Shown here: in pieces, positions 1 to 64,000 of the stretch
How the letters are laid out: the number at the start of each line of letters is the position of its first letter
Position numbering within the stretch: position 1 is the stretch's first letter
Assembly (NCBI RefSeq): GCF_018502625.1
Contig: NZ_CP075566.1
Span: 253,001 to 317,000, forward strand
Length of the DNA: 64,000 nt
From: Pseudomonas hormoni
GTDB lineage: Bacteria; Pseudomonadota; Gammaproteobacteria; Pseudomonadales; Pseudomonadaceae
Direction: 5' to 3'
The notes under the pieces: model-generated
What the model was told of the DNA's origin: nothing
The model's input: the letters and a program-made list of their open reading frames with translations, nothing else
The model's database searches: none
Made by a program: the position numbers and the translations under genes

Positions 1-48
1 CTGATCGGGTTTTGTTTGATGATGGTGATGGATACCGCGTTGGCTTGA
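1..48 (+). CDS. 3' end of a membrane protein, possibly a ZIP-family metal transporter (partial)
   Basis: Reading frame 1 from the first base gives a short hydrophobic tail, LIGFCLMMVMDTALA, followed by TGA at 46-48. A glycine-phenylalanine-rich last helix ending in M-x-x-D-x-A-L is what I expect at the C-terminus of ZIP/GufA-type metal transporters, and a ZIP gene lies beside ptsO in some pseudomonads. Only fifteen residues are visible, so this is an inference. It would converge on ptsO, with a REP pair in between. Confidence 0.4.
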   Translation: MIGFCLMMVMDTALA

Positions 49-70
49 AGGGACTGTTGCACAGACGCTC

Positions 71-207
71 TTGTGGGCGAGGGAGCTTGCTCCCGCCCGG
101 CTGCGCAGCAGTCGTGAAATCAGCGGATGCGGTATATCTGAAATGTTGCGATGGCAGGTTTCAGGGCCGCTTCGCAGCCCAGCGGGAGCAAGCTCCCTCG
201 CCACAGG
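71..207. repeat. REP pair, class C (GGCGAGGGAGCTTGCTCCCGC type)
   Basis: Two inverted copies of a Pseudomonas REP sequence flank a spacer of about 80 bases: a left unit near 71-97 reading GGCGAGGGAGCTTGCTCCCGC, and a right unit at 181-207 reading GCGGGAGCAAGCTCCCTCGCC. The spacer carries the usual CTGCGCAGCA / CGCTTCGCAGCCC sub-arms. It lies between two convergent genes. The same class recurs at 34581 and 37148. Confidence 0.85.
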
Positions 208-228
208 CGCCCGCTCGCCGGGATGAGG

Positions 229-501
229 TTATTCGCCTTCGTCGAAGAAGTTGTTGATCAACGCCACCAGCGCATCCATCGCTTCCTGTTCCTGCTCACC
301 TTCCGTACTCAGATGGATTTTGGTGCCTTTGCCGGCAGCCAGCATCATCATGGCCATGATGCTTTTGCCGTCGACCATGGACTGCGGCGTGCGCCCGGCT
401 CTGATCTGGCAAGGGAACTGACCGGCCACGCCGACGAATTTGGCAGAAGCGCGGGCATGCAGGCCCAGCTTGTTGATGATTTCGATTTCCAGAGCAGGCA
501 T
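229..501 (-). CDS. ptsO: HPr-like phosphocarrier NPr of the nitrogen phosphotransferase system
   Basis: This 90-residue protein is the full length of an HPr-fold carrier. It has the phosphorylatable histidine in LGLHARAS (His15) and a serine in DGKS (Ser47) at the position of the HPr regulatory serine. In PTS-Ntr it passes phosphate from EI-Ntr (PtsP) to PtsN and takes no part in sugar uptake. It is the last gene of the minus-strand run rpoN-hpf-ptsN-rapZ-ptsO and starts 15 bases after the rapZ stop. Identification is firm from the motif and the neighbourhood. Confidence 0.97.
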   Translation of the reverse strand: MPALEIEIINKLGLHARASAKFVGVAGQFPCQIRAGRTPQSMVDGKSIMAMMMLAAGKGTKIHLSTEGEQEQEAMDALVALINNFFDEGE

Positions 502-516
502 CGCGATGTGAATCCT

Positions 517-1374
517 TTAGCTGAGGTCGCGGTGGCGGACCTGGACGTTCTTCAGGGATTTTTGCAGGGCCTGACCCAGACGTTCGGTCAGGTAGACGGA
601 GCGGTGATGCCCGCCTGTGCAGCCAATGGCAATGGTGACATAAGCACGGTTGCTGGCGGCAAAGCGGGGCAGCCATTTGAGCAGGTACGTGGAGATGTCC
701 TGGAACATCTCCTCGACGTCCGGCTGGGCCGCCAGGTACTCGGCAACCGGTAGATCAAGCCCGGACTGATCGCGTAGCTCCGGCTTCCAATAGGGGTTCG
801 GCAGGCAGCGCACGTCGAACACCAGATCGGCGTCCACTGGCATGCCGCGCTTGAATCCAAAAGACTCCACCAGGAACGCAGTGCCGGGTTCGGGCTGGTT
901 CAGCAGGCGCAACTTGATGGTATCGCGCAGCTGATACAGGTTCAGGTTCGTGGTGTTGACCTTGAGATCGGCGAGGTCGGCAATTGGCCCGAGCAGGCTG
1001 GTTTCATCGTTGATCGCCTCGGCCAGCGAGCGATTGGCGCTGCTTAGCGGGTGACGACGGCGGGTTTCCGAAAAGCGCTTGAGCAAGGTTTCTTCGTCGG
1101 CATCCAGATACAGGACATCGCACTGGATATGCCGGCTGCGGACTTCTGCGAGCAGTTCCGGAAAACGGGTCAGGTGACTCGGCAAGTTGCGTGCGTCGAT
1201 GGAGACGGCAACCAGCGGCTGCGCGAGCTCAGTATGAATCAACGCACGTTCGGCCAGTTCCGGCAGCAACCCGGCGGGCAGGTTGTCGATGCAGTAATAG
1301 CCGTTGTCCTCGAGAACATCGAGTGCGGTACTTTTACCTGAGCCGGAACGGCCACTGACGATGATCAAGCGCAT
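517..1374 (-). CDS. rapZ: RNase adapter protein RapZ / nucleotide-binding YvcJ family
   Basis: The 285 residues match the family length. A Walker A loop, GRSGSGKS, lies at residues 8-15, and the conserved C-terminal CTGGHHRSV segment is present near residue 255. In enterobacteria RapZ delivers small RNAs to RNase E to control amino-sugar synthesis. In Pseudomonas, which lacks the same sRNA pair, its role is less certain. The gene starts only 2 bases after the ptsN stop codon, so the two are probably translated together. I use the symbol for the family; the exact function here is inferred. Confidence 0.95.
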
Positions 1375-1376
1375 GA

Positions 1377-1841
1377 TTAGTGCCCGTTTTGCTCGTCCAG
1401 GACAACCTGATACAAGGCTTCATTGCTCGCGGCGCTACGCAGGCGATCACGGACTTCCTTGCGATCAAGCATGCTTGCGATCTGGCGGAGCAATTCAAGG
1501 TGCGCATCGGTAGCCGCTTCCGGGACCAGCAGAACGAACAGCAGGTCAACCGGGGCGCCGTCGATGGCGTCAAAATCGATGGGAGCGTCCAGGTGCATCA
1601 AGGCACTGATGGGCGAGGTGCAACCTTTCAGCCGACAGTGGGGGATAGCGATGCCGTTACCAAAACCGGTCGAGCCAAGTTTTTCACGGGCAATCAAAGC
1701 CTCGAAGACATCTTGCATCTCCAGAGCCGGCACTTCGCGGGCGATCAGATTGGCAATTTGCTCGAGGGCTTTCTTTTTGCTGCCGCCCGGCACGTTCACG
1801 AGGGAACGGCCGGGGGTCAGGATGCTTTCAAGTCGGATCAT
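1377..1841 (-). CDS. ptsN: PTS IIA-like nitrogen-regulatory protein (EIIA-Ntr)
   Basis: This 154-residue EIIA domain of the fructose/mannitol type has the phospho-accepting histidine in [11 protein letters not shown] (His68). It is the output protein of PTS-Ntr: its phosphorylation state, set by PtsP and PtsO, affects potassium transport, carbon storage and sigma-54-dependent genes in pseudomonads. It sits between hpf and rapZ with very short spacers, the standard arrangement downstream of rpoN in gammaproteobacteria. No missing residues were noticed. Confidence 0.97.
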
Positions 1842-1853
1842 GGGTTGGGAGTG

Positions 1854-2162
1854 TTAACGACCGGTCGCGCCCTGGAGGAGGCTTTGGGTCTTTTCCTTAT
1901 GCTTTTTGAGTTGTTTATCCAGCTTGTCGGTCAGCGCGTCGATCGCCGCGTACATGTCGGTATGTTCCGCGTTTGCGACCACTTCATTGCCGGGAATATG
2001 CAGCGTGGCTTCGATTTTCTGCTTCAGCTTCTCGACCGTCATCGTGACTTGCACGTTGGTGATCTTGTCGAAATGCCGCTCTAATCGTTCGAGTTTTTCG
2101 CCGATGTAGGTGCGAAGAGGTTCGGTCACTTCCAGTTGGTGTCCACTGATGTTGACTTGCAT
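1854..2162 (-). CDS. hpf: Ribosome hibernation promoting factor (short HPF)
   Basis: Translation from the ATG at 2162, preceded by a GGAGAAG ribosome site, gives 102 residues starting MQVNISGHQLEVTEP. An upstream in-frame start would add 18 residues unlike the family, so I reject it. The protein has the beta-alpha-beta-beta-beta-alpha ribosome-binding fold with a lysine-rich end and lacks the long C-terminal dimerisation domain. It binds 30S subunits and helps form dormant 100S ribosomes in stationary phase. A second HPF/RaiA-like gene lies at 63532. Confidence 0.95.
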   Translation of the reverse strand: MQVNISGHQLEVTEPLRTYIGEKLERLERHFDKITNVQVTMTVEKLKQKIEATLHIPGNEVVANAEHTDMYAAIDALTDKLDKQLKKHKEKTQSLLQGATGR

Positions 2163-2236
2163 ACAGCTTCTCCTTCGTTGCCAGTGCATAAAGCGGTAGA
2201 TCAGATGATCTACCACTGGAACGCTGTGGCGTGGCT

Positions 2237-3730
2237 CTACATCAACCGCTTGCGTTCGCTCGAAGGCGCGATCCCGAGGGATTCGCGGTACTTGGCGACG
2301 GTGCGGCGAGCCACCTGAATGCCTTGTGCCTCCAGTAAACCAGCGATCTTGCTGTCACTCAACGGCTTTTTCTGATTTTCCGCAGCAACCAGTTTTTTGA
2401 TGATCGCGCGGATCGCCGTGGACGAGCATTCGCCGCCTTCGGAGGTGCTGACATGGCTGGAGAAAAAGTATTTCAGCTCATATATGCCCCGAGGGGTATG
2501 CATGAATTTTTGCGTGGTCACCCGGGAAATCGTTGATTCGTGCATGCCCACCGCTTCGGCGATGTCATGCAGCACCAACGGTTTCATCGCTTCGTCGCCG
2601 TATTCCAGAAAACCGCGTTGATGCTCGACGATCTGGGTGGCAACTTTCATCAGGGTTTCGTTACGGCTTTGCAGGCTCTTGATGAACCAGCGAGCCTCTT
2701 GCAACTGATTGCGCATGAAGGTGTTGTCGGCGCTGGTGTCGGCGCGGCGCACGAAACCGGCGTATTGGGCGTTGACCCGCAGCCGCGGTACCGATTCCTG
2801 ATTCAGTTCTACCAGCCAGCGCTCGTTGTCCTTGCGCACGATCACGTCGGGAACGACGTATTCGGCTTCACTGGACTCGATCTGCGAGCCAGGGCGTGGG
2901 TTGAGGCTCTGTACCAGTTCGATGACCTGGCGCAGTTCATCTTCCTTGAGCTTCATGCGGCGCATCAGCTGGCTGTAGTCGCGGCTGCCGAGCAAGTCGA
3001 TGTAGTCGGTGACCAGGCGCTTGGCCTCGGCCAGCCAGGGTGTCTTGGCGGGCAGCTGGCGCAATTGCAGCAGCAGGCATTCGCCGAGGTTGCGGGCGCC
3101 GATGCCCGCCGGTTCGAATTGCTGGATGCGATGCAGGACGGCTTCGATCTCGTCCAGTTCGATGTCGAGTTCCGGATCGAAGGCTTCGAGGATTTCCTCG
3201 AGAGTTTCGTCCAGGTAGCCCTGATTGTTGATGCAATCGATCAGGGTCACGGCGATCAGGCGATCGGTGTCGGACATTGGCGCCAGGTTCAGTTGCCATA
3301 ACAGATGGCTTTGCAGACTTTCACCGGCCGATGTGCGGGTGGTGAAATCCCACTCGTCGTCATCGTTGCTCGGCAGGCTGCTGGCGCTGGTCTGGTAGAC
3401 GTCTTCCCATGCAGTGTCGACGGGCAGTTCGTTGGGAATGCGCTCGTTCCAGTCGCCCTCATCGAGGTTGTCCACCGTCGGGGCGGTTTCCTGGTAGGAG
3501 GGTTCTGAGACGTCGGCGTTGGGTTGCTGTTCGGCTTTGTCGGCCAAGGGGTCGGCGTTATCGAAGTCGTCGCCTTCTTCCTGGCGTTCGAGCATCGGAT
3601 TGGACTCCAGGGCCTCCTGGATTTCCTGTTGCAGGTCCAGGGTCGACAATTGGAGCAGGCGGATGGCCTGTTGCAGCTGCGGTGTCATCGTCAGCTGCTG
3701 GCCCATTCTCAAGACTAGCGATGGTTTCAT
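2237..3730 (-). CDS. rpoN: RNA polymerase sigma-54 factor
   Basis: Starting at [19 protein letters not shown] gives 497 residues, the length usual in Pseudomonas. The longer frame adds fourteen residues that do not fit. Region I is glutamine- and leucine-rich (activator response), region II is acidic (residues 60-120), and region III holds the core-binding part. The helix-turn-helix and the C-terminal RpoN box ([12 protein letters not shown]) that reads the -24 element are also present. It directs transcription of nitrogen, flagellar and many catabolic genes with enhancer-binding activators. It follows lptB by 184 bases and heads the PTS-Ntr cluster. Confidence 0.97.
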
Positions 3731-3914
3731 GGCAGGGGCTAAACACCTTATTCGCCGGCGCACATGCGCCATCCACTACAGGGCGCCGAAGCGCCAAACA
3801 TAAGCAAATTATATGCCCGAAACTGCAGCGTTTGCCTAGAGCGCTGTAACAATAAAAAAGTATTGATTTTTTATCGAGACAAACGCTCGGACAACCAGCC
3901 AGACACCTCAGCGC

Positions 3915-4640
3915 TTACAGGCGGAACTCATGGCCCAGATAAACTTCTTTCACGAGGTCATTGGCCAGGATCGTGGCAGAGTCACCTTCGGCGATCAGCT
4001 GGCCATCGTTGACGATGTAGGCGGTTTCGCAGATATCCAGGGTTTCACGGACGTTGTGATCGGTGATCAGCACGCCAATGCCCTTGGCCTTGAGGTGGTA
4101 GATAATCTGCTTGATATCGCCCACCGAAATCGGGTCTACACCGGCGAAGGGTTCGTCGAGGAGGATGAATTTCGGGTTGGTTGCCAGTGCCCGGGCGATT
4201 TCCACACGGCGGCGTTCGCCACCGGACAGGCTCATGCCGAGGTTGTCGCGGATGTGGCTGATGTGGAATTCCTGCAGCAGGCTTTCCAGCTCTTTGCGAC
4301 GATCGGCCTTGTCGAGTTCCTTGCGGGTCTCGAGGATCGCCATGATGTTGTCGGCGACCGAGAGTTTGCGGAAGATCGACGCTTCTTGCGGAAGATAGCC
4401 GATACCGGCCTTCGCACGACCGTGCATCGGCTGGTGGCTGACGTCCAGATCGTCGATCAGGACGCGACCCTGATCGGCCTGAACCAGGCCGACGATCATG
4501 TAGAAGCAGGTGGTCTTGCCGGCGCCGTTAGGACCAAGCAGGCCGACGATCTGACCGCTGTCGATGGACAGGCTGACGTCGCGCACGACCTGACGGCTCT
4601 TGTAGCTCTTGGCCAGATGCTGAGCTTTCAGAGTTGCCAT
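3915..4640 (-). CDS. lptB: LPS export ABC transporter ATPase LptB
   Basis: A 241-residue ABC ATPase with Walker A GPNGAGKT (residues 36-43), signature LSGGERRR, Walker [13 protein letters not shown] and the switch histidine in LITDHNV. With LptF and LptG (not in this window) it drives lipopolysaccharide from the inner membrane to the LptC-LptA bridge. Its ATG overlaps the lptA stop codon by one base, so lptC-lptA-lptB form one translational unit upstream of rpoN. Confidence 0.97.
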
Positions 4641-5188
4641 TACGGGGCCTTTTGCTCTTCGGTTTTCTTTTTCGGCTGGATCACCATGTCGATGCGCGGA
4701 CGCGACTCGGTCACGTTGGTGCCTGTGGCACGGCCGGCGCTGGCGAGCTTTTTGTTGGTGTCGTAGACGATTTTCTCGCCTTGGGTAACGTTGCCGTCCT
4801 TGTCGATGACTTTGGCGCGATCGATCAGCACGACGCGGTCTTGCGAGGCGTGGTATTGGATGGTGACTCCGTAGCCCTGAACCGGCTTGGTGTCGCCAGC
4901 GGTCTGCAGCTGCTCGAAGTAGGCCAGGTTGCCCACCGAAGTCACCACGTCAATGTCGCCCGCAGCAGTTCGAGTGATGGTCACAGTATTGCCTTTAACG
5001 ATCATCGAACCCTGGGTAATGATCACGTCACCTTTGTAGGTGGCAATACCATTCTTGTCGTCCAGCTGGGCATCGTCGGCCTGGATGCGGATAGGCTGCT
5101 GTTGATCGTTCGGCAGAGCCCAGGCGCTCACGCTTCCCAGTGCTGCGCCCAGACCGAGCAAAATAGGGAGAGTTTTAACGAGCCTCAT
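4640..5188 (-). CDS. lptA: LPS transport periplasmic protein LptA
   Basis: This 182-residue protein has a Sec signal peptide (hydrophobic stretch 7-22, likely cleavage after AWA near residue 24). An OstA/LptA beta-jellyroll domain follows, with the typical segment [18 protein letters not shown]. LptA oligomers bridge the periplasm and carry LPS from LptC to LptD. The start overlaps the end of lptC by 14 bases. The C-terminal tail is charged and probably disordered. Confidence 0.95.
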
Positions 5189-5747
5189 ACTGTCCTCTTA
5201 CGTTCGATAGCAGGTGTATCCTGCTTTCTTTCAAATACGCTTTCATTCCCTTGCCAGTCGAGACACCACCAGCGCCGTCGATTCTAACGGGTTGATCGGT
5301 CTGCGCATATTGCTGTTGCGGGAACACTGTCATGCGGGTGGTGGTAATCAGGGTCTTGCGGTTTTTCTCGTCGAAACGCGTGATGCGCACCGAGTCGATC
5401 AGCTCGACCTGGGTGCCATCCGAATTGACTTCGCCGTGTTCGCTCTGGACGTGCCAGGGGAATTGGGTGCCGCGGAACAGGTTCAGGTCCGGGTTGGTCA
5501 GCAGCGTCACTTCGGTCGCCTTCAGGTGTTCAACCTTGTCGGACGTCATTTCGTACTGCAGCTTGCCGTCTGGCAGGTACTGCACGCTGTGGGCGTTGAG
5601 TGCGTAATAGTCGATCGCGCTTTCATCGACCTTTGCCACCGGCTGGTCGAGGAAGCGTTCCGGGCTGATGTTCCAGTAGCCGACCGCCGCAAAAATCGCT
5701 GCGATGCAACTGAACATCAGGATGTTGCGAAATTTCTTGCTCAGCAT
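5175..5747 (-). CDS. lptC: LPS export system protein LptC
   Basis: From the ATG at 5747 the product is 190 residues with one N-terminal transmembrane helix (residues 8-24, LMFSCIAAIFAAVGYW) followed by a periplasmic LptC/OstA-type beta domain. It receives LPS from LptBFG and hands it to LptA. A longer frame upstream would run into kdsC and lacks a membrane-protein start, so this start is preferred. The gene lies 7 bases downstream of kdsC, in the conserved kdsD-kdsC-lptC-lptA-lptB order. Confidence 0.95.
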   Translation of the reverse strand: MLSKKFRNILMFSCIAAIFAAVGYWNISPERFLDQPVAKVDESAIDYYALNAHSVQYLPDGKLQYEMTSDKVEHLKATEVTLLTNPDLNLFRGTQFPWHVQSEHGEVNSDGTQVELIDSVRITRFDEKNRKTLITTTRMTVFPQQQYAQTDQPVRIDGAGGVSTGKGMKAYLKESRIHLLSNVRGQYEAR

Positions 5748-5754
5748 AGTTGGC

Positions 5755-6279
5755 TCACAGGTACGCAGCGTTGGCCGCATCGAGGCGGCCCTGGGCGCGC
5801 AGGATCAATTCGCAGAATTCGCGGGCGGCACCCTCGCCACCACGGGCCTGGGTGATGCCATGGGCGTGTTCACGCACGAAGCTGGCGGCATTGGCCACCG
5901 CCATGCCCAGGCCAACGCGGCGAATCACCGGCAGGTCTGGCAGGTCGTCACCGAGGTAGGCGACTTGCTCATAGCTTAGATTGAGTTGGGCGAGAAGTTC
6001 GTCCAGCACCACCAGTTTATCTTCGCGGCCCTGATACAGGTGGGGAATGCCGAGGTTCTTCGCCCGTCGCTCGACCACCGGGGTCTTGCGGCCGCTGATG
6101 ATAGCGGTCTGTACGCCGGCTGCCATCAACATCTTGATGCCCTGGCCGTCGAGCGTGTTGAAAGTCTTGAATTCGCTGCCGTCTTCAAGGAAGTACAGGC
6201 GCCCGTCGGTCAGGACGCCGTCGACGTCGAATACCGCCAGTTTGATCTGTTTGCCGCGTTGCAGCAGGTCCGTGCTCAT
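5755..6279 (-). CDS. kdsC: 3-deoxy-D-manno-octulosonate 8-phosphate phosphatase KdsC
   Basis: A 174-residue C0-type HAD phosphatase. The nucleophile motif FDVDGVLTDG (Asp18 and Asp20) is at the N-terminus, with the threonine/serine loop AIISGR and the late acidic motif LGDDLPD in order. It removes phosphate from Kdo-8-P in the synthesis of the LPS inner-core sugar Kdo. Its ATG overlaps the stop codon of kdsD by one base. Confidence 0.96.
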   Translation of the reverse strand: MSTDLLQRGKQIKLAVFDVDGVLTDGRLYFLEDGSEFKTFNTLDGQGIKMLMAAGVQTAIISGRKTPVVERRAKNLGIPHLYQGREDKLVVLDELLAQLNLSYEQVAYLGDDLPDLPVIRRVGLGMAVANAASFVREHAHGITQARGGEGAAREFCELILRAQGRLDAANAAYL

Positions 6280-7253
6280 TACATTACTCCTGCACGCAGC
6301 AAGTCGTGCATGTTCAAGGCGCCGACCGGACGGTCTTCGCTGTCGACCACGACCAGCGCGTTGATTTTATGGTCTTCCATGATTTTCAGGGCCTCGGCGG
6401 CGAGCATCTCGGCGCGGGCAGTCTTGCCGTGGGCGGTCATGACCTGGTCGATCGTGGCGCTGTGAATGTCGATGCTGCGATCCAGGGTACGGCGCAAATC
6501 GCCGTCGGTGAAGATCCCGGCGAGTTTGCCGTCGGCTTCCAGAATAACGGTCATGCCCAGGCCCTTGCGGGTCATTTCCATCAGCGCGTCCTTCAGCAGT
6601 GTTCCGCGCTGCACTTGCGGTAGTTCCTGCCCGGCGTGCATGACGTTTTCCACTTTCAACAGCAGGCGTCGGCCCAGCGCGCCACCGGGATGGGAGAAGG
6701 CGAAGTCTTCAGCGGTGAAGCCGCGGGCTTCGAGCAACGCAACGGCCAGGGCATCGCCCATGACCAGGGCGGCGGTGGTCGACGATGTCGGTGCCAGGTT
6801 CAGCGGGCAGGCTTCGTGTTCGACATGCACATTGAGATTGACCTCGGCAGCCTTGGCCAGCGGAGAGTCGGGGTTGCCGGTCACGCTGATCAATTTGATG
6901 CCCAGGCGTTTGATCAACGGCAGTAGGGTGACAATTTCATTGGTGGAGCCGGAGTTCGACAGGGCCAGGATGATGTCGTCGCGGGTAATCATGCCCATGT
7001 CGCCGTGGCTGGCTTCGGCAGGGTGCACAAAGAAAGCCGTGGTGCCGGTGCTGGCCAGGGTGGCGGCAATCTTGTTGCCGATATGCCCCGATTTGCCCAT
7101 GCCGACCACGACCACGCGGCCTTTGCTGGCCAGAATCATCTCGCAAGCGCGTACGAAATCTGCGTCGATATGGGGCAGCAAGCCTTGTACGGCTTCCAGT
7201 TCGAGGCGGATGGTGCGTTGTGCTGATTGAATCAGGTCGCTGGATTGGCTCAT
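6279..7253 (-). CDS. kdsD: Arabinose-5-phosphate isomerase KdsD
   Basis: Starting at MSQSSDLIQSAQRTIRLE gives 324 residues. An N-terminal SIS sugar-isomerase domain (with GMGKSGHIGNKIAATLASTG and the SNSGST loop) is followed by two CBS domains in the last 120 residues. It converts ribulose-5-P to arabinose-5-P, the first committed step to Kdo. The frame extends 21 codons further upstream, but those lack a ribosome site and do not look like the family. It is divergent from mlaF across a 275-base gap. Confidence 0.95.
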   Translation of the reverse strand: MSQSSDLIQSAQRTIRLELEAVQGLLPHIDADFVRACEMILASKGRVVVVGMGKSGHIGNKIAATLASTGTTAFFVHPAEASHGDMGMITRDDIILALSNSGSTNEIVTLLPLIKRLGIKLISVTGNPDSPLAKAAEVNLNVHVEHEACPLNLAPTSSTTAALVMGDALAVALLEARGFTAEDFAFSHPGGALGRRLLLKVENVMHAGQELPQVQRGTLLKDALMEMTRKGLGMTVILEADGKLAGIFTDGDLRRTLDRSIDIHSATIDQVMTAHGKTARAEMLAAEALKIMEDHKINALVVVDSEDRPVGALNMHDLLRAGVM

Positions 7254-7528
7254 GTCAGAAATCGTATAGCCTGATGAAAAGGCGGCGATTATAGCGGTAA
7301 TGATCGAAACCCTCACGCAAGTTCGTCGCGCTTTGACATTCCCTGTTACCGAATCCCTCTAAATGAAGCTTTTTGCCCGCCATGTTGCTGAACATGGCCA
7401 GGCTTGGCCCTTGGGCGCTTGGCCTTTGCAGTGATATAGTTCGCCGCCAGTTCGGCCTGCCCGGGAGGTATGTGCTTTCGTCAGAAAGTCAGGCGTCCGA
7501 GTGAGAGGCTGCATCGCAAGGAGTTTAG

Positions 7529-8338
7529 ATGAGTGCCGATAACGCCTACGCGGTCGAGCTGAAGGGACTGACCTTCAAGCGCGGTACGCGCAGCATTTTC
7601 AATAACGTCGATATCCGTATTCCGCGCGGCAAGGTCACCGGCATCATGGGGCCTTCCGGGTGTGGCAAGACCACACTGTTGCGTTTGATGGGCGCCCAAT
7701 TGCGCCCGACCAAGGGCGAAGTCTGGGTCAACGGTCAGAACCTGCCGAAACTGTCGCGCAGCGATCTTTTCGATGCACGCAAGCATATGGGAGTGCTGTT
7801 TCAGAGCGGCGCGCTGTTTACCGATCTCGATGTGTTCGAGAACGTTGCCTTTCCCCTGCGCGTTCATACCGAGCTTCCGGAAGAAATGATCCGGGACATT
7901 GTCCTGCTCAAATTACAGGCCGTGGGCCTGCGTGGCGCCATCGACCTGATGCCTGACGAGCTGTCCGGCGGCATGAAGCGCCGTGTCGCGCTGGCCCGGG
8001 CGATTGCCCTCGACCCGCAGATTCTCATGTATGACGAGCCTTTCGTCGGTCAGGACCCGATCGCCATGGGCGTTTTGGTGCGTTTGATCCGCCTGCTCAA
8101 CGATGCCCTGGGCATCACCAGCATCGTGGTCTCCCACGACCTGGCGGAGACCGCGAGCATCGCTGACTACATCTATGTGGTCGGCGAAGGCCAGGTGTTG
8201 GGGCAGGGCACGCCCGAGGAACTGATGAACTCGCAAGAGCCACGGATTCGCCAATTCATGACCGGCGAACCCGACGGCCCGGTCGCATACCACTTTCCAG
8301 CGACGGATTACCGCGCAGATCTTCTGGGGAAGCGTTGA
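7529..8338 (+). CDS. mlaF: Phospholipid ABC transporter ATP-binding protein MlaF
   Basis: This 269-residue ABC ATPase has Walker A GPSGCGKT (41-48), signature LSGGMKRR and Walker [13 protein letters not shown]. It energises the inner-membrane MlaFEDB complex that moves glycerophospholipids between the inner membrane and MlaC, keeping the outer leaflet of the outer membrane free of phospholipid. A clear AAGGAG site precedes the ATG. In pseudomonads the operon is also called ttg2 and affects solvent and antibiotic tolerance. Its stop overlaps the mlaE start. Confidence 0.97.
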
Positions 8339-9135
8339 TGCGCAAGATTTCACTCATAGAACGCGTGCGCCGGTTCGGCCACGCCGGCATCGACGTGCTG
8401 GCGGTGTTCGGCCGTTCGACGATTTTCCTGTTTCATGCCTTGCTTGGCCGTGGCGGCATCGGCGGCGGTTTTGGCCTGCTGATCAAGCAACTGCATTCGG
8501 TGGGCGTGATGTCCCTGGTGATCATTGTGGTCTCCGGGGTGTTCATCGGCATGGTGCTGGCGCTGCAGGGGTTCAACATCCTCTCCAGCTACGGTTCGGA
8601 GCAGGCGGTCGGGCAGATGGTTGCCCTGACCTTGCTGCGCGAATTGGGTCCAGTGGTCACGGCACTGCTGTTCGCCGGACGCGCCGGTTCGGCCCTGACG
8701 GCTGAAATCGGCAACATGAAATCCACCGAGCAGCTGTCCAGTCTGGAAATGATTGGTGTCGACCCGCTCAAGTACATCATTGCCCCGCGCCTGTGGGCCG
8801 GCTTCATTTCCCTGCCGGTGCTGGCGATGATTTTCAGCGTGGTGGGTATCTGGGGCGGTTCGTGGGTGGCTGTCGACTGGCTGGGTGTGTATGAAGGTTC
8901 CTACTGGTCCAACATGCAGAACAGCGTGACGTTCACTGACGATGTGCTCAACGGCATCATCAAAAGTATCGTCTTCGCCTTTGTCGTGACCTGGATCGCC
9001 GTATTCCAAGGCTATGACTGCGAGCCCACATCCGAGGGGATCAGTCGTGCCACTACCAAGACCGTTGTGTATGCCTCGTTGGCTGTACTCGGCCTGGACT
9101 TTATTCTGACCGCCTTGATGTTTGGAGATTTCTGA
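8338..9135 (+). CDS. mlaE: Phospholipid ABC transporter permease MlaE
   Basis: A 265-residue MlaE-type permease with five to six hydrophobic segments and the conserved [21 protein letters not shown] core near residue 100. I place the start at the ATG overlapping the mlaF stop (TGATG); a TTG one codon upstream is the only alternative. It is the membrane subunit of the Mla transporter and partners MlaF and the MCE protein MlaD. The next gene overlaps by one base. Confidence 0.96.
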
Positions 9136-9602
9136 TGCAAAACCGCACCCTGGAAATCGGTGTCGGCCTTTTCTTGCTGGCTGGCATCCTGGCTTTGCTG
9201 TTGCTGGCGTTGCGGGTGAGTGGCCTGTCCCCGAGCGCAACCACCGATACGTATAAACTTTATGCCTATTTCGACAATATCGCCGGTTTGACGGTCAGAG
9301 CTAAAGTGACCATGGCCGGTGTGACAATCGGCAAGGTCACGGCGATCGATCTGGACCGCGACAGTTTCACCGGTCGGGTGACGATGCAACTGGAAAAGCG
9401 CGTAGATAACCTGCCGACTGACTCCACTGCATCTATTCTGACTGCGGGCCTGTTGGGCGAGAAATACATCGGGATCAGCGTGGGCGGCGAAGAAGGCCTG
9501 CTCAAGGATGGTGGAACCATCCACGACACCCAGTCGTCGCTGGTGCTCGAGGACCTGATCGGTAAATTCCTGCTCAATACCGTTAGCAAAGACGCCAAAT
9601 GA
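9135..9602 (+). CDS. mlaD: Phospholipid transporter substrate-binding MCE protein MlaD
   Basis: The 155-residue product has one N-terminal membrane anchor (residues 7-25) and a single MCE domain, with the motif YFDNIAGLTVRAKVTMAGVTIGKV around residues 40-65. MlaD forms a hexameric ring above MlaE that passes lipid to or from MlaC. Length and single-MCE architecture match the proteobacterial family. It is translationally coupled to mlaE. Confidence 0.96.
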   Translation: MQNRTLEIGVGLFLLAGILALLLLALRVSGLSPSATTDTYKLYAYFDNIAGLTVRAKVTMAGVTIGKVTAIDLDRDSFTGRVTMQLEKRVDNLPTDSTASILTAGLLGEKYIGISVGGEEGLLKDGGTIHDTQSSLVLEDLIGKFLLNTVSKDAK

Positions 9603-9613
9603 GGAGCTTTTGA

Positions 9614-10270
9614 ATGATCTCTACCTTGCGACGTGGCCTGTTGGTATTACTCGCGGCCCTGCCGTTGATGGCTAACGCCGTGGCGGCGCCTTCCGCGCAC
9701 GAACTGGTACAGGACACCACGACCCGGTTGCTGGCGGACCTGTCAGCCAACAAAGAGAAGTACAAGCAGGATCCGCAGGACTTTTATACGGCGCTGAACA
9801 CCATCGTCGGCCCTGTGGTGGATGCCGAGGGCATTTCCAAGAGCATCATGACGGTCAAATACTCGCGCAAGGCCACGCCTGCGCAGATGAAGACCTTTGA
9901 AGAAAACTTCAAAAAGGGCCTGTTCCAGTTCTATGGCAACGCCTTGCTCGAGTACAACAATCAGGGCATCGTCGTCGACCCTGCCAAGGATGAGTCGGGA
10001 GACCGCACCAGCGTTGGCATGACGGTCAAGGGCAGCAACGGCGCGATCTATCCGGTGTCCTACACACTCGAAAAGATCAATGGCGAGTGGAAGCTGCGTA
10101 ACGTGATCATCAATGGCATCAACATCGGCAAGCTGTTCCGCGATCAGTTCGCTGATGCGATGCAGCGCAATGGCAACGACCTGGACAAGACCATCAATGG
10201 TTGGGCCGGTGAAGTCGCCAAAGCCAAGGAAGCCAGCGAGAAGCAGTCCACCGAGAAGCAGTCCCAATGA
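9614..10270 (+). CDS. mlaC: Periplasmic phospholipid-binding protein MlaC
   Basis: This 218-residue protein begins with a Sec signal peptide (cleavage near residue 24, after AVA) and continues as an MlaC/Ttg2D lipid-binding domain, ending in a lysine- and glutamate-rich tail. It shuttles phospholipid between MlaFEDB and the outer-membrane MlaA-porin complex (mlaA is not in this window). A GAGGAG-like site precedes the ATG. The stop overlaps the mlaB start by four bases. Confidence 0.96.
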   Translation: MISTLRRGLLVLLAALPLMANAVAAPSAHELVQDTTTRLLADLSANKEKYKQDPQDFYTALNTIVGPVVDAEGISKSIMTVKYSRKATPAQMKTFEENFKKGLFQFYGNALLEYNNQGIVVDPAKDESGDRTSVGMTVKGSNGAIYPVSYTLEKINGEWKLRNVIINGINIGKLFRDQFADAMQRNGNDLDKTINGWAGEVAKAKEASEKQSTEKQSQ

Positions 10271-10572
10271 GTGTATCGGCCATTCGCATGAATGAGTCCG
10301 GTGAGCTGATGCTCAGCGGCATGCTGGACTACCGCACCGGCCCGGGCCTGCGCAAGCAGGGGCAGGCGCTGATCAAGGCCAGCAAGGCCGCCGCCTTGGT
10401 GGTGGATTGTTCGGCGGTGTTGAAGTCCAGCAGTGTCGGCTTGTCGCTGCTGCTGTGTTTCATGCGTGATGCGCAGGAGGCCGGCAAGCCGCTGAGCATC
10501 CGTGCAATGCCCGAAGACATGCGTGAAATTGCTCAGGTCAGCGAATTGACCGAGCTGTTGGCGCATCCCTAA
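10267..10572 (+). CDS. mlaB: STAS-domain protein MlaB
   Basis: A 101-residue STAS-fold protein with the typical VVDCSAVLKSSSVGLSLLLCF strand-helix. MlaB binds MlaF in the cytoplasm and stabilises the transporter. The ATGA overlap with mlaC and the position as last mla gene before ibaG fit the standard operon. An intrinsic terminator follows at 10587-10639. Confidence 0.93.
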   Translation: MSVSAIRMNESGELMLSGMLDYRTGPGLRKQGQALIKASKAAALVVDCSAVLKSSSVGLSLLLCFMRDAQEAGKPLSIRAMPEDMREIAQVSELTELLAHP

Positions 10573-10586
10573 CCGCATCGATAAGG

Positions 10587-10639
10587 AAGCCCCCCGTCAG
10601 AGTCCTGCTTCGCGGGGTTCGCAGGCGCGGGGCTTTTTT
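10587..10639 (+). terminator. Intrinsic terminator after mlaB
   Basis: The outer stem AAGCCCC / GGGGCTT is followed by a T run at 10634-10639, with a second CCCCG/CGGGG hairpin nested inside. It separates mlaFEDCB from ibaG-murA, although read-through is common in this cluster. Confidence 0.75.
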
Positions 10640-10685
10640 GTATGATGTCCGACCCGCGCGCACAGGGCGCCGATTGAGGTTGAGC

Positions 10686-12213
<1,528 letters not shown>

Positions 12214-12339
12214 TTTTTTGCTGCATGGGCATAAGGATGTGCCCGTTGAATTCGTTTCAAGTCGGGGGTCTTCGCCCTCGATGTGTGTCCGGCGCCAATT
12301 GTGACCGGGCACGTACCTTGATAAGGACTGACGTTTCCC

Positions 12340-12975
12340 ATGTTGACCATCGCACTGTCCAAGGGCCGCATCCTTGACGACACCTTGCCGCTTCTGGCTG
12401 AAGCGGGCATCGTGCCGACCGAGAATCCGGACAAGAGCCGCAAGCTGATCATCCCCACGACCCAGGCCGATGTGCGCCTGCTGATCGTGCGCGCCACCGA
12501 CGTGCCGACTTACGTCGAGCATGGTGCCGCTGACCTGGGCGTCGCCGGTAAAGATGTGCTGATGGAATACGGTGGCCAGGGCCTGTACGAGCCTCTGGAC
12601 CTGCGAATTGCCCTCTGCAAGCTGATGACCGCTGGCCGTGTCGGCGACGTCGAGCCCAAGGGCCGTCTGCGCGTGGCAACCAAGTTCGTCAACGTTGCCA
12701 AGCGCTATTACGCGGAACAGGGTCGCCAGGTCGATATCATCAAGCTCTACGGCTCGATGGAACTGGCGCCGCTGATCGGTCTGGCGGACAAGATCATCGA
12801 CGTGGTCGACACCGGCAATACGCTGCGCGCCAATGGCCTGGAACCTCAGGATTTCATTGCCGACATCAGCTCCCGGCTGATCGTCAACAAAGCTTCGATG
12901 AAAATGCAGCACGCCCGTATCCAGGCGTTGATCGACACCCTGCGCAAGGCAGTGGAGTCTCGACACCGCGGCTGA
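12340..12975 (+). CDS. hisG: ATP phosphoribosyltransferase, short form HisG
   Basis: At 211 residues this is the short HisG type, which has the catalytic domain but lacks the C-terminal regulatory ACT-like domain. It therefore needs the HisZ subunit for activity and histidine feedback. No hisZ is visible here, so it must lie elsewhere on the chromosome. It catalyses the first step of histidine synthesis. The PRPP-binding segment [10 protein letters not shown] and the [12 protein letters not shown] loop are present. Confidence 0.96.
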
Positions 12976-13027
12976 TTCACCTGCGCGACCGCAAGGCGCG
13001 CCGTCTATCCGCCTCATAGCCAGAATT

Positions 13028-13077
13028 CTCAGGTGCCCAAGCGGATCGAATGTTAGCTTCGGGCGCCTGAGTTTTTT
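13028..13077 (+). terminator. Intrinsic terminator between hisG and hisD
   Basis: An 11-base stem, CTCAGGTGCCC pairing with GGGCGCCTGAG (one G-U pair), is followed directly by six T residues. It lies within what would otherwise look like a his operon, so hisG and hisD-hisC may be separate or only partly coupled transcripts. Confidence 0.8.
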
Positions 13078-13100
13078 GCCAATCCTATGAGGCTCTCGCT

Positions 13101-14426
13101 ATGACCGCACTGACTGCAATTCGCCGACTCAACGCTGCTGACCCGGATTTCGCACATCATCTGGATCATCTGCTGAGCTGGGAAAGTGTGTCTGACGACT
13201 CGGTCAATCAGCGGGTGCTGGACATCATCAAAGCCGTACGCGAGCGCGGCGATGCGGCGCTGGTAGATTTCACCCGGCAGTTCGACGGTCTGGACGTCGC
13301 CTCGATGGCAGACCTGATTCTGCCGCGCGAACGCCTGGAACTGGCCCTGACCCGAATCACCGTGCCTCAGCGCGAAGCCCTGGAAAAAGCCGCGGCCCGT
13401 GTGCGCAGCTACCACGAAAAGCAAAAGCAGGATTCCTGGAGCTACACCGAAGCCGACGGCACCGTGCTGGGCCAGAAGGTCACACCGCTGGACCGCGCCG
13501 GTCTTTATGTCCCGGGCGGCAAAGCGTCGTATCCGTCGTCCGTACTGATGAATGCGATCCCGGCCAAAGTGGCGGGCGTGACCGAAGTGGTCATGGTGGT
13601 GCCGACGCCGCGTGGTGAAATCAACGAGCTGGTGCTGGCCGCCGCTTGCATCGCCGGCGTTGACCGCGTCTTCACCATCGGTGGCGCACAAGCCGTTGCG
13701 GCGCTGGCTTACGGCACCGAAAGCGTGCCGAAGGTCGACAAGGTGGTCGGTCCGGGCAACATCTATGTTGCCACCGCCAAGCGCCACGTATTTGGCCAGG
13801 TCGGCATCGACATGATCGCCGGTCCGTCGGAAATCCTCGTGGTATGCGACGGCAAGACAGATCCGGACTGGATCGCCATGGACCTGTTTTCCCAGGCTGA
13901 ACACGACGAAGACGCCCAGGCGATTCTGGTCAGCCCGGACGCCGAGTTCCTCGACCAGGTCGCTGCCAGCATCGCCAAATTGCTGCCGACCATGGAGCGT
14001 GCCGAGATCATCGAAACCTCGATTAACGGTCGTGGTGCGCTGATCAAGGTGCGCGACATGGAACAGGCGATCGAAGTGGCCAACCGCATTGCACCCGAGC
14101 ACCTGGAGTTGTCGGTCGCTGACCCGCAAGCCTGGTTGCCGCAGATCCGTCACGCGGGCGCGATCTTCATGGGCCGTCACACCTCCGAAGCCCTGGGCGA
14201 CTACTGCGCCGGCCCGAACCACGTGCTGCCAACCTCCGGCACCGCGCGCTTCTCATCGCCGTTGGGTGTGTACGACTTCCAGAAACGCTCGTCGATCATC
14301 TTCTGCTCCGAGCAAGGTGCGTCCGAACTGGGCAAGACCGCTTCCGTACTGGCCCGTGGCGAGTCGCTGACCGCCCACGCCCGCAGCGCCGAATACCGTA
14401 TCGTTGACGAGCAAAAGGGGAACTGA
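13101..14426 (+). CDS. hisD: Histidinol dehydrogenase HisD
   Basis: A 441-residue enzyme of the usual length. It performs the last two oxidations of histidine synthesis, L-histidinol to L-histidine, using NAD and zinc. Recognisable segments are the nucleotide site [43 protein letters not shown] and the active-site IAPEHLEL. It is two bases upstream of hisC, so they are co-translated. Confidence 0.98.
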
Positions 14427-14428
14427 AC

Positions 14429-15481
14429 ATGAGTAAATTCTGGAGCCCGTTCGTCAAGAATCTGGTGCCTTACGTGCCGGGCGAGCAGCCGAAACTGGCG
14501 AAACTGGTGAAGCTCAACACCAACGAAAATCCATACGGCCCATCGCCAAAAGCCCTGGCAGCGATGCAGACCGAGCTGAACGACAACCTGCGTCTGTACC
14601 CGGACCCGAACAGTGATTTGCTCAAGAACGCTGTCGCCAGGTACTACGGCGTGCAGAGCAATCAGGTGTTTCTCGGCAACGGTTCCGATGAAGTCCTGGC
14701 GCACATCTTTCACGGTTTGCTGCAGCACGATAAACCGCTGCTGTTCCCGGACATCAGCTACAGCTTCTACCCGGTTTACTGCGGGTTGTATGGCATCACG
14801 TTCGACGCGGTTCCGCTGGACGAGCAGTTCCAGATCGACCCGGCGGACTACGCCAAACCAAACGGCGGGATCATTTTCCCCAACCCGAATGCGCCGACCG
14901 GTTGCCTGCTGGCGCTGGACGCGGTTGAGCAAATCCTCAAGGCCAGCCCGGATTCGGTGGTCGTGGTGGACGAGGCGTACATCGACTTCGGTGGCGAGAC
15001 GGCGATCAGCCTGGTGGACCGTTATCCGAATTTGCTGGTGACTCAGACCTTGTCCAAGTCCCGTTCACTGGCCGGCCTGCGAGTGGGGCTGGCGGTCGGA
15101 CATCCGGATTTGATCGAAGCGCTGGAGCGGATCAAGAACAGCTTCAACTCTTACCCGCTGGATCGCATGGCGAATGTCGGCGCTGCGGCTGCGTTCGAGG
15201 ACCGTGAGTATTTCGACAAGACGTGTCGTCTGGTGATCGAACACCGCGAATGGGTGATTTCGCAGTTGCAGGGCAAGGGTTTTGAAGTGCTGCCGTCGGC
15301 GGCGAACTTCATTTTCGCGCGTCATCCGCAGCACGATGCGGCAGGGCTGGCGGCGAAGCTGCGCGAGCAGGGCGTGATTGTCCGGCACTTCAAGCAGGAG
15401 CGGATTGCCCAGTTCCTGCGGATTTCCATTGGCACGCCGGAGCAGAATCAGGCGCTGATCGACGGTCTCGGCGACCTCTAA
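14429..15481 (+). CDS. hisC: Histidinol-phosphate aminotransferase HisC
   Basis: This 350-residue class I/II PLP aminotransferase has the PLP lysine in [14 protein letters not shown] (Lys210). The N-terminal [12 protein letters not shown] and PNPNAPTG motifs are typical of HisC. It converts imidazole-acetol phosphate to histidinol phosphate. It is the last gene of the his run; a REP pair lies just after its stop, before the convergent algW. Confidence 0.97.
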
Positions 15482-15492
15482 ACTACCACTGA

Positions 15493-15590
15493 CCCTGTAG
15501 GAGCAAGGCTTGCCCGCGAAGAGCGATAACGCGGTGTACCTGATGCACCGTGTCATCGTTCTTCGCGGGCAAGCCTCGCTCCTACAGGGT
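15493..15590. repeat. REP pair, class A (GTAGGAGCGAGGCTTGCCCGCGAA type)
   Basis: A head-to-head REP pair lies between convergent hisC and algW. The outer arms read GTAGGAGCAAGGCTTGCCCG and its complement. The centre is itself a palindrome, GATAACGCGGTG...CACCGTGTCATC. The centre is nearly identical to that of the element at 17641. Confidence 0.88.
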
Positions 15591-15604
15591 TTTGTGTTGG
15601 CTGT

Positions 15605-16765
<1,161 letters not shown>

Positions 16766-16867
16766 TAAGCACGTCCTGGAAGGTTGCAGGCGGTATGAGA
16801 CCGCCCATAATGTCGCGCATTATACGAGGCCGCGCGCGCCTCTGAACGGGATATTTAGGAGTCTTTT

Positions 16868-17626
16868 ATGGCCGTCGCCCTGAGCACCCTGGTCGAAGAA
16901 GCCGACCGTTATCTGAACAGTGCAAAGATTGCCGATTATTGCCCCAACGGGTTACAGGTTGAAGGTCGGCCGCAGGTGATGCGCATCGTCAGTGGCGTCA
17001 CCGCCAGTCAGGCGCTGCTGGACGCTGCGGTCGAAGCCCAGGCCGACCTGGTGCTGGTGCATCACGGGTATTTCTGGAAGGGCGAGAACCCGTGCATCAC
17101 CGGCATGAAGCAGCGTAGGTTGAAAACCCTGCTCAAGCACGATATCAGCCTGCTGTCGTATCACTTGCCGTTGGACCTGCACCCGGAAGTCGGCAACAAC
17201 GTGCAGCTTGCGCGTCAGCTGGACATCACCGTCGAAGGCCCGCTCGATCCGGATAACCTTAAAGTTGTCGGTCTGGTGGGCTCTCTGAGTGAACCGGTGA
17301 CACCGCGTGATTTCGCGCGCCGCGTGCAGGAAGTCATGGGCCGCGAGCCGTTGCTGATCGAAGGCAGCGAGATGATCCGTCGGGTCGGCTGGTGCACCGG
17401 TGGCGGCCAGGGTTACATCGATCAGGCTGTGTTGGCGGGTGTCGATCTGTACCTCAGCGGAGAAGCGTCCGAACAGACCTTCCACAGCGCCCGGGAAAAC
17501 GACATCAGCTTCATCGCCGCCGGCCACCACGCCACCGAGCGCTATGGTGTGCAGGCGTTGGGCGATTACCTGGCGCGACGGTTTGCGCTGGAGCACATCT
17601 TCATCGATTGCCCCAACCCGATCTAG
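16868..17626 (+). CDS. Nif3-like dinuclear metal-centre hexameric protein (YbgI family)
   Basis: 252 residues matching the DUF34/NIF3 family. Metal-ligand segments include VLVHHGYFWKGE, LLSYHLPLDLHPEVGNN and the C-terminal FIAAGHHATERYGVQALGDYL. The family forms toroidal hexamers with two metals per subunit, and its reaction is still debated (GTP cyclohydrolase II-like or nucleotide chemistry has been suggested). A GGAG site precedes the ATG. It stands alone, between algW and cysD. Confidence 0.92.
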   Translation: MAVALSTLVEEADRYLNSAKIADYCPNGLQVEGRPQVMRIVSGVTASQALLDAAVEAQADLVLVHHGYFWKGENPCITGMKQRRLKTLLKHDISLLSYHLPLDLHPEVGNNVQLARQLDITVEGPLDPDNLKVVGLVGSLSEPVTPRDFARRVQEVMGREPLLIEGSEMIRRVGWCTGGGQGYIDQAVLAGVDLYLSGEASEQTFHSARENDISFIAAGHHATERYGVQALGDYLARRFALEHIFIDCPNPI

Positions 17627-17640
17627 TTTTCACACATTCT

Positions 17641-17730
17641 TGTAGGAGCGAGGCTTGCCCGCGAAGAACGATAACGCGGTGTACCTGATGCACCGCGTTA
17701 TCGTTTTCGCGGGCAAGCCTCGCTCCTACA
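17641..17730. repeat. REP pair, class A, nearly identical centre to the copy at 15493
   Basis: Arms GTAGGAGCGAGGCTTGCCCG and complement enclose a centre GATAACGCGGTG...CACCGCGTTATC. The element sits directly after the Nif3 stop codon. The shared centre with the element 2 kb upstream suggests recent duplication of a whole REPIN. Confidence 0.88.
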
Positions 17731-17753
17731 TGGTCCGTGTAGCCCAAACGAGG

Positions 17754-17771
17754 GGGTATATTCATATACCC
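17754..17771. promoter_or_regulatory. Perfect 18-base palindrome upstream of cysD
   Basis: GGGTATATTCATATACCC is a perfect inverted repeat about 105 bases before the cysD start. A TAGGAT box at about 17814 could be the cysD -10 element, which would put this palindrome upstream of the promoter, where an activator would bind. It is followed by only three T residues, so it is a weak terminator candidate. Its function is inferred. Confidence 0.4.
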
Positions 17772-17874
17772 TTTCGATCTAGCCCGCGGCCTGATTAGAA
17801 GAGGTCGCTGTGCTAGGATTCCCCGCTCGAACACGGCCCGCTGGCCGTCCATAAGATCGTTTTCGTGAGTAGCC

Positions 17875-18792
17875 ATGGTCGACAAACTGACGCATCTGAA
17901 ACAGCTGGAGGCCGAAAGCATCCACATCATCCGCGAGGTCGCCGCCGAGTTCGATAACCCGGTGATGCTGTACTCCGTCGGTAAAGACTCCGCCGTGATG
18001 CTGCACCTTGCGCGCAAGGCATTCTTCCCGGGCAAGCTTCCGTTCCCGGTGATGCACGTCGACACCCGGTGGAAGTTCAAGGAAATGTACGCGTTCCGCG
18101 ACCGCATGGTCGAAGAGCTCGGCCTTGACCTGATCGTGCACGTGAACCCCGATGGCGTCGCGCAGGGCATCAACCCGCTGACCCACGGCAGCGCCAAGCA
18201 CACCGATATCATGAAAACCGAAGGCCTTAAACAGGCCCTCGACAAGCACGGCTTCGACGCCGCGTTCGGTGGCGCTCGCCGCGACGAAGAGAAGTCCCGT
18301 GCCAAAGAGCGCGTGTATTCCTTCCGCGACACCAAGCACCGCTGGGACCCGAAAAACCAGCGTCCAGAGCTGTGGAACGTCTACAACGGCAACGTCAACA
18401 AGGGTGAGTCGATCCGCGTTTTCCCGTTGTCGAACTGGACCGAGCTGGACATCTGGCAGTATATCTACCTCGAAGGCATCCCGATCGTTCCACTGTATTT
18501 CGCCGCCGAGCGCGACGTCATCGAGATGAATGGCACCTGGATCATGATCGACGACGAACGCCTGCTCAATCACCTGAGCGACGAAGACAAGGCACGCATC
18601 GTCAAGAAAAAAGTCCGTTTCCGCACACTGGGTGACTACCCGTTGACCGGTGCGGTCGAGTCCGAGGCCACCAGCCTGACCGACATCATTCAGGAAATGC
18701 TCCTGACGCGAACTTCCGAACGCCAGGGCCGGGTCATCGACCACGATGGCGCAGGCTCGATGGAAGAAAAGAAACGTCAGGGTTATTTCTAA
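17875..18792 (+). CDS. cysD: Sulfate adenylyltransferase subunit 2 CysD
   Basis: This 305-residue PAPS-reductase/ATP-pyrophosphatase-fold subunit has the PP-loop SVGKDS at residues 34-39 and the arginine-rich [15 protein letters not shown] segment. With CysN it makes adenosine 5'-phosphosulfate from ATP and sulfate, the entry to cysteine synthesis. It is nine bases upstream of cysNC. Length is normal. Confidence 0.98.
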
Positions 18793-18801
18793 GGGGTTGT
18801 C

Positions 18802-20700
18802 ATGTCGCACGCATCTGATTTGATCAGCGAGGACATCCTCGCCTACCTGGGCCAGCACGAACGCAAGGAAATGCTGCGCTTTCTGACCTGTGGCAACGTC
18901 GACGACGGCAAGAGCACCCTGATCGGGCGCCTGCTGCACGACTCCAAGATGATCTACGAAGATCACCTGGAAGCCATTACCCGCGACTCGAAAAAAGTCG
19001 GCACCACCGGCGAAGACATCGACCTGGCATTGCTGGTCGACGGCCTGCAGGCCGAGCGTGAGCAGGGCATCACCATTGATGTCGCTTACCGCTATTTCTC
19101 CACCGCCAAGCGCAAATTCATCATCGCCGACACCCCTGGCCATGAGCAGTACACCCGCAACATGGCCACCGGTGCATCCACCTGTGACCTGGCGATCATC
19201 CTGGTCGACGCCCGTTACGGCGTGCAGACCCAGACCCGTCGCCACAGCTTCATTGCCTCGTTGCTCGGCATCAAGCACATCGTGGTCGCCATCAACAAGA
19301 TGGACCTCAACGGCTTCGACGAAAGCGTGTTCGAGTCGATCAAGGCCGACTACCTGAAATTCGCCGAAGGCATCGCATTCAAGCCGACCACCATGGCCTT
19401 CGTGCCGATGTCGGCGCTGAAGGGCGACAACGTGGTGAACAAGTCCGAGCGCTCGCCGTGGTACACCGGCCAGTCGCTGATGGAAATTCTCGAGACCGTC
19501 GAGATCGCCAGCGACCGTAACTACACCGACCTGCGTTTCCCGGTGCAGTACGTCAACCGTCCGAACCTGAACTTCCGTGGTTTCGCCGGCACCCTGGCCA
19601 GCGGCATCGTGCACAAGGGCGATGAAGTCGTTGTGCTGCCGTCGGGCAAGAGCAGCCGCGTCAAATCCATCGTCACTTTCGAAGGTGAACTGGAACACGC
19701 CGGTCCTGGTCAAGCGGTGACGCTGACCATGGAAGACGAAATCGACATCTCTCGCGGCGACTTGCTGGTGCACGCCGACAACCTGCCGCAAGTGACCGAC
19801 GCCTTCGACGCCATGCTGGTGTGGATGGCCGAAGAACCGATGCTGCCGGGCAAGAAATACGACATCAAGCGCGCCACGAGTTACGTGCCGGGTTCGATCA
19901 CCAGCATCGTCAACCGCGTTGACGTGAACACCCTGGAAGAAGGCGCGGCGAGTTCGTTGCAGTTGAACGAGATCGGTCGGGTCAAGATCAGCCTCGACGC
20001 GGCCATCGCTCTGGACGGTTACGCGAGCAACCGCACCACCGGTTCGTTCATCGTCATCGATCGTCTGACCAACGGCACCGTCGCCGCCGGCATGATCATC
20101 GCTCAGCCGTTGGCGCATGGCAGCAGCACGCACCACGGCAAACTGGCCCACGTGGCCACCGAAGAACGCGCCCAGCGTTTCGGCCAGCAGCCGGCCACCG
20201 TGTTGTTCAGCGGATTGTCGGGCGCGGGCAAAAGCACGCTGGCCTACGCGGTTGAACGCAAGCTGTTCGACATGGGCCGTGCGGTGTTTGTGCTCGACGG
20301 TCAGAACCTGCGTCACGACCTGAACAAAGGTCTGCCCCAGGATCGCGCCGGGCGTACCGAGAACTGGCGTCGTGCGGCGCACGTTGCGCGTCAGTTCAAC
20401 GAAGCCGGTCTGCTGACGCTGGCAGCCTTCGTTGCACCGAGTGCCGAAGGTCGTGAGCAGGCCAGGGACCTGATCGGCAAGGAGCGTCTGCTGACGGTCT
20501 ACGTCCAGGCCTCGCCGACGGTCTGTGCCGAGCGTGATCCGCAAGGCTTGTACGCGGCGGCCGGGGATAACATCCCGGGTGATTCCTTCCCGTACGACGT
20601 GCCGCTGGACGCCGACCTCGTGGTCGACACCCAGTCGCTGACGCTGGAAGAAAGCGTCAAGCAAGTGCTGGATCTGCTGCGCCAGCGTGGCGCGATCTAA
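18802..20700 (+). CDS. cysNC: Bifunctional sulfate adenylyltransferase subunit 1 / APS kinase CysNC
   Basis: 632 residues combine two enzymes. Residues 1 to about 455 are the CysN GTPase (G1 GNVDDGKST at 31-39, DTPGHEQ, NKMD). From about 470 to the end is an APS kinase with the P-loop GLSGAGKST and the [17 protein letters not shown] segment. GTP hydrolysis drives APS formation with CysD, and the kinase converts APS to PAPS. The fusion is common in pseudomonads. A strong terminator follows. Confidence 0.97.
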
Positions 20701-20720
20701 GCGTTAGCCGCGCAATAAAA

Positions 20721-20757
20721 AACCCGCCGATGAGTGATCATCGGCGGGTTTTTTTGT
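20721..20757 (+). terminator. Intrinsic terminator of cysD-cysNC
   Basis: An 11-base stem, AACCCGCCGAT / ATCGGCGGGTT, with an 8-base loop, is followed by a run of seven T. It lies 20 bases after the stop codon. Confidence 0.92.
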
Positions 20758-20768
20758 GTCCTTGGAAT

Positions 20769-20865
20769 CGCCATCGCTGGCAAGCCAGCTCCCACAGGAT
20801 TCGAGTCGTACGCGGTAGATGTGTGCACCATAAAACCCTGTGGGAGCGGGCTTGCCCGCGATGAG
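20769..20865. repeat. REP pair, class B (CTGGCAAGCCAGCTCCCACAGG type)
   Basis: The left unit ATCGCTGGCAAGCCAGCTCC and right unit GTGGGAGCGGGCTTGCCCGC face each other across about 45 bases. The element lies between convergent cysNC and the acyltransferase. It belongs to the TGTGGGAGC class also seen at 26850 and 33086. Confidence 0.85.
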
Positions 20866-20883
20866 GCCGGTACAGTCAACTAA

Positions 20884-21786
20884 CTACTTGGCTGGATACT
20901 CCCGATGCATCTGCTCCAGCAGCGCATCCTTGTCTTCCCACAACTGATTGATCCACCCCTGAAACTGCAAGCGATACTCCCCATCCTGGTCGTAGTTCTT
21001 GCCGATGAACTGCGGCGGAATTTTCAACTCCTGAAAATGCACCACCACGTCCGCAACATTCCCGCACAGCAGATCCCAATACCCCGGACGCCCGCCCGGA
21101 TAGTGAATGGTCACGTTGACGATCGACTCCAGTTGCTCACCCATCGCATCCAGCACAAACGCAATGCCACCGGCCTTGGGCTTGAGCAGATACTTGAACG
21201 GTGATTTCTGCTGAGCGTGCTTGCCTTCGGTGAAGCGCGTGCCTTCGACGAAATTGAAAATCCCCACTGGGTTATTGCGAAACTTCGCGCAGGTCTTGCG
21301 CGTGGTTTCCAGGTCCTTGCCTTTCTTCTCCGGGTGCTTTTCCAGGTAGGCCTTGGAGTAGCGCTTCATGAAAGGAAAGCCCAACGTCCACCACGCCAGA
21401 CCAATCACCGGCACCCAGATCAGCTCTTGCTTGAGAAAAAACTTCAGCGGCTGGATGCGACGGTTGAGCACGTATTGCAGCACCATGATGTCGACCCAGC
21501 TCTGATGGTTGCTGGTGATCAGGTACGAGTGCTGATAGTCCAGACCTTCAAGGCCGCTGAGGTGCCAGCGGGTACGGCGGACCAGATTCATCCATGCCTT
21601 GTTGTTGCTGATCCAGGCTTCATGGGTATCGCTCATCAGCCAGCGTGTGAAACGCTGGGTGAGGGCGAAGGGCAACACCTTGAAAATCGCCACGCAGAAC
21701 AGAAACGAGCAGAGCAAAATCGTATTCAGGGCCAGCAACAACGATGCAATCACGCCGCGCACGGCGGCAGGCAGGGAATCCAGCAT
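20884..21786 (-). CDS. Membrane-associated acyltransferase (YihG-like, PlsC family)
   Basis: This 300-residue PlsC-domain protein has an N-terminal membrane segment (residues 12-38), the catalytic HX4D box NHQSWVD (His94, Asp99) and the EGTR motif in FVEGTRFT. Such enzymes transfer acyl chains to lysophosphatidate or related lipids; this longer subfamily resembles E. coli YihG. Its start is one base from the pta stop on the same strand, so it is probably co-transcribed with pta. The exact acceptor is unknown. Confidence 0.88.
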   Translation of the reverse strand: MLDSLPAAVRGVIASLLLALNTILLCSFLFCVAIFKVLPFALTQRFTRWLMSDTHEAWISNNKAWMNLVRRTRWHLSGLEGLDYQHSYLITSNHQSWVDIMVLQYVLNRRIQPLKFFLKQELIWVPVIGLAWWTLGFPFMKRYSKAYLEKHPEKKGKDLETTRKTCAKFRNNPVGIFNFVEGTRFTEGKHAQQKSPFKYLLKPKAGGIAFVLDAMGEQLESIVNVTIHYPGGRPGYWDLLCGNVADVVVHFQELKIPPQFIGKNYDQDGEYRLQFQGWINQLWEDKDALLEQMHREYPAK

Positions 21787-23886
21787 TTAAAGATCCAGAG
21801 GTCGGTTGGCAGCTTGAATCGCGGTCAACGCGATGGTGTAGACGATGTCATCGACTTGCGCGCCGCGCGGCAGATCGTTCACCGGTTTGCGCAGGCCTTG
21901 CAGCATCGGCCCGAGGCTGACGCAATCGGCGCTGCGTTGCACGGCTTTATGCGTGGTGTTGCCGGTGTTCAGGTCGGGGAACACGAACACCGTGGCGCGA
22001 CCGGCGACCTGACTGTTCGGCGCCAGTTGCCGGGCCACGGTTTCGTTGGCGGCGGCGTCGTATTGCAACGGGCCGTCGATCAACAGCGAGTTCTGTTGTT
22101 CGTGGGCGAGCAACGTCGCTTCGCGCACCTTCTCGACTTCTTCGCCGCTGGCGGATTCACCGCTTGAGTAGCTGATCATCGCCACGCGCGGGGTGATGCC
22201 AAACGCGGCGGCCGAGTCAGCGCTTTGCAAGGCAATCTCGGCGAGTTCGCTGGCACTCGGGTGCGGGTTCATCACGCAGTCGCCGTAGACCAGCACCTCT
22301 TCGGGAAACAGCATGAAGAATACTGACGACACCAAAGTGCAGCCCGGCGCGGTCTTGATCAACTGCAGGGCCGGGCGGATGGTGTTGGCAGTGGAGTGGA
22401 TGACGCCGGACACGAGGCCGTCGACTTCATCCAGCGCCAGCATCATGGTGCCGATGACCACGGTGTCTTCCAGTTGCTGTTCGGCCATCGGCGCATTGAG
22501 GCTTTTGCTTTTGCGCAGGGCAACCATCGGCTCAACGTAGCGTTCGCGAATCAGGTCCGGATCGAGAATCTCCAGGCCAGGCGGCAGCTCGATATCGTGC
22601 GCACGAGCCACGGCTTCGACGTCTTCCGGTTTCGCCAGCAACACGCAACGGGCGATGCCGCGCGCCTGACAGATCGCCGCCGCTTGCACGGTCAGCGGCT
22701 CGCTGCCTTCGGGCAACACGATGCGTTTGTTGGCGGCCTGGGCGCGCTGGATCAATTGATACCGGAACACTGCCGGCGACAGGCGCATTTCCCGTGGCGT
22801 GCCGCAACGCTGGTGCAGCCAGTTGGCATCGAGGTGGCTGGCGACGAAGTCGGTGATGATCTCCGCACGCTCGCGGTCGTCGATCGGGATTTCCTTGTTC
22901 AAACCGTTCAACTGGTTGGCGGTGTCGTAGGAGCCGGTGCTCACCGACAACACCGGCAGACCGGCCTGCAACGCGCCACGGCACAGGTCCATGATGCGCG
23001 GGTCGGGCAGGGTGTCGCTGGTCAGCAACAGGCCGGCCAGCGGCACGCCGTTCATGGCGGCGAGGCTGACGGCGAGGATGATGTCGTCGCGATCGCCGGG
23101 TGTCACCACGAGTACGCCTGGCTTGAGCAGCTCCACGGTGTTGCGCATGGTGCGGGCGCAGATGATGATTTTGGTCATGCGCCGGGTTTCGTAATCGCCG
23201 GCATTCAGTATCTGCGCCCCCATCAAGTCGGCAACGTCGCGGGTGCGTGGTGCGTTCAGTTCCGGCTGAAACGGGATGCAGCCGAGCAGGCGGAAATCGC
23301 CGCTACGCAACAGGGGCGAATGCTCCTTCAGGCGCGCGGCAAAGGCGTCCATGCTTTCTTCGGTCTTGACCTTGTTCAGGATCACGCCGAGGACTTTCGG
23401 GTCCTTCGGACCGCCGAACAATTGCGCCTGCAATTCCACGCGACCGGAGAGTTCGGTCAGCACTTCGTTTTCCGGCGCCGAGACCAGGATCACATCGGCG
23501 TCGAGGCTCTTGGCCAGATGCAGATTGACCCGCGCGGCGTAACTGGCGCTGCGGGTCGGCACCATGCCTTCGACGATCAGCACGTCCTTGCCGATGGCCG
23601 CCTGCTGATAGAGCGTGATGATTTCTTCGAGCAACTCATCGAGCTGACCGTCGCCGAGCATGCGCTCGACGTGAGCCAGGCCGAGCGGCTGCGGCGGTTT
23701 CAGGCCGTGAGTGCGCGCCACCAGTTCGGTGGAGCGCTCAGGCCCGGTGTCACCTGGATGGGGCTGGGCGATCGGTTTGAAAAAACCGACTTTGAGGCCG
23801 GCCCGCTCGAGGGTGCGCACCAGCCCAAGGCTGATGGAGGTCAGACCCACGCCAAAATCGATGGGCGCGATAAAAAAAGTTTGCAT
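21787..23886 (-). CDS. pta: Phosphate acetyltransferase (long form) Pta
   Basis: 699 residues in three parts. An N-terminal P-loop BioD-like domain (residues 1-200) and a DRTGG-type middle domain come first. From about 390 to the end is the catalytic PTA_PTB domain, with RIVLPEGSEPLTVQAAA and the conserved MISYSSGESASG segment. It interconverts acetyl-CoA and acetyl phosphate. No ackA is seen here. A 160-base inverted repeat lies just upstream of the start. Confidence 0.95.
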   Translation of the reverse strand: MQTFFIAPIDFGVGLTSISLGLVRTLERAGLKVGFFKPIAQPHPGDTGPERSTELVARTHGLKPPQPLGLAHVERMLGDGQLDELLEEIITLYQQAAIGKDVLIVEGMVPTRSASYAARVNLHLAKSLDADVILVSAPENEVLTELSGRVELQAQLFGGPKDPKVLGVILNKVKTEESMDAFAARLKEHSPLLRSGDFRLLGCIPFQPELNAPRTRDVADLMGAQILNAGDYETRRMTKIIICARTMRNTVELLKPGVLVVTPGDRDDIILAVSLAAMNGVPLAGLLLTSDTLPDPRIMDLCRGALQAGLPVLSVSTGSYDTANQLNGLNKEIPIDDRERAEIITDFVASHLDANWLHQRCGTPREMRLSPAVFRYQLIQRAQAANKRIVLPEGSEPLTVQAAAICQARGIARCVLLAKPEDVEAVARAHDIELPPGLEILDPDLIRERYVEPMVALRKSKSLNAPMAEQQLEDTVVIGTMMLALDEVDGLVSGVIHSTANTIRPALQLIKTAPGCTLVSSVFFMLFPEEVLVYGDCVMNPHPSASELAEIALQSADSAAAFGITPRVAMISYSSGESASGEEVEKVREATLLAHEQQNSLLIDGPLQYDAAANETVARQLAPNSQVAGRATVFVFPDLNTGNTTHKAVQRSADCVSLGPMLQGLRKPVNDLPRGAQVDDIVYTIALTAIQAANRPLDL

Positions 23887-23910
23887 GCGGATTCTCTAAG
23901 GGTGCATGTG

Positions 23911-24070
23911 GGCAGCCCGTGTGGCCTTTGCTGTCAGCCAAATTCGGCGCCTGAAATCCATATCCTGCGTTGCTGTTCCTCCCCATAGCGAGCTATGGCT
24001 CGTCACAGCGCCTTGACTATGGACTTCAGGCATCCGAATTTGATCTGACGCAAAGGCCGTACGGGCTGCC
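23911..24070. repeat. Long imperfect inverted repeat, about 160 bases, between DUF3565 gene and pta
   Basis: A left arm of about 52 bases (23911-23962, starting GGCAGCCCGTGTGGCCTTTG) pairs with a right arm at 24018-24070 (ending CAAAGGCCGTACGGGCTGCC) with few mismatches and small bulges. The 55-base loop contains its own 16-base hairpin, CCATAGCGAGCTATGG, at 23983-23998. It has no open frame of note and no terminator T run. It does not resemble the REP classes in this window. It could be a MITE-like or intergenic repeat of another family, or a structured RNA in the pta leader. Confidence 0.8.
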
Positions 24071-24105
24071 AAGGTGATCATCTATATCTGACGATCTACC
24101 GAAAT

Positions 24106-24414
24106 TCAGTCGCCAAGGTTATCGCTAACCGAGCCTTGTGCGCACCAACCACATTCAAAGGGCTGGCCTATTTTTTCAAGACGTTGCGCAGGGTCCAGGA
24201 CCCAGGCGCGGGATTGCCAGGGTGGCTGGTGGCGCAGGTGCTGGGTGTGGCCACAGGACAGCTCGGCAACCCAATGCCCGTCCTCGTCCTGATGAAAGCC
24301 GGTGACCGTCGAGCCTTTCGCCGCGATCCGTCTGTCCGGGTTGTGTTCGCTTTCGGACGATTGCTTCGCTAAACTTGGCCTTTCTAAATTCTTATGCAAA
24401 AGGTCTCGCCCCAT
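24106..24414 (-). CDS. DUF3565 family protein
   Basis: Up to 102 residues. The conserved part begins at GFHQDEDGHWVAELSCGHTQ and continues with QHLRHQPPWQSRAWV and FECGWC. The cysteines and histidines suggest a small metal-binding protein; the family has no assigned function. The start is uncertain: the ATG used here overlaps the ATG of the divergent prolyl-isomerase gene by two bases and has no good ribosome site. A TTG five codons inside, after GGGGCGAG, is an alternative. Confidence 0.75.
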   Translation of the reverse strand: MGRDLLHKNLERPSLAKQSSESEHNPDRRIAAKGSTVTGFHQDEDGHWVAELSCGHTQHLRHQPPWQSRAWVLDPAQRLEKIGQPFECGWCAQGSVSDNLGD

Positions 24415-24898
24415 GCTGATCGCCGCCAATAAGGCTGTCTCCATCGACTATACCCTGACCAACGACGCTGGTGAGGTCATCGACAGCTCCGCCGGCGGCG
24501 CGCCGCTGGTTTACCTGCAAGGTGCAGGCAATATCATCCCGGGCCTGGAAAAGGCACTGGAAGGCAAAGCAGTCGGCGACGAGCTGACCGTAGCCGTTGA
24601 ACCTGAAGACGCTTACGGCGAATACGCTGCCGAACTGGTCAGCACCCTGAGCCGCAGCATGTTCGAAGGCGTCGACGAACTGGAAGTGGGCATGCAGTTC
24701 CATGCTTCCGCTCCGGACGGCCAGATGCAGATCGTCACCATTCGTGATCTGGACGGCGACGATGTCACCGTCGACGGCAACCACCCGTTGGCCGGTCAGC
24801 GCCTGAATTTCCAGGTCAAGATCATCGACATCCGTGACGCCAGCCAGGAAGAAATCGCTCATGGTCACGTCCATGGCGAAGGTGGCCATCACCACTGA
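24413..24898 (+). CDS. slyD: FKBP-type peptidyl-prolyl cis-trans isomerase, SlyD-like
   Basis: Starting at MLIAANKAVSIDYTL gives 161 residues. An FKBP domain is interrupted by an insert-in-flap region (residues 70-130), then comes a short histidine-rich metal-binding tail (HGHVHGEGGHHH). That is the SlyD layout: prolyl isomerase plus chaperone, with nickel binding by the tail. The symbol is given on architecture. The longer frame to the left overlaps the DUF3565 gene and is rejected. A terminator follows at 24928. Confidence 0.9.
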   Translation: MLIAANKAVSIDYTLTNDAGEVIDSSAGGAPLVYLQGAGNIIPGLEKALEGKAVGDELTVAVEPEDAYGEYAAELVSTLSRSMFEGVDELEVGMQFHASAPDGQMQIVTIRDLDGDDVTVDGNHPLAGQRLNFQVKIIDIRDASQEEIAHGHVHGEGGHHH

Positions 24899-24927
24899 TT
24901 TTCTGCGCTAAGCTCAGAGAACTGGAG

Positions 24928-24949
24928 AGGCGCCCGAGGGCGCCTTTTT
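24928..24949 (+). terminator. Intrinsic terminator of the SlyD-like gene
   Basis: The stem AGGCGCCC / GGGCGCCT, with a two-base apparent loop (it probably opens to four), is followed by five T. It lies 30 bases after the stop. Confidence 0.85.
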
Positions 24950-25020
24950 AGTCCGCGGCTGTCCCTGGTGACACCGCCAAGAGGCTGTTTCGAGAAGAAC
25001 ACGGGAATTTGGAGTTCGTC

Positions 25021-25503
25021 ATGAGTGCCTTTCACGACCTTAAATTGACAGCCCTGGATGGTCAGGAGCTTCCGCTGGCGCCCTTCAAGGGGAACGTCGT
25101 GCTGGTGGTCAACGTTGCCTCCAAATGTGGCTTGACCCCACAGTATGCGGCGCTGGAAAACCTCTACCAACAATACAAAGGCAAGGGTTTCAGCGTGCTG
25201 GGCCTGCCGTGCAACCAGTTTGCCGGACAGGAACCGGGCACCGAGCAGGAGATCCAGGAGTTCTGCAGCCTCAACTATGGCGTGACTTTTCCGTTGTCCA
25301 GCAAGCTGGAAGTCAACGGCCATGATCGTCATCAGCTGTACCGTCTGCTGGCGGGCGAGGGAGCCGAATTCCCGGGCGACATTACCTGGAACTTCGAAAA
25401 ATTCCTGCTGGGCAAGGACGGTCGCGTATTGGCGCGGTTCTCGCCGCGTACAGCGCCGGATGATCCGAGTGTCATTCAGGCGATTGAAAAAGCCCTGAGC
25501 TGA
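25021..25503 (+). CDS. Glutathione peroxidase family thiol peroxidase
   Basis: 160 residues in the thioredoxin fold. The peroxidatic cysteine is Cys36 in NVASKCGLTPQY, and the family PCNQFAGQEPG and WNFEKFL motifs supply the Gln and Trp partners. Bacterial members of this type use cysteine rather than selenocysteine and often take electrons from thioredoxin rather than glutathione. The ATG at 25021 follows TTTGGAGTTCG. The gene stands alone, followed by a REP pair. Confidence 0.93.
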   Translation: MSAFHDLKLTALDGQELPLAPFKGNVVLVVNVASKCGLTPQYAALENLYQQYKGKGFSVLGLPCNQFAGQEPGTEQEIQEFCSLNYGVTFPLSSKLEVNGHDRHQLYRLLAGEGAEFPGDITWNFEKFLLGKDGRVLARFSPRTAPDDPSVIQAIEKALS

Positions 25504-25513
25504 CCCCCCCCTT

Positions 25514-25604
25514 TGTAGGAGCGAGGCTTGCCCGCGAAGGCGGTCGATCAGTCGAGATCATCGTGACTGACCTGACGCTTTCGAGAGCAAGCTTCGCTCC
25601 TACA
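25514..25604. repeat. REP pair, class A (diverged right arm)
   Basis: The left unit GTAGGAGCGAGGCTTGCCCG and right unit GAGAGCAAGCTTCGCTCCTAC enclose a centre, GGTCGATCAGTCGAGATCATCGTGACTGACC, which is partly palindromic. The right arm differs at several positions from the class consensus. Confidence 0.82.
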
Positions 25605-25726
25605 ATGTTTTCTGCCTTTTGACCCTTAATCACCCAGATCAATAGTGCTGTGCATCGCTCTCTGCTGCGCATATTATCGCCGTCATAAAATTACCACCCG
25701 TCGATAGCGTTTTCGTGGAGCGTCTC

Positions 25727-26830
25727 ATGCCAGTAAAAGCCCTGTTCAAACCGTTCCATCTTGGCACCCTTGAACTGCCGACCCGCGTCGTCATGGCCCC
25801 GATGACCCGCTCGTTCTCGCCGGGCGGCGTGCCCAATTCCAAAGTGATCGAGTACTACCGTCGCCGCGCCGCTGCCGGCGTTGGCCTGATCATCACCGAA
25901 GGCACCACCGTCGGCCACAAGGCCTCCAACGGCTATCCGAACGTGCCGCACTTCTACGGTGAAGCCGCGCTGGCCGGCTGGAAGAAAGTCGTCGACGCGG
26001 TGCACGCCGAAGGCGGCAAGATCGTGCCGCAACTGTGGCATGTCGGCAGCGTGCGTCGCATCGGCACTGAGCCGGACGCGAGCGTACCGGGTTACGGTCC
26101 GTCGGAAAAATTGAAGGATGACCAGGTCGTGGTTCACGGCATGACCAAACAAGACATCAAGGACGTGATCGCCGCGTTCGCCCAAGCCGCCAAAGACGCG
26201 CAAAGCATCGGCATGGACGGTGTGGAAATCCACGGTGCACACGGCTATCTCGTTGACCAGTTCTTCTGGGAAGGCAGCAACCAGCGTACCGACGAATACG
26301 GCGGCAGCCTGGCCAACCGCTCGCGCTTTGCCATCGAATTGATTCAGGCCGTGCGTGCTGCGGTCGGCGAAGGTTTCCCGATCATCCTCCGTTTCTCCCA
26401 GTGGAAGCAGCAGGATTACACCGCGCGTCTGGTACAAACCCCGGAAGCGTTGGGTGAGTTCCTCAAGCCGTTGTCCGACGCCGGCGTGGACATTTTCCAC
26501 TGCTCGACGCGCCGTTTCTGGGAGCCGGAGTTCGACGGTTCGGAGCTGAACCTGGCCGGCTGGACGCGCAAACTGACCGGCAAGCCGACCATCACCGTGG
26601 GTAGCGTCGGCCTGGATGGCGAGTTCCTGCAGTTCATGGTCAACACCGACAAGATCGCGCAGCCGGCCAGCCTGGAAAAGCTGCTGGAGCGTTTGAACAA
26701 TGACGAGTTTGATCTGGTGGCGGTAGGGCGTGCGCTGCTGGTGGATCCGGATTGGGCGCAGAAAGTGCGTGACGGTCGGGAGGAAGACATCCTGCCGTTC
26801 AGCCGTGAGGCGTTGATGACGCTGGTTTAA
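25727..26830 (+). CDS. Old Yellow Enzyme family NADH:flavin oxidoreductase (alkene reductase)
   Basis: A 367-residue FMN-dependent TIM barrel starting MPVKALFKPFHLGTLELPTR after a GTGGAG site. Family signatures are VVMAPMTRSF, PQLWHVGSV, GVEIHGAHGYLVDQFFW and the NQRTDEYGGSL loop. The residue after HGA is His rather than the Asn usual in XenB- and NemA-type members, placing it near the FadH/enoate-reductase side. It reduces activated C=C bonds or nitro compounds; the natural substrate is unknown. It stands alone between REP elements. Confidence 0.9.
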   Translation: MPVKALFKPFHLGTLELPTRVVMAPMTRSFSPGGVPNSKVIEYYRRRAAAGVGLIITEGTTVGHKASNGYPNVPHFYGEAALAGWKKVVDAVHAEGGKIVPQLWHVGSVRRIGTEPDASVPGYGPSEKLKDDQVVVHGMTKQDIKDVIAAFAQAAKDAQSIGMDGVEIHGAHGYLVDQFFWEGSNQRTDEYGGSLANRSRFAIELIQAVRAAVGEGFPIILRFSQWKQQDYTARLVQTPEALGEFLKPLSDAGVDIFHCSTRRFWEPEFDGSELNLAGWTRKLTGKPTITVGSVGLDGEFLQFMVNTDKIAQPASLEKLLERLNNDEFDLVAVGRALLVDPDWAQKVRDGREEDILPFSREALMTLV

Positions 26831-26849
26831 GCGGCGACTGGTAAGGCCC

Positions 26850-26924
26850 CATCGCCAGCAGGCTGGCTCCCACAGGTTCCGTGTACACCGCAGAACCCTT
26901 GTGGGAGCCAGCCTGCTGGCGATG
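26850..26924. repeat. REP pair, class B
   Basis: ATCGCCAGCAGGCTGGCTCC and its exact complement GGAGCCAGCCTGCTGGCGAT face each other across about 35 bases, between the convergent oxidoreductase and glycosyltransferase genes. The arms are perfectly complementary. Confidence 0.87.
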
Positions 26925-26947
26925 ACTGACTCAATGTCACCTTAGGC

Positions 26948-28123
26948 TCAGGGCAAGGTTGGTGCATTCGGCACCACTTGCTCCCCAACACAAGCCCCCC
27001 GCAACTGCCCCTCAAACTGCTCGATAATCGCCGCCCAACCCTGACGACTCGCATGCTGACGCGCATTGAGTCTTATGCAACGCAAGGTTTCGCGCTCCTC
27101 CAGCAACCACGCCGCTGCATCGCTGAACGCCTCTTCATCCCCCGGCATCGCCAATACGCCGTTGTAGCCGTGGCGGATATGCTGCGCCGCTGCTGCCTGA
27201 TCGTAAGCCACCACGCCCAGCCCCGAGGCCAGTGCCTCAAGCACCACATTGCCGAAGGTTTCGGTCATGCTCGGAAACAGAAACACATCCCCGGACGCAT
27301 AGTGGCTGGCCAAGGCTTCGCCGCGTTGTGAACCGCAGAAAATCGCCTCGGGCAGTTCCTGCTCCAGCGACGCTCGTTGCGGGCCGTCGCCGACGATGAT
27401 CAGTTTTATTTTTCGCTGTGGATAAGTCGCTGTCAGCGAGTCGAAACAGCGTTTGAGCAAGCCAAGATTTTTCTCCGGCGCCAGACGTCCTACGTGAATA
27501 AGCGCAATGTCCTTCTCGCCCAGGCCCCATTGTTCGCGCAGCGATGGCAGGCGTTTGATCGGGTGAAACAACTGACTGTCGACCCCGCGAGACAGCAATG
27601 CCAGGCGCTCGAAATGCCGGCGCTCCAGTTCCAGTCGCTGGCTGACACTCGGCACCAGGGTCAGGGTCGAGCGATTGTGAAACCAGCGCAAATAATGGGT
27701 TAGCAGGCGGGTGAGCAAGCCGAGCCCGTACTGGTTGGAGTACTGCTGGAAGTTAGTGTGGAAGCCGCTGACCACCGAAATCCCCAGACGGCGTGCCGCG
27801 CGCAACGCGGACAAACCCAGCGGTCCTTCCGTGGCGATGTACAGCACGTCCGGGCGCTGACGCTTCCAGCGCCGCAGCAGCTTGTGCATCGACGACTGAC
27901 CCCATTGCAAACCCGGATACCCCGGCAGCGGCCAGCCTCGGCACAGCAGCAATTCATCGTCGCTGCCCAGCTGCTGATCGCAACCCTGCCGTGGCCGCAC
28001 CAGTTCTACCTGATGCCCGCGCGCGCGCAAACCGTCGCATAAGCGGCCAAGGGTATTGGCCACGCCGTTGATTTCGGGAGGGAAGGTTTCGGTGATCAGG
28101 GTGATATGCAGAGCTGTCGTCAT
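26948..28123 (-). CDS. GT4-family glycosyltransferase (alpha-mannosyltransferase-like)
   Basis: 391 residues from MTTALHITLITETFPPEING; a start eight codons upstream is possible. Two Rossmann domains are visible, the N-terminal acceptor half with the glycine-rich GVANTLGRL loop and the C-terminal donor half with IHVGRLAPEKN and the E-x7-E motif ETFGNVVLEALASG. Members of this subfamily use GDP-mannose or a UDP-sugar to modify glycolipids. The acceptor is not evident and no glycan cluster surrounds it. Confidence 0.88.
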   Translation of the reverse strand: MTTALHITLITETFPPEINGVANTLGRLCDGLRARGHQVELVRPRQGCDQQLGSDDELLLCRGWPLPGYPGLQWGQSSMHKLLRRWKRQRPDVLYIATEGPLGLSALRAARRLGISVVSGFHTNFQQYSNQYGLGLLTRLLTHYLRWFHNRSTLTLVPSVSQRLELERRHFERLALLSRGVDSQLFHPIKRLPSLREQWGLGEKDIALIHVGRLAPEKNLGLLKRCFDSLTATYPQRKIKLIIVGDGPQRASLEQELPEAIFCGSQRGEALASHYASGDVFLFPSMTETFGNVVLEALASGLGVVAYDQAAAAQHIRHGYNGVLAMPGDEEAFSDAAAWLLEERETLRCIRLNARQHASRQGWAAIIEQFEGQLRGACVGEQVVPNAPTLP

Positions 28124-28236
28124 GACCTCAGTGTCGGCTGAGGCCATGTCGTCAGTGTGTCAACGCGATGATGGATTTGTGACGATGCGAGCATGCGCTC
28201 ATCAAGCCTGGCCGGCATCGCGCCAATGCCGATGAT

Positions 28237-29817
28237 TTATTTCCAGGGCTCAGGCGGTGAGTGAACGACGGCTCGGGCGATCAACGACAGCGATTGATAG
28301 TCGGGAGCGGCGTGCGGCGAATCCCAGGTTCGCTGTCCCAATGGCAACAGCCATGCTTGAAGGTGGTCCCAGACCTCTTCAGGGGTGCGATAAGCGGGCT
28401 CATCGGCCCAGGCCTGAATCCCTGCGCCCGCCATACAAGGACTTTCTGCGGGAATCACCGTTGTTGCGGCTCCTGCCTTGTCCATGAAGTGGTTGGCTCG
28501 CCAGGCATCGTAAATACCGTGAGGCGAGTGTTTGGGATCGATGAGGTTGCTCCAGTTGTTGCGAATGATGAAGTAATAATCGCCGTGGGCGTTTATTACC
28601 GTATAGCCGGCATCGACCAGTTCCTGCGCATTCATTTCACCGCGAGCAGAACCCCAAAGGCTCCAGCATTCGATTTCTGTTGTTTTAACCAGATGAATAA
28701 CCGCTTTTCGGTTAACTGCGCCATCGTTCCAGACTCGCGCAATCTTGCCTCTCTGCTGGACGAGTGATGCCAGGTCATTGACGAAGTGTCTGACGCCATC
28801 CTCGGATGTGGCATTCGAATTGCCGGATTCATCGCGAGCGTATTTGGCCAGTTGTAGTGTGTTGCCCTGGGTGATCGGGCTGAGAAAGAACTCGTCGGCG
28901 CCCAGGTGAATACGAGCGCTTTTCGGAAACATATCGAGCAGATCCCTGACGAGCAACTTGAGAAAGTCGCGAGCGGCCGGGATGCTGAAGTCGAGTGCTT
29001 TCGACACAGTCTGACCATCACTGAGCTTGAGTTGAAACGCCGGCCGGTTGAGCAGAATCCAGCCCATATGCCCGGGTGTTTCAATCTCGGGGATGACGGT
29101 AATGTGATAGGCGGCAGCGGTGTCGAGGATGTCCTTGAGTTCGGCAGCACTCCAGGCATCGGGGCTGGCGGTATCCGGAGCGGAGGGGAAAATGATCCGT
29201 ACTCCCTCATTGTCAGTGAGGTGCAAATGCAGGGTGTTGAGCTGGTTCCAGGCCATTTCACGCAGCAGGTCCTTGATCCATTCAGGGCTGTAATATTTGC
29301 GCCCCACATCAATCATCACCGAGCGTTCGGCATAGGCGGGTGCATCGATGACTTTTCCGGATTCCAGTGTGGGGAAAGCCCGTGCGGCTTTATGCAACGT
29401 CGTCAAGGCGCGAGCCATGGCGTCGAGGTTTTGCGCAGTGACCTGGACAGTGTTCGAGATATCGATCCGGTAGGTTTCGTGTTGTCCTTTGCTGGGGATC
29501 GGAACACCCGTGGTATCCGGAGTGGCCAGTTTCAATTCCACATCACCCGGTTGGGGCTGTTGTCCACCAGGCAGCACAATTGCAGGCGGCGTACTCAGTA
29601 ACGCGGCACCAGCGAAGCCGTTTGCCAACCGTATCGCCAGTGGCCGAAGGCTTGCGTCGCTGATGAAAATGCGCGTTGTGGCACTGATGGCGTAGACATC
29701 TTTTCCATCAGCCTCAGCGTGCAGTACTGCCGGACTCTGGCTGGTCCATGGAAAACCAGGGGTCGCATTGCCGGGATTTTGTGAGGCAGGTACGGCGTTC
29801 TGGATGCGCGTTGGCAT
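28237..29817 (-). CDS. Glycoside hydrolase family 20 beta-N-acetylhexosaminidase-like protein
   Basis: 526 residues from the ATG at 29817, which has a GGAG ribosome site 10 bases upstream. A GH20b-type N-terminal domain (residues 60-165) precedes a TIM barrel (from about 170) with MIDVGRKYYSPEWIKDLL and the catalytic Asp-Glu pair in HLGADEFF. Family members usually read HxGGDE, so Ala replaces a Gly here. Retaining GH20 enzymes remove terminal GlcNAc or GalNAc. I see no signal peptide, so it may act in the cytoplasm or use another export route. Codon usage looks less GC-biased than neighbours. Confidence 0.85.
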   Translation of the reverse strand: MPTRIQNAVPASQNPGNATPGFPWTSQSPAVLHAEADGKDVYAISATTRIFISDASLRPLAIRLANGFAGAALLSTPPAIVLPGGQQPQPGDVELKLATPDTTGVPIPSKGQHETYRIDISNTVQVTAQNLDAMARALTTLHKAARAFPTLESGKVIDAPAYAERSVMIDVGRKYYSPEWIKDLLREMAWNQLNTLHLHLTDNEGVRIIFPSAPDTASPDAWSAAELKDILDTAAAYHITVIPEIETPGHMGWILLNRPAFQLKLSDGQTVSKALDFSIPAARDFLKLLVRDLLDMFPKSARIHLGADEFFLSPITQGNTLQLAKYARDESGNSNATSEDGVRHFVNDLASLVQQRGKIARVWNDGAVNRKAVIHLVKTTEIECWSLWGSARGEMNAQELVDAGYTVINAHGDYYFIIRNNWSNLIDPKHSPHGIYDAWRANHFMDKAGAATTVIPAESPCMAGAGIQAWADEPAYRTPEEVWDHLQAWLLPLGQRTWDSPHAAPDYQSLSLIARAVVHSPPEPWK

Positions 29818-30115
29818 GGAACCGATCTCCTTGAATGAAGCACATGACTCATCTCTGGTAGCTTGACGGTGCATAGCGTGGATGAGCTTCGCGATCCATT
29901 GGATACCCGGTTGCAACGCCTGCCTACTGTAAGAAATAACAGGTTATGGAAATTAATCGCCGAATGGGGTGCAACTCGAAATCCAGGGCGTATGGCAATT
30001 CAGGAAACAGCGTACCGTTCGTCGCGACTGTCAGTTTTAACAGGTGGTTTACACACCGTTGCAGCGCTACAAAGTCTTTACCGGCAATTTCGCCGCGAAC
30101 TGGAGCGCCAATATC

Positions 30116-30823
30116 ATGACCAACCAGACAGCAAGTCCATGGGACTCACAAGATTCGTCAGAAGCGACCGTATCGGCAGTAACGGCAGCAGCAGAAGCGG
30201 CAGTAGCGGCAGTAGCGGCAGTAGTGGCAGCAGCAGAAGCGGCAGTAGCGTCAGAAGGGGCAGAAGCATTTGCCACAGTCCTCCACCCACGTCCGCCAAC
30301 GATTGTTAGCCCCTCACAAAACAGTCAACATAACGTGGGATACGTGATTCCCGCGGGGAATTGTGAGCCAGGTGCTGTCGTTGATATTATGGGCGAGAAT
30401 GGATTCTTCTTGGGCAACGCCACCGTTAACGGCAACAACTGGCTATACACCAAAAGGTGGCCCGTGGGTCAGTATGCTTACAGGGTTCGTCAGACTTCTG
30501 GAGGGGAGTACTCCGATCTAAGCGAAGTACGAAGGTTCACGGTGGTCAATCAAAAAGATGTGCCCTCGATTATGGCACCCTCGGACGGAGCCACCTACAA
30601 GGCAGGCCCGATGACAATTATCGTGGCCGCTCATTCAGCAGCGACCGCTGTTCGCCTACTGAGCCATGACGATAGTGTACTAGGCGTATGCGTGAAAGTA
30701 GCGGATGGTGTTTGGCGTTTCACCTTTACGTGGACGGCTGGTGTCAAGCACCTGAAAGCGGTGCAAGATTTGAACGGCCAACCTCGGGTTGGCAGCATGA
30801 TTGGGTTTTACGTTAATCCATAA
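30116..30823 (+). CDS. Ala-rich repeat plus Ig-like domain protein, function unknown
   Basis: From MTNQTASPWDSQDSS the product is 235 residues; an ATG 24 codons upstream is possible. Residues 15-50 are almost pure Ala/Val/Glu, encoded by imperfect GCAGTAGCG-type repeats. Residues 58-140 and 145-235 look like two beta-sandwich Ig-like domains (IPAGNCEPGAVVDIMGENG and IMAPSDGATYKAGPMTI). No signal peptide or catalytic motif is seen. Such Ig-like pairs occur in adhesins and carbohydrate-binding proteins, and the divergent GH20 neighbour fits a sugar theme. Base composition is less GC-rich than the core genes, suggesting acquisition. Confidence 0.6.
   Translation: MTNQTASPWDSQDSSEATVSAVTAAAEAAVAAVAAVVAAAEAAVASEGAEAFATVLHPRPPTIVSPSQNSQHNVGYVIPAGNCEPGAVVDIMGENGFFLGNATVNGNNWLYTKRWPVGQYAYRVRQTSGGEYSDLSEVRRFTVVNQKDVPSIMAPSDGATYKAGPMTIIVAAHSAATAVRLLSHDDSVLGVCVKVADGVWRFTFTWTAGVKHLKAVQDLNGQPRVGSMIGFYVNP
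30166..30262 (+). repeat. Imperfect GGCAGTAGC / GGCAGCAGC simple-sequence repeat in a coding region
   Basis: About 95 bases of units such as GGCAGTAGC, GGCAGCAGC and AGAAGC lie in tandem. All are multiples of three, so slippage would change the length of the alanine tract without shifting the frame. In the +1 frame the same DNA reads as a Ser/Gly tract, which makes a false open frame. Confidence 0.8.
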
Positions 30824-30916
30824 TCGAATCGTAGAGGGCTATTCGCGAAGCTGTTTTCATTTCCGCACTGGAGGCAGTCAAATCCGAAGGTGACGGAGTG
30901 CGGCCTCATCTGAGGC

Positions 30917-30956
30917 ATCTGCGGCAAGGATCAAGCGTCCTTGCCGCAGATTTTTT
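30917..30956 (+). terminator. Strong intrinsic terminator overlapping the 3' end of cysZ
   Basis: A 14-base perfect stem, ATCTGCGGCAAGGA / TCCTTGCCGCAGAT, with a 7-base loop, is followed by six T on the plus strand. It ends transcripts from the Ig-like gene. The last codons of cysZ on the minus strand form the right arm, and its stop codon falls in the loop. Confidence 0.9.
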
Positions 30957-31737
30957 GCCGATCGTCTGCCTGGATGAGACTGTTATCGAGCAGAAACAAC
31001 CCGCGCCTCGGCCCCCGCTCACGCACCCAAAACAACGTCGCCCCCGCCACCGCCGCCGGCATCATCAGAATGTTGACCACCGGAATCAGCAACACCAGAT
31101 AGACAATCCCGCCGAAACTCATGCTCTGCCAGCGCTTCTCACGCAGCCAGGCGAGCATCTCGTTCCAGCCGAGTTTGTGGTTGTCCGCGGGATAGTCGAT
31201 GTACTGGATCGCCATCATCCACACCCCGAACAGCAGCCACAACGGCGCGGCGATGATGTTGACCACGGGGATGAACGAGAGGATGAACAGCCCGATCGCC
31301 CGCGGCAGGAAGTAGCCGAGTTTGCGCATTTCCCGAGCCAGGGTGCGCGGGATCATGGCGATCAGTTCACCCCAGCTGAAGGCCGGGAAATCGTCGGTGC
31401 CACGCACCACCACTTCAACTTTCTCCGCGAGGAAGCCGTTGAACGGCGCGGCGATGACGTTGGCCAGCATGGTGAAGGTGAAGAACACCATCAACACCAC
31501 CAGCACCACGAAAATCGGCCAGAGCACGTAACTGAGAAAACTCAGCCAGTCGGGCAGGGACGGCATCAGCGTATCGACCCACAGGCTGAATTGATGGCCG
31601 GCCAGATAGATCAATCCGACGAACAACACCAGATTGATTGCCAGTGGCAACAACACGAACAAACGCAGGCTGGGGCTCAGCACCAGCTTGAGGCCTTCGC
31701 GCAGGTACTGCGGGCCGGACAGAACAGGGGCGGGCAT
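30931..31737 (-). CDS. cysZ: CysZ-family sulfate transporter (EI24 domain)
   Basis: 268 residues from [20 protein letters not shown], with about four to six hydrophobic segments in the EI24/CysZ pattern and a large conserved middle containing [36 protein letters not shown] and ending [19 protein letters not shown]. CysZ imports sulfate for cysteine synthesis, which would feed CysD/CysNC encoded 10 kb away. The frame extends 31 codons further upstream, but those do not resemble the family. It is divergent from trxB. Confidence 0.9.
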
Positions 31738-31850
31738 ATCGTGCTCCGAGCAGAGGGGAAACGCGCCGACCTTACCGGCTTTGCCTGACGGGCGAAAGCG
31801 CGGTCGCAGTATCGACATCAACTGTAACAAAGGCGCCTATATATAAGCGG

Positions 31851-33015
<1,165 letters not shown>

Positions 33016-33026
33016 GAGCGTTGAAT

Positions 33027-33055
33027 AAAAAAAACCGGCTTTGGCCGGTTTTTTT
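33027..33055 (+). terminator. Intrinsic terminator of trxB (bidirectional)
   Basis: The stem AACCGGC / GCCGGTT with loop TTTG is flanked by A and T runs, so it can act on both strands. It starts 12 bases after the trxB stop. Confidence 0.92.
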
Positions 33056-33085
33056 GTGCCCACAGAAAGTGCGGTCAACACAAAC

Positions 33086-33172
33086 CCTTGTAGGAGCTAG
33101 CTTGCTAGCGATGGTGTGTCAGTCACATCGATGTAGCTGACACACCATCGCTAGCAGGCTAGCTCCCACAGG
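33086..33172. repeat. REP pair, class B variant with palindromic centre
   Basis: Arms GTAGGAGCTAGCTTGCTAGCG and CGCTAGCAGGCTAGCTCCCAC enclose the centre GATGGTGTGTCAG...CTGACACACCATC, so the whole element can fold into one long nested hairpin. It lies between convergent trxB and the aminotransferase gene. Confidence 0.86.
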
Positions 33173-33191
33173 GACTGCATGGGCTTTAAGT

Positions 33192-34442
33192 TCAGGCCAG
33201 TTTCTTCAGGCATGCCTCAAGAATATCCAGCCCTTCCTCCAGTACGTTGGCCTCGGTGGTCAGTGGTGCCAGCAGCCGGATGATGTGGCGCGACTTGCCG
33301 CTGGGCATCAGCAGCAACCCGGCTTCTCGCGCCAGGGCCAGCAGTTGCGTCAGCTGCGCCGGGGCCGGTGTGCCGTCGGCATGGGCCAGTTCGATGCCAC
33401 GCATGGCGCCGACGCCAGTCAGTCGTCCGAGAAAGGGCGAAGTCTTACTGGCGCGCCAGGATTGGTAACGGCTGACGATCGCTTCTTCCTGCTGCGTACC
33501 CCAGGCTTGCAGGTTGGCATCGGACATTTCGTCGAGCGTCGCCAACGCGGCAGCGCAAGCAATCGGATTGCCCGAGTAAGTGCCCCCCAGTCCGCCCTTG
33601 GGCAAGGTGTCGAGCAGCGACTTGCGCCCGACCACCGCCCCCAGCGGCACACCGCCTGCGATGCTTTTGCCGAGCAGGATCAGGTCGGGCTCGATGCCCA
33701 GTCGAGAAAACGCAAAGCGCTGACCGGTACGGCCGAACCCGGACTGGATTTCATCGGCGATCAGCAGAATGTTTTTTTCATCGCACAAGCGTCGCAGCGC
33801 TTGCGCGAACTCGACGTCCATGGCCAGGAAACCGGCTTCGCCCTGCACCGGTTCGACGATAAAACACGCCACGTCGTCGACATCGATTTCGACACTGAAC
33901 AGTCGATCCATCGCCTTCAGCGCTTCGGCGCAGGTCACGCCGTTGTCTTCGCTGGGGAAGGGCAGGTGATACACCGGACCAGGCAGCACGCCGACCTTTT
34001 GTTTGTAGGGCGCGACTTTGCCGTTCAGGTTGAGCGTGGCAAGTGTACGTCCGTGAAAGGCGCCATCGAAGGCAATGACGGCCGTGCGACCGGTCGCGCC
34101 CCTGACGATCTTCAGCGCGTTTTCCGCCGCTTCCGCGCCGCTGTTGGTGAGCATGCCGCTGACCGGGTAATCCACCGGAATAAACGCGGCCAGGCGATCC
34201 ATGAAATCGAGGTAGGGCACGTGCGGCGCCGCGTTGAACGCGTAGTGCGTCAGCCGGGTGGCTTGTTCGCGAATGGCCTCGACGATGCGCGGGTGGCAAT
34301 GGCCGAGGTTCAACACGCCGATGCCGCCGACAAAGTCGATGTAGCGTTTGCCATCGATGTCCCAGACCTCGGCATTTTTGCCGTGGCTGAGCGTGACAGG
34401 ATGAACGATGTTGATCGACCGGCTGATGGATTCGCTGCTCAT
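33192..34442 (-). CDS. Class III PLP aminotransferase, 4-aminobutyrate aminotransferase-like
   Basis: 416 residues with the class III features: FVGGIGVLNLGHCHPRIV, TNSGAEAAENALKIVR, the Asp in LIADEIQSGFGRTG and the PLP lysine in LLGKSIAGGVPLGAVVG. These fit the GabT/DavT group, which moves the amino group of 4-aminobutyrate or 5-aminovalerate to 2-oxoglutarate. No succinate-semialdehyde dehydrogenase lies beside it, so it is probably a second copy with a different preference; I leave the symbol blank. It stands alone between REP elements. Confidence 0.88.
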   Translation of the reverse strand: MSSESISRSINIVHPVTLSHGKNAEVWDIDGKRYIDFVGGIGVLNLGHCHPRIVEAIREQATRLTHYAFNAAPHVPYLDFMDRLAAFIPVDYPVSGMLTNSGAEAAENALKIVRGATGRTAVIAFDGAFHGRTLATLNLNGKVAPYKQKVGVLPGPVYHLPFPSEDNGVTCAEALKAMDRLFSVEIDVDDVACFIVEPVQGEAGFLAMDVEFAQALRRLCDEKNILLIADEIQSGFGRTGQRFAFSRLGIEPDLILLGKSIAGGVPLGAVVGRKSLLDTLPKGGLGGTYSGNPIACAAALATLDEMSDANLQAWGTQQEEAIVSRYQSWRASKTSPFLGRLTGVGAMRGIELAHADGTPAPAQLTQLLALAREAGLLLMPSGKSRHIIRLLAPLTTEANVLEEGLDILEACLKKLA

Positions 34443-34580
34443 GGATGACCGACTCTGAAGAAGGGAAGCTTCTTTTATCTAAGCCGCGAGCAGCGGTGCC
34501 CGGCAAACGAAATAAAGTTGCCGGGTCAATCTTAAAAGTCGGGATGTGTGCGAACAAGAGATGGGCAGGCAACGCGTAAC

Positions 34581-34677
34581 CTGTGGCGAGTGAGCTTGCT
34601 CCCGTTGGGTCGCGCAGCGGCCCCAAAAAATAGGGACCGCTACGCAGTCCAGCGGGAGCAAGCTCCCTCGCCACAGG
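34581..34677. repeat. REP pair, class C
   Basis: CTGTGGCGAGTGAGCTTGCTC and GAGCAAGCTCCCTCGCCACAG face each other, with inner arms CGCGCAGCGGCCCC / GGGACCGCTACGCAG. It lies in the 270-base gap upstream of the aminotransferase and downstream of the hopJ-like gene; I see nothing else in that gap. Confidence 0.86.
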
Positions 34678-34712
34678 TCAGTGTTATTCAGAGTGTTTTT
34701 TGCGGGCTTTAA

Positions 34713-35051
34713 TTAGCGGCGGGTCAGTGGCTGCTGGGTGAATTTCACACCGGCCAGGCCGTGGGTAATCAACGCACGAATATTCCCATGATCGCTGCCT
34801 TCAGGCGTCGCCACTACCGAACGGTAATGCTCGCCAAACGCCAACAGCGCTTCTTCATCGCTCAGGCCTTCCAGCAGCGCCAGACCCAAGGTCTTGCACG
34901 AACCTTCATTCTGCCCGGCCGCATTTTCCACGCCGCCGTTGTTGAAGGCCTGAGGCTGGTAGTCGTAGCCCGCGGCGATGAACGCCAGGGTGTCGGCAAA
35001 AACGTGTTCGCCGCTCTTGAGGCTGGCGCGCAGGGTGTTCAGATCACTCAT
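34713..35051 (-). CDS. HopJ family protein
   Basis: 112 residues from MSDLNTLRASLKSGEHVF. The family segments FIAAGYDYQPQAFNNGG and ENAAGQNEGSCKTLGLALL are clear. HopJ was named as a type III effector in P. syringae, but homologues are widespread in bacteria without such a system and are probably housekeeping. Here it overlaps the DUF1244 gene by eight bases and ends the fol-gene run, which supports a metabolic or housekeeping role. Its function is unknown. Confidence 0.88.
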   Translation of the reverse strand: MSDLNTLRASLKSGEHVFADTLAFIAAGYDYQPQAFNNGGVENAAGQNEGSCKTLGLALLEGLSDEEALLAFGEHYRSVVATPEGSDHGNIRALITHGLAGVKFTQQPLTRR

Positions 35052-35340
35052 TGGGTTTTCCTTTGGCGAACGCCGCTTGTTGTTCGGCGTTGGCTTCTTG
35101 CTGGTATTGGGCTTTCCACTCGGCGTACGGCATGCCGTAGACCACTTCGCGGGCGTCATCGAGGCTGACCTCGATCTGGCGTTCATCTGCTGCGGCCTTG
35201 TACCACTTGGACAGGCAATTGCGGCAGAAACCCGAGAGGTTCATCAGGTCGATGTTCTGCACATCCTTGCGGCTGTCCAGGTGCGCGACCAGCCGGCGGA
35301 AGGCGGCGGCTTCAAGTTCGAGGCGTTGTTGGTCAGTCAT
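35044..35340 (-). CDS. DUF1244 family protein
   Basis: 98 residues from MTDQQRLELEAAAFRRLV. The family core NLSGFCRNCLSKWYKAAADE and the YGMPYAEWKAQYQ end are present. The two cysteines in CRNC suggest metal or redox chemistry, but no function is known. It lies 68 bases downstream of folX on the same strand and overlaps hopJ, so it probably belongs to the same operon. Confidence 0.9.
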   Translation of the reverse strand: MTDQQRLELEAAAFRRLVAHLDSRKDVQNIDLMNLSGFCRNCLSKWYKAAADERQIEVSLDDAREVVYGMPYAEWKAQYQQEANAEQQAAFAKGKPNE

Positions 35341-35408
35341 GATGGGCTCTGTGCAATCGAATCGTGGCGCGGATGATAAAAGCATGGCGCGCGATGCGCC
35401 AGACGCGG

Positions 35409-35780
35409 TCAGCGGCTTGCAGCCAGGGTGATCGACACCGACTCGGCGAAACGCAAGGCGTGGGGCTTGTCGACTTCGACCTCGGCGTACAGTACCGACG
35501 CGTTGGCCATGACCAAATCGAGAATTTCCTGGGTCAGCCGCTCAAGCAGGGCGAAGCGATTGCCTTCGACGTGGGCGATGATCGCCTTGGTGATGGTCCG
35601 GTAATTGAGTGCGTGATCGATGTCGTTGTCACGCACCGCTTCCTGAGCGGCGTACAGGATGGTCAGGTTGATCAACACATCCTGCTTGTTGAGGATTTCA
35701 TCCTCGTTGATCCCGATGAACGTCCGCAGACACAGGTCCTTGACCCGGATGCGTGCCATTCCTGGTTGAAGTTGTGGCAT
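35409..35780 (-). CDS. folX: Dihydroneopterin triphosphate 2'-epimerase FolX
   Basis: 123 residues in the dihydroneopterin-aldolase fold, starting [28 protein letters not shown]. The company of FolE and FolM and the FolX-like [10 protein letters not shown] start favour the epimerase over the aldolase FolB. It converts dihydroneopterin triphosphate to dihydromonapterin triphosphate. Its start is two bases after the folE stop. In pseudomonads the FolE-FolX-FolM route makes tetrahydromonapterin, the cofactor of phenylalanine hydroxylase. Confidence 0.93.
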
Positions 35781-35782
35781 TG

Positions 35783-36343
35783 CTACTTGCTCCGTCCAAT
35801 CAATTGCAGGAACTCCTGGCGGGTGTTGCTCGACTCGCGGAAGGCGCCGAGCATCACCGAGGTGTTCATGGTCGAATTCTGTTTCTCGACGCCGCGCATC
35901 ATCATGCACATGTGCTGTGCTTCGATGACCACCGCGACACCCGCGGCACCGGTCACCTGTTGCACCGCGTCGGCGATTTGCCGGGTGAGGTTTTCCTGGA
36001 TCTGCAGGCGACGGGCGAACATGTCCACCAACCGCGCAATCTTCGACAGACCCAGCACTTTACCCGTTGGAATATAAGCCACATGCGCCTTGCCGATGAA
36101 GGGCAGCAGGTGATGTTCGCACAGCGAGTACAGCTCGATGTTGTCGACAATGATCATTTCATCGTTGTCGGAGGCGAACAACGCGCCGTTGACGATTTCT
36201 TCGACACACTGTTCATAACCGTGACACAGGTACTGCATGGCCTTGGCCGCGCGCAGCGGCGTATCGAGCAAGCCTTCGCGTTCGGGGTTTTCACCGAGGC
36301 CGATGAGGATCTCGCGATAGCTCTGGGTCAGGGATAACGTCAT
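35783..36343 (-). CDS. folE: GTP cyclohydrolase I FolE
   Basis: A 186-residue type I GTP cyclohydrolase with the zinc ligands in LCEHHLLPF and in the [11 protein letters not shown] segment, and the [22 protein letters not shown] core. It converts GTP to dihydroneopterin triphosphate, the first step of folate and monapterin synthesis. It is the middle gene of folM-folE-folX. Pseudomonads often carry a second folE for folate, so this copy may serve mostly the pterin cofactor. Confidence 0.95.
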
Positions 36344-36364
36344 GGAACATCCTCGCGGGCCAAT

Positions 36365-37075
36365 CTATTTGAGGTGCCGTCCGCCGTTGACGGTCAGGGT
36401 CGTGCCGGTGACATAAGGGTTGTCGAGCAAATAACGCAGGCTCTGGTAGATCACTTCGCTGCCCGGTTCGATGCCCAGCGCAGACTTGGCCAGGGCTTTG
36501 GTGCGGTAGGCCGCGTCGTCGTCGGGATTAAACAGTAGCAGGGCTGGGGAGATGCCGTTGACCTTGATGTCTGGTGCGTACTTCGCGGCGAAGGACAATG
36601 TGAGACTGTCCAGCCCGGCTTTGCTGGCGCAGTAGCCGATGTGTTTGCTGCTGCCCCTGCGAGTGACGTCATCGCTGATGTGCACGATGTCGGCCGGGCT
36701 CGAGCGTTGCAGCAAGTCGGCGCAGTGCAGGTTGATCAGGTAGGGCGCCAGCATGTGCACGCTGAACAGGCGGGTGAAGGCTGCGGCGTCGGTGTCTGGC
36801 GTTTCGGCCAGCCATTCGGAGGCGTTGTGGATGATCGCGCGCAAGCTGTCTGTGTGGGTTTTCAGTTCGCTGATGAAGGCGAAAATTCCGGCTTCGGTAG
36901 AAAAGTCTGCGAATACCGCCGTCGCCCCCAGATCACGCAATGCCTGTACACCGGGGCGTTCAGTGCGATAGCTGAAGATCACGGCATGGCCGTCTTCGAG
37001 CAAACGCTGCGCGCAGTGCAGGCCGACACGCTGGCCGGCACCGGTAATCAGGATCGGAGCGGATGAAGAAGTCAT
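36365..37075 (-). CDS. folM: Dihydromonapterin reductase FolM
   Basis: This 236-residue short-chain dehydrogenase has the cofactor motif ITGAGQRVGLHCAQRLL, where QRVG marks the pteridine-reductase/FolM group, and the catalytic YxxxK in IGYCASKAGLDSL. It reduces dihydromonapterin to tetrahydromonapterin with NADPH. Start at MTSSSAPILITG; a start nine codons upstream is less likely. It heads the fol operon, with a class C REP element upstream. Confidence 0.93.
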   Translation of the reverse strand: MTSSSAPILITGAGQRVGLHCAQRLLEDGHAVIFSYRTERPGVQALRDLGATAVFADFSTEAGIFAFISELKTHTDSLRAIIHNASEWLAETPDTDAAAFTRLFSVHMLAPYLINLHCADLLQRSSPADIVHISDDVTRRGSSKHIGYCASKAGLDSLTLSFAAKYAPDIKVNGISPALLLFNPDDDAAYRTKALAKSALGIEPGSEVIYQSLRYLLDNPYVTGTTLTVNGGRHLK

Positions 37076-37147
37076 GAACGGCTCGCGTCGCGGTAAGAGC
37101 AAAACTATACCAGCGACGGGAGCGGACTACCTATTGTGGAGCATCCT

Positions 37148-37272
37148 TTGTGGGAGCGAGCCTCTGTGGCGAGGGAGCTTGCTCCCGCTTGAGTGCGCAG
37201 CACTCACAATAGGGGCCGCTACGCAGCCCAGCGGGAGCAAGCTCGCTCGCCACAAAGGCTTGCTCCCACAGG
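37148..37272. repeat. Compound REP element (class C nested in class A/B-like arms)
   Basis: Outer arms TGTGGGAGCGAGCC and GGCTTGCTCCCACA surround a complete class C pair (CTGTGGCGAGGGAGCTTGCTC...GAGCAAGCTCGCTCGCCACA). The two classes appear stacked, as if one REPIN had inserted in or beside another. It lies between the fol operon start and the monooxygenase-like gene. Confidence 0.82.
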
Positions 37273-37279
37273 AGGGGGA

Positions 37280-37849
37280 TCAGTGGTTTTGAGTGGAGTG
37301 TTCGGTTGGCAACGGTCGCGATGCCGCGCTGTTCAGCCAACCGGCCAGCATCCGCGTCGACAGTGGAATGAAGAAGTAAACCATCAACGGCGTCAGGCAC
37401 AGCGTGCTGATCAACACCCGAGGCAGCAGGCTCATTTCGCCGAGCAACGGCCCCAACAAAAAGTTGAACAGCAACGACACCGGAAAGAACGCCAGCCAGA
37501 TCGCCACGGCTTGTTTCCAGCGTGGCGGACGTTGGCCGGCAGCACCGAACCAGCCTTCGATGCCGCTCACGCGATGTTCCGTCTTATGCGCAAACAGATC
37601 GCTGCCGCGTGCAAGCCAGGCGGTACGCGAGGCGGAGTGCTCCCAGGCGTGCATGGTCTGCTCGTTGGCGAAGCGGAAAATAATCTGGAATTCGTCATCG
37701 TCGGGCGGCGGGGCGAGCACGCCTGAGCCGAGATAACCCTGGAAGTCGGTGGCCAGTTGTTCGCCTTCGCGCAACCAGGCCATCAGGTCCTGATAACGCC
37801 CATCGGCGACGCGGCGCGCAACCATCAGCGTGACGGGTGAGGTAGACAT
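37280..37849 (-). CDS. Antibiotic biosynthesis monooxygenase (ABM)-domain membrane protein
   Basis: 189 residues from the ATG at 37849, with GGAG seven bases upstream. Residues 1-95 form an ABM ferredoxin-like domain (MVARRVADGRYQDLMAWLREG, FQIIFRFANEQTMHAWEHS). Residues 120-185 hold two membrane helices (AVAIWLAFFPVSLLFNFLLG and VLISTLCLTPLMVYFF). Such fusions are common in pseudomonads and have no assigned reaction. It is divergent from the MerR regulator at 38061, so regulation by it is possible. Confidence 0.82.
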   Translation of the reverse strand: MSTSPVTLMVARRVADGRYQDLMAWLREGEQLATDFQGYLGSGVLAPPPDDDEFQIIFRFANEQTMHAWEHSASRTAWLARGSDLFAHKTEHRVSGIEGWFGAAGQRPPRWKQAVAIWLAFFPVSLLFNFLLGPLLGEMSLLPRVLISTLCLTPLMVYFFIPLSTRMLAGWLNSAASRPLPTEHSTQNH

Positions 37850-38060
37850 TATGTATCTCCATATGACAATCGCGTAACTCCGGGTAGGAGCTTCGCCAGA
37901 CGCAGCGCCGGGGTGGTGGGCTACGTCTCGGAACAAGCAAGGATTATTCCGGATTCTACAGGTTGTGCCCCTGACAATCGTTGCACATCTATGTATTGAA
38001 TGATCATGGGGCAAGAGGGTTAGAACGGGATCCAATTTAAACACGGACGTTGACTGCCCA

Positions 38061-39020
38061 ATGCCTGTCCTGACTGACGATGTCCCTGGTACTCAGAGCT
38101 CTGTTCCGATTGAACGGGAAGAGCTGTTTCCGATCCGCGAGGTGTCTCGGCTGACAGGCGTCAACCCGGTCACGTTGCGAGCCTGGGAGCGCCGTTATGG
38201 CCTGATCCAGCCAATGCGCACCGAAAGCGGGCATCGGCTGTACTCGATAGCCGATATCGAGCGGATCCACAGTATCCTTGCCTGGCTCGACCGCGGCGTT
38301 GCCGTCAGCAAGGTCGGCAAGATCCTGGCCAGGACCGCGCCGCTTCAGGCGCTGTCGCACCTCATCCCCAATGAACTGGTGCAAGCGGACTACGCGCAGT
38401 GGCAGGAACAGGTCAAAGCAGCCGTCAGCGCGTTCGATGAGGTCCAGCTGGAGCAAGTCTATGGACAGATCTTTTCCAGTTACCCCCTGACGGTGGCGTT
38501 CCAGGACATTCTGATTCCGCTCTGGCAGCAATTGCTGCAACGCCATGAAGGGTTCGGCCAGACAAGCGAGTGGCTATTCCTGGACGGCTTTCTGCGTTCT
38601 CGTGTGTTGCAACGGCTGCTGCTGGCGCGTGTCATGCAGCCGCGTCGCGTGATCGTCGGTGCCCTTAACGATCAATGTCGCGAGCTTGAAGTGCTGCTCA
38701 CGGCGCTGTTTCTGAGCAGTGTCGATTCGGCGATTCAAGTGTTGGCGCTCGGTCAGCCCTTGGACGAACTGACCCTGGTCTGCGAAAGAGTCAAGCCAAA
38801 GGCGTTGGTGCTGGTGTCCAATCATGCACCTGCCCCTGAGCTGCCGCGGCGTTTGAACCGGCTGGCCATGAGCCTGGATTGCCAGTTGATGCTCGCCGGC
38901 GATGCATCGGATATGGCGCAGGATAGCCTGAGAGGCTCGTCCATTGGCTGTTTGGGTAACGAGGGAATGGTGATGCGTCAGCGTCTGAAACAGTTCCTGG
39001 CAGGCAACCTGGATACCTGA
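38061..39020 (+). CDS. MerR-family regulator, LitR/CarH-like without the B12-binding histidine
   Basis: 319 residues. A MerR helix-turn-helix occupies residues 22-90 (PIREVSRLTGVNPVTLRAWERRYGL). An effector region like that of the light-responsive LitR/CarH regulators follows, with a helical bundle (100-185) and a Rossmann-like domain (190-310). Where cobalamin-binding members have E/D-x-H-x-x-G, this protein reads DQCREL, so the cobalt-ligating histidine is absent. That is the pattern of the pseudomonad class II LitR proteins, which are reported to work with a short LOV protein. Such a LOV gene lies 0.7 kb away. Confidence 0.88.
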   Translation: MPVLTDDVPGTQSSVPIEREELFPIREVSRLTGVNPVTLRAWERRYGLIQPMRTESGHRLYSIADIERIHSILAWLDRGVAVSKVGKILARTAPLQALSHLIPNELVQADYAQWQEQVKAAVSAFDEVQLEQVYGQIFSSYPLTVAFQDILIPLWQQLLQRHEGFGQTSEWLFLDGFLRSRVLQRLLLARVMQPRRVIVGALNDQCRELEVLLTALFLSSVDSAIQVLALGQPLDELTLVCERVKPKALVLVSNHAPAPELPRRLNRLAMSLDCQLMLAGDASDMAQDSLRGSSIGCLGNEGMVMRQRLKQFLAGNLDT

Positions 39021-39021
39021 A

Positions 39022-39681
39022 TCAGAGGTGCAGGGCGGGATGCGTCAGCCGATGCTGCTGAAGGATGTACTGGCGCAGGCGCTCGGTTTCGTCGGTGTCG
39101 CTCTGACTCAACTGATACGCGTAGAAACCGTTTTCGGTTTCCTTCTCGAAGGTGCCGCGCATCGCGATTCGTTCATAGCCTGACGGGCTGAACCACAACG
39201 CGAAATGTTTGGGCGCTTTTGTCTTGTTGCGAACTTCCAGCAAGACGCCTTTGAACGACACTTCGTGCACCCACATCGTACCGGGCTGGCCACTGGCGTT
39301 TTCCAGCGCGACCGGCTCTTCGAGTACCAGGCGCCATGGCCGGACCATTGGCCCGTCTTCATAGATGCTGGGGACGCCGAGGCGTAAATGCAGCGCATGA
39401 AACTCGTCTTCCACCAGATGTAGCGGGAAGGTCATTTGCTGATTTTCGAAATTGGCCTGGATGGTGACCTGCTCATGTGCGGCAAGGCGCGTGAGCAAGT
39501 CACGGATTTGCGAACCACCGTTGACGAGCAGACTCGACGTCGCATCCCGCACATTGAGTTGCGGGTTGTGTTGCATGGTCTGGATAAAATCCAGCTCATC
39601 CTGGGTCAGGAGCGCGTCGCGTTGCATGGTCTGCTCGAAAGAAATAGTTACATAGCCACCGGTGATTGTAGTTAATGACAA
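39022..39681 (-). CDS. PilZ-like / YcgR-like domain protein
   Basis: Up to 219 residues. The frame opens with a TTG directly after the LOV stop codon; an ATG at 39627 is an alternative start. Residues 20-105 look like a YcgR N-terminal beta domain (FIQTMQHNPQLNV, QVTIQANFENQQMTFPLHLV). Residues 110-215 look like PilZ, with RPWRL for the arginine motif and VHEVSFKGV for the D/N-x-S-x-x-G motif. The motifs are degenerate, so cyclic-di-GMP binding is uncertain. It converges on the LitR-like gene, with one base between the stop codons. Confidence 0.65.
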   Translation of the reverse strand: MSLTTITGGYVTISFEQTMQRDALLTQDELDFIQTMQHNPQLNVRDATSSLLVNGGSQIRDLLTRLAAHEQVTIQANFENQQMTFPLHLVEDEFHALHLRLGVPSIYEDGPMVRPWRLVLEEPVALENASGQPGTMWVHEVSFKGVLLEVRNKTKAPKHFALWFSPSGYERIAMRGTFEKETENGFYAYQLSQSDTDETERLRQYILQQHRLTHPALHL

Positions 39682-40158
39682 TCAATTCTTGGTTTTGTTT
39701 TCGCCGTTCGTCGCTTTTAGCGCAGCCAGTTCTTTTTGCAGCTCGGCCACTTGCGTCTCAAGCTGTGTAACTCGCTGCTGCGCCTTGACCTGAACGGTGA
39801 CGTCTTTTTGCACACCGACAAAATAAGTCTGACCGTCGCTCGGATTTTTCACCGTCGAAAGCGACAGTTCATTCCAGAACGGGGTGCCTTCCTTGCGGTA
39901 ATTGCGCAGGATTTCCCTGCAGGAACCGCCGCTACCCAGCGCCTCGCGAATCAACGGCAGTGCGTCCTGATCGCGGTCGCCTGACTGCAGAAAGCGGCAA
40001 TCCTGGTAGAGAATTTCTTCGCTGGTGTAACCGGTCATGCGTTCGAACGCCGGGTTGACGTAGATCAGGATGTTGTCGTGCTCACCTTCTTTTTCGGCGA
40101 TCACGATGCCTTCATTGGACGCGTTGATCACCATTTGCAGCAGTTGCGCGTTGATCAT
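39682..40158 (-). CDS. Short LOV-domain photoreceptor
   Basis: 158 residues from MINAQLLQMVINASNEGIV. The LOV core runs from residue 8 to 118. The flavin-adduct cysteine is Cys54 in LYQDCRFLQSGDRDQ (the canonical GxNCRFLQ with Tyr-Gln-Asp before Cys), followed by NYRKEGTPFWNELSL and FVGVQKDVT. A coiled-coil C-terminal helix (residues 120-150) replaces any effector domain. It closely resembles the short LOV proteins SB1 and SB2 known from P. putida. A GGAAGGG site precedes the ATG. It is divergent from the flavodoxin gene and directly upstream of the PilZ-like gene. Confidence 0.93.
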   Translation of the reverse strand: MINAQLLQMVINASNEGIVIAEKEGEHDNILIYVNPAFERMTGYTSEEILYQDCRFLQSGDRDQDALPLIREALGSGGSCREILRNYRKEGTPFWNELSLSTVKNPSDGQTYFVGVQKDVTVQVKAQQRVTQLETQVAELQKELAALKATNGENKTKN

Positions 40159-40261
40159 TGAAGAATCCCTTCCTGATTGATTGACGCTCTGCATTCTAAA
40201 AGAACAATGAGGTCTCTGCTGTTAATATCCCGGTCTTTTATTCAGCTTCAGGATCAGATTG

Positions 40262-40717
40262 ATGAAAGTCGCCATCCTTTCCGGCTCGGTGTACGGCACG
40301 GCTGAAGAAGTCGCCCGCCACGCTGCGAACATTTTGAAAACTGCGGGATTCGAAACCTTCCACAACCCGCGTGCGAGCCTCGCCGATGTTCAGGCCTTCG
40401 GCCCCGAAGCCTTTCTGGCGGTGACTTCGACCACCGGCATGGGTGAACTGCCGGACAACCTGCAACCCTTGTATTTCGCTATTCGCGATCAGTTGCCGGC
40501 GGCCTGGCGTGGTTTGCCGGGCGCTGTCATCGGCCTGGGTGATGCGAGCTACGGCGACACGTTCTGCGGCGGCGGCGAACTGATGCGTGAACTGTTCGGC
40601 GAACTGGGCATCCGCGAAGTGCTGCCGATGCTGCGTCTGGACGCCAGCGAAAGCGTCACGCCGGAAACCGATGCCGAGCCCTGGCTGGCGGAACTGGTCA
40701 CGGCCCTGCGGGGCTGA
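40262..40717 (+). CDS. Flavodoxin (MioC-like)
   Basis: This 151-residue flavodoxin has the FMN phosphate loop SGSVYGTAEEVA at residues 8-19 and the later loops STTGMGELPDN and LGDASYGDTFCGG. It carries single electrons with FMN. The ATG at 40262 is preferred over the TTG one codon earlier. It is divergent from the LOV gene across about 100 bases, and that gap may hold both promoters. A link to the LOV gene is inferred only from position. Confidence 0.92.
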   Translation: MKVAILSGSVYGTAEEVARHAANILKTAGFETFHNPRASLADVQAFGPEAFLAVTSTTGMGELPDNLQPLYFAIRDQLPAAWRGLPGAVIGLGDASYGDTFCGGGELMRELFGELGIREVLPMLRLDASESVTPETDAEPWLAELVTALRG

Positions 40718-40918
40718 CTGGGCCGTTCGCCCAGCCGTGCAAGTCAGGCTTGCGGATCGTTTGACGGTGAGGGTGGTTCAGTGGCGAGGGGGCTGTTGAA
40801 CAGGGTCGCTGCGCCGTTACTGGCGTCGGTACTTTGACATGAATCCACGCTTGTTTGCGCACTGACTCGTTAGGCCATCAAGCTGGCTGCCAATGCAACT
40901 ACACGAACCTCGAGGGCT

Positions 40919-40935
40919 GACTAGACTCGGTAGTC
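40919..40935. promoter_or_regulatory. 17-base inverted repeat upstream of the class II aldolase gene
   Basis: GACTAgactcggTAGTC lies 40 bases before the GTG start, where an operator would sit. The rest of the 257-base gap (40718-40974) holds no gene that I can see. Confidence 0.3.
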
Positions 40936-40974
40936 ATTGGAAACACTCCAAAATAATAAGCGAGGTTCCTTGCC

Positions 40975-41757
40975 GTGAGCGTAGCCCCCCTTCAATCGTC
41001 CTTCAGCGTCAAAGACCAGGTCAGCGCCGCCGAGTGGCAGGCCCGCGTCGATCTGGCGGCCTGTTATCGCCTGGTCGCCCTGCATGGTTGGGATGATCTG
41101 ATTTTCACCCACATTTCTGCCAAGGTGCCCGGCACCGAAGACTTCCTGATCAACCCGTTCGGGCTGATGTTTCACGAGATCACGGCGTCGAGCCTGGTGA
41201 AGGTCGATCAGGCCGGCAACAAACTGATGGACAGCCCTTACGAGATCAACCCGGCGGGGTACACCATCCACAGCGCCGTGCATGAAGTTCGTCACGATGT
41301 GGTTTGCGTGCTGCATACCCATACGGCATCAGGCGTTGCGGTGTCGGCGCAGAAGCAAGGCATTCTGCCAATCAGTCAGCAGTCGTTGTTTGTCCTGTCC
41401 AGCCTGGCCTACCACGCCTACGAAGGCGTTGCGTTGAACCATGAAGAGAAGGCGCGGTTGCAAGCCGATCTTGGTGAAAGCAATTTCCTGATGCTGCACA
41501 ATCACGGTCTGCTGACCTGTGGCGGCACCATCGCCGATACGTTCCTGATGATGTTCACCTTTCAGCGCGCCTGCGATATCCAGGTGATGGCGCAGAACGG
41601 TGGTGCCGAACTGATCGCTATCGAACCGCAGATTCTGGCGGGCGCCAAGGCGATGATCGCCGGCGTCACCAAAAGTGCACAAGGGATGGGCGGCGCACTG
41701 GCCTGGCCAGCGTTGCTGCGCAAACTCGATCAACAAGACCCGGGTTATAAACTTTGA
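40975..41757 (+). CDS. Class II aldolase/adducin family protein
   Basis: 260 residues, with a GTG start after GCGAGGTT. Metal ligands of the class II aldolase fold are visible in HTHTASG and HNHGLLTCG, and the DLIFTHISAKVPG segment is typical. This branch (long, with QQSLFVLSSLAYHAYEG) includes many proteins of unknown substrate, often beside sugar or aromatic catabolism genes. Its stop overlaps the start of the hydrolase gene (ATGA-type overlap), so the two are translated together. Confidence 0.9.
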   Translation: MSVAPLQSSFSVKDQVSAAEWQARVDLAACYRLVALHGWDDLIFTHISAKVPGTEDFLINPFGLMFHEITASSLVKVDQAGNKLMDSPYEINPAGYTIHSAVHEVRHDVVCVLHTHTASGVAVSAQKQGILPISQQSLFVLSSLAYHAYEGVALNHEEKARLQADLGESNFLMLHNHGLLTCGGTIADTFLMMFTFQRACDIQVMAQNGGAELIAIEPQILAGAKAMIAGVTKSAQGMGGALAWPALLRKLDQQDPGYKL

Positions 41758-42659
41758 TGCCACTCGCCGAGATCCCTCTGTGTGTCTGGCGCAAACGCGG
41801 CCAGACGTTCGTATTCCGTGGCCAGACCATTCGTTACTGGACGGCAGGGCAGGGTGAGCCGCTGCTGCTCATCCATGGCTTCCCGACGGCCAGTTGGGAC
41901 TGGCATTACCTGTGGCAGCCGCTGGCCCAGCGCTATCGGCTGATCGCCTGCGACATGCTTGGCTTCGGCGATTCCGCCAAACCGGTGGACCACGAATACA
42001 GCCTGCTGGAGCAGGCCGATCTGCAACAGGCATTGCTGGCGCATTTGAATGTCGAACAGCCGGTGCACGTGCTGGCCCACGATTATGGCGACAGCGTGGC
42101 TCAGGAACTGCTCGCCCGGCATTACGAATCGCGCATTCATCTTGCCAGTTGCGTGTTCCTCAATGGCGGCCTGTTTCCGGAAACCCATCGCCCGGTACTG
42201 ATGCAGAAACTGTTGCTCAGCCCGCTGGGCTGGATGATTGGCCGAGCCTTTTCCCGGGATGGGCTGGTGAAGAGTTTCCGGCAGATCTTCGGACCGCAAA
42301 GCCGTCCTACCGAGAGTGAGATGGATGATTTCTGGAGCCTGGTGGACAGCAATCACGGGCCTCGGATCATGCACAAACTGATTGCCTACATTCCTGAACG
42401 ACGCGTCCAGCGCGAACGTTGGGTCAGCGCGATGCAGCGCGGTGATGTGCCGCTGCGGGTGATCGATGGCGAGGCCGATCCGATCTCCGGCACGCACATG
42501 GTCGAGCGCTATCGGGAGTTGATCCCTAAACCGGATACGGTGCTGTTGCCCGGCATTGGTCACTACCCGCAAACGGAATCGCCAGCGCAGGTGCTGAAAC
42601 ACTATCTGGCGTTTCGCGATCGGCTGATTGCGCCGCCGCTGAAGGCGGCCTGTTCCTGA
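41757..42659 (+). CDS. Alpha/beta hydrolase with aspartate nucleophile (epoxide hydrolase/dehalogenase-like)
   Basis: 300 residues. The oxyanion loop HGFPTASWDWHYLW is followed by the nucleophile elbow AHDYGDS, which puts Asp109 where esterases have Ser. The likely acid is in IDGEADPISG and the base in GIGHYPQ. An Asp nucleophile is typical of epoxide hydrolases and haloalkane or haloacetate dehalogenases, so simple ester hydrolysis is unlikely. It is co-translated with the class II aldolase. The substrate cannot be named. Confidence 0.88.
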   Translation: MPLAEIPLCVWRKRGQTFVFRGQTIRYWTAGQGEPLLLIHGFPTASWDWHYLWQPLAQRYRLIACDMLGFGDSAKPVDHEYSLLEQADLQQALLAHLNVEQPVHVLAHDYGDSVAQELLARHYESRIHLASCVFLNGGLFPETHRPVLMQKLLLSPLGWMIGRAFSRDGLVKSFRQIFGPQSRPTESEMDDFWSLVDSNHGPRIMHKLIAYIPERRVQRERWVSAMQRGDVPLRVIDGEADPISGTHMVERYRELIPKPDTVLLPGIGHYPQTESPAQVLKHYLAFRDRLIAPPLKAACS

Positions 42660-42771
42660 TTATCCCCCAGCCTTATCGAGCACCATTCAGCCTCACCTGT
42701 GTTCATTGTGACCGGCAGCGCCTTGCCTGAGACTCGTACTCATTGTCCCTTGGCCTGCTGGAGTCCCCCCA

Positions 42772-43683
42772 ATGAATGAGCCTGTGCGCTTCGAAGATAA
42801 AGTCGTGATCATCACGGGGGCCGGTGGTGGCCTCGGGCGCGCCCATGCGCTGTTGTTCGCGAAACAGGGCGCGAAGGTGCTGGTTAACGACCTCGGCGGT
42901 TCGGCTCAAGGCGAAGGCGCAAACGCTTCTGCAGCAGACCGTGTCGTGGCTGAAATTCGCGAAGCCGGCGGCACCGCCGAGGCCAACCATGACTCCGTCA
43001 CCGATGGCGACAAACTGGTGCAACACGCCCTCGACGCCTTTGGCCGTGTCGACGTGGTGGTCAACAACGCCGGGATCCTGCGGGACAAAACCTTCCACAA
43101 AATGGACGACGTCGATTGGGACGTGGTTTACCGCGTCCACGTTGAAGGTGCCTACAAAGTGACCCGCGCCGCGTGGCCGCACCTGCGCGAGCAAAACTAT
43201 GGTCGTGTGATCTTCACGGCGTCGACCTCGGGCATCTACGGCAACTTCGGCCAGTCCAACTACGGCATGGCCAAGCTCGGCCTCTACGGCCTGACCCGCA
43301 CGCTGGCCATCGAAGGCCGCAAAAACAACATCCTGGTCAACGCCATCGCCCCCACCGGCGGCACCCGCATGACCGAAGGCCTGATCCCGCCGCAAGTGTT
43401 CGAGCAACTCAAACCGGAACTGGTCAGTCCACTGGTGGTGTACCTCGCCAGCGAGAATTGCCAGGAAACGTCGGGGTTGTTCGAAGTCGGCGGCGGCTGG
43501 ATGGGCAAGGTGCGCTGGGAGCGTAGCCTGGGTGCCGGGTTCGATCCGCGGGTCGGTTTTTCGCCGGAAGATGTTGCTGAGCACTGGCAGCAGATTTGTG
43601 ATTTTGAAGGGGCCGCGCATCCGAAGGACAACATTGAAGCGTTGAAGGAGATGATGGGAAATCTGCAGAAGTACGCGCTCTGA
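42772..43683 (+). CDS. Short-chain dehydrogenase, (3R)-hydroxyacyl-CoA dehydrogenase-like (MFE-2 type)
   Basis: 303 residues. The nucleotide loop ITGAGGGLGRAHALLFAKQGAKVLVNDLGG, NNAGILRDKTFHKM and catalytic YGMAK match the dehydrogenase domain of peroxisomal multifunctional enzyme 2 and related bacterial proteins. The 50-residue C-terminal extension is typical of that group. It would oxidise 3-hydroxyacyl-CoA in fatty-acid or steroid/terpenoid side-chain breakdown. No MaoC hydratase is fused. It follows the hydrolase by 112 bases and may be co-transcribed. Confidence 0.88.
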   Translation: MNEPVRFEDKVVIITGAGGGLGRAHALLFAKQGAKVLVNDLGGSAQGEGANASAADRVVAEIREAGGTAEANHDSVTDGDKLVQHALDAFGRVDVVVNNAGILRDKTFHKMDDVDWDVVYRVHVEGAYKVTRAAWPHLREQNYGRVIFTASTSGIYGNFGQSNYGMAKLGLYGLTRTLAIEGRKNNILVNAIAPTGGTRMTEGLIPPQVFEQLKPELVSPLVVYLASENCQETSGLFEVGGGWMGKVRWERSLGAGFDPRVGFSPEDVAEHWQQICDFEGAAHPKDNIEALKEMMGNLQKYAL

Positions 43684-43744
43684 TTCCTCCGCTTTCGGCA
43701 GGGCTCGCCTGAGACCTGCCATCCTTCAAAAAACCATCGCCCAT

Positions 43745-43772
43745 AAAAAAGGCCGCTGCAAACGCAGCGGCC
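43745..43772 (-). terminator. Orphan intrinsic terminator reading on the minus strand
   Basis: A perfect 9-base stem, GGCCGCTGC / GCAGCGGCC, with a four-base loop. On the plus strand it is preceded by six A and followed by AAAACAAG, so it has a T run only on the minus strand. It could at most weakly stop the SDR transcript. Confidence 0.85.
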
Positions 43773-43872
43773 AAAACAAGACGTTGGATCAAGGAGCTAC
43801 AAATCAACGTCAGTGAGCACGGGGCGATGAGTCGAAACCTTCGATTCATCTGAAATCGGTTGCCAATCGCGT
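43745..43872 (-). ncRNA. Candidate small RNA on the minus strand
   Basis: On the minus strand a CTGACA box (43901-43906) and a TGTGAT box (43879-43884), 16 bases apart, resemble a sigma-70 promoter. Transcription would start near 43872. About 110 bases later comes a perfect terminator: GGCCGCTGC-GTTT-GCAGCGGCC followed by six T. A second hairpin (ATGAATCGAA / TTTCGACTCAT) forms near the 5' end. There is no minus-strand gene for this terminator to serve. The terminator is clear; promoter and RNA are predicted. Confidence 0.5.
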
Positions 43873-43906
43873 GGACTGATCACACGCCATCGCTGTGTGC
43901 TGTCAG

Positions 43907-44180
43907 GCGGTTTGCCTTGAAAGCCCGGTAAGAATAAGCGCTTGAGCCCGAAGGAAAAATAGCGATTTCAGACATGCAGTGTTGCAGGCTGGGCAACAGT
44001 GCCGCGCTCATGCATCTGACTGATGAACCCTTATCCACTCCATCCATACCTCGCGCAAACCCTCGCCCCGCAAACCCATTCATCCTTTAGAGGTACACAG
44101 CGAATACCTCCTTGGTGCGCTTATCGCCCCCGAACTGCGGCAGTAGGGTGTGGCCTTCTGTCACTCACCGGGGAAGACGC
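43907..44180. other. Geneless leader upstream of the DUF1302 gene
   Basis: I see no convincing gene in this part of the 497-base gap. A minus-strand frame of 67 codons (43880-44083) has no ribosome site or recognisable protein features. A TAGGGT box at 44144-44149 could be the -10 of the DUF1302 gene and is preceded by the palindrome ACTGCGGCAGT (44135-44145). Confidence 0.5.
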
Positions 44181-45974
44181 ATGACAAAAACAACAATGCG
44201 CGCCATCTTCACACCGCAGGCGCTGGCCGCTGCGGTTGCCTTGGGTTGCTGTGCCCAGGCGCAGGCCGTTTCATTCAACATTGGCGAAATCGAAGGGACG
44301 TTCGACTCCTCGCTGTCCGTCGGTGCGAGCTGGGGCATGCGCGATGCCGACAAGTCGCTGGTAGGCATCGTCAACGGCGGGACCGGCCAGGCGTCCACCG
44401 GTGACGACGGGCGACTGAACTTCAAGAAGGGCGAGACATACTCCAAGATCTTCAAGGGCATTCACGACCTCGAACTGAAGTACGGCGACACCGGCGTGTT
44501 CGTCCGTGGCAAGTACTGGTACGACTTCGAACTGAAGGACGAAGACCGCGAGTTCAAGCCGATCAGCGATCACAATCGCAAGGAGGGCTCCAAGTCCGCT
44601 GGTGCGCAAATCCTCGATGCGTTCGTCTATCACAACTACTCCATTGCCGATCTGCCGGGCACTGTGCGCGCCGGCAAACAGGTGGTGAGTTGGGGTGAAA
44701 GTACCTTCATCGGCAACTCGATCAACAGCATCAACCCGGTCGACGTTTCAGCGTTCCGCCGTCCTGGCGCGGAGATCAAGGAGGGCCTGATTCCGGTGAA
44801 CATGCTGTTCGCCTCGCAAGGCCTGACCGACAAGCTCACCGTGGAAGGCTTCTATCAGCTGGAGTGGGATCAGACCGTTCTCGACAACTGCGGCACGTTC
44901 TTCGGTGGTGACGTGGCGGCGGACGGATGCACCACGGGATATACCGTCGCCAGCCCGGCGATCGCGCCGCTGCAACCGATCGCCGCCGCTTTCGGCCAGG
45001 GCTTCCAGGTCGGCAGGGAAGGTGTGATTGTTCCCCGTGGCGGCGACCGCGATGCCCGCGACTCCGGGCAATGGGGCACCGCGTTGCGTTGGCTGGGTGA
45101 CGACACCGAGTACGGTCTGTACTTCATGAACTACCACAGCCGCACACCGAATGTCGGCACCACCACCGCCGGGCTGAGTACGCTGGCACGGATCCCGGCC
45201 ATCGTCGGTGCCGCCAACGCCATTGCCCCCGGCAGCGGTTCGGCACTGGCCCAGAGTGTGATGCTCGGTCGCGGCCAGTATTACCTCGAGTACCCGGAAG
45301 ACATCCGCCTCTACGGCGCAAGTTTCTCCACCACCTTGCCCACCGGCACAGCGTGGACTGGTGAGATCAGCTATCGCCCGAACCTGCCGGTGCAGGTCAA
45401 CAGCACCGACCTGACCCTGGCCTTGCTCAACCCGATCGCAGGCGGCGCGGCTTCGCCGATTGCCACTCGGCCCGGCGCCGACAACAAGGGCTATCGCCGC
45501 AAGGAAGTGACGCAGGTCCAAAGCACCCTGACGCACTTCATCGATCAGGTTGCAGGAGCCGACCGACTGACTCTGGTGGGTGAGGCGGCGGTTGTCCACG
45601 TCGGTGGTCTGGAAGCCCGCAACAAGCTGCGTTATGGCCGTGACTCGGTGTATGGCGCCTACGGTTTTCGCGGTGACAGGGACGGTTTCGTCACCTCGAC
45701 CTCCTGGGGCTACCGCGCCCGCGCCATCCTTGATTACAACAACGTGATCGCCGGGATCAACTTCAAACCCAACCTGTCGTGGTCCCACGACGTCGCCGGT
45801 TACGGCCCAAACGGTCTGTTCAACGAAGGCGCCAAGGCGATTAGCGTCGGCGTCGATGCGGACTATCGCAACACCTATACCGCGAGCTTGAGTTACACCG
45901 ATTTCTTCGGTGGTGACTACAACACCCTGGAAGATCGCGACTTCCTGGCGTTGAGCTTTGGCGTGAACTTCTGA
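44181..45974 (+). CDS. DUF1302 family outer-membrane-type protein
   Basis: 597 residues from MTKTTMRAIFTPQALAAAV, with a signal peptide (cleavage near residue 28, after AQA). The mature part is DUF1302, starting VSFNIGEIEGTFDSSLSVGASW, rich in alternating beta strands and ending in an aromatic residue (SFGVNF), as in outer-membrane beta-barrels. With DUF1329 it usually occurs beside RND exporters and LuxR regulators in gene sets for hydrophobic substrates such as terpenoids or steroids. It is 23 bases upstream of the DUF1329 gene. The function is not established. Confidence 0.9.
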   Translation: MTKTTMRAIFTPQALAAAVALGCCAQAQAVSFNIGEIEGTFDSSLSVGASWGMRDADKSLVGIVNGGTGQASTGDDGRLNFKKGETYSKIFKGIHDLELKYGDTGVFVRGKYWYDFELKDEDREFKPISDHNRKEGSKSAGAQILDAFVYHNYSIADLPGTVRAGKQVVSWGESTFIGNSINSINPVDVSAFRRPGAEIKEGLIPVNMLFASQGLTDKLTVEGFYQLEWDQTVLDNCGTFFGGDVAADGCTTGYTVASPAIAPLQPIAAAFGQGFQVGREGVIVPRGGDRDARDSGQWGTALRWLGDDTEYGLYFMNYHSRTPNVGTTTAGLSTLARIPAIVGAANAIAPGSGSALAQSVMLGRGQYYLEYPEDIRLYGASFSTTLPTGTAWTGEISYRPNLPVQVNSTDLTLALLNPIAGGAASPIATRPGADNKGYRRKEVTQVQSTLTHFIDQVAGADRLTLVGEAAVVHVGGLEARNKLRYGRDSVYGAYGFRGDRDGFVTSTSWGYRARAILDYNNVIAGINFKPNLSWSHDVAGYGPNGLFNEGAKAISVGVDADYRNTYTASLSYTDFFGGDYNTLEDRDFLALSFGVNF

Positions 45975-45997
45975 TCTGGCTGAGAAGGATGATTTCA

Positions 45998-47365
45998 ATG
46001 CGCAAGATGATTCTGCAATGCGGCGTTCTGGCCCTGAGCCTTTTGGCTGTCGATGTGATGGCCGCGGTGTCGCCGGAAGAAGCGAACAAACTCGGCACCA
46101 GCCTGACGCCATTGGGCGCCGAAAAGGCCGGCAACGCCGATGGCTCGATTCCGGCCTGGACCGGCGGCCTGCCGAAAAACGCCGGCGCGGTGGACAGCAA
46201 AGGTTTCCTGGCCGACCCGTTCGCCAATGAAAAACCGCTGTTCACCATCACCGCGGCAACGGTCGACAAGTACAAGGACAAACTCTCCGACGGCCAGATC
46301 GCGATGTTCAAGCGCTACCCGGAGACCTACAAGATCCCGGTCTACCCGACCCATCGCACGGTGGCACTGCCTGCGGACATCTACGAGTCGGCCAAGCGCA
46401 GCGCGCTGAACGTGACGCCGATCAACGATGGCAATGGCCTGGCCAATTTCACCGGCAATCGCTACTACGCGTTTCCGATTCCGAAGAACGGCGTCGAAGT
46501 GATCTGGAACCACGTTACCCGTTATCACGGCGGCAATTTGCGTCGCACCATCACCCAGGCCACGCCGCAGTCCAATGGCGATTTCACGGTGATCCGCTTC
46601 AAGGATGAAGTCGCAGTGCCTTCGCTGCTGGGGGATCTGAAGCCGGGCAGCGACGAAAACGTCCTCAGCTATTTCAAGCAGGAAGTGACGGCGCCGGCAC
46701 GGCTGGCGGGCAACGTGCTACTGGTTCACGAGACCCTTGATCAGGTCAAGGAGCCGCGCAAGGCGTGGATTTACAACGCGGGTCAGCGCCGTGTGCGGCG
46801 TGCACCGCAAGTGGCTTATGACGGCGTCGGCACGTCGTCCGACGGGCTGCGCACCACCGACAACTTCGACATGTTTTCCGGCGCGCCGGATCGCTACGAC
46901 TGGAAGCTGATCGGCAAGAAGGAAATGTACATCCCGTACAACAGCTACAAGCTCGATTCGCCCGACCTCAAGTACACCGATGTGATCAAGGCCGGGCACA
47001 TCAATCAGGACCTGACCCGCTACGAGTTGCACCGGGTGTGGGAGATCGTTGCCACGGTCAAGCCAAACGAGCGGCATGTATATGCCAAGCGGCACATGTA
47101 CATCGATGAAGACAGTTGGCAGGTGGCGCTGGCGGATCACTACGACGGTCGCGGTCAGCTCTGGCGTGTAGCCGAAGGGCACGCCCAGTTCTACTACGAT
47201 CACCAGGTGCCGGCCTATACCGTTGAAGCGCTGTATGACCTGATTGCCGGTCGCTACATTGCCCTGGGGATGAAGAACGAAGAGAAGCGCAGCTTCGAAT
47301 TCGGTATCGATGCCAAGGCAGGTGATTACACGCCAGCAGCGCTGCGGAGTACAGGGGTGAGGTAA
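45998..47365 (+). CDS. DUF1329 family periplasmic protein
   Basis: 455 residues. I use the ATG at 45998 because GAGAAGGA sits nine bases before it but only one base before the ATG at 45989. A signal peptide (to about residue 23, VMA) precedes the LolA-like DUF1329 fold, with EEANKLGTSLTPLGAEKAGNADGSIPAWTGG and the conserved YKGKHHMY-like segment (here VYAKRHMYIDEDSWQ). It is a partner of DUF1302. A terminator follows at 47383. Confidence 0.9.
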   Translation: MRKMILQCGVLALSLLAVDVMAAVSPEEANKLGTSLTPLGAEKAGNADGSIPAWTGGLPKNAGAVDSKGFLADPFANEKPLFTITAATVDKYKDKLSDGQIAMFKRYPETYKIPVYPTHRTVALPADIYESAKRSALNVTPINDGNGLANFTGNRYYAFPIPKNGVEVIWNHVTRYHGGNLRRTITQATPQSNGDFTVIRFKDEVAVPSLLGDLKPGSDENVLSYFKQEVTAPARLAGNVLLVHETLDQVKEPRKAWIYNAGQRRVRRAPQVAYDGVGTSSDGLRTTDNFDMFSGAPDRYDWKLIGKKEMYIPYNSYKLDSPDLKYTDVIKAGHINQDLTRYELHRVWEIVATVKPNERHVYAKRHMYIDEDSWQVALADHYDGRGQLWRVAEGHAQFYYDHQVPAYTVEALYDLIAGRYIALGMKNEEKRSFEFGIDAKAGDYTPAALRSTGVR

Positions 47366-47382
47366 TCATTCCTACAGCTCCT

Positions 47383-47415
47383 ACAGAAAAAGGTGACTTT
47401 GCGGTCACCTTTTTT
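47383..47415 (+). terminator. Intrinsic terminator after the DUF1302-DUF1329 pair
   Basis: AAAAAGGTGAC / GTCACCTTTTTT around a short TTTGCG loop gives an A-stem-T bidirectional terminator. Confidence 0.9.
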
Positions 47416-47505
47416 ATAGGTGTCGATCAGTGTGTTGAATACTTCTTCAACAAGCTGTGTAGAGAGGGCTAGGGTGGCGCGACAATTATAAAAAGGCGCA
47501 CCACT

Positions 47506-50061
47506 ATGACCGCCATGACCCCGTGTCTGGACCGTCCTGGACTCTTGCCCCGCTTGTCTTCCCATCACTTGTCTCGCGACCGGTTGACCGAGCCGTTGCT
47601 GGCCTCGACAGCGCGGGTGAAACTACTCTGTGCACCGGCCGGCAGTGGCAAGAGTGCGCTGCTCATCGAATGCCTGCTGCGGGCGCCCGAACAGTGTCAT
47701 GTCTGTTGGCTGCCGTTGGCGGGTGCTTCGTTGAGTGTCGGCGAATTTCGCCAGCGGCTGGCTCACGCGTTGGGATCGGACTCAGCGGATGAACCCGGAT
47801 TGCTGGCGTATCTGGCGCAATTGCAAACGCCAACCTGGCTCTGTCTCGATGACTATTGCCGCACACCCAACCCGGAGCTGGATCTGTTGCTCGACCGGTT
47901 GTTGGCGATCAGTAGTCCGATGGTCACCTGGTGGTTGAGTGGTCGCCGCCGCCCGCCCTGCAATTGGCCACGCCTGTTACTGGCAGATGAACTGTACGAC
48001 TGCGAGCGTTCCACGCTGGCTTTCACCCAAACGGAAATCGCCCGACTGTTGCATCATCTGGAACCGGAGCACGCCGCCAGGCATGCCGGCAGGATTGTCG
48101 AACTGAGTGGCGGCTGGTGCGCGGGCGTGCGGATTGCGCTGCTGCAAAAATGCGACGGGTCGCGCAACGAGCAACTGCACGGTCGACCCGACACGCTGCA
48201 CGATTACCTTGAGCACGAATTGTTCAGCATTCTGACCCCGGAGCTCACGGAAGCCTGGCGGGTGCTCGCCCATCTGCCTCGATTCAATGCCCGGCTGTGC
48301 GATCACTTGTTCGGCGCGGGAGAGGGCGCCCAGTGCCTGAATACGTTGCAGGCGTTGGGTTGCTTTATCGAGCCCTGGAAGGACTCGACAGACTGGCTGC
48401 AGATTTTCGCGCCGCTCACGCAGTTGATGCGCGAAGAGCAATGGCCGGAGGGACGCTCCTGGCATCGTCGCGCCTGTCAGTGGTTCGCCGCCGAACTGGA
48501 CTGGAAAGCCGCATTTGAACAGGCCTTGCTGGCGCAAGAGTTCGAAGTCGCGGTCAGCCTGTTGCAGCATTTCAGTTTCGAGCACCTGTTCGAGGAGCAG
48601 ACCGTGGTGCTGTTGTTGCGCCTGCATGAGCGCCAAGGCGAGGAGCTGATGCTGGGCTCGCCGCAACTGGTGGGGTTGATCTCCGCGGCGTTGTTGTTCG
48701 CCGGTCGATTCGAGCAGGCGGGCGAATGCATCGGGTATCTGTCGCGCTTCATGCCTCAGCCGTCGGCGCTCAACCAAGGGCAACTGATTGCACGGTGGCA
48801 GGCATTGCAAGGTTGGCTCCTGCATTTGTTGGGGCATATAGAGCCTTCGCGGGCGCATTTGCTGGAGGCGCTCAGCGAGCTCGGCCCGCAACTGTGGAGC
48901 GCCCGGCTGATGTGCCTGTCCGGCCTGACCCAGCAAGCGCTGCTGCGGGGCGAGCTTGACGTGGCGCACGCTCTCAACCGTGAAGCGTTGTGCCTGGCGC
49001 GCGCGCAAGGTTCGCTGGTGTTTGAAGGGCTGCTGGAACTCGACCACGCGCAATTGCTCGAGCAACGGGGAGCGTCCGGCAGGGCCGAGCACTTGCTGGC
49101 GAACATGCACGATTTGCTCGCCCAGCGGCAACCGCTGGCCGAACCGTTGCTCGGGCGAATTGCCTTGCGGCGCGGGCGTTTAAGCCTGTCTCAGGGAGAA
49201 GATGCACAAGCGGCCGAGTACTTCGAAAGCGGGCTGCAGATGTGCCTGCGCAGTCAGGACAAGCGCGTGCTTTACGGTTTTCTCGGCCTCGCGCAACTGG
49301 CCGCCAATCGCCTGGACTACGCCCAGGCCTTTGTCCTTCTGCGTGACGCCGAACGCTTGATGCAGCAACGACGGATTCCCGACACGGTCTATCGCGGTGT
49401 TCTGCTGCACATCAGCAGCCATTTCTGGTTACAACAGGGACGTCCGGAACTGGCCCGCGAAGCGCTGACGCGGGTGCTGCGCCACTATCACGGCTCCGAT
49501 GCTCGTCAGGCTCCGCCAGCCACGCTGGAACTGATCCCCAGCCTCGAATACCTGCTGGTACTGACTGACGTTTATCTGGGGCAGGCGCAATCACCGGTGG
49601 AACGGCTTGAGTGCCAGTTGCAGTGGGCGCGACAGCGGGGGATGTCGAGGCTGCAAGCGCAGTTGCACCTGGCACTGGCCGAAGTCGCCTGGCTGACGGG
49701 TGACCTGCTCATGGCGCGTCGGTCGTTGCAGGAAGGCGTGACGCTGATCGAGCGCTGCAATCTGCAACAGACCCTACGCGATCTTCAGTTGCGCCAGCCA
49801 CGGTTGCCAGACGCCATCGGGCGTGCCGAGCCGGGTCACCCTCTCGAGTCGGAGCCCTCGCTGCAGAACCGGTTGAGCCAGCGGGAAATAGAAGTTCTTG
49901 AATTAGTGGCGTTGGGTAACTCCAATCAACAAATAGCCGATCAGTTGTTCATATCGTTACATACAGTAAAAACCCACGCGCGACGGATTAACGGAAAGTT
50001 GGGAGTGGAGCGTAGAACCCAGGCGGTGGCCAAGGCGAAAGTGTTGGGGTTAGTTGATTAG
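47506..50061 (+). CDS. MalT-like LuxR-family transcriptional regulator
   Basis: 851 residues. An N-terminal STAND-type ATPase has Walker A APAGSGKS near residue 45 and CWLPLAG/LCLDDY segments. A long helical TPR-like middle (residues 340-780) and a C-terminal LuxR helix-turn-helix (LSQREIEVLELVALGNSNQQIADQLFISLHTVKTH) complete the MalT/LAL architecture. Such regulators sense a small inducer and activate transcription cooperatively. It lies between DUF1302/DUF1329 and the toxin-like gene. A TAGGGT box 31 bases before its start matches one before the DUF1302 gene. The inducer is unknown. Confidence 0.92.
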   Translation: MTAMTPCLDRPGLLPRLSSHHLSRDRLTEPLLASTARVKLLCAPAGSGKSALLIECLLRAPEQCHVCWLPLAGASLSVGEFRQRLAHALGSDSADEPGLLAYLAQLQTPTWLCLDDYCRTPNPELDLLLDRLLAISSPMVTWWLSGRRRPPCNWPRLLLADELYDCERSTLAFTQTEIARLLHHLEPEHAARHAGRIVELSGGWCAGVRIALLQKCDGSRNEQLHGRPDTLHDYLEHELFSILTPELTEAWRVLAHLPRFNARLCDHLFGAGEGAQCLNTLQALGCFIEPWKDSTDWLQIFAPLTQLMREEQWPEGRSWHRRACQWFAAELDWKAAFEQALLAQEFEVAVSLLQHFSFEHLFEEQTVVLLLRLHERQGEELMLGSPQLVGLISAALLFAGRFEQAGECIGYLSRFMPQPSALNQGQLIARWQALQGWLLHLLGHIEPSRAHLLEALSELGPQLWSARLMCLSGLTQQALLRGELDVAHALNREALCLARAQGSLVFEGLLELDHAQLLEQRGASGRAEHLLANMHDLLAQRQPLAEPLLGRIALRRGRLSLSQGEDAQAAEYFESGLQMCLRSQDKRVLYGFLGLAQLAANRLDYAQAFVLLRDAERLMQQRRIPDTVYRGVLLHISSHFWLQQGRPELAREALTRVLRHYHGSDARQAPPATLELIPSLEYLLVLTDVYLGQAQSPVERLECQLQWARQRGMSRLQAQLHLALAEVAWLTGDLLMARRSLQEGVTLIERCNLQQTLRDLQLRQPRLPDAIGRAEPGHPLESEPSLQNRLSQREIEVLELVALGNSNQQIADQLFISLHTVKTHARRINGKLGVERRTQAVAKAKVLGLVD

Positions 50062-50158
50062 GTGTTTGTGAAAGTTTACGAATGCACACAAGTTTCAGGG
50101 TGTACTTCTAGCGTTTGGCTGTTTATAAAGTGGCGCAAGTTAATCACTTAATCATCAG

Positions 50159-50204
50159 TCCGGCACGCCGCCATGGCAGGCAGCGTTGCCGGATTATTTA
50201 TTTT
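50159..50204 (+). terminator. Hairpin with AT-rich tail between the LuxR gene and the toxin-like gene
   Basis: TCCGGCA (50159-50165) pairs with TGCCGGA (50187-50193), followed by TTATTTATTTT. A TATAAA box at 50124-50129 upstream could be a promoter for the next gene, in which case this hairpin would lie in its 5' untranslated region. It is weaker than the other terminators here. Confidence 0.45.
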
Positions 50205-50227
50205 GAACTGTGCAAAAGGAAGCGCGC

Positions 50228-52675
50228 ATGAATATTAGAGTTTTAGACAGAAGCGTTCAGAAAGAACTTCTGCGACCGTCCACGCAGATGCTGGCTGAAC
50301 AACCGCAGCAGATTCCCGGTTGGCTCCAGCAAGCCAGTGAAGACGATCGCCAGTATTACTTCGACACCGAGCAGGCGTTGGCAAAACATGAGCAGGCGGT
50401 GGATGAACTGCTGAATGAAGCCAAGTCTCTCAGAACGTTCGCCCATTTTTATGCGAGGGAGTTTGTCAGAATTCTCAGTGGCAAATTAATCGATCCACAG
50501 CAGGTCTTCGTCAGCGCCCGGTATACGTTTTATATCGGTCAGCAGAAAGTCGTTCAGTGCAATCGCCTGACCCTTCCCGAGTTCATACTCAACGGTTTGT
50601 ATGACCCGGCCACTGTCCCGCTGGAGATTGCCCTTGAAGGCGAAGCGCTGCCACCCGACGTGACGGGGGAAGACCTTCTGGACGTGCTGGGCGACACCAG
50701 CATGCGTTCGCTGTATTCGGAAAAGTTTGAACAGCATTACAGCAGTGAAGAGGTACTTAGCGCCTTGCAAGCGCGCTTGGAGAGTCGTACAGCCCTGAGC
50801 GCCTTCAGTGCGAAACTGCAGGCGCACATCAATGATCAAAGCCTGGAAATTGTTGATCTGGCCAGTCAGCAAACCAAAGGCTATTCAGCGGGTGAACTGT
50901 CGTTCGACGGCTCGGGAAAGCCTTTTCATGGGCTGATTGTTTATTGCGGGCCGGAAGGCGAGGCCGGTCCTTGCGTACTTTATGCACCGCACGGGCCTGG
51001 TGGCAGAACGTGGCACGAGTTTGCGTCCTTCAGGCAATTGAACTTGCATATGGCCGATTGGGTGGGATCGCCGACAGGGCGCAGCTACCTGAGCCGCCAG
51101 TCTCACGCCACTGAGCGAGAAAGCATCGAATCGTACATGCGGTTGGTACTGGATCTGCCCAGTCAGTGGCGTGGGATCAAGCGCAAAGCCTGGCCCGAGT
51201 CGGGAGGCGCGGTGCTACGCCACAGCGTGTCGCTGAGTATCGATTGGCAGCGAGGCGAGCTGGAGGCTGTGACCCCCGCCGGTTATCGCTCCGCATCGTC
51301 CTATCAGCGAAAATATTTCGCCCGTTTGAACACGGAGCTCAAAGCGCTGACCCGGCTGGCCGGTCACGAAGCGGGGCTGATCAGTTACGAAAAGTTTGCC
51401 TTCAATCTGGTCAAGAAGAGGGCGGACGATCTGATGGCGGACAACGGCGAGACGGTGTCGGTCAATCCCGATCTGATCATGGTCGAACTGGACGCCTCGC
51501 AATCGATGACGCTGACTCAACTCATCATCAAAGAGCATCACATCACCGAAGGTAGCGGGCCGGTGCATAACCCTGGCATCTATCCGCGAATTCGCCTGTT
51601 GCCGGGACATCCGCCGATGTCGAACCTGCTGGGTAACTACATCGTCAACTGGTCGAAAGCGCTGCGCCCGGGTGAAAAATACATCGACATGCTGAATTCG
51701 GATTATCTGGATGAACGCTCGGCCGGTTATGCCTTCAGACGTGACGTGTATCTCGATGTACATCGGCATGAAATGCGCCGGGCCGCGTTGGCCGAGTTAT
51801 TCAGCGGTGCACTTCAACCCCGCCAGTACAACCGGATAGAACAGGTCATTGACCGGCTGCGCGAGCCCGAGCCCACTGATCCCCTCTCGGTAGACTATCC
51901 CGATTCACCCAGGCGTGACGGTGTTTACAGGTTTCATTTGAAGCACCGCGCAATTCAGGGTGTTTATGTTTTTCGCATGATGAACAACGACGTCGCTGAG
52001 GATCTGTTGTATACCCCGCATGCGCCGGATGGCCGATGGTTCCGACCGTTGGCTGATTTTTCGAGGTCGATAAAACGATGCGGGCTGGGCGATTATTACT
52101 GCAAGCGCGCCCGATTCACTGACCAGAGAGTGGTCAAAACTTACGTTGAAGAGGTCATGCGCAGCAGCGGCGATGCCGAAGCGCCGGCGCTGCAAATCAA
52201 TAGTCGGGTTTTCGACTTTTCACGTTGCTACCCGGAAATGATCAGTCAGATTATCAACGGGGTGGACGCTCAGACCAGCAGTCTCATCGAAGTTGTTGCC
52301 AAATTATCCTATGACGCTGCGGTGGCGGCAGTTGCCGTCATAGGCTGCATCTTCCCGCCCATCGGTCTCGGGTTGAGCGCCGTCGTGAAGGCGAAAGCGG
52401 TCTTTGAGGGTGGGCTGGCGTATCACGAAGGTGACAACGAAAAAGTGCTATCCAGCTTTCTCGATTGCATGCTGGAACTGGCCACCCTCCGCATCGGCAA
52501 TCTAGGGTTCTCCCAGGCGCAGAAGTTGATTGCCAAGCGGTTGGGCGATGTGAATACCTGCATGAGCGTTGTCTCGGCACACGGTGGAAAAACCGTCGAT
52601 TTGGCGGTGATCACCGAACTCATGAAGGAGGCATTGGCAGAGCCCGATTCCAGCGAGCGGACGCTGCTGGAGTAA
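50228..52675 (+). CDS. Dermonecrotic-toxin-like (DUF6543-type) protein, no recognised effector domain
   Basis: 815 residues from MNIRVLDRSVQKELL, six bases after AAGGAAG. Two copies of a similar block, VLYAPHGPGGRTWHEFASF near residue 252 and LLYTPHAPDGRWFRPLADF near 593, match what I know of the repeated N-terminal domain in large Pseudomonas dermonecrotic-toxin-like proteins. Residues about 695-725 form a glycine-rich hydrophobic helix (AVAVIGCIFPPIGLGLSAVV), as in membrane-inserting regions. Full-size relatives run well beyond 1,000 residues and end in a catalytic domain; this one stops about 90 residues after the helix. There is no signal peptide. Confidence 0.7.
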   Translation: MNIRVLDRSVQKELLRPSTQMLAEQPQQIPGWLQQASEDDRQYYFDTEQALAKHEQAVDELLNEAKSLRTFAHFYAREFVRILSGKLIDPQQVFVSARYTFYIGQQKVVQCNRLTLPEFILNGLYDPATVPLEIALEGEALPPDVTGEDLLDVLGDTSMRSLYSEKFEQHYSSEEVLSALQARLESRTALSAFSAKLQAHINDQSLEIVDLASQQTKGYSAGELSFDGSGKPFHGLIVYCGPEGEAGPCVLYAPHGPGGRTWHEFASFRQLNLHMADWVGSPTGRSYLSRQSHATERESIESYMRLVLDLPSQWRGIKRKAWPESGGAVLRHSVSLSIDWQRGELEAVTPAGYRSASSYQRKYFARLNTELKALTRLAGHEAGLISYEKFAFNLVKKRADDLMADNGETVSVNPDLIMVELDASQSMTLTQLIIKEHHITEGSGPVHNPGIYPRIRLLPGHPPMSNLLGNYIVNWSKALRPGEKYIDMLNSDYLDERSAGYAFRRDVYLDVHRHEMRRAALAELFSGALQPRQYNRIEQVIDRLREPEPTDPLSVDYPDSPRRDGVYRFHLKHRAIQGVYVFRMMNNDVAEDLLYTPHAPDGRWFRPLADFSRSIKRCGLGDYYCKRARFTDQRVVKTYVEEVMRSSGDAEAPALQINSRVFDFSRCYPEMISQIINGVDAQTSSLIEVVAKLSYDAAVAAVAVIGCIFPPIGLGLSAVVKAKAVFEGGLAYHEGDNEKVLSSFLDCMLELATLRIGNLGFSQAQKLIAKRLGDVNTCMSVVSAHGGKTVDLAVITELMKEALAEPDSSERTLLE

Positions 52676-52681
52676 CACTGA

Positions 52682-53476
52682 TCAACTGACGACGACAGTC
52701 GGCTCATGGCCCATTCGCCAACTCACGGCCCGCGTCGCCGCCAGCAATCGCTGCGCCGCCGGACCGTTTTCGTCGGCGTGAAACAATGACGTCGGGCCAA
52801 CAATGGTCATGACCGCCGCCACGTTGCCGACGGCGTTGAAAACCGGCGCCGACAAGGCATCGACGCCCGGCATCAACAACCCATGCACATGGTGCAGACC
52901 GCGCTCGCGGATCTGTTGGCACAACGCGGCATACGCCTGATCGTCTGCCAGTGCATGGGTATTGGTTTTTTGCAGTTCCTGCTCGCGCAAGTCCACGGTT
53001 TCTCGCTTCGGCAAATAGGCGCCGAATACCAACCCGGTCGATGAACTGAGCAACGGCAACACCGAACCCAGTTGCGTCACCACCGTCACCGCGCGCACCG
53101 CCGGTTCGATATGCACCACGGTCGCGCCTTGATTGCCCCACACCGCCAAAAAACACGTTTCGTTCAATTCATCGCGCAACTCGGCCAAGGGCAGGGCGGC
53201 AACTTTGAGCACGTCCATACTGTTGAGTGCGGCCAACCCCACACGCAAGGCCTCGCGACCCAGGCCGTAATGATTGGTGGCGGTGTTCTGCTCGGCAAAA
53301 CCGCTGGCGATCAAGGCCTGCAAATAGCGATGAACCTTGCTCGCCGGCATCTGCACGTGCTCGGCCAGGCGCGACAAGGAAGTCGACGGCGACAACTCGG
53401 CCAATGCCTTGAGGATGTCAGTGCCGACCTCGGCCGAGCGGACTTTCTGTTTGTCGTTGTTGCGCGGCGTTTCCAT
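52682..53476 (-). CDS. hmgR: IclR-family regulator of homogentisate catabolism HmgR
   Basis: 264 residues. An N-terminal IclR winged helix (KALAELSPSTSLSRLAEHVQMPASKVHRYLQAL) precedes a GAF-like effector domain (residues 90-260). Divergent orientation from hmgA matches the known P. putida arrangement, in which HmgR represses hmgABC until homogentisate binds. It is convergent with the toxin-like gene, whose stop is 6 bases away. Candidate operator half-sites lie at 53539-53564. Confidence 0.92.
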   Translation of the reverse strand: METPRNNDKQKVRSAEVGTDILKALAELSPSTSLSRLAEHVQMPASKVHRYLQALIASGFAEQNTATNHYGLGREALRVGLAALNSMDVLKVAALPLAELRDELNETCFLAVWGNQGATVVHIEPAVRAVTVVTQLGSVLPLLSSSTGLVFGAYLPKRETVDLREQELQKTNTHALADDQAYAALCQQIRERGLHHVHGLLMPGVDALSAPVFNAVGNVAAVMTIVGPTSLFHADENGPAAQRLLAATRAVSWRMGHEPTVVVS

Positions 53477-53538
53477 GGAGGTGGTCTGATCCCGGGACGA
53501 ATGGGCGTCTTTATAGCTTGACGGTCAATACCAATCAA

Positions 53539-53564
53539 ATTACGTTGTGCGTAATCGAATTACG
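53539..53564. promoter_or_regulatory. Candidate HmgR operator (three ATTACG half-sites)
   Basis: ATTACG at 53539, its complement CGTAAT at 53550 and ATTACG again at 53559 form an inverted repeat plus a direct repeat in the hmgR-hmgA gap. This spacing of half-sites is what an IclR tetramer would bind. Assignment to HmgR is inferred from position. Confidence 0.6.
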
Positions 53565-53641
53565 ATAAAAATAACCCGGGCGTGCCAGGACCTCTGAAAC
53601 AGAGTGACAGGCCATTGCCTACTCCCTGTTCAGGAGGCTCC

Positions 53642-54946
53642 ATGAACCTCGATTCAACGGCGCCAGCGCTGGCTTATCAGTCCGGCTTCGGCAACGAATT
53701 CAGCAGCGAAGCGTTGCCCGGCGCACTGCCCGTCGGCCAGAACTCCCCGCAAAAAGCGCCGTACGGTCTATACACCGAATTGTTTTCCGGCACTGCATTC
53801 ACCATGGCCCGCAGCGAAGCGCGGCGCACCTGGATATACCGCATTCAGCCGTCGGCCAATCACCCGGCGTTCGTCAAACTGGATCGGCAACTGGCCGGCG
53901 GCCCGTTGGGGGAAGTGACCCCCAATCGCTTGCGCTGGAACCCGTTGGACATCCCGACCGAGCCCACCGATTTCATCGACGGGCTGGTGAGCATGGCGGC
54001 CAATTCGGCGGCGGAAAAACCGGCCGGGATCAGCATCTACAGCTACCGCGCCAACCGCTCCATGGAGCGTGTGTTCTTCAATGCCGACGGCGAATTGTTG
54101 CTGGTGCCGGAACAGGGGAGGCTGCGCATCGCTACCGAACTGGGCTTACTGGAACTTGAGCCGCTGGAAATCGCCGTGCTGCCGCGCGGTCTGAAATTCC
54201 GCGTCGAACTGCTCGACCCACAGGCGCGCGGTTACATTGCGGAGAACCACGGCGCGCCATTGCGCCTGCCGGACCTCGGGCCAATCGGCAGCAACGGTCT
54301 GGCCAATCCGCGAGACTTCCTGACCCCGGTCGCCCATTACGAAAACCTCAAGCAGCCAACTACCCTGGTGCAGAAGTTCCTTGGCCAGCTGTGGGGCTGC
54401 GAGCTCGATCATTCGCCGCTCAACGTGGTCGCCTGGCACGGCAACAACGTGCCGTACAAATATGACCTGCGCCGTTTCAACACCATTGGCACGGTCAGTT
54501 TCGATCATCCGGATCCGTCGATTTTCACCGTCCTGACGTCGCCGACCAGTGTTCATGGTCTCGCCAATCTCGACTTCGTGATCTTCCCGCCACGCTGGAT
54601 GGTGGCCGAGAAAACCTTCCGTCCACCGTGGTTCCATCGCAATCTGATGAACGAATTCATGGGCCTGATCAAGGGCGAGTATGACGCCAAGGCCGAAGGC
54701 TTCGTGCCGGGTGGCGCGTCGCTGCACAGTTGCATGAGCGCCCATGGCCCGGACGGCGAAACCTGCACCAAAGCGGTCAACGCCGAGCTGGCACCGGCGA
54801 AAATCGACAACACCATGGCCTTCATGTTCGAGACCAGCCAGGTGCTGCGCCCGAGTCGCTTCGCCCTCGACTGCCCGCAACTACAAACCAATTACGACGC
54901 CTGCTGGGCCACGCTGCCCGCCACTTTCGACCCGACCCGGAGATAA
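53642..54946 (+). CDS. hmgA: Homogentisate 1,2-dioxygenase HmgA
   Basis: 434 residues from [20 protein letters not shown], after CAGGAGGCTCC. The non-haem iron ligands lie in the cupin-like C-terminal part, around [29 protein letters not shown] and SCMSAHGPD. It opens the homogentisate ring to 4-maleylacetoacetate in tyrosine and phenylalanine breakdown. Loss of this enzyme gives brown pyomelanin. It heads hmgA-fahA-maiA, three bases before fahA. Confidence 0.98.
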
Positions 54947-54949
54947 CCC

Positions 54950-56254
54950 ATGACTCAGACTTCCATCACTCGTAGCTGGGTTGCCTCCGCCAACGGCCAC
55001 GCGGATTTCCCGCTGCAGAACCTGCCGCTGGGCGTGTTCAGCGTGAAGGGTTCTGCTCCGCGCAGCGGTGTGGCCATTGGCGAGCATATTTTTGATCTGG
55101 AAGCGGCGCTCGAAGCCGGCCTGTTCGACGGTGCGGCAAAAACGGCTGTCGAAGCCACCCGTGGCGGTCAGCTCAATGCGTTTTTCGAACTCGGCCGCGA
55201 GGCTCGCGTTGCCCTGCGTGAACGCCTTATCGAGTTGTTCCAGGAAGGCAGCACCCTGCACGGCAAGATCGAAGCCCAAGGCGCGAAATTGCTGCCACTC
55301 GCGGCGAATTGCGAGATGCACTTGCCGGCGAAAATCAATGATTACACCGACTTCTACGTCGGCATCGAGCACGCGCAAAACGTCGGCAAACTGTTCCGCC
55401 CCGACAACCCGCTGCTGCCGAACTACAAGTACGTGCCGATTGGTTATCACGGTCGTGCCTCGACCATTCGCCCATCCGGCACCGACGTTCGCCGTCCGAA
55501 AGGCCAGACCCTGCCGGCCGGCCAGACCGAACCGACCTTCGGCCCGTGCGCACGTCTGGATTACGAACTGGAACTGGGCATCTGGATCGGCCAGGGCAAC
55601 CAGATGGGCGACGCGATCGCCATCGGCGACGCCGCCGATCACATCGCCGGTTTCTGCCTGCTCAACGACTGGTCGGCGCGGGATATCCAGGCGTGGGAAT
55701 ACCAGCCGCTGGGGCCGTTCCTGTCGAAAAGTTTTATCACCAGCATCTCGCCGTGGGTGGTGACGGCCGAAGCGCTGGAGCCGTTCCGTCGCGCGCAACC
55801 GGCGCGTCCTGAAGGCGATCCGCAGCCGCTGCCGTACCTGTCCGACAAACGCGATCAAGCCGCTGGTGCCTTCGACATCGAACTGGAAGTGCTGCTGCTT
55901 ACCGAAGGCATGCGCGAGCAGAACCTGCCGGCCCATCGCCTGACCCTGAGCAACACGCAACACATGTACTGGACCGTGGCGCAACTGGTTGCGCATCACA
56001 GCGTCAACGGCTGCCAGTTGCAGGCGGGTGACCTGTTTGGTTCGGGCACGTTGTCGGGGCCGGAGAGCGGTCAGTTCGGCAGCCTGCTGGAAATCACCGA
56101 GGGTGGTAAGAAGCCGATCGAGCTGGCGTCGGGCGAGGTGCGTAAATTTCTTGAGGACGGCGACGAAATCATCTTGCGCGCCCGTTGCAGCCGCGACGGT
56201 TTTGCCTCCATCGGTTTCGGTGAGTGCCGCGGCAAAGTGCTGGCGGCGCGTTAA
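54950..56254 (+). CDS. fahA: Fumarylacetoacetase
   Basis: 434 residues. An N-terminal SH3-like domain (1-115) precedes the FAH hydrolase domain with PIGYHGRASTIRPSGTDVRRP, the metal ligands in FYVGIEHA, LDYELELGIWIG and LLNDWSARDIQ. It splits fumarylacetoacetate into fumarate and acetoacetate, the last step of the pathway. The gene is also called hmgB in P. putida. Spacers of 3 and 12 bases join it to hmgA and maiA. Confidence 0.98.
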   Translation: MTQTSITRSWVASANGHADFPLQNLPLGVFSVKGSAPRSGVAIGEHIFDLEAALEAGLFDGAAKTAVEATRGGQLNAFFELGREARVALRERLIELFQEGSTLHGKIEAQGAKLLPLAANCEMHLPAKINDYTDFYVGIEHAQNVGKLFRPDNPLLPNYKYVPIGYHGRASTIRPSGTDVRRPKGQTLPAGQTEPTFGPCARLDYELELGIWIGQGNQMGDAIAIGDAADHIAGFCLLNDWSARDIQAWEYQPLGPFLSKSFITSISPWVVTAEALEPFRRAQPARPEGDPQPLPYLSDKRDQAAGAFDIELEVLLLTEGMREQNLPAHRLTLSNTQHMYWTVAQLVAHHSVNGCQLQAGDLFGSGTLSGPESGQFGSLLEITEGGKKPIELASGEVRKFLEDGDEIILRARCSRDGFASIGFGECRGKVLAAR

Positions 56255-56266
56255 GAGGAACGGGTC

Positions 56267-56902
56267 ATGGAACTCTATACCTACTACCGTTCGACCTCGT
56301 CTTACCGGGTGCGCGTCGCGTTGGCATTGAAGGGGCTGGATTACCAGGCGTTGCCGGTCAACCTGATCGCACCGCCGGGTGGCGAACATCGCCAGCCAGC
56401 GTATCTGGGCATCAACCCACAAGGCCGGGTGCCGGCCTTGCGCACCGATGAAGGCGAGTTGCTGATTCAGTCTCCGGCGATCATCGAGTACCTGGAGGAA
56501 CGTTATCCACGGGTGCCGCTGCTGTCCAAAGACCTCGCCGCTCGCGCCCATGAACGGGGTGTGGCGGCGGTGATTGGTTGCGATGTGCATCCGTTGCACA
56601 ACGTCAGCGTGCTCAACCGTCTGCGGCAGTTGGGGCACGATGAAACGCAGGTGGTCGAGTGGATTGGGCACTGGATCGGCCAGGGGCTGGCGACGGTTGA
56701 GCAGTTGATTGGCGATGAGGGTTATTGCTTTGGCGAGGAGCCGGGGTTGGCGGATGTTTACCTGATTCCGCAGTTGTATGCGGCTGAGCGGTTCAACATT
56801 TCGCTGGAGGCGTATCCACGGATTCGTCGAGTGGCGGCGCTCGCCGCGACACACCCGGCATTCATCAAGGCGCACCCGGCAAACCAGCCAGACACTCCTT
56901 GA
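56267..56902 (+). CDS. maiA: Maleylacetoacetate isomerase
   Basis: 211 residues of the zeta-class glutathione transferase family. The N-terminal active-site motif YYRSTSSYRVRVALALKGL carries the SSxR catalytic serines, followed by INPQGRVPAL and QSPAIIEYLEE for glutathione. It isomerises maleylacetoacetate to fumarylacetoacetate using glutathione. It is the third gene of the homogentisate operon (hmgC in P. putida). A class A REP pair follows. Confidence 0.97.
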   Translation: MELYTYYRSTSSYRVRVALALKGLDYQALPVNLIAPPGGEHRQPAYLGINPQGRVPALRTDEGELLIQSPAIIEYLEERYPRVPLLSKDLAARAHERGVAAVIGCDVHPLHNVSVLNRLRQLGHDETQVVEWIGHWIGQGLATVEQLIGDEGYCFGEEPGLADVYLIPQLYAAERFNISLEAYPRIRRVAALAATHPAFIKAHPANQPDTP

Positions 56903-56909
56903 CCTACCT

Positions 56910-57004
56910 GCTGTAGGAGCGAGGCTTGCCCGCGAAGACGTCGGCACATACAGCGATGATGTGACTGCCAGACCGCCTTCGCGGGCAAGCCTCGCTCCTA
57001 CAGG
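56910..57004. repeat. REP pair, class A
   Basis: CTGTAGGAGCGAGGCTTGCCC and GGGCAAGCCTCGCTCCTACAG are perfectly complementary arms about 50 bases apart, between the convergent maiA and SirB1-type genes. Confidence 0.88.
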
Positions 57005-57009
57005 GGGAG

Positions 57010-57816
57010 TCAGTGGACGATTGAATTGGGGGGGAGGTGGCCTAATCGCTCGGTCAGCCGAATCCGCTGGATCGGGTCGTCGCTCAGCAGTAGCGCGTGC
57101 TCCAGATCGAAACGCTCGGCATTTGGGCAGTCCAGCCGTTGGTAGAGGCTGGCCCGCGCCAGGTAATCGGAGGCGCTCGCGTTGCCCAGCTCCAGCACAC
57201 GTTCGGCGTCGATCAACGCACCAATGTAATCATCGTGAGAAAGGTGCAACTGGCGCAGGTTGCGCGACAGTCGCTGCAGCATCTGCACCGGCTCGGCGGT
57301 GAGTAAATGTTCGGCGCTGATCTTCATGTTCGGGCCGTACTGGCGTTGCAGCAATTCACGGCAATCGTTGGGGTACAACCGGCGTCCACCGCAAGGGTCG
57401 AGCAAATGATCGGCCCCCGGAACCCGCAGCAGGAAATGCCCCGGGAAGTTGACCCCGACCAGCGGGATTTCCAGGCCTCTGGCCAGTTCCAGCGCAATCA
57501 GCCCCAATGCCAGCGGTTGGCCGCGCCGGCGTTCCAGCACTTTGTCGAGCAAGGCGGCTTGCGGGCGCAAGGGGGTAAAGTCGTCCTGGGCGAAGCCCAG
57601 GTCATTCAGGCGTCGCAACAAGGGTTGAGCCAGTTCGCTCACCGGCAGCATCGGCAAGCCATAACTGACGCGCAGTTGCAGGTCCTTGAAATGGGTCATC
57701 ACCGCCGCTGGATTTACCTCCTTGTCATGCTCGACGCACATCCACAGCGCCGCCTCGAACAGCGCAGGCGGTGATCGTTGCAGACAGTCGAAGAAGCGTT
57801 GGCGGGGCGTCATCAA
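57010..57816 (-). CDS. SirB1 family transglutaminase-like/TPR protein
   Basis: 268 residues. The conserved transglutaminase-like core is RGQPLALGLIALELARGLEIPLVGVNFPGHFLLRV, and the C-terminal 70 residues form TPR-like helices (LGNASASDYLARASLYQRLDCPNAERFDLEHALLL). The usual active-site cysteine of transglutaminases is not evident, as in other SirB1 proteins, so enzyme activity is doubtful. The function is unknown. It is divergent from the leucine-dehydrogenase-like gene. Confidence 0.88.
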   Translation of the reverse strand: MMTPRQRFFDCLQRSPPALFEAALWMCVEHDKEVNPAAVMTHFKDLQLRVSYGLPMLPVSELAQPLLRRLNDLGFAQDDFTPLRPQAALLDKVLERRRGQPLALGLIALELARGLEIPLVGVNFPGHFLLRVPGADHLLDPCGGRRLYPNDCRELLQRQYGPNMKISAEHLLTAEPVQMLQRLSRNLRQLHLSHDDYIGALIDAERVLELGNASASDYLARASLYQRLDCPNAERFDLEHALLLSDDPIQRIRLTERLGHLPPNSIVH

Positions 57817-57987
57817 AATCTCCGGGGAATGCCTCGTTTTAGCCTCGTCTGCGGCGTTCGTCCAGTGGCACGCCGGGTTATGTCCGAAACCGCTGAATGC
57901 CCGTGCTGCTTATTCCGGTGCGCTTCTGCAATTTTTGGGCGCGAGCCTATACTGGCGACTACAAGAAGTGATTCGGGAGCCCCTACG

Positions 57988-59007
57988 ATGTTCGCTCTCA
58001 TGCAAAGCACTCGCCTTGAATCGCTGCATCTGAGCGTCGACTCGGTCACCGGGTTGAAGGCGGTCATTGCCATCCATAACAGCCGTCTGGGGCCTGCCCT
58101 GGGTGGGTGTCGTTACCTTGCCTATCCCGACGACGAGTCCGCGGTCGAGGATGCCATTCGCCTCGCCCAAGGCATGAGCTACAAAGCGGCGCTCGCCGGT
58201 CTGGCGCAGGGTGGCGGCGTGGCGGTGATTATTCGACCGGTCCATGTGGAAAACCGCGCGGCACTGTTCGAAGCGTTCGGCCGCTGCATCAATCAGCTCG
58301 ACGGCCGCTACATCACTGCCATCGACAGCGGCACCTCGGTGGCGGACATGGATTGCATCGCCCAACAGACCCAGCACGTCACCAGCACCACCTCGGCGGG
58401 CGACCCGGCGCCTCACGCGGCGATGGGCGTGTTCACCGGCATTCGTGCCACTGCCATGGCTCGCCTGGGCAGCGATAACCTCGAAGGCTTGCGCGTGGCC
58501 ATTCAAGGTTTGGGCAATGTCGGTTTCGCCCTGGCCGAACAGCTGCACGCCGCGGGTGCCGAACTGTTGGTCAGCGATATCGATCACGGCAAGGTGCAAC
58601 TGGCCATGGAGCAACTCGGTGCTCACCCGATCGCCAACGACGCGCTGCTCAGCACGCCTTGCGATATTCTCGCGCCGTGCGGCCTCGGTGGCGTACTCAA
58701 CAGCAATACCGTCACGCAACTGCGATGCTCGGCGGTGGCCGGTTCGGCGAATAACCAACTGACTCATCTGGATGTTGCGGATCAACTGGAACGGCGGGGC
58801 ATTCTTTACGCGCCGGATTATGTGATCAATGCCGGTGGGCTGATCTACGTTTCGCTCAAACACCGCGGCGAAGAGCTGACGACCATCACCGCGCACCTGT
58901 CGAAAATCAGCTCGAGGCTGACCGAAGTCTTCGCCCATGCCCAGGCGGAAAAACGTTCCCCGGCGCGGGTGGCGGACGAATTGGCGGAGAAAGTGTTGTA
59001 TCGCTGA
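57988..59007 (+). CDS. Leucine-dehydrogenase-like protein lacking the catalytic lysine
   Basis: 339 residues from MFALMQSTRLESLHLS, after CGGGAG. It has the Glu/Leu/Phe/Val dehydrogenase layout: a substrate domain with GPALGGCRYLAY and GMSYKAALAGL (Lys66), and a Rossmann domain with VAIQGLGNVGFALAEQL. In active enzymes the loop reads GGGK, whose Lys is catalytic; here it reads GGGVAVI, with Val78 in that place. The codon is a clear GTG. The aspartate in ITAIDSGTS is kept. It would be expected to be a poor or altered dehydrogenase. Confidence 0.88.
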   Translation: MFALMQSTRLESLHLSVDSVTGLKAVIAIHNSRLGPALGGCRYLAYPDDESAVEDAIRLAQGMSYKAALAGLAQGGGVAVIIRPVHVENRAALFEAFGRCINQLDGRYITAIDSGTSVADMDCIAQQTQHVTSTTSAGDPAPHAAMGVFTGIRATAMARLGSDNLEGLRVAIQGLGNVGFALAEQLHAAGAELLVSDIDHGKVQLAMEQLGAHPIANDALLSTPCDILAPCGLGGVLNSNTVTQLRCSAVAGSANNQLTHLDVADQLERRGILYAPDYVINAGGLIYVSLKHRGEELTTITAHLSKISSRLTEVFAHAQAEKRSPARVADELAEKVLYR

Positions 59008-59035
59008 GCACCGCTTTTATTCCAGACATGAAAAA

Positions 59036-59061
59036 GGCCCTGAGTCATTCGACTCAGGGCC
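59036..59061. terminator. Terminator shared by the convergent dehydrogenase-like gene and yebG
   Basis: A perfect 11-base stem, GGCCCTGAGTC / GACTCAGGGCC, with loop ATTC, has five A before it on the plus strand, giving a T run on the minus strand for yebG. The plus-strand tail (TATTCAATT) is weaker. Confidence 0.85.
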
Positions 59062-59080
59062 TATTCAATTGGGGTGTTGC

Positions 59081-59422
59081 TTACTTCGGCGTCTTGGCGG
59101 CTTTGGCTGGCTTGGTCGGCTCAGCAGCTTCAGCGACTTCAACGGGTTCGGCCTTTTCTACCACTTCCACCGGCGCATTCAGCAGTTCGGACAACGCATC
59201 CGGCTGGCTCTTGAACGCCCTGGCGAACACATCGCGGTTCTTCGCCATGTAGATCCCGGCTTCTTCCACTTGCTGCTCGGTCAGGGACGGAACGGCTTTT
59301 TGCAACACTTCAGCCAGCAATTCGGCCAGTTCGAGCATTTTGTCATGACGGTCAGCTTCGGCTTTATCCATGAACAAGCGCTCCAGATCTCGGCTGCTGC
59401 GGTATACCACTTCGACGGCCAT
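59081..59422 (-). CDS. yebG: YebG-family SOS-inducible protein
   Basis: 113 residues. The N-terminal two thirds (MAVEVVYRSSRDLERLFMDKAEADRHDKMLELAELL) match E. coli YebG. The last 30 residues are a Lys/Ala/Pro/Glu-rich tail that is probably disordered. YebG is a DNA-damage-induced DNA-binding protein of unclear role. A near-perfect LexA box lies 44 bases upstream, supporting both identity and regulation. A GAGGTGG site precedes the ATG. Confidence 0.93.
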   Translation of the reverse strand: MAVEVVYRSSRDLERLFMDKAEADRHDKMLELAELLAEVLQKAVPSLTEQQVEEAGIYMAKNRDVFARAFKSQPDALSELLNAPVEVVEKAEPVEVAEAAEPTKPAKAAKTPK

Positions 59423-59465
59423 TCACCACCTCACATGCCTTCACGATAGTTGTCTGTTTCGACCA

Positions 59466-59481
59466 CTGTATTTATATACAG
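59466..59481 (-). promoter_or_regulatory. LexA (SOS) box upstream of yebG
   Basis: CTGTATTTATATACAG matches the CTGT-N8-ACAG LexA consensus with both half-sites intact and an AT-rich centre. It is 44 bases before the yebG start codon, where it would overlap the promoter. Confidence 0.92.
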
Positions 59482-59571
59482 CGAAAAGGATAAGCGAATC
59501 CCTGCGCTTTGGGTAGTGGCTTTTTAATGTAGACCGAATTCAGGGTTTGTCAGGTGACCCGTGGCGCTCCA

Positions 59572-59638
59572 TTCGCGGGCAAGCCTCGCTCCTACGGGTA
59601 ATACCGGCCCCGTAGGAGCGAGGCTTGCCCGCGAAGGC
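59572..59638. repeat. REP pair, class A, in reversed (tail-to-tail) orientation
   Basis: TCGCGGGCAAGCCTCGCTCC and GGAGCGAGGCTTGCCCGCGA are in the opposite order to the other class A pairs, with only about 25 bases between them. The remaining part of the 357-base gap between yebG and psiE holds the LexA box and no gene. Confidence 0.87.
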
Positions 59639-59779
59639 GCCTGTCCAAACACCACAAAAGTGTCCAATAGCAGCCCATAGCCATCTCACCGAACAGCCTC
59701 TGGCCTTTTTTCTGCATGCAGAACAATCGTCACGTCCAACCCGCATCATCCGCTCGAACCGAGCTAAGGAAGAATCATC

Positions 59780-60280
59780 GTGAAAATCAACTGGGCCGAG
59801 AACCTGCGGCAGAACGTGCACCAACTGGCCGAGTCCCTGGGCAATCTGTTCGTCGAGACTTTCCACTACCTGGCGCTGTTCGCCATTGGTGCGGTGACCG
59901 CGTGGGCGGCGGTGATGGAGTTTCTGGGGATGATCGAAGCGGGGCACATCAAGATCGATGACATCCTGCTGTTGTTCATCTACCTCGAACTGGGCGCGAT
60001 GGTCGGGATTTACTTCAAGACCAACCACATGCCGGTGCGCTTCCTGATCTACGTGGCGATCACCGCGCTGACGCGTTTGCTGATCTCCAACGTCTCGCAC
60101 CACAATCCGCCCGACCTCGGCATCATTTACCTGTGCGGCGGGATTCTGCTGCTGGCGTTTGCGATTCTGGTGGTGCGTTACGCCTCGTCGCAATTCCCTT
60201 CGGTGAAGATCGAACACCCGCAACGCAAGATCGGTGCGGGCTCCGGTGAGCATCCCGAAGTGGAGAAAGGCGAGATTTAG
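59780..60280 (+). CDS. PsiE family phosphate-starvation-inducible membrane protein
   Basis: 166 residues with a GTG start (AAGGAAGAATCATC before it). Four hydrophobic segments lie at about 26-48, 60-78, 88-104 and 113-133, with the PsiE signature YLELGAMVGIYFKTNHMPVRFLIYVAITALTR. The C-terminal 30 residues are charged and cytoplasmic. E. coli psiE responds to phosphate starvation; the molecular role is unknown. Its last bases overlap the end of the convergent DUF3509 gene by four bases. Confidence 0.9.
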   Translation: MKINWAENLRQNVHQLAESLGNLFVETFHYLALFAIGAVTAWAAVMEFLGMIEAGHIKIDDILLLFIYLELGAMVGIYFKTNHMPVRFLIYVAITALTRLLISNVSHHNPPDLGIIYLCGGILLLAFAILVVRYASSQFPSVKIEHPQRKIGAGSGEHPEVEKGEI

Positions 60281-60594
60281 AGGCGCATGGCAGGTCGGGA
60301 ATGTCCTTTGACCTTTGGCGGCGGCAGGTTGCGATTGTCGCCGTCGGTCATGGCTTCGAGGATGGTCATGGCGCACTGGCCCTGTTCGATGGCAATGCCG
60401 AACTGGATGCTTTGCACCAAACGTTTGAGGCGCTTGGGGTCATTGCGTTGTTCGGCGCTGATCATCCGTTTGGCCACGATACGGCCATTGTTGGACAGGG
60501 TCAGCATGATGCTGCCGTCCAGACCCTGAATGCTCAGGTTGATCTGGTAATCCGGTGCAAAGGCATCGGTAATGAGCTGAAAAGGGTTGTCCAT
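60277..60594 (-). CDS. DUF3509 family protein
   Basis: 105 residues. The core MDNPFQLITDAFAPDYQINLSIQGLDGSIMLTLSNNGRIVAKRMIS matches a small family found almost only in Pseudomonas, with no known function. The C-terminus is proline- and lysine-rich. It is convergent with psiE and monocistronic; a terminator from the sdaA side lies upstream. Confidence 0.87.
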   Translation of the reverse strand: MDNPFQLITDAFAPDYQINLSIQGLDGSIMLTLSNNGRIVAKRMISAEQRNDPKRLKRLVQSIQFGIAIEQGQCAMTILEAMTDGDNRNLPPPKVKGHSRPAMRL

Positions 60595-60772
60595 GATGCG
60601 TCACCGCCTGATTGAACGTGCAGTTGTCGACCGGCCATGATCGGGTTGGTTCGCAACACCGGACCATCGGCATGTCGCTCGCTGAGGTTTTCAAAAATCC
60701 TTTTTGCCTCGTCAGGGATGTAGCAAGGGGCATGCCGGAAAAATTGTCGAACAATGATCGCGGCATAAAAGA

Positions 60773-60800
60773 GGCGGGCTCTATGGCCCGCCTTCTTTTT
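60773..60800. terminator. Intrinsic terminator downstream of the serine dehydratase gene
   Basis: GGCGGGC / GCCCGCC with a short loop is flanked by TTCTTTTT on the plus side and TAAAAG on the other, so the minus-strand reading ends in TCTTTTA. It is 59 bases past the sdaA stop. No other feature is seen in the gap 60595-60858. Confidence 0.75.
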
Positions 60801-60858
60801 GCCTGCCCGTTTCAGTGCATGAATGAGTAGATGATCGCTGACGGTGCAATCAGACCGG

Positions 60859-62235
60859 TCAGCACTCCACCCAGCTGACCGCCAGGCCGCCCCGTGAAGT
60901 CTCTTTGTATTTGTCATGCATATCAGCGCCGGTATCGCGCATGGTACGGATCACCCGGTCCAGGGAAATGAAATGTTTGCCGTCGCCGCGCAGGGCCATT
61001 TGCGTGGCGTTGATCGCCTTCACCGCGGCGATGGCATTGCGCTCGATGCACGGCACTTGCACCAGGCCGCCGACCGGGTCGCAGGTCAGGCCGAGGTTGT
61101 GTTCCAGGCCGATTTCGGCGGCGTTTTCCAGTTGCTCCGGCGTGGCGCCGAGTACATCGGCCAGACCGGCGGCGGCCATGGCGCACGCCGAACCGACTTC
61201 GCCCTGACAGCCGACTTCGGCGCCGGAGATCGATGCGTTTTTCTTGCAGAGAATGCCTACCGCCGCCGCGCCCAAAAAGAATGCGACCACGTCATCGTCC
61301 GACGCGTCCGGGTTGAATTTCATGTAGTAGTGCAGGACGGCGGGAATGATCCCGGCCGCACCGTTGGTAGGCGCGGTGACCATCCGTCCGCCCGCCGCGT
61401 TTTCTTCGTTCACGGCGAGGGCGAACAGGTTCACCCATTCCATCGCCGACAGCGTGGAAGTGATGACATTCGGCTTGCCGATTTCCAACAGGCTGCGGTG
61501 CAATTTCGCCGCACGGCGTGGAACATTCAGACCGCCGGGCAGGATCCCTTCGTGGCGCAAGCCCTGCTCGACGCACTCGCGCATCACCGACCAGATATGC
61601 AGCAAGCCCTGACGGATGTCGGCTTCGCTGCGCCAGGCCAGTTCATTGGCCATCATCAATTCGCAAACCCTGAGTCCATGCTGATTGCAGAGCTTGAGCA
61701 GTTCGGCGGCGCTGGAGAAATCGTAAGGCAGCACCACGTCGCCGGTCGGCGCGATGCCGGACTCGGCTTCGGCCGCTTCGATGATGAAACCGCCGCCGAT
61801 CGAGTAGTACGTTTGCTCCGACAGCTCACCTGTTTCGCCGAAGGCTGTCAGAGACATGGCGTTGGGGTGGTAGGGCAGGCTCTCATCGAGCAGCAGCAAA
61901 TCGCGATGCCAGTCGAAGGCAATGGTGGTTTGGCCGGCCAGATTCAGTTCGCCGGTCTCCAGCAATGTGCTGATGCGGTTGTCGATGCAGGTCGGATCGA
62001 TGCTGTCCGGCCATTCGCCCATCAGGCCCATGACACAGGCGCGGTCAGTGGCGTGGCCGACGCCGGTGGCTGAGAGGGAGCCGTACAGGCGGATTTCCAC
62101 TCGACGGACGGCGTCGAGCAATTTCTGCTCAATCAGTGCCTGGGCGAAGGTCGCGGCGGCGCGCATCGGGCCGACGGTGTGGGAACTGGACGGACCGATG
62201 CCGACTTTGAAAAGATCAAAAACACTGATAGCCAT
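60859..62235 (-). CDS. sdaA: L-serine ammonia-lyase (single-chain, iron-sulfur)
   Basis: 458 residues from [25 protein letters not shown] beta domain (1-150) precedes the alpha domain with the three Fe-S cysteines in [24 protein letters not shown] and [14 protein letters not shown]. The enzyme deaminates serine to pyruvate. Pseudomonads usually have more than one copy; one is linked to glycine cleavage (gcv) genes, which are not seen here. It is divergent from a GcvA-type LysR regulator 135 bases away, the likely controller. Confidence 0.95.
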
Positions 62236-62370
62236 GCTAAAGCCTATACAAGCAATGGAAGAGAAATCGCTGCCATTTTTGTAGGACAAGCGCAATGTCG
62301 GCGATACTGACTGTCTCGGTCCTACGTGACCAACGAAACTTCCTAAGACAGCCTTTAGCAGGACTAAACA

Positions 62371-63318
62371 ATGAGTCGCCAATTGCACGCCCAGACTTAT
62401 GTCTGGCTGCACGTGTTTTCCTGTGCCGCGCGGCACTTGTCGTTCACCCGTTGCGCCGAAGAGCTGCACATCACGCCTGGGGCGGTCAGTCAGCAAATCC
62501 GCCAACTGGAAGAACGGCTGGGGTTCCGACTGTTTCACCGGCGTGCGCGGGGGGTGGAGTTGAGCGCGGAGGGCCAGCGACTGGCCATTACGGTCAACGA
62601 GGCTTACGGCAGCATCGACGCGGAATTGCGACGACTGGACGCGGGAATGATCAGCGGGACGTTGCGGGTGCGTTCGATTCCGTCGTTCCTGAGCAAATGG
62701 CTGACCCCGCGTCTGCCGCGCTTGCAGCAACGTTTCCCGGACATTCAATTGCGCCTGGTGGCGGAGGACAGCAGCGTGCCGTTGCACGAGGGCGACTTCG
62801 ACCTGGCCATTGATCTGAATGACGGCAGTTACCCCGGCTTGTTGTCCACGGCCTTGCTCGACGAGCAGATCTTCCCGGTCTGCGCGCCGAGCCTGTTGCG
62901 CGGGCGGCCGCCGTTGCACGGCCCGGCAGACCTGTCGCACTTTGCGCTGTTGCACGACATCACGGCCTGGCGGGGCAGTTATGAGTACGCGGAATGGGAG
63001 TTCTATCTCGACGCCATCGGCTTCGAAGGCGCGGACGTGCGGCGTGGGCACACGTTCAATCGCAACCACCTGACCATCGAAGCGGCGATTGCCGGAATGG
63101 GCGTGGCGATAGCGCGGCGGACGTTACTCAACGATGAGCTGGAGCGCGGGACGTTGATTGTGCCGTTTGGTCTGGCGGTGCCGAATCACAAACGTTACAT
63201 GCTGCTTTATGCGCCGGGGGCGCTGAGCCACCCGGGCGTGCGCGCGGTGCATGACTGGCTGGTGGAGGAGGCGGGGATTTTTCGAAGCCTGCACCCGCTG
63301 GCGGAGCGGCAGATGTGA
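62371..63318 (+). CDS. LysR-family transcriptional regulator, GcvA-like
   Basis: 315 residues. An N-terminal LysR helix-turn-helix ([37 protein letters not shown]) precedes a periplasmic-binding-protein-fold effector domain from residue 90. The AGVAVARRxLL-like segment near 245 ([14 protein letters not shown]) is typical of the GcvA subgroup. Its divergent position next to the serine dehydratase suggests it responds to serine or glycine. The effector is inferred. Confidence 0.9.
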
Positions 63319-63531
63319 GGAATTGTGACAAAGAAGTGAAGCGACCCAACTCCCGACCTTAACAGCGCTTTTGTTCCTTGTCCGGCTTTTTTTGCGAATG
63401 AAAATTTATCTTTTTCCAGGGGTTGAAATGTTCGGCGCACAGACCGATTGTGTAACCAAGAGGTCACGGTGACGACGCCCAAGGGCCAGCCGAAGGGCCT
63501 CTCGCGAGCTAGCTGAAATAAGGGATGAACT

Positions 63532-63939
63532 ATGCAAATCCAAGTCAACAGCGATAACCATATTCAAAGCAGCATCCGACTGGAGGAGTGGGTACGTACT
63601 ACCATTGAGAGCACGCTCGAACGTTATGAAGAGGACCTGACACGCGTCGAGGTCCACCTGCGGGACGAAAACGGCGACAAGCCCGGTCCCCATGATTTGC
63701 GCTGCCAGCTGGAAGCGCGGCCAAAAGGCCATCAACCGATTTCTGTGACCCATAAGGCCGAGAACCTGGAACTGGCGATCGACGGTGCGGCTGAAAAACT
63801 CGAACACGCGCTGGAACATCTGTTCGGCAAACTGCGGGGCAAACTACGTGCCGCGGTGGTGCCGTTCGAAAGAGTAGCGGCCGATGCGCTACTGGAAGAC
63901 GAGTTTCTCGAGAACGAACAGGCTGCACTGAACGGCTGA
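63532..63939 (+). CDS. HPF/RaiA family ribosome-associated protein
   Basis: 135 residues. The first 100 follow the HPF/RaiA fold (MQIQVNSDNHIQSSIRLEEWVRTTIESTLERYEEDLTRVEVHL, ending in ELAIDGAAEKLEHALEHLFGKLR). The family's basic surface is weaker than in the short HPF at 1854, and the C-terminal 30 residues are acidic rather than a dimerisation domain. It may act on ribosomes under a different stress. An AAGGGATG site precedes the ATG, after a 213-base leader in which I see no other gene. Confidence 0.85.
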   Translation: MQIQVNSDNHIQSSIRLEEWVRTTIESTLERYEEDLTRVEVHLRDENGDKPGPHDLRCQLEARPKGHQPISVTHKAENLELAIDGAAEKLEHALEHLFGKLRGKLRAAVVPFERVAADALLEDEFLENEQAALNG

Positions 63940-63973
63940 TGCCTGGATCACTTTTTATCTTTCCACCACTGAA

Positions 63974-63999
63974 AACGGGCCTGCTTATGCAGGCCCGTT
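63974..63999 (+). terminator. Terminator hairpin at the window edge
   Basis: AACGGGCCTGC / GCAGGCCCGTT with loop TTAT makes an 11-base stem about 35 bases after the HPF-like stop. The T run, if present, is outside the window. Confidence 0.75.
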
Positions 64000-64000
64000 C

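Follow-up and report, generated by a model that had tools for sequence, protein, structure and literature searches.

A class II LitR/short-LOV photoswitch locus of Pseudomonas hormoni containing a conserved gene for a predicted PilZ-fold protein

Gene content of the locus

The window, the 64,000-nucleotide stretch of DNA analysed here, sits in a 6.48 Mb single-contig genome. The genes of interest and their neighbours were the following:

35783..36343, minus strand: folE, GTP cyclohydrolase I (family search)
36365..37075, minus strand: folM, dihydromonapterin reductase (NCBIfam PRK06483.1, E 1.5e-107)
37280..37849, minus strand: ABM-domain-like protein, a conserved neighbour (ABM E 9.1e-5; 23.0 bits, just below the 23.1 cut-off)
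38061..39020, plus strand: class II LitR-type MerR regulator, PplR3/PmlR2-like, 319 aa (HTH, helical bundle and B12-domain-like Rossmann fold without the B12 histidine)
39022..39627, minus strand: predicted PilZ-fold, YcgR/MrkH/MotI-like protein (MID), 201 aa (R96-P-W-R99 and E122-x-S124-x-x-G127 in place of RxxxR and [DN]xSxxG)
39628..39681, minus strand: 54-base gap from the LOV stop to the start of the PilZ-fold gene, both genes on the same strand
39682..40158, minus strand: short LOV blue-light photoreceptor, 158 aa (LOV core, adduct Cys in YQDCRFLQ, no effector domain)
40262..40717, plus strand: flavodoxin, PRK05723 family (E 1e-88)

The gene order was folX?-folE-folM-ABM (minus), LitR (plus), MID and LOV (minus) and flavodoxin (plus), with the folX label assigned by position and appearance. 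The sequence-only reading of this DNA had described a regulator, a PilZ-like gene and a LOV gene at 38061..40158, the middle gene lying one base from each of the others. The three genes are real, but the spacing failed on the LOV side, where 54 bases intervene. The regulator and LOV genes are 661 bases apart.

Promoter- and terminator-like matches around the locus were at about chance level. Since the LOV gene and MID share a strand across a 54-base gap, their spacing is steady (57 bases between hits, counting the stop codon, at 103 of 136 loci) and no terminator-like site was reported between them, the two are probably co-transcribed in the window.

The regulator and the short LOV protein

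The regulator carried a MerR-type HTH at its N-terminus (Pfam MerR_1, E 1.9e-16) and kept the CarH fold, Rossmann domain included. The B12 histidine was gone. In the alignment with CarH/LitR, DQCREL stood opposite CarH ERHEIG, so that the cobalamin histidine of the class I LitR/CarH motif E/D-x-H-x-x-G was replaced by Cys, and the EH of the CarH pocket was changed to EW. The histidine was found in 0 of 147 LitR reads across the compared loci. This agrees with the sequence-only reading, which had proposed a CarH/LitR-like C-terminal half lacking the histidine. By its sequence and predicted fold, the regulator is a member of the class II LitR (PplR/PmlR) type, for which repressor release by lit LOV is known from P. 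mendocina homologues.

Residues 1–155 of the LOV protein matched 7yx0, a short LOV protein of solved structure (E 4.2e-72). PAS families alone exceeded the Pfam cut-offs, and the match to NCBIfam YtvA_fam (E 9.7e-42) stayed under that model's cut-off. A LOV core and a predicted adduct Cys were present and an effector domain was absent, as in short LOV proteins; C-R-F-L was found in 148 of 149 LOV reads at the compared loci. The whole genome held two LitR genes (plus one weak HTH match) and three short LOVs, and a 333-aa ORF gave one more LOV match. The third short LOV (C1:1802298-1802756, outside the window) has genes for a copper-type P-type ATPase and a PAS-GGDEF protein close by (both labelled by eye), and no LitR match was found in the surrounding 9.4 kb.

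The PilZ-fold middle gene

The predicted structure of MID contained the PilZ beta-barrel, and the model was that of a YcgR/MrkH/MotI-like PilZ protein. As to an N-terminal YcgR-N (PilZN) domain, Foldseek aligned 162–189 columns of the model with MotI, MrkH and YcgR, but at an rmsd of 12–18; VIA coverage comprised residues 93–199. Pfam and PDB sequence searches gave no family for MID itself, and an NCBIfam match was set aside as weak (E 0.0024, far below the cut-off). Its nearest named relatives include P. migulae, P. moorei, P. frederiksbergensis and P. mandelii. P. aeruginosa PA3436 was considered as a possible equivalent of the middle gene; a search for that tag gave no paper.

Both classical c-di-GMP motifs were absent from the window protein, which has V95-R-P-W-R99 at the RxxxR site and EVSFKG at the [DN]xSxxG site. 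Among 46 MID members RxxxR occurred in 5 and [DN]xSxxG in 7; in a broader alignment of 115 sequences the numbers were 24 and 1. Judged by eye, the motifs showed no clear split by LOV presence. Conserved residues were R96, W98, R99, E122 and R162, the last being K in the window. Both motif tests were negative for a classical c-di-GMP receptor; binding of some ligand is still possible.

Distribution in Pseudomonas and beyond

MID, LOV and LitR were each sought in one set of 149 Pseudomonas genomes, of which the own genome was one. LOV matches were accepted at E ≤ 1e-30 and entered down to about 3e-48. Matches down to about 2e-57 were counted as close LitR, the LitRs of LOV-less genomes lying at 1e-32 to 1e-43. 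Neighbourhoods were read with flanks of 4.5 kb for 15 LOV-less genomes, 5 MID-less genomes and 40 others, and with short flanks for a further 30; the locus set includes several same-species duplicates.

MID was found in 142 genomes, LOV in 132 and close LitR in 130. LOV and close LitR coincided almost perfectly (both 130, LitR only 0, LOV only 2, neither 17), and LOV lay within 2.5 kb of close LitR in 125 of the 130. Together with the in vitro behaviour of the P. mendocina homologues (PMC9758184), this upholds the earlier proposal that the LitR, lacking the B12 histidine, gets its light sense from the LOV protein. MID, on the other hand, did not track LOV (both 127, MID only 15, LOV only 5, neither 2; Fisher p = 0.18). 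Physical linkage was frequent: MID adjoined LOV in 123 of 127 genomes, and the whole trio was adjacent in 116 of 149, which extends the arrangement well past the single strain to which it might have been confined. Two orphan short LOVs were observed adjoining MID in genomes where close LitR was not found (G138 and G088).

Fifteen of the 149 genomes had MID and neither LOV nor close LitR, and five had LOV and LitR and no MID. In all 15 LOV-less genomes with MID a flavodoxin gene adjoined MID, and the other side was occupied by ABM and folM in 11 and by folM alone in 1. In four further genomes (G024, G025, G065, G099) the LOV gene lay elsewhere and MID stood at the flavodoxin site without it. 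The PilZ-fold gene is thus conserved and follows the flavodoxin/fol neighbourhood rather than the photoswitch. In a flavodoxin tree (68 rows, one short gene; a quick build that left 32 of its 65 inner branches open), the no-LOV state took 9 changes, at least 4 of them forced by starred branches, and the no-MID state 2, gains and losses being indistinguishable in both cases. Conservation within the own clade was 94.6% for MID and 85.7% and 77.9% for its partners (66 loci, chosen by MID similarity and therefore biased), whereas in distant clades MID was conserved less than its partners. A reading of MID as the slower-evolving core partner was dropped because it holds only in the own clade and for loci picked by MID.

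In a family sample of 59 genomes from 19 genera, own genus included, MID was present in 17 and LOV in 36. Outside the own genus, LOV adjoined MID in 4 of 12 MID genomes; in the other 8, MID stood beside folM without LOV, with flavodoxin on the opposite side in 7. The LOV gene was on another contig in 7 of these 8 (three other genera; flavodoxin opposite folM in 6 of 7), and a LitR within 1.5 kb of it was read in 6 of the 7. By count, 21 genomes outside the own genus were LOV-positive and MID-negative. An order-level draw of 116 genomes gave MID in 4, of which 3 belong to the family and the fourth is a weak partial match.

Predicted regulator boxes

The 2020 work of Sumi on P. putida KT2440 is said to describe the box T(G/A)TACA-N12-TGTA(C/T)A and a RudS-pplR1-photolyase operon. 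Across the genome, boxes with at most one mismatch occurred at 15 places, against 8 for a control pattern; 5 were perfect. Two of the perfect boxes, 50 bases apart, lay just upstream of a RudS-pplR1-photolyase run (C1:4654581-4664352, outside the window) that ends near a CMAS-family gene. This run is likely the main light-induced operon, judging from its genes and boxes, and the search as a whole indicates the probable location of the genome's light regulon. One-mismatch boxes were also seen before an amine oxidase gene neighbouring the run and upstream of chalcone-isomerase-like and lipocalin-like genes (L238:365-1524; labels by eye).

In a region outside the window (C1:1841699-1845534), a perfect box was observed 55 bases upstream of a PAS-PAS-chemoreceptor and EAL gene pair, near which lies the second short LOV of the genome. 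Of the three closest relatives, G038 has this box, and G049 and G125 lack it within 1.5 kb. The second LOV and the boxed pair could possibly form a direct link from light to c-di-GMP and chemotaxis.

The 64-kb window held no box with at most one mismatch; control of folM-folE by the window LitR is therefore not predicted. Weak sites (at most 3 mismatches) numbered 34 in the window against a shuffle mean of 17.9, with 0 of 100 shuffles reaching as many. The best site at 35–41 kb had 3 mismatches, as did that of the gap between the ABM and LitR genes, and PplR boxes near the trio were rejected on these grounds. Over 130 loci, the best sites in the gap between ABM and LitR were shuffle-like overall, with an excess at 2 mismatches (9/130 versus 14/650 shuffles). 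Short gaps, the kind found in the window, gave 5/119 versus 24/1190 shuffles at 2 mismatches, and long gaps of distant clades 4/11 versus 1/110. Because the long gaps exceed their shuffles, the site may be real in those clades and the locus itself light-regulated. In such distant Pseudomonas clades (L137, L143, L148) the TGTACA-type sites lay about 80–110 bases before the regulator match.

The published photoswitch

Illuminated PmSB-LOV of P. mendocina binds PmlR2, whose N-terminal HTH part interacts, and lifts repression in vitro (PMC9758184). The lit LOV-LitR complex stays on DNA in gel shifts and is released in BIAcore, the result that the authors prefer (PMC9758184). In light, LOV was constitutive, and pmlR2 rose 1.4–1.5 fold, folM 2.4–2.5 fold and folE 1.6–3.3 fold (PMC9758184, Table 1). 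A class II LitR operon contains RudS (PMC11417400).

That no description of the third partner existed, as the sequence-only reading had it, was half right: the cluster of pmlR2, PME15565 and pmSB-LOV has been published as conserved in Pseudomonas, and the main text assigns PME15565 no function and leaves PilZ unmentioned (PMC9758184). PMC11231323 mentions neither PilZ, LitR nor c-di-GMP. Among the papers listed on short LOV, PilZ, LitR, blue light and c-di-GMP in Pseudomonas, none deals with the PilZ-fold gene in this setting, judged by titles and abstract openings. What is new here is the prediction that the conserved middle gene encodes a PilZ-fold, YcgR-like protein.

Interpretation

The LOV-LitR pair is the class II LitR/short-LOV photoswitch already known from publications and ordinary for Pseudomonas. 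We consider it probable that the locus combines this switch with a PilZ-fold gene whose job is a separate one and which persists in genomes lacking the switch. In the dark, LitR would sit on TGTACA-N12-TGTACA boxes and repress photoprotection genes. Under blue light a Cys-FMN adduct would arise in the LOV dimer; the dimer would then bind the N-terminal part of LitR and lift repression. The targets in this genome would be, outside the window, the RudS-pplR1-photolyase-...-CMAS operon and a small number of further operons with boxes. MID would belong to the flavodoxin-folM neighbourhood, co-transcribed with LOV here and serving its own purpose. Gene content, predicted folds, the missing B12 histidine, co-occurrence and boxes come from our analysis; LOV-LitR binding and de-repression in vitro come from the homologues. 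We infer that the window strain would behave as the homologues do, with the PilZ-fold gene as a bystander to the photoswitch. Trio adjacency (116/149) and the steady LOV-MID gap (103/136) speak against a bystander, since they would also fit a functional unit; further points against it are the position of MID as the most conserved of the trio in the own clade (loci chosen by MID) and a mutant of P. putida.

This mutant concerns PP_4630, which is probably pplR3. The assumption is made because the next-numbered PP_4629 is a possible photoreceptor (PMC5743806). A transposon mutant of PP_4630, annotated 'MerR family', lost the high-c-di-GMP phenotypes of crinkly morphology, flocculation and biofilm; it was a single mutant, outside those chosen for complementation (PMC4951495). 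It is a hint that the regulator itself has some connection to c-di-GMP. The consecutive tags leave no number for a middle gene in KT2440.

The sequence-only reading had the middle gene tie the switch to c-di-GMP or motility. This found no support, in view of the 15 genomes that keep MID without LOV or LitR, the 5 that keep LOV and LitR without MID, and the altered motifs. As the presence of MID is not tied to the photoswitch, adjacency alone is not enough to read into it a link from light to c-di-GMP; MID may provide such a link, but the gene distribution lends it no support. A three-part switch, in which the PilZ-fold protein would read c-di-GMP and gate the signal from LOV and LitR or relay it to motility or biofilm, could draw on the YcgR/MrkH/MotI-like fold, the short same-strand gap to LOV, the trio adjacency, the PP_4630 mutant and the RxxxR of 24/115 sequences in the broader alignment, yet the same distribution and the scarcity of the motifs (5/46 and 7/46, with 1/115 for the second in the broader alignment; the window protein has neither, and by eye they do not divide clearly between genomes with and without LOV) make it unlikely. 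We give a similarly small chance to a conditional third member of the photoswitch, made with LOV, binding c-di-GMP or another ligand through the changed pocket (xRxWR / ExSxxG) and coupling blue light to sessile-motile decisions. If true, this would account for the lost high-c-di-GMP phenotypes of the PP_4630 (probably pplR3) mutant.

The PilZ-fold protein might instead be co-expressed with the LOV-LitR output and assist it independently of c-di-GMP, for instance by binding LOV, LitR or flavodoxin as an adaptor. The conserved R96, W98, R99, E122 and R162, of which the window protein has K for the last, suggest that a binding surface has been preserved, and the neighbours of MID are conserved too; its retention without LOV and LitR makes this reading distinctly doubtful. 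That the regulator itself is a B12 or other-cofactor photoreceptor and LOV incidental is highly improbable: the CarH fold is complete, Rossmann domain included, and PMC11417400 terms class II LitR regulators B12-dependent, contrary to PMC9758184, but the histidine is missing from all 147 reads, the pocket EH is EW, LOV and close LitR co-occur 130 to 0, and per PMC9758184 the homologues are LOV-dependent and P. putida shows no B12 requirement.

Comparison with known systems

The locus has its closest counterpart in PmlR2/PmSB-LOV of Pseudomonas mendocina NBRC 14162, with the same trio (pmlR2, PME15565, pmSB-LOV), folM-folE-folX as neighbours, a class II LitR without B12 site and a short LOV with the adduct Cys (PMC9758184). 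Judged by position, PME15565 is the MID homologue; the main text of PMC9758184 gives it no function, and the PilZ fold was predicted here for the middle gene of the window. A box-like site lies 95 bp upstream of P. mendocina folM (PMC9758184), in contrast to the window, which has no box with at most one mismatch.

MID shares the C-terminal PilZ domain and the two-part layout of its model with the effectors YcgR, MrkH and MotI. Unlike these, it has altered classical c-di-GMP motifs and was found almost only in Pseudomonadaceae among the genomes searched. P. putida KT2440 reportedly has the LitR regulators PplR1-R3 with PpSB1/PpSB2-LOV as partners, compared with two LitRs and three short LOVs in the present genome. 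CarH and class I LitR of Thermus thermophilus have the B12 His and EH where the window regulator has Cys and EW, and the latter, unlike them, occurs with a separate LOV photoreceptor. The pair exemplifies, as already published, a member of a B12 photoreceptor family that lacks the cofactor site and works with a separate LOV sensor.
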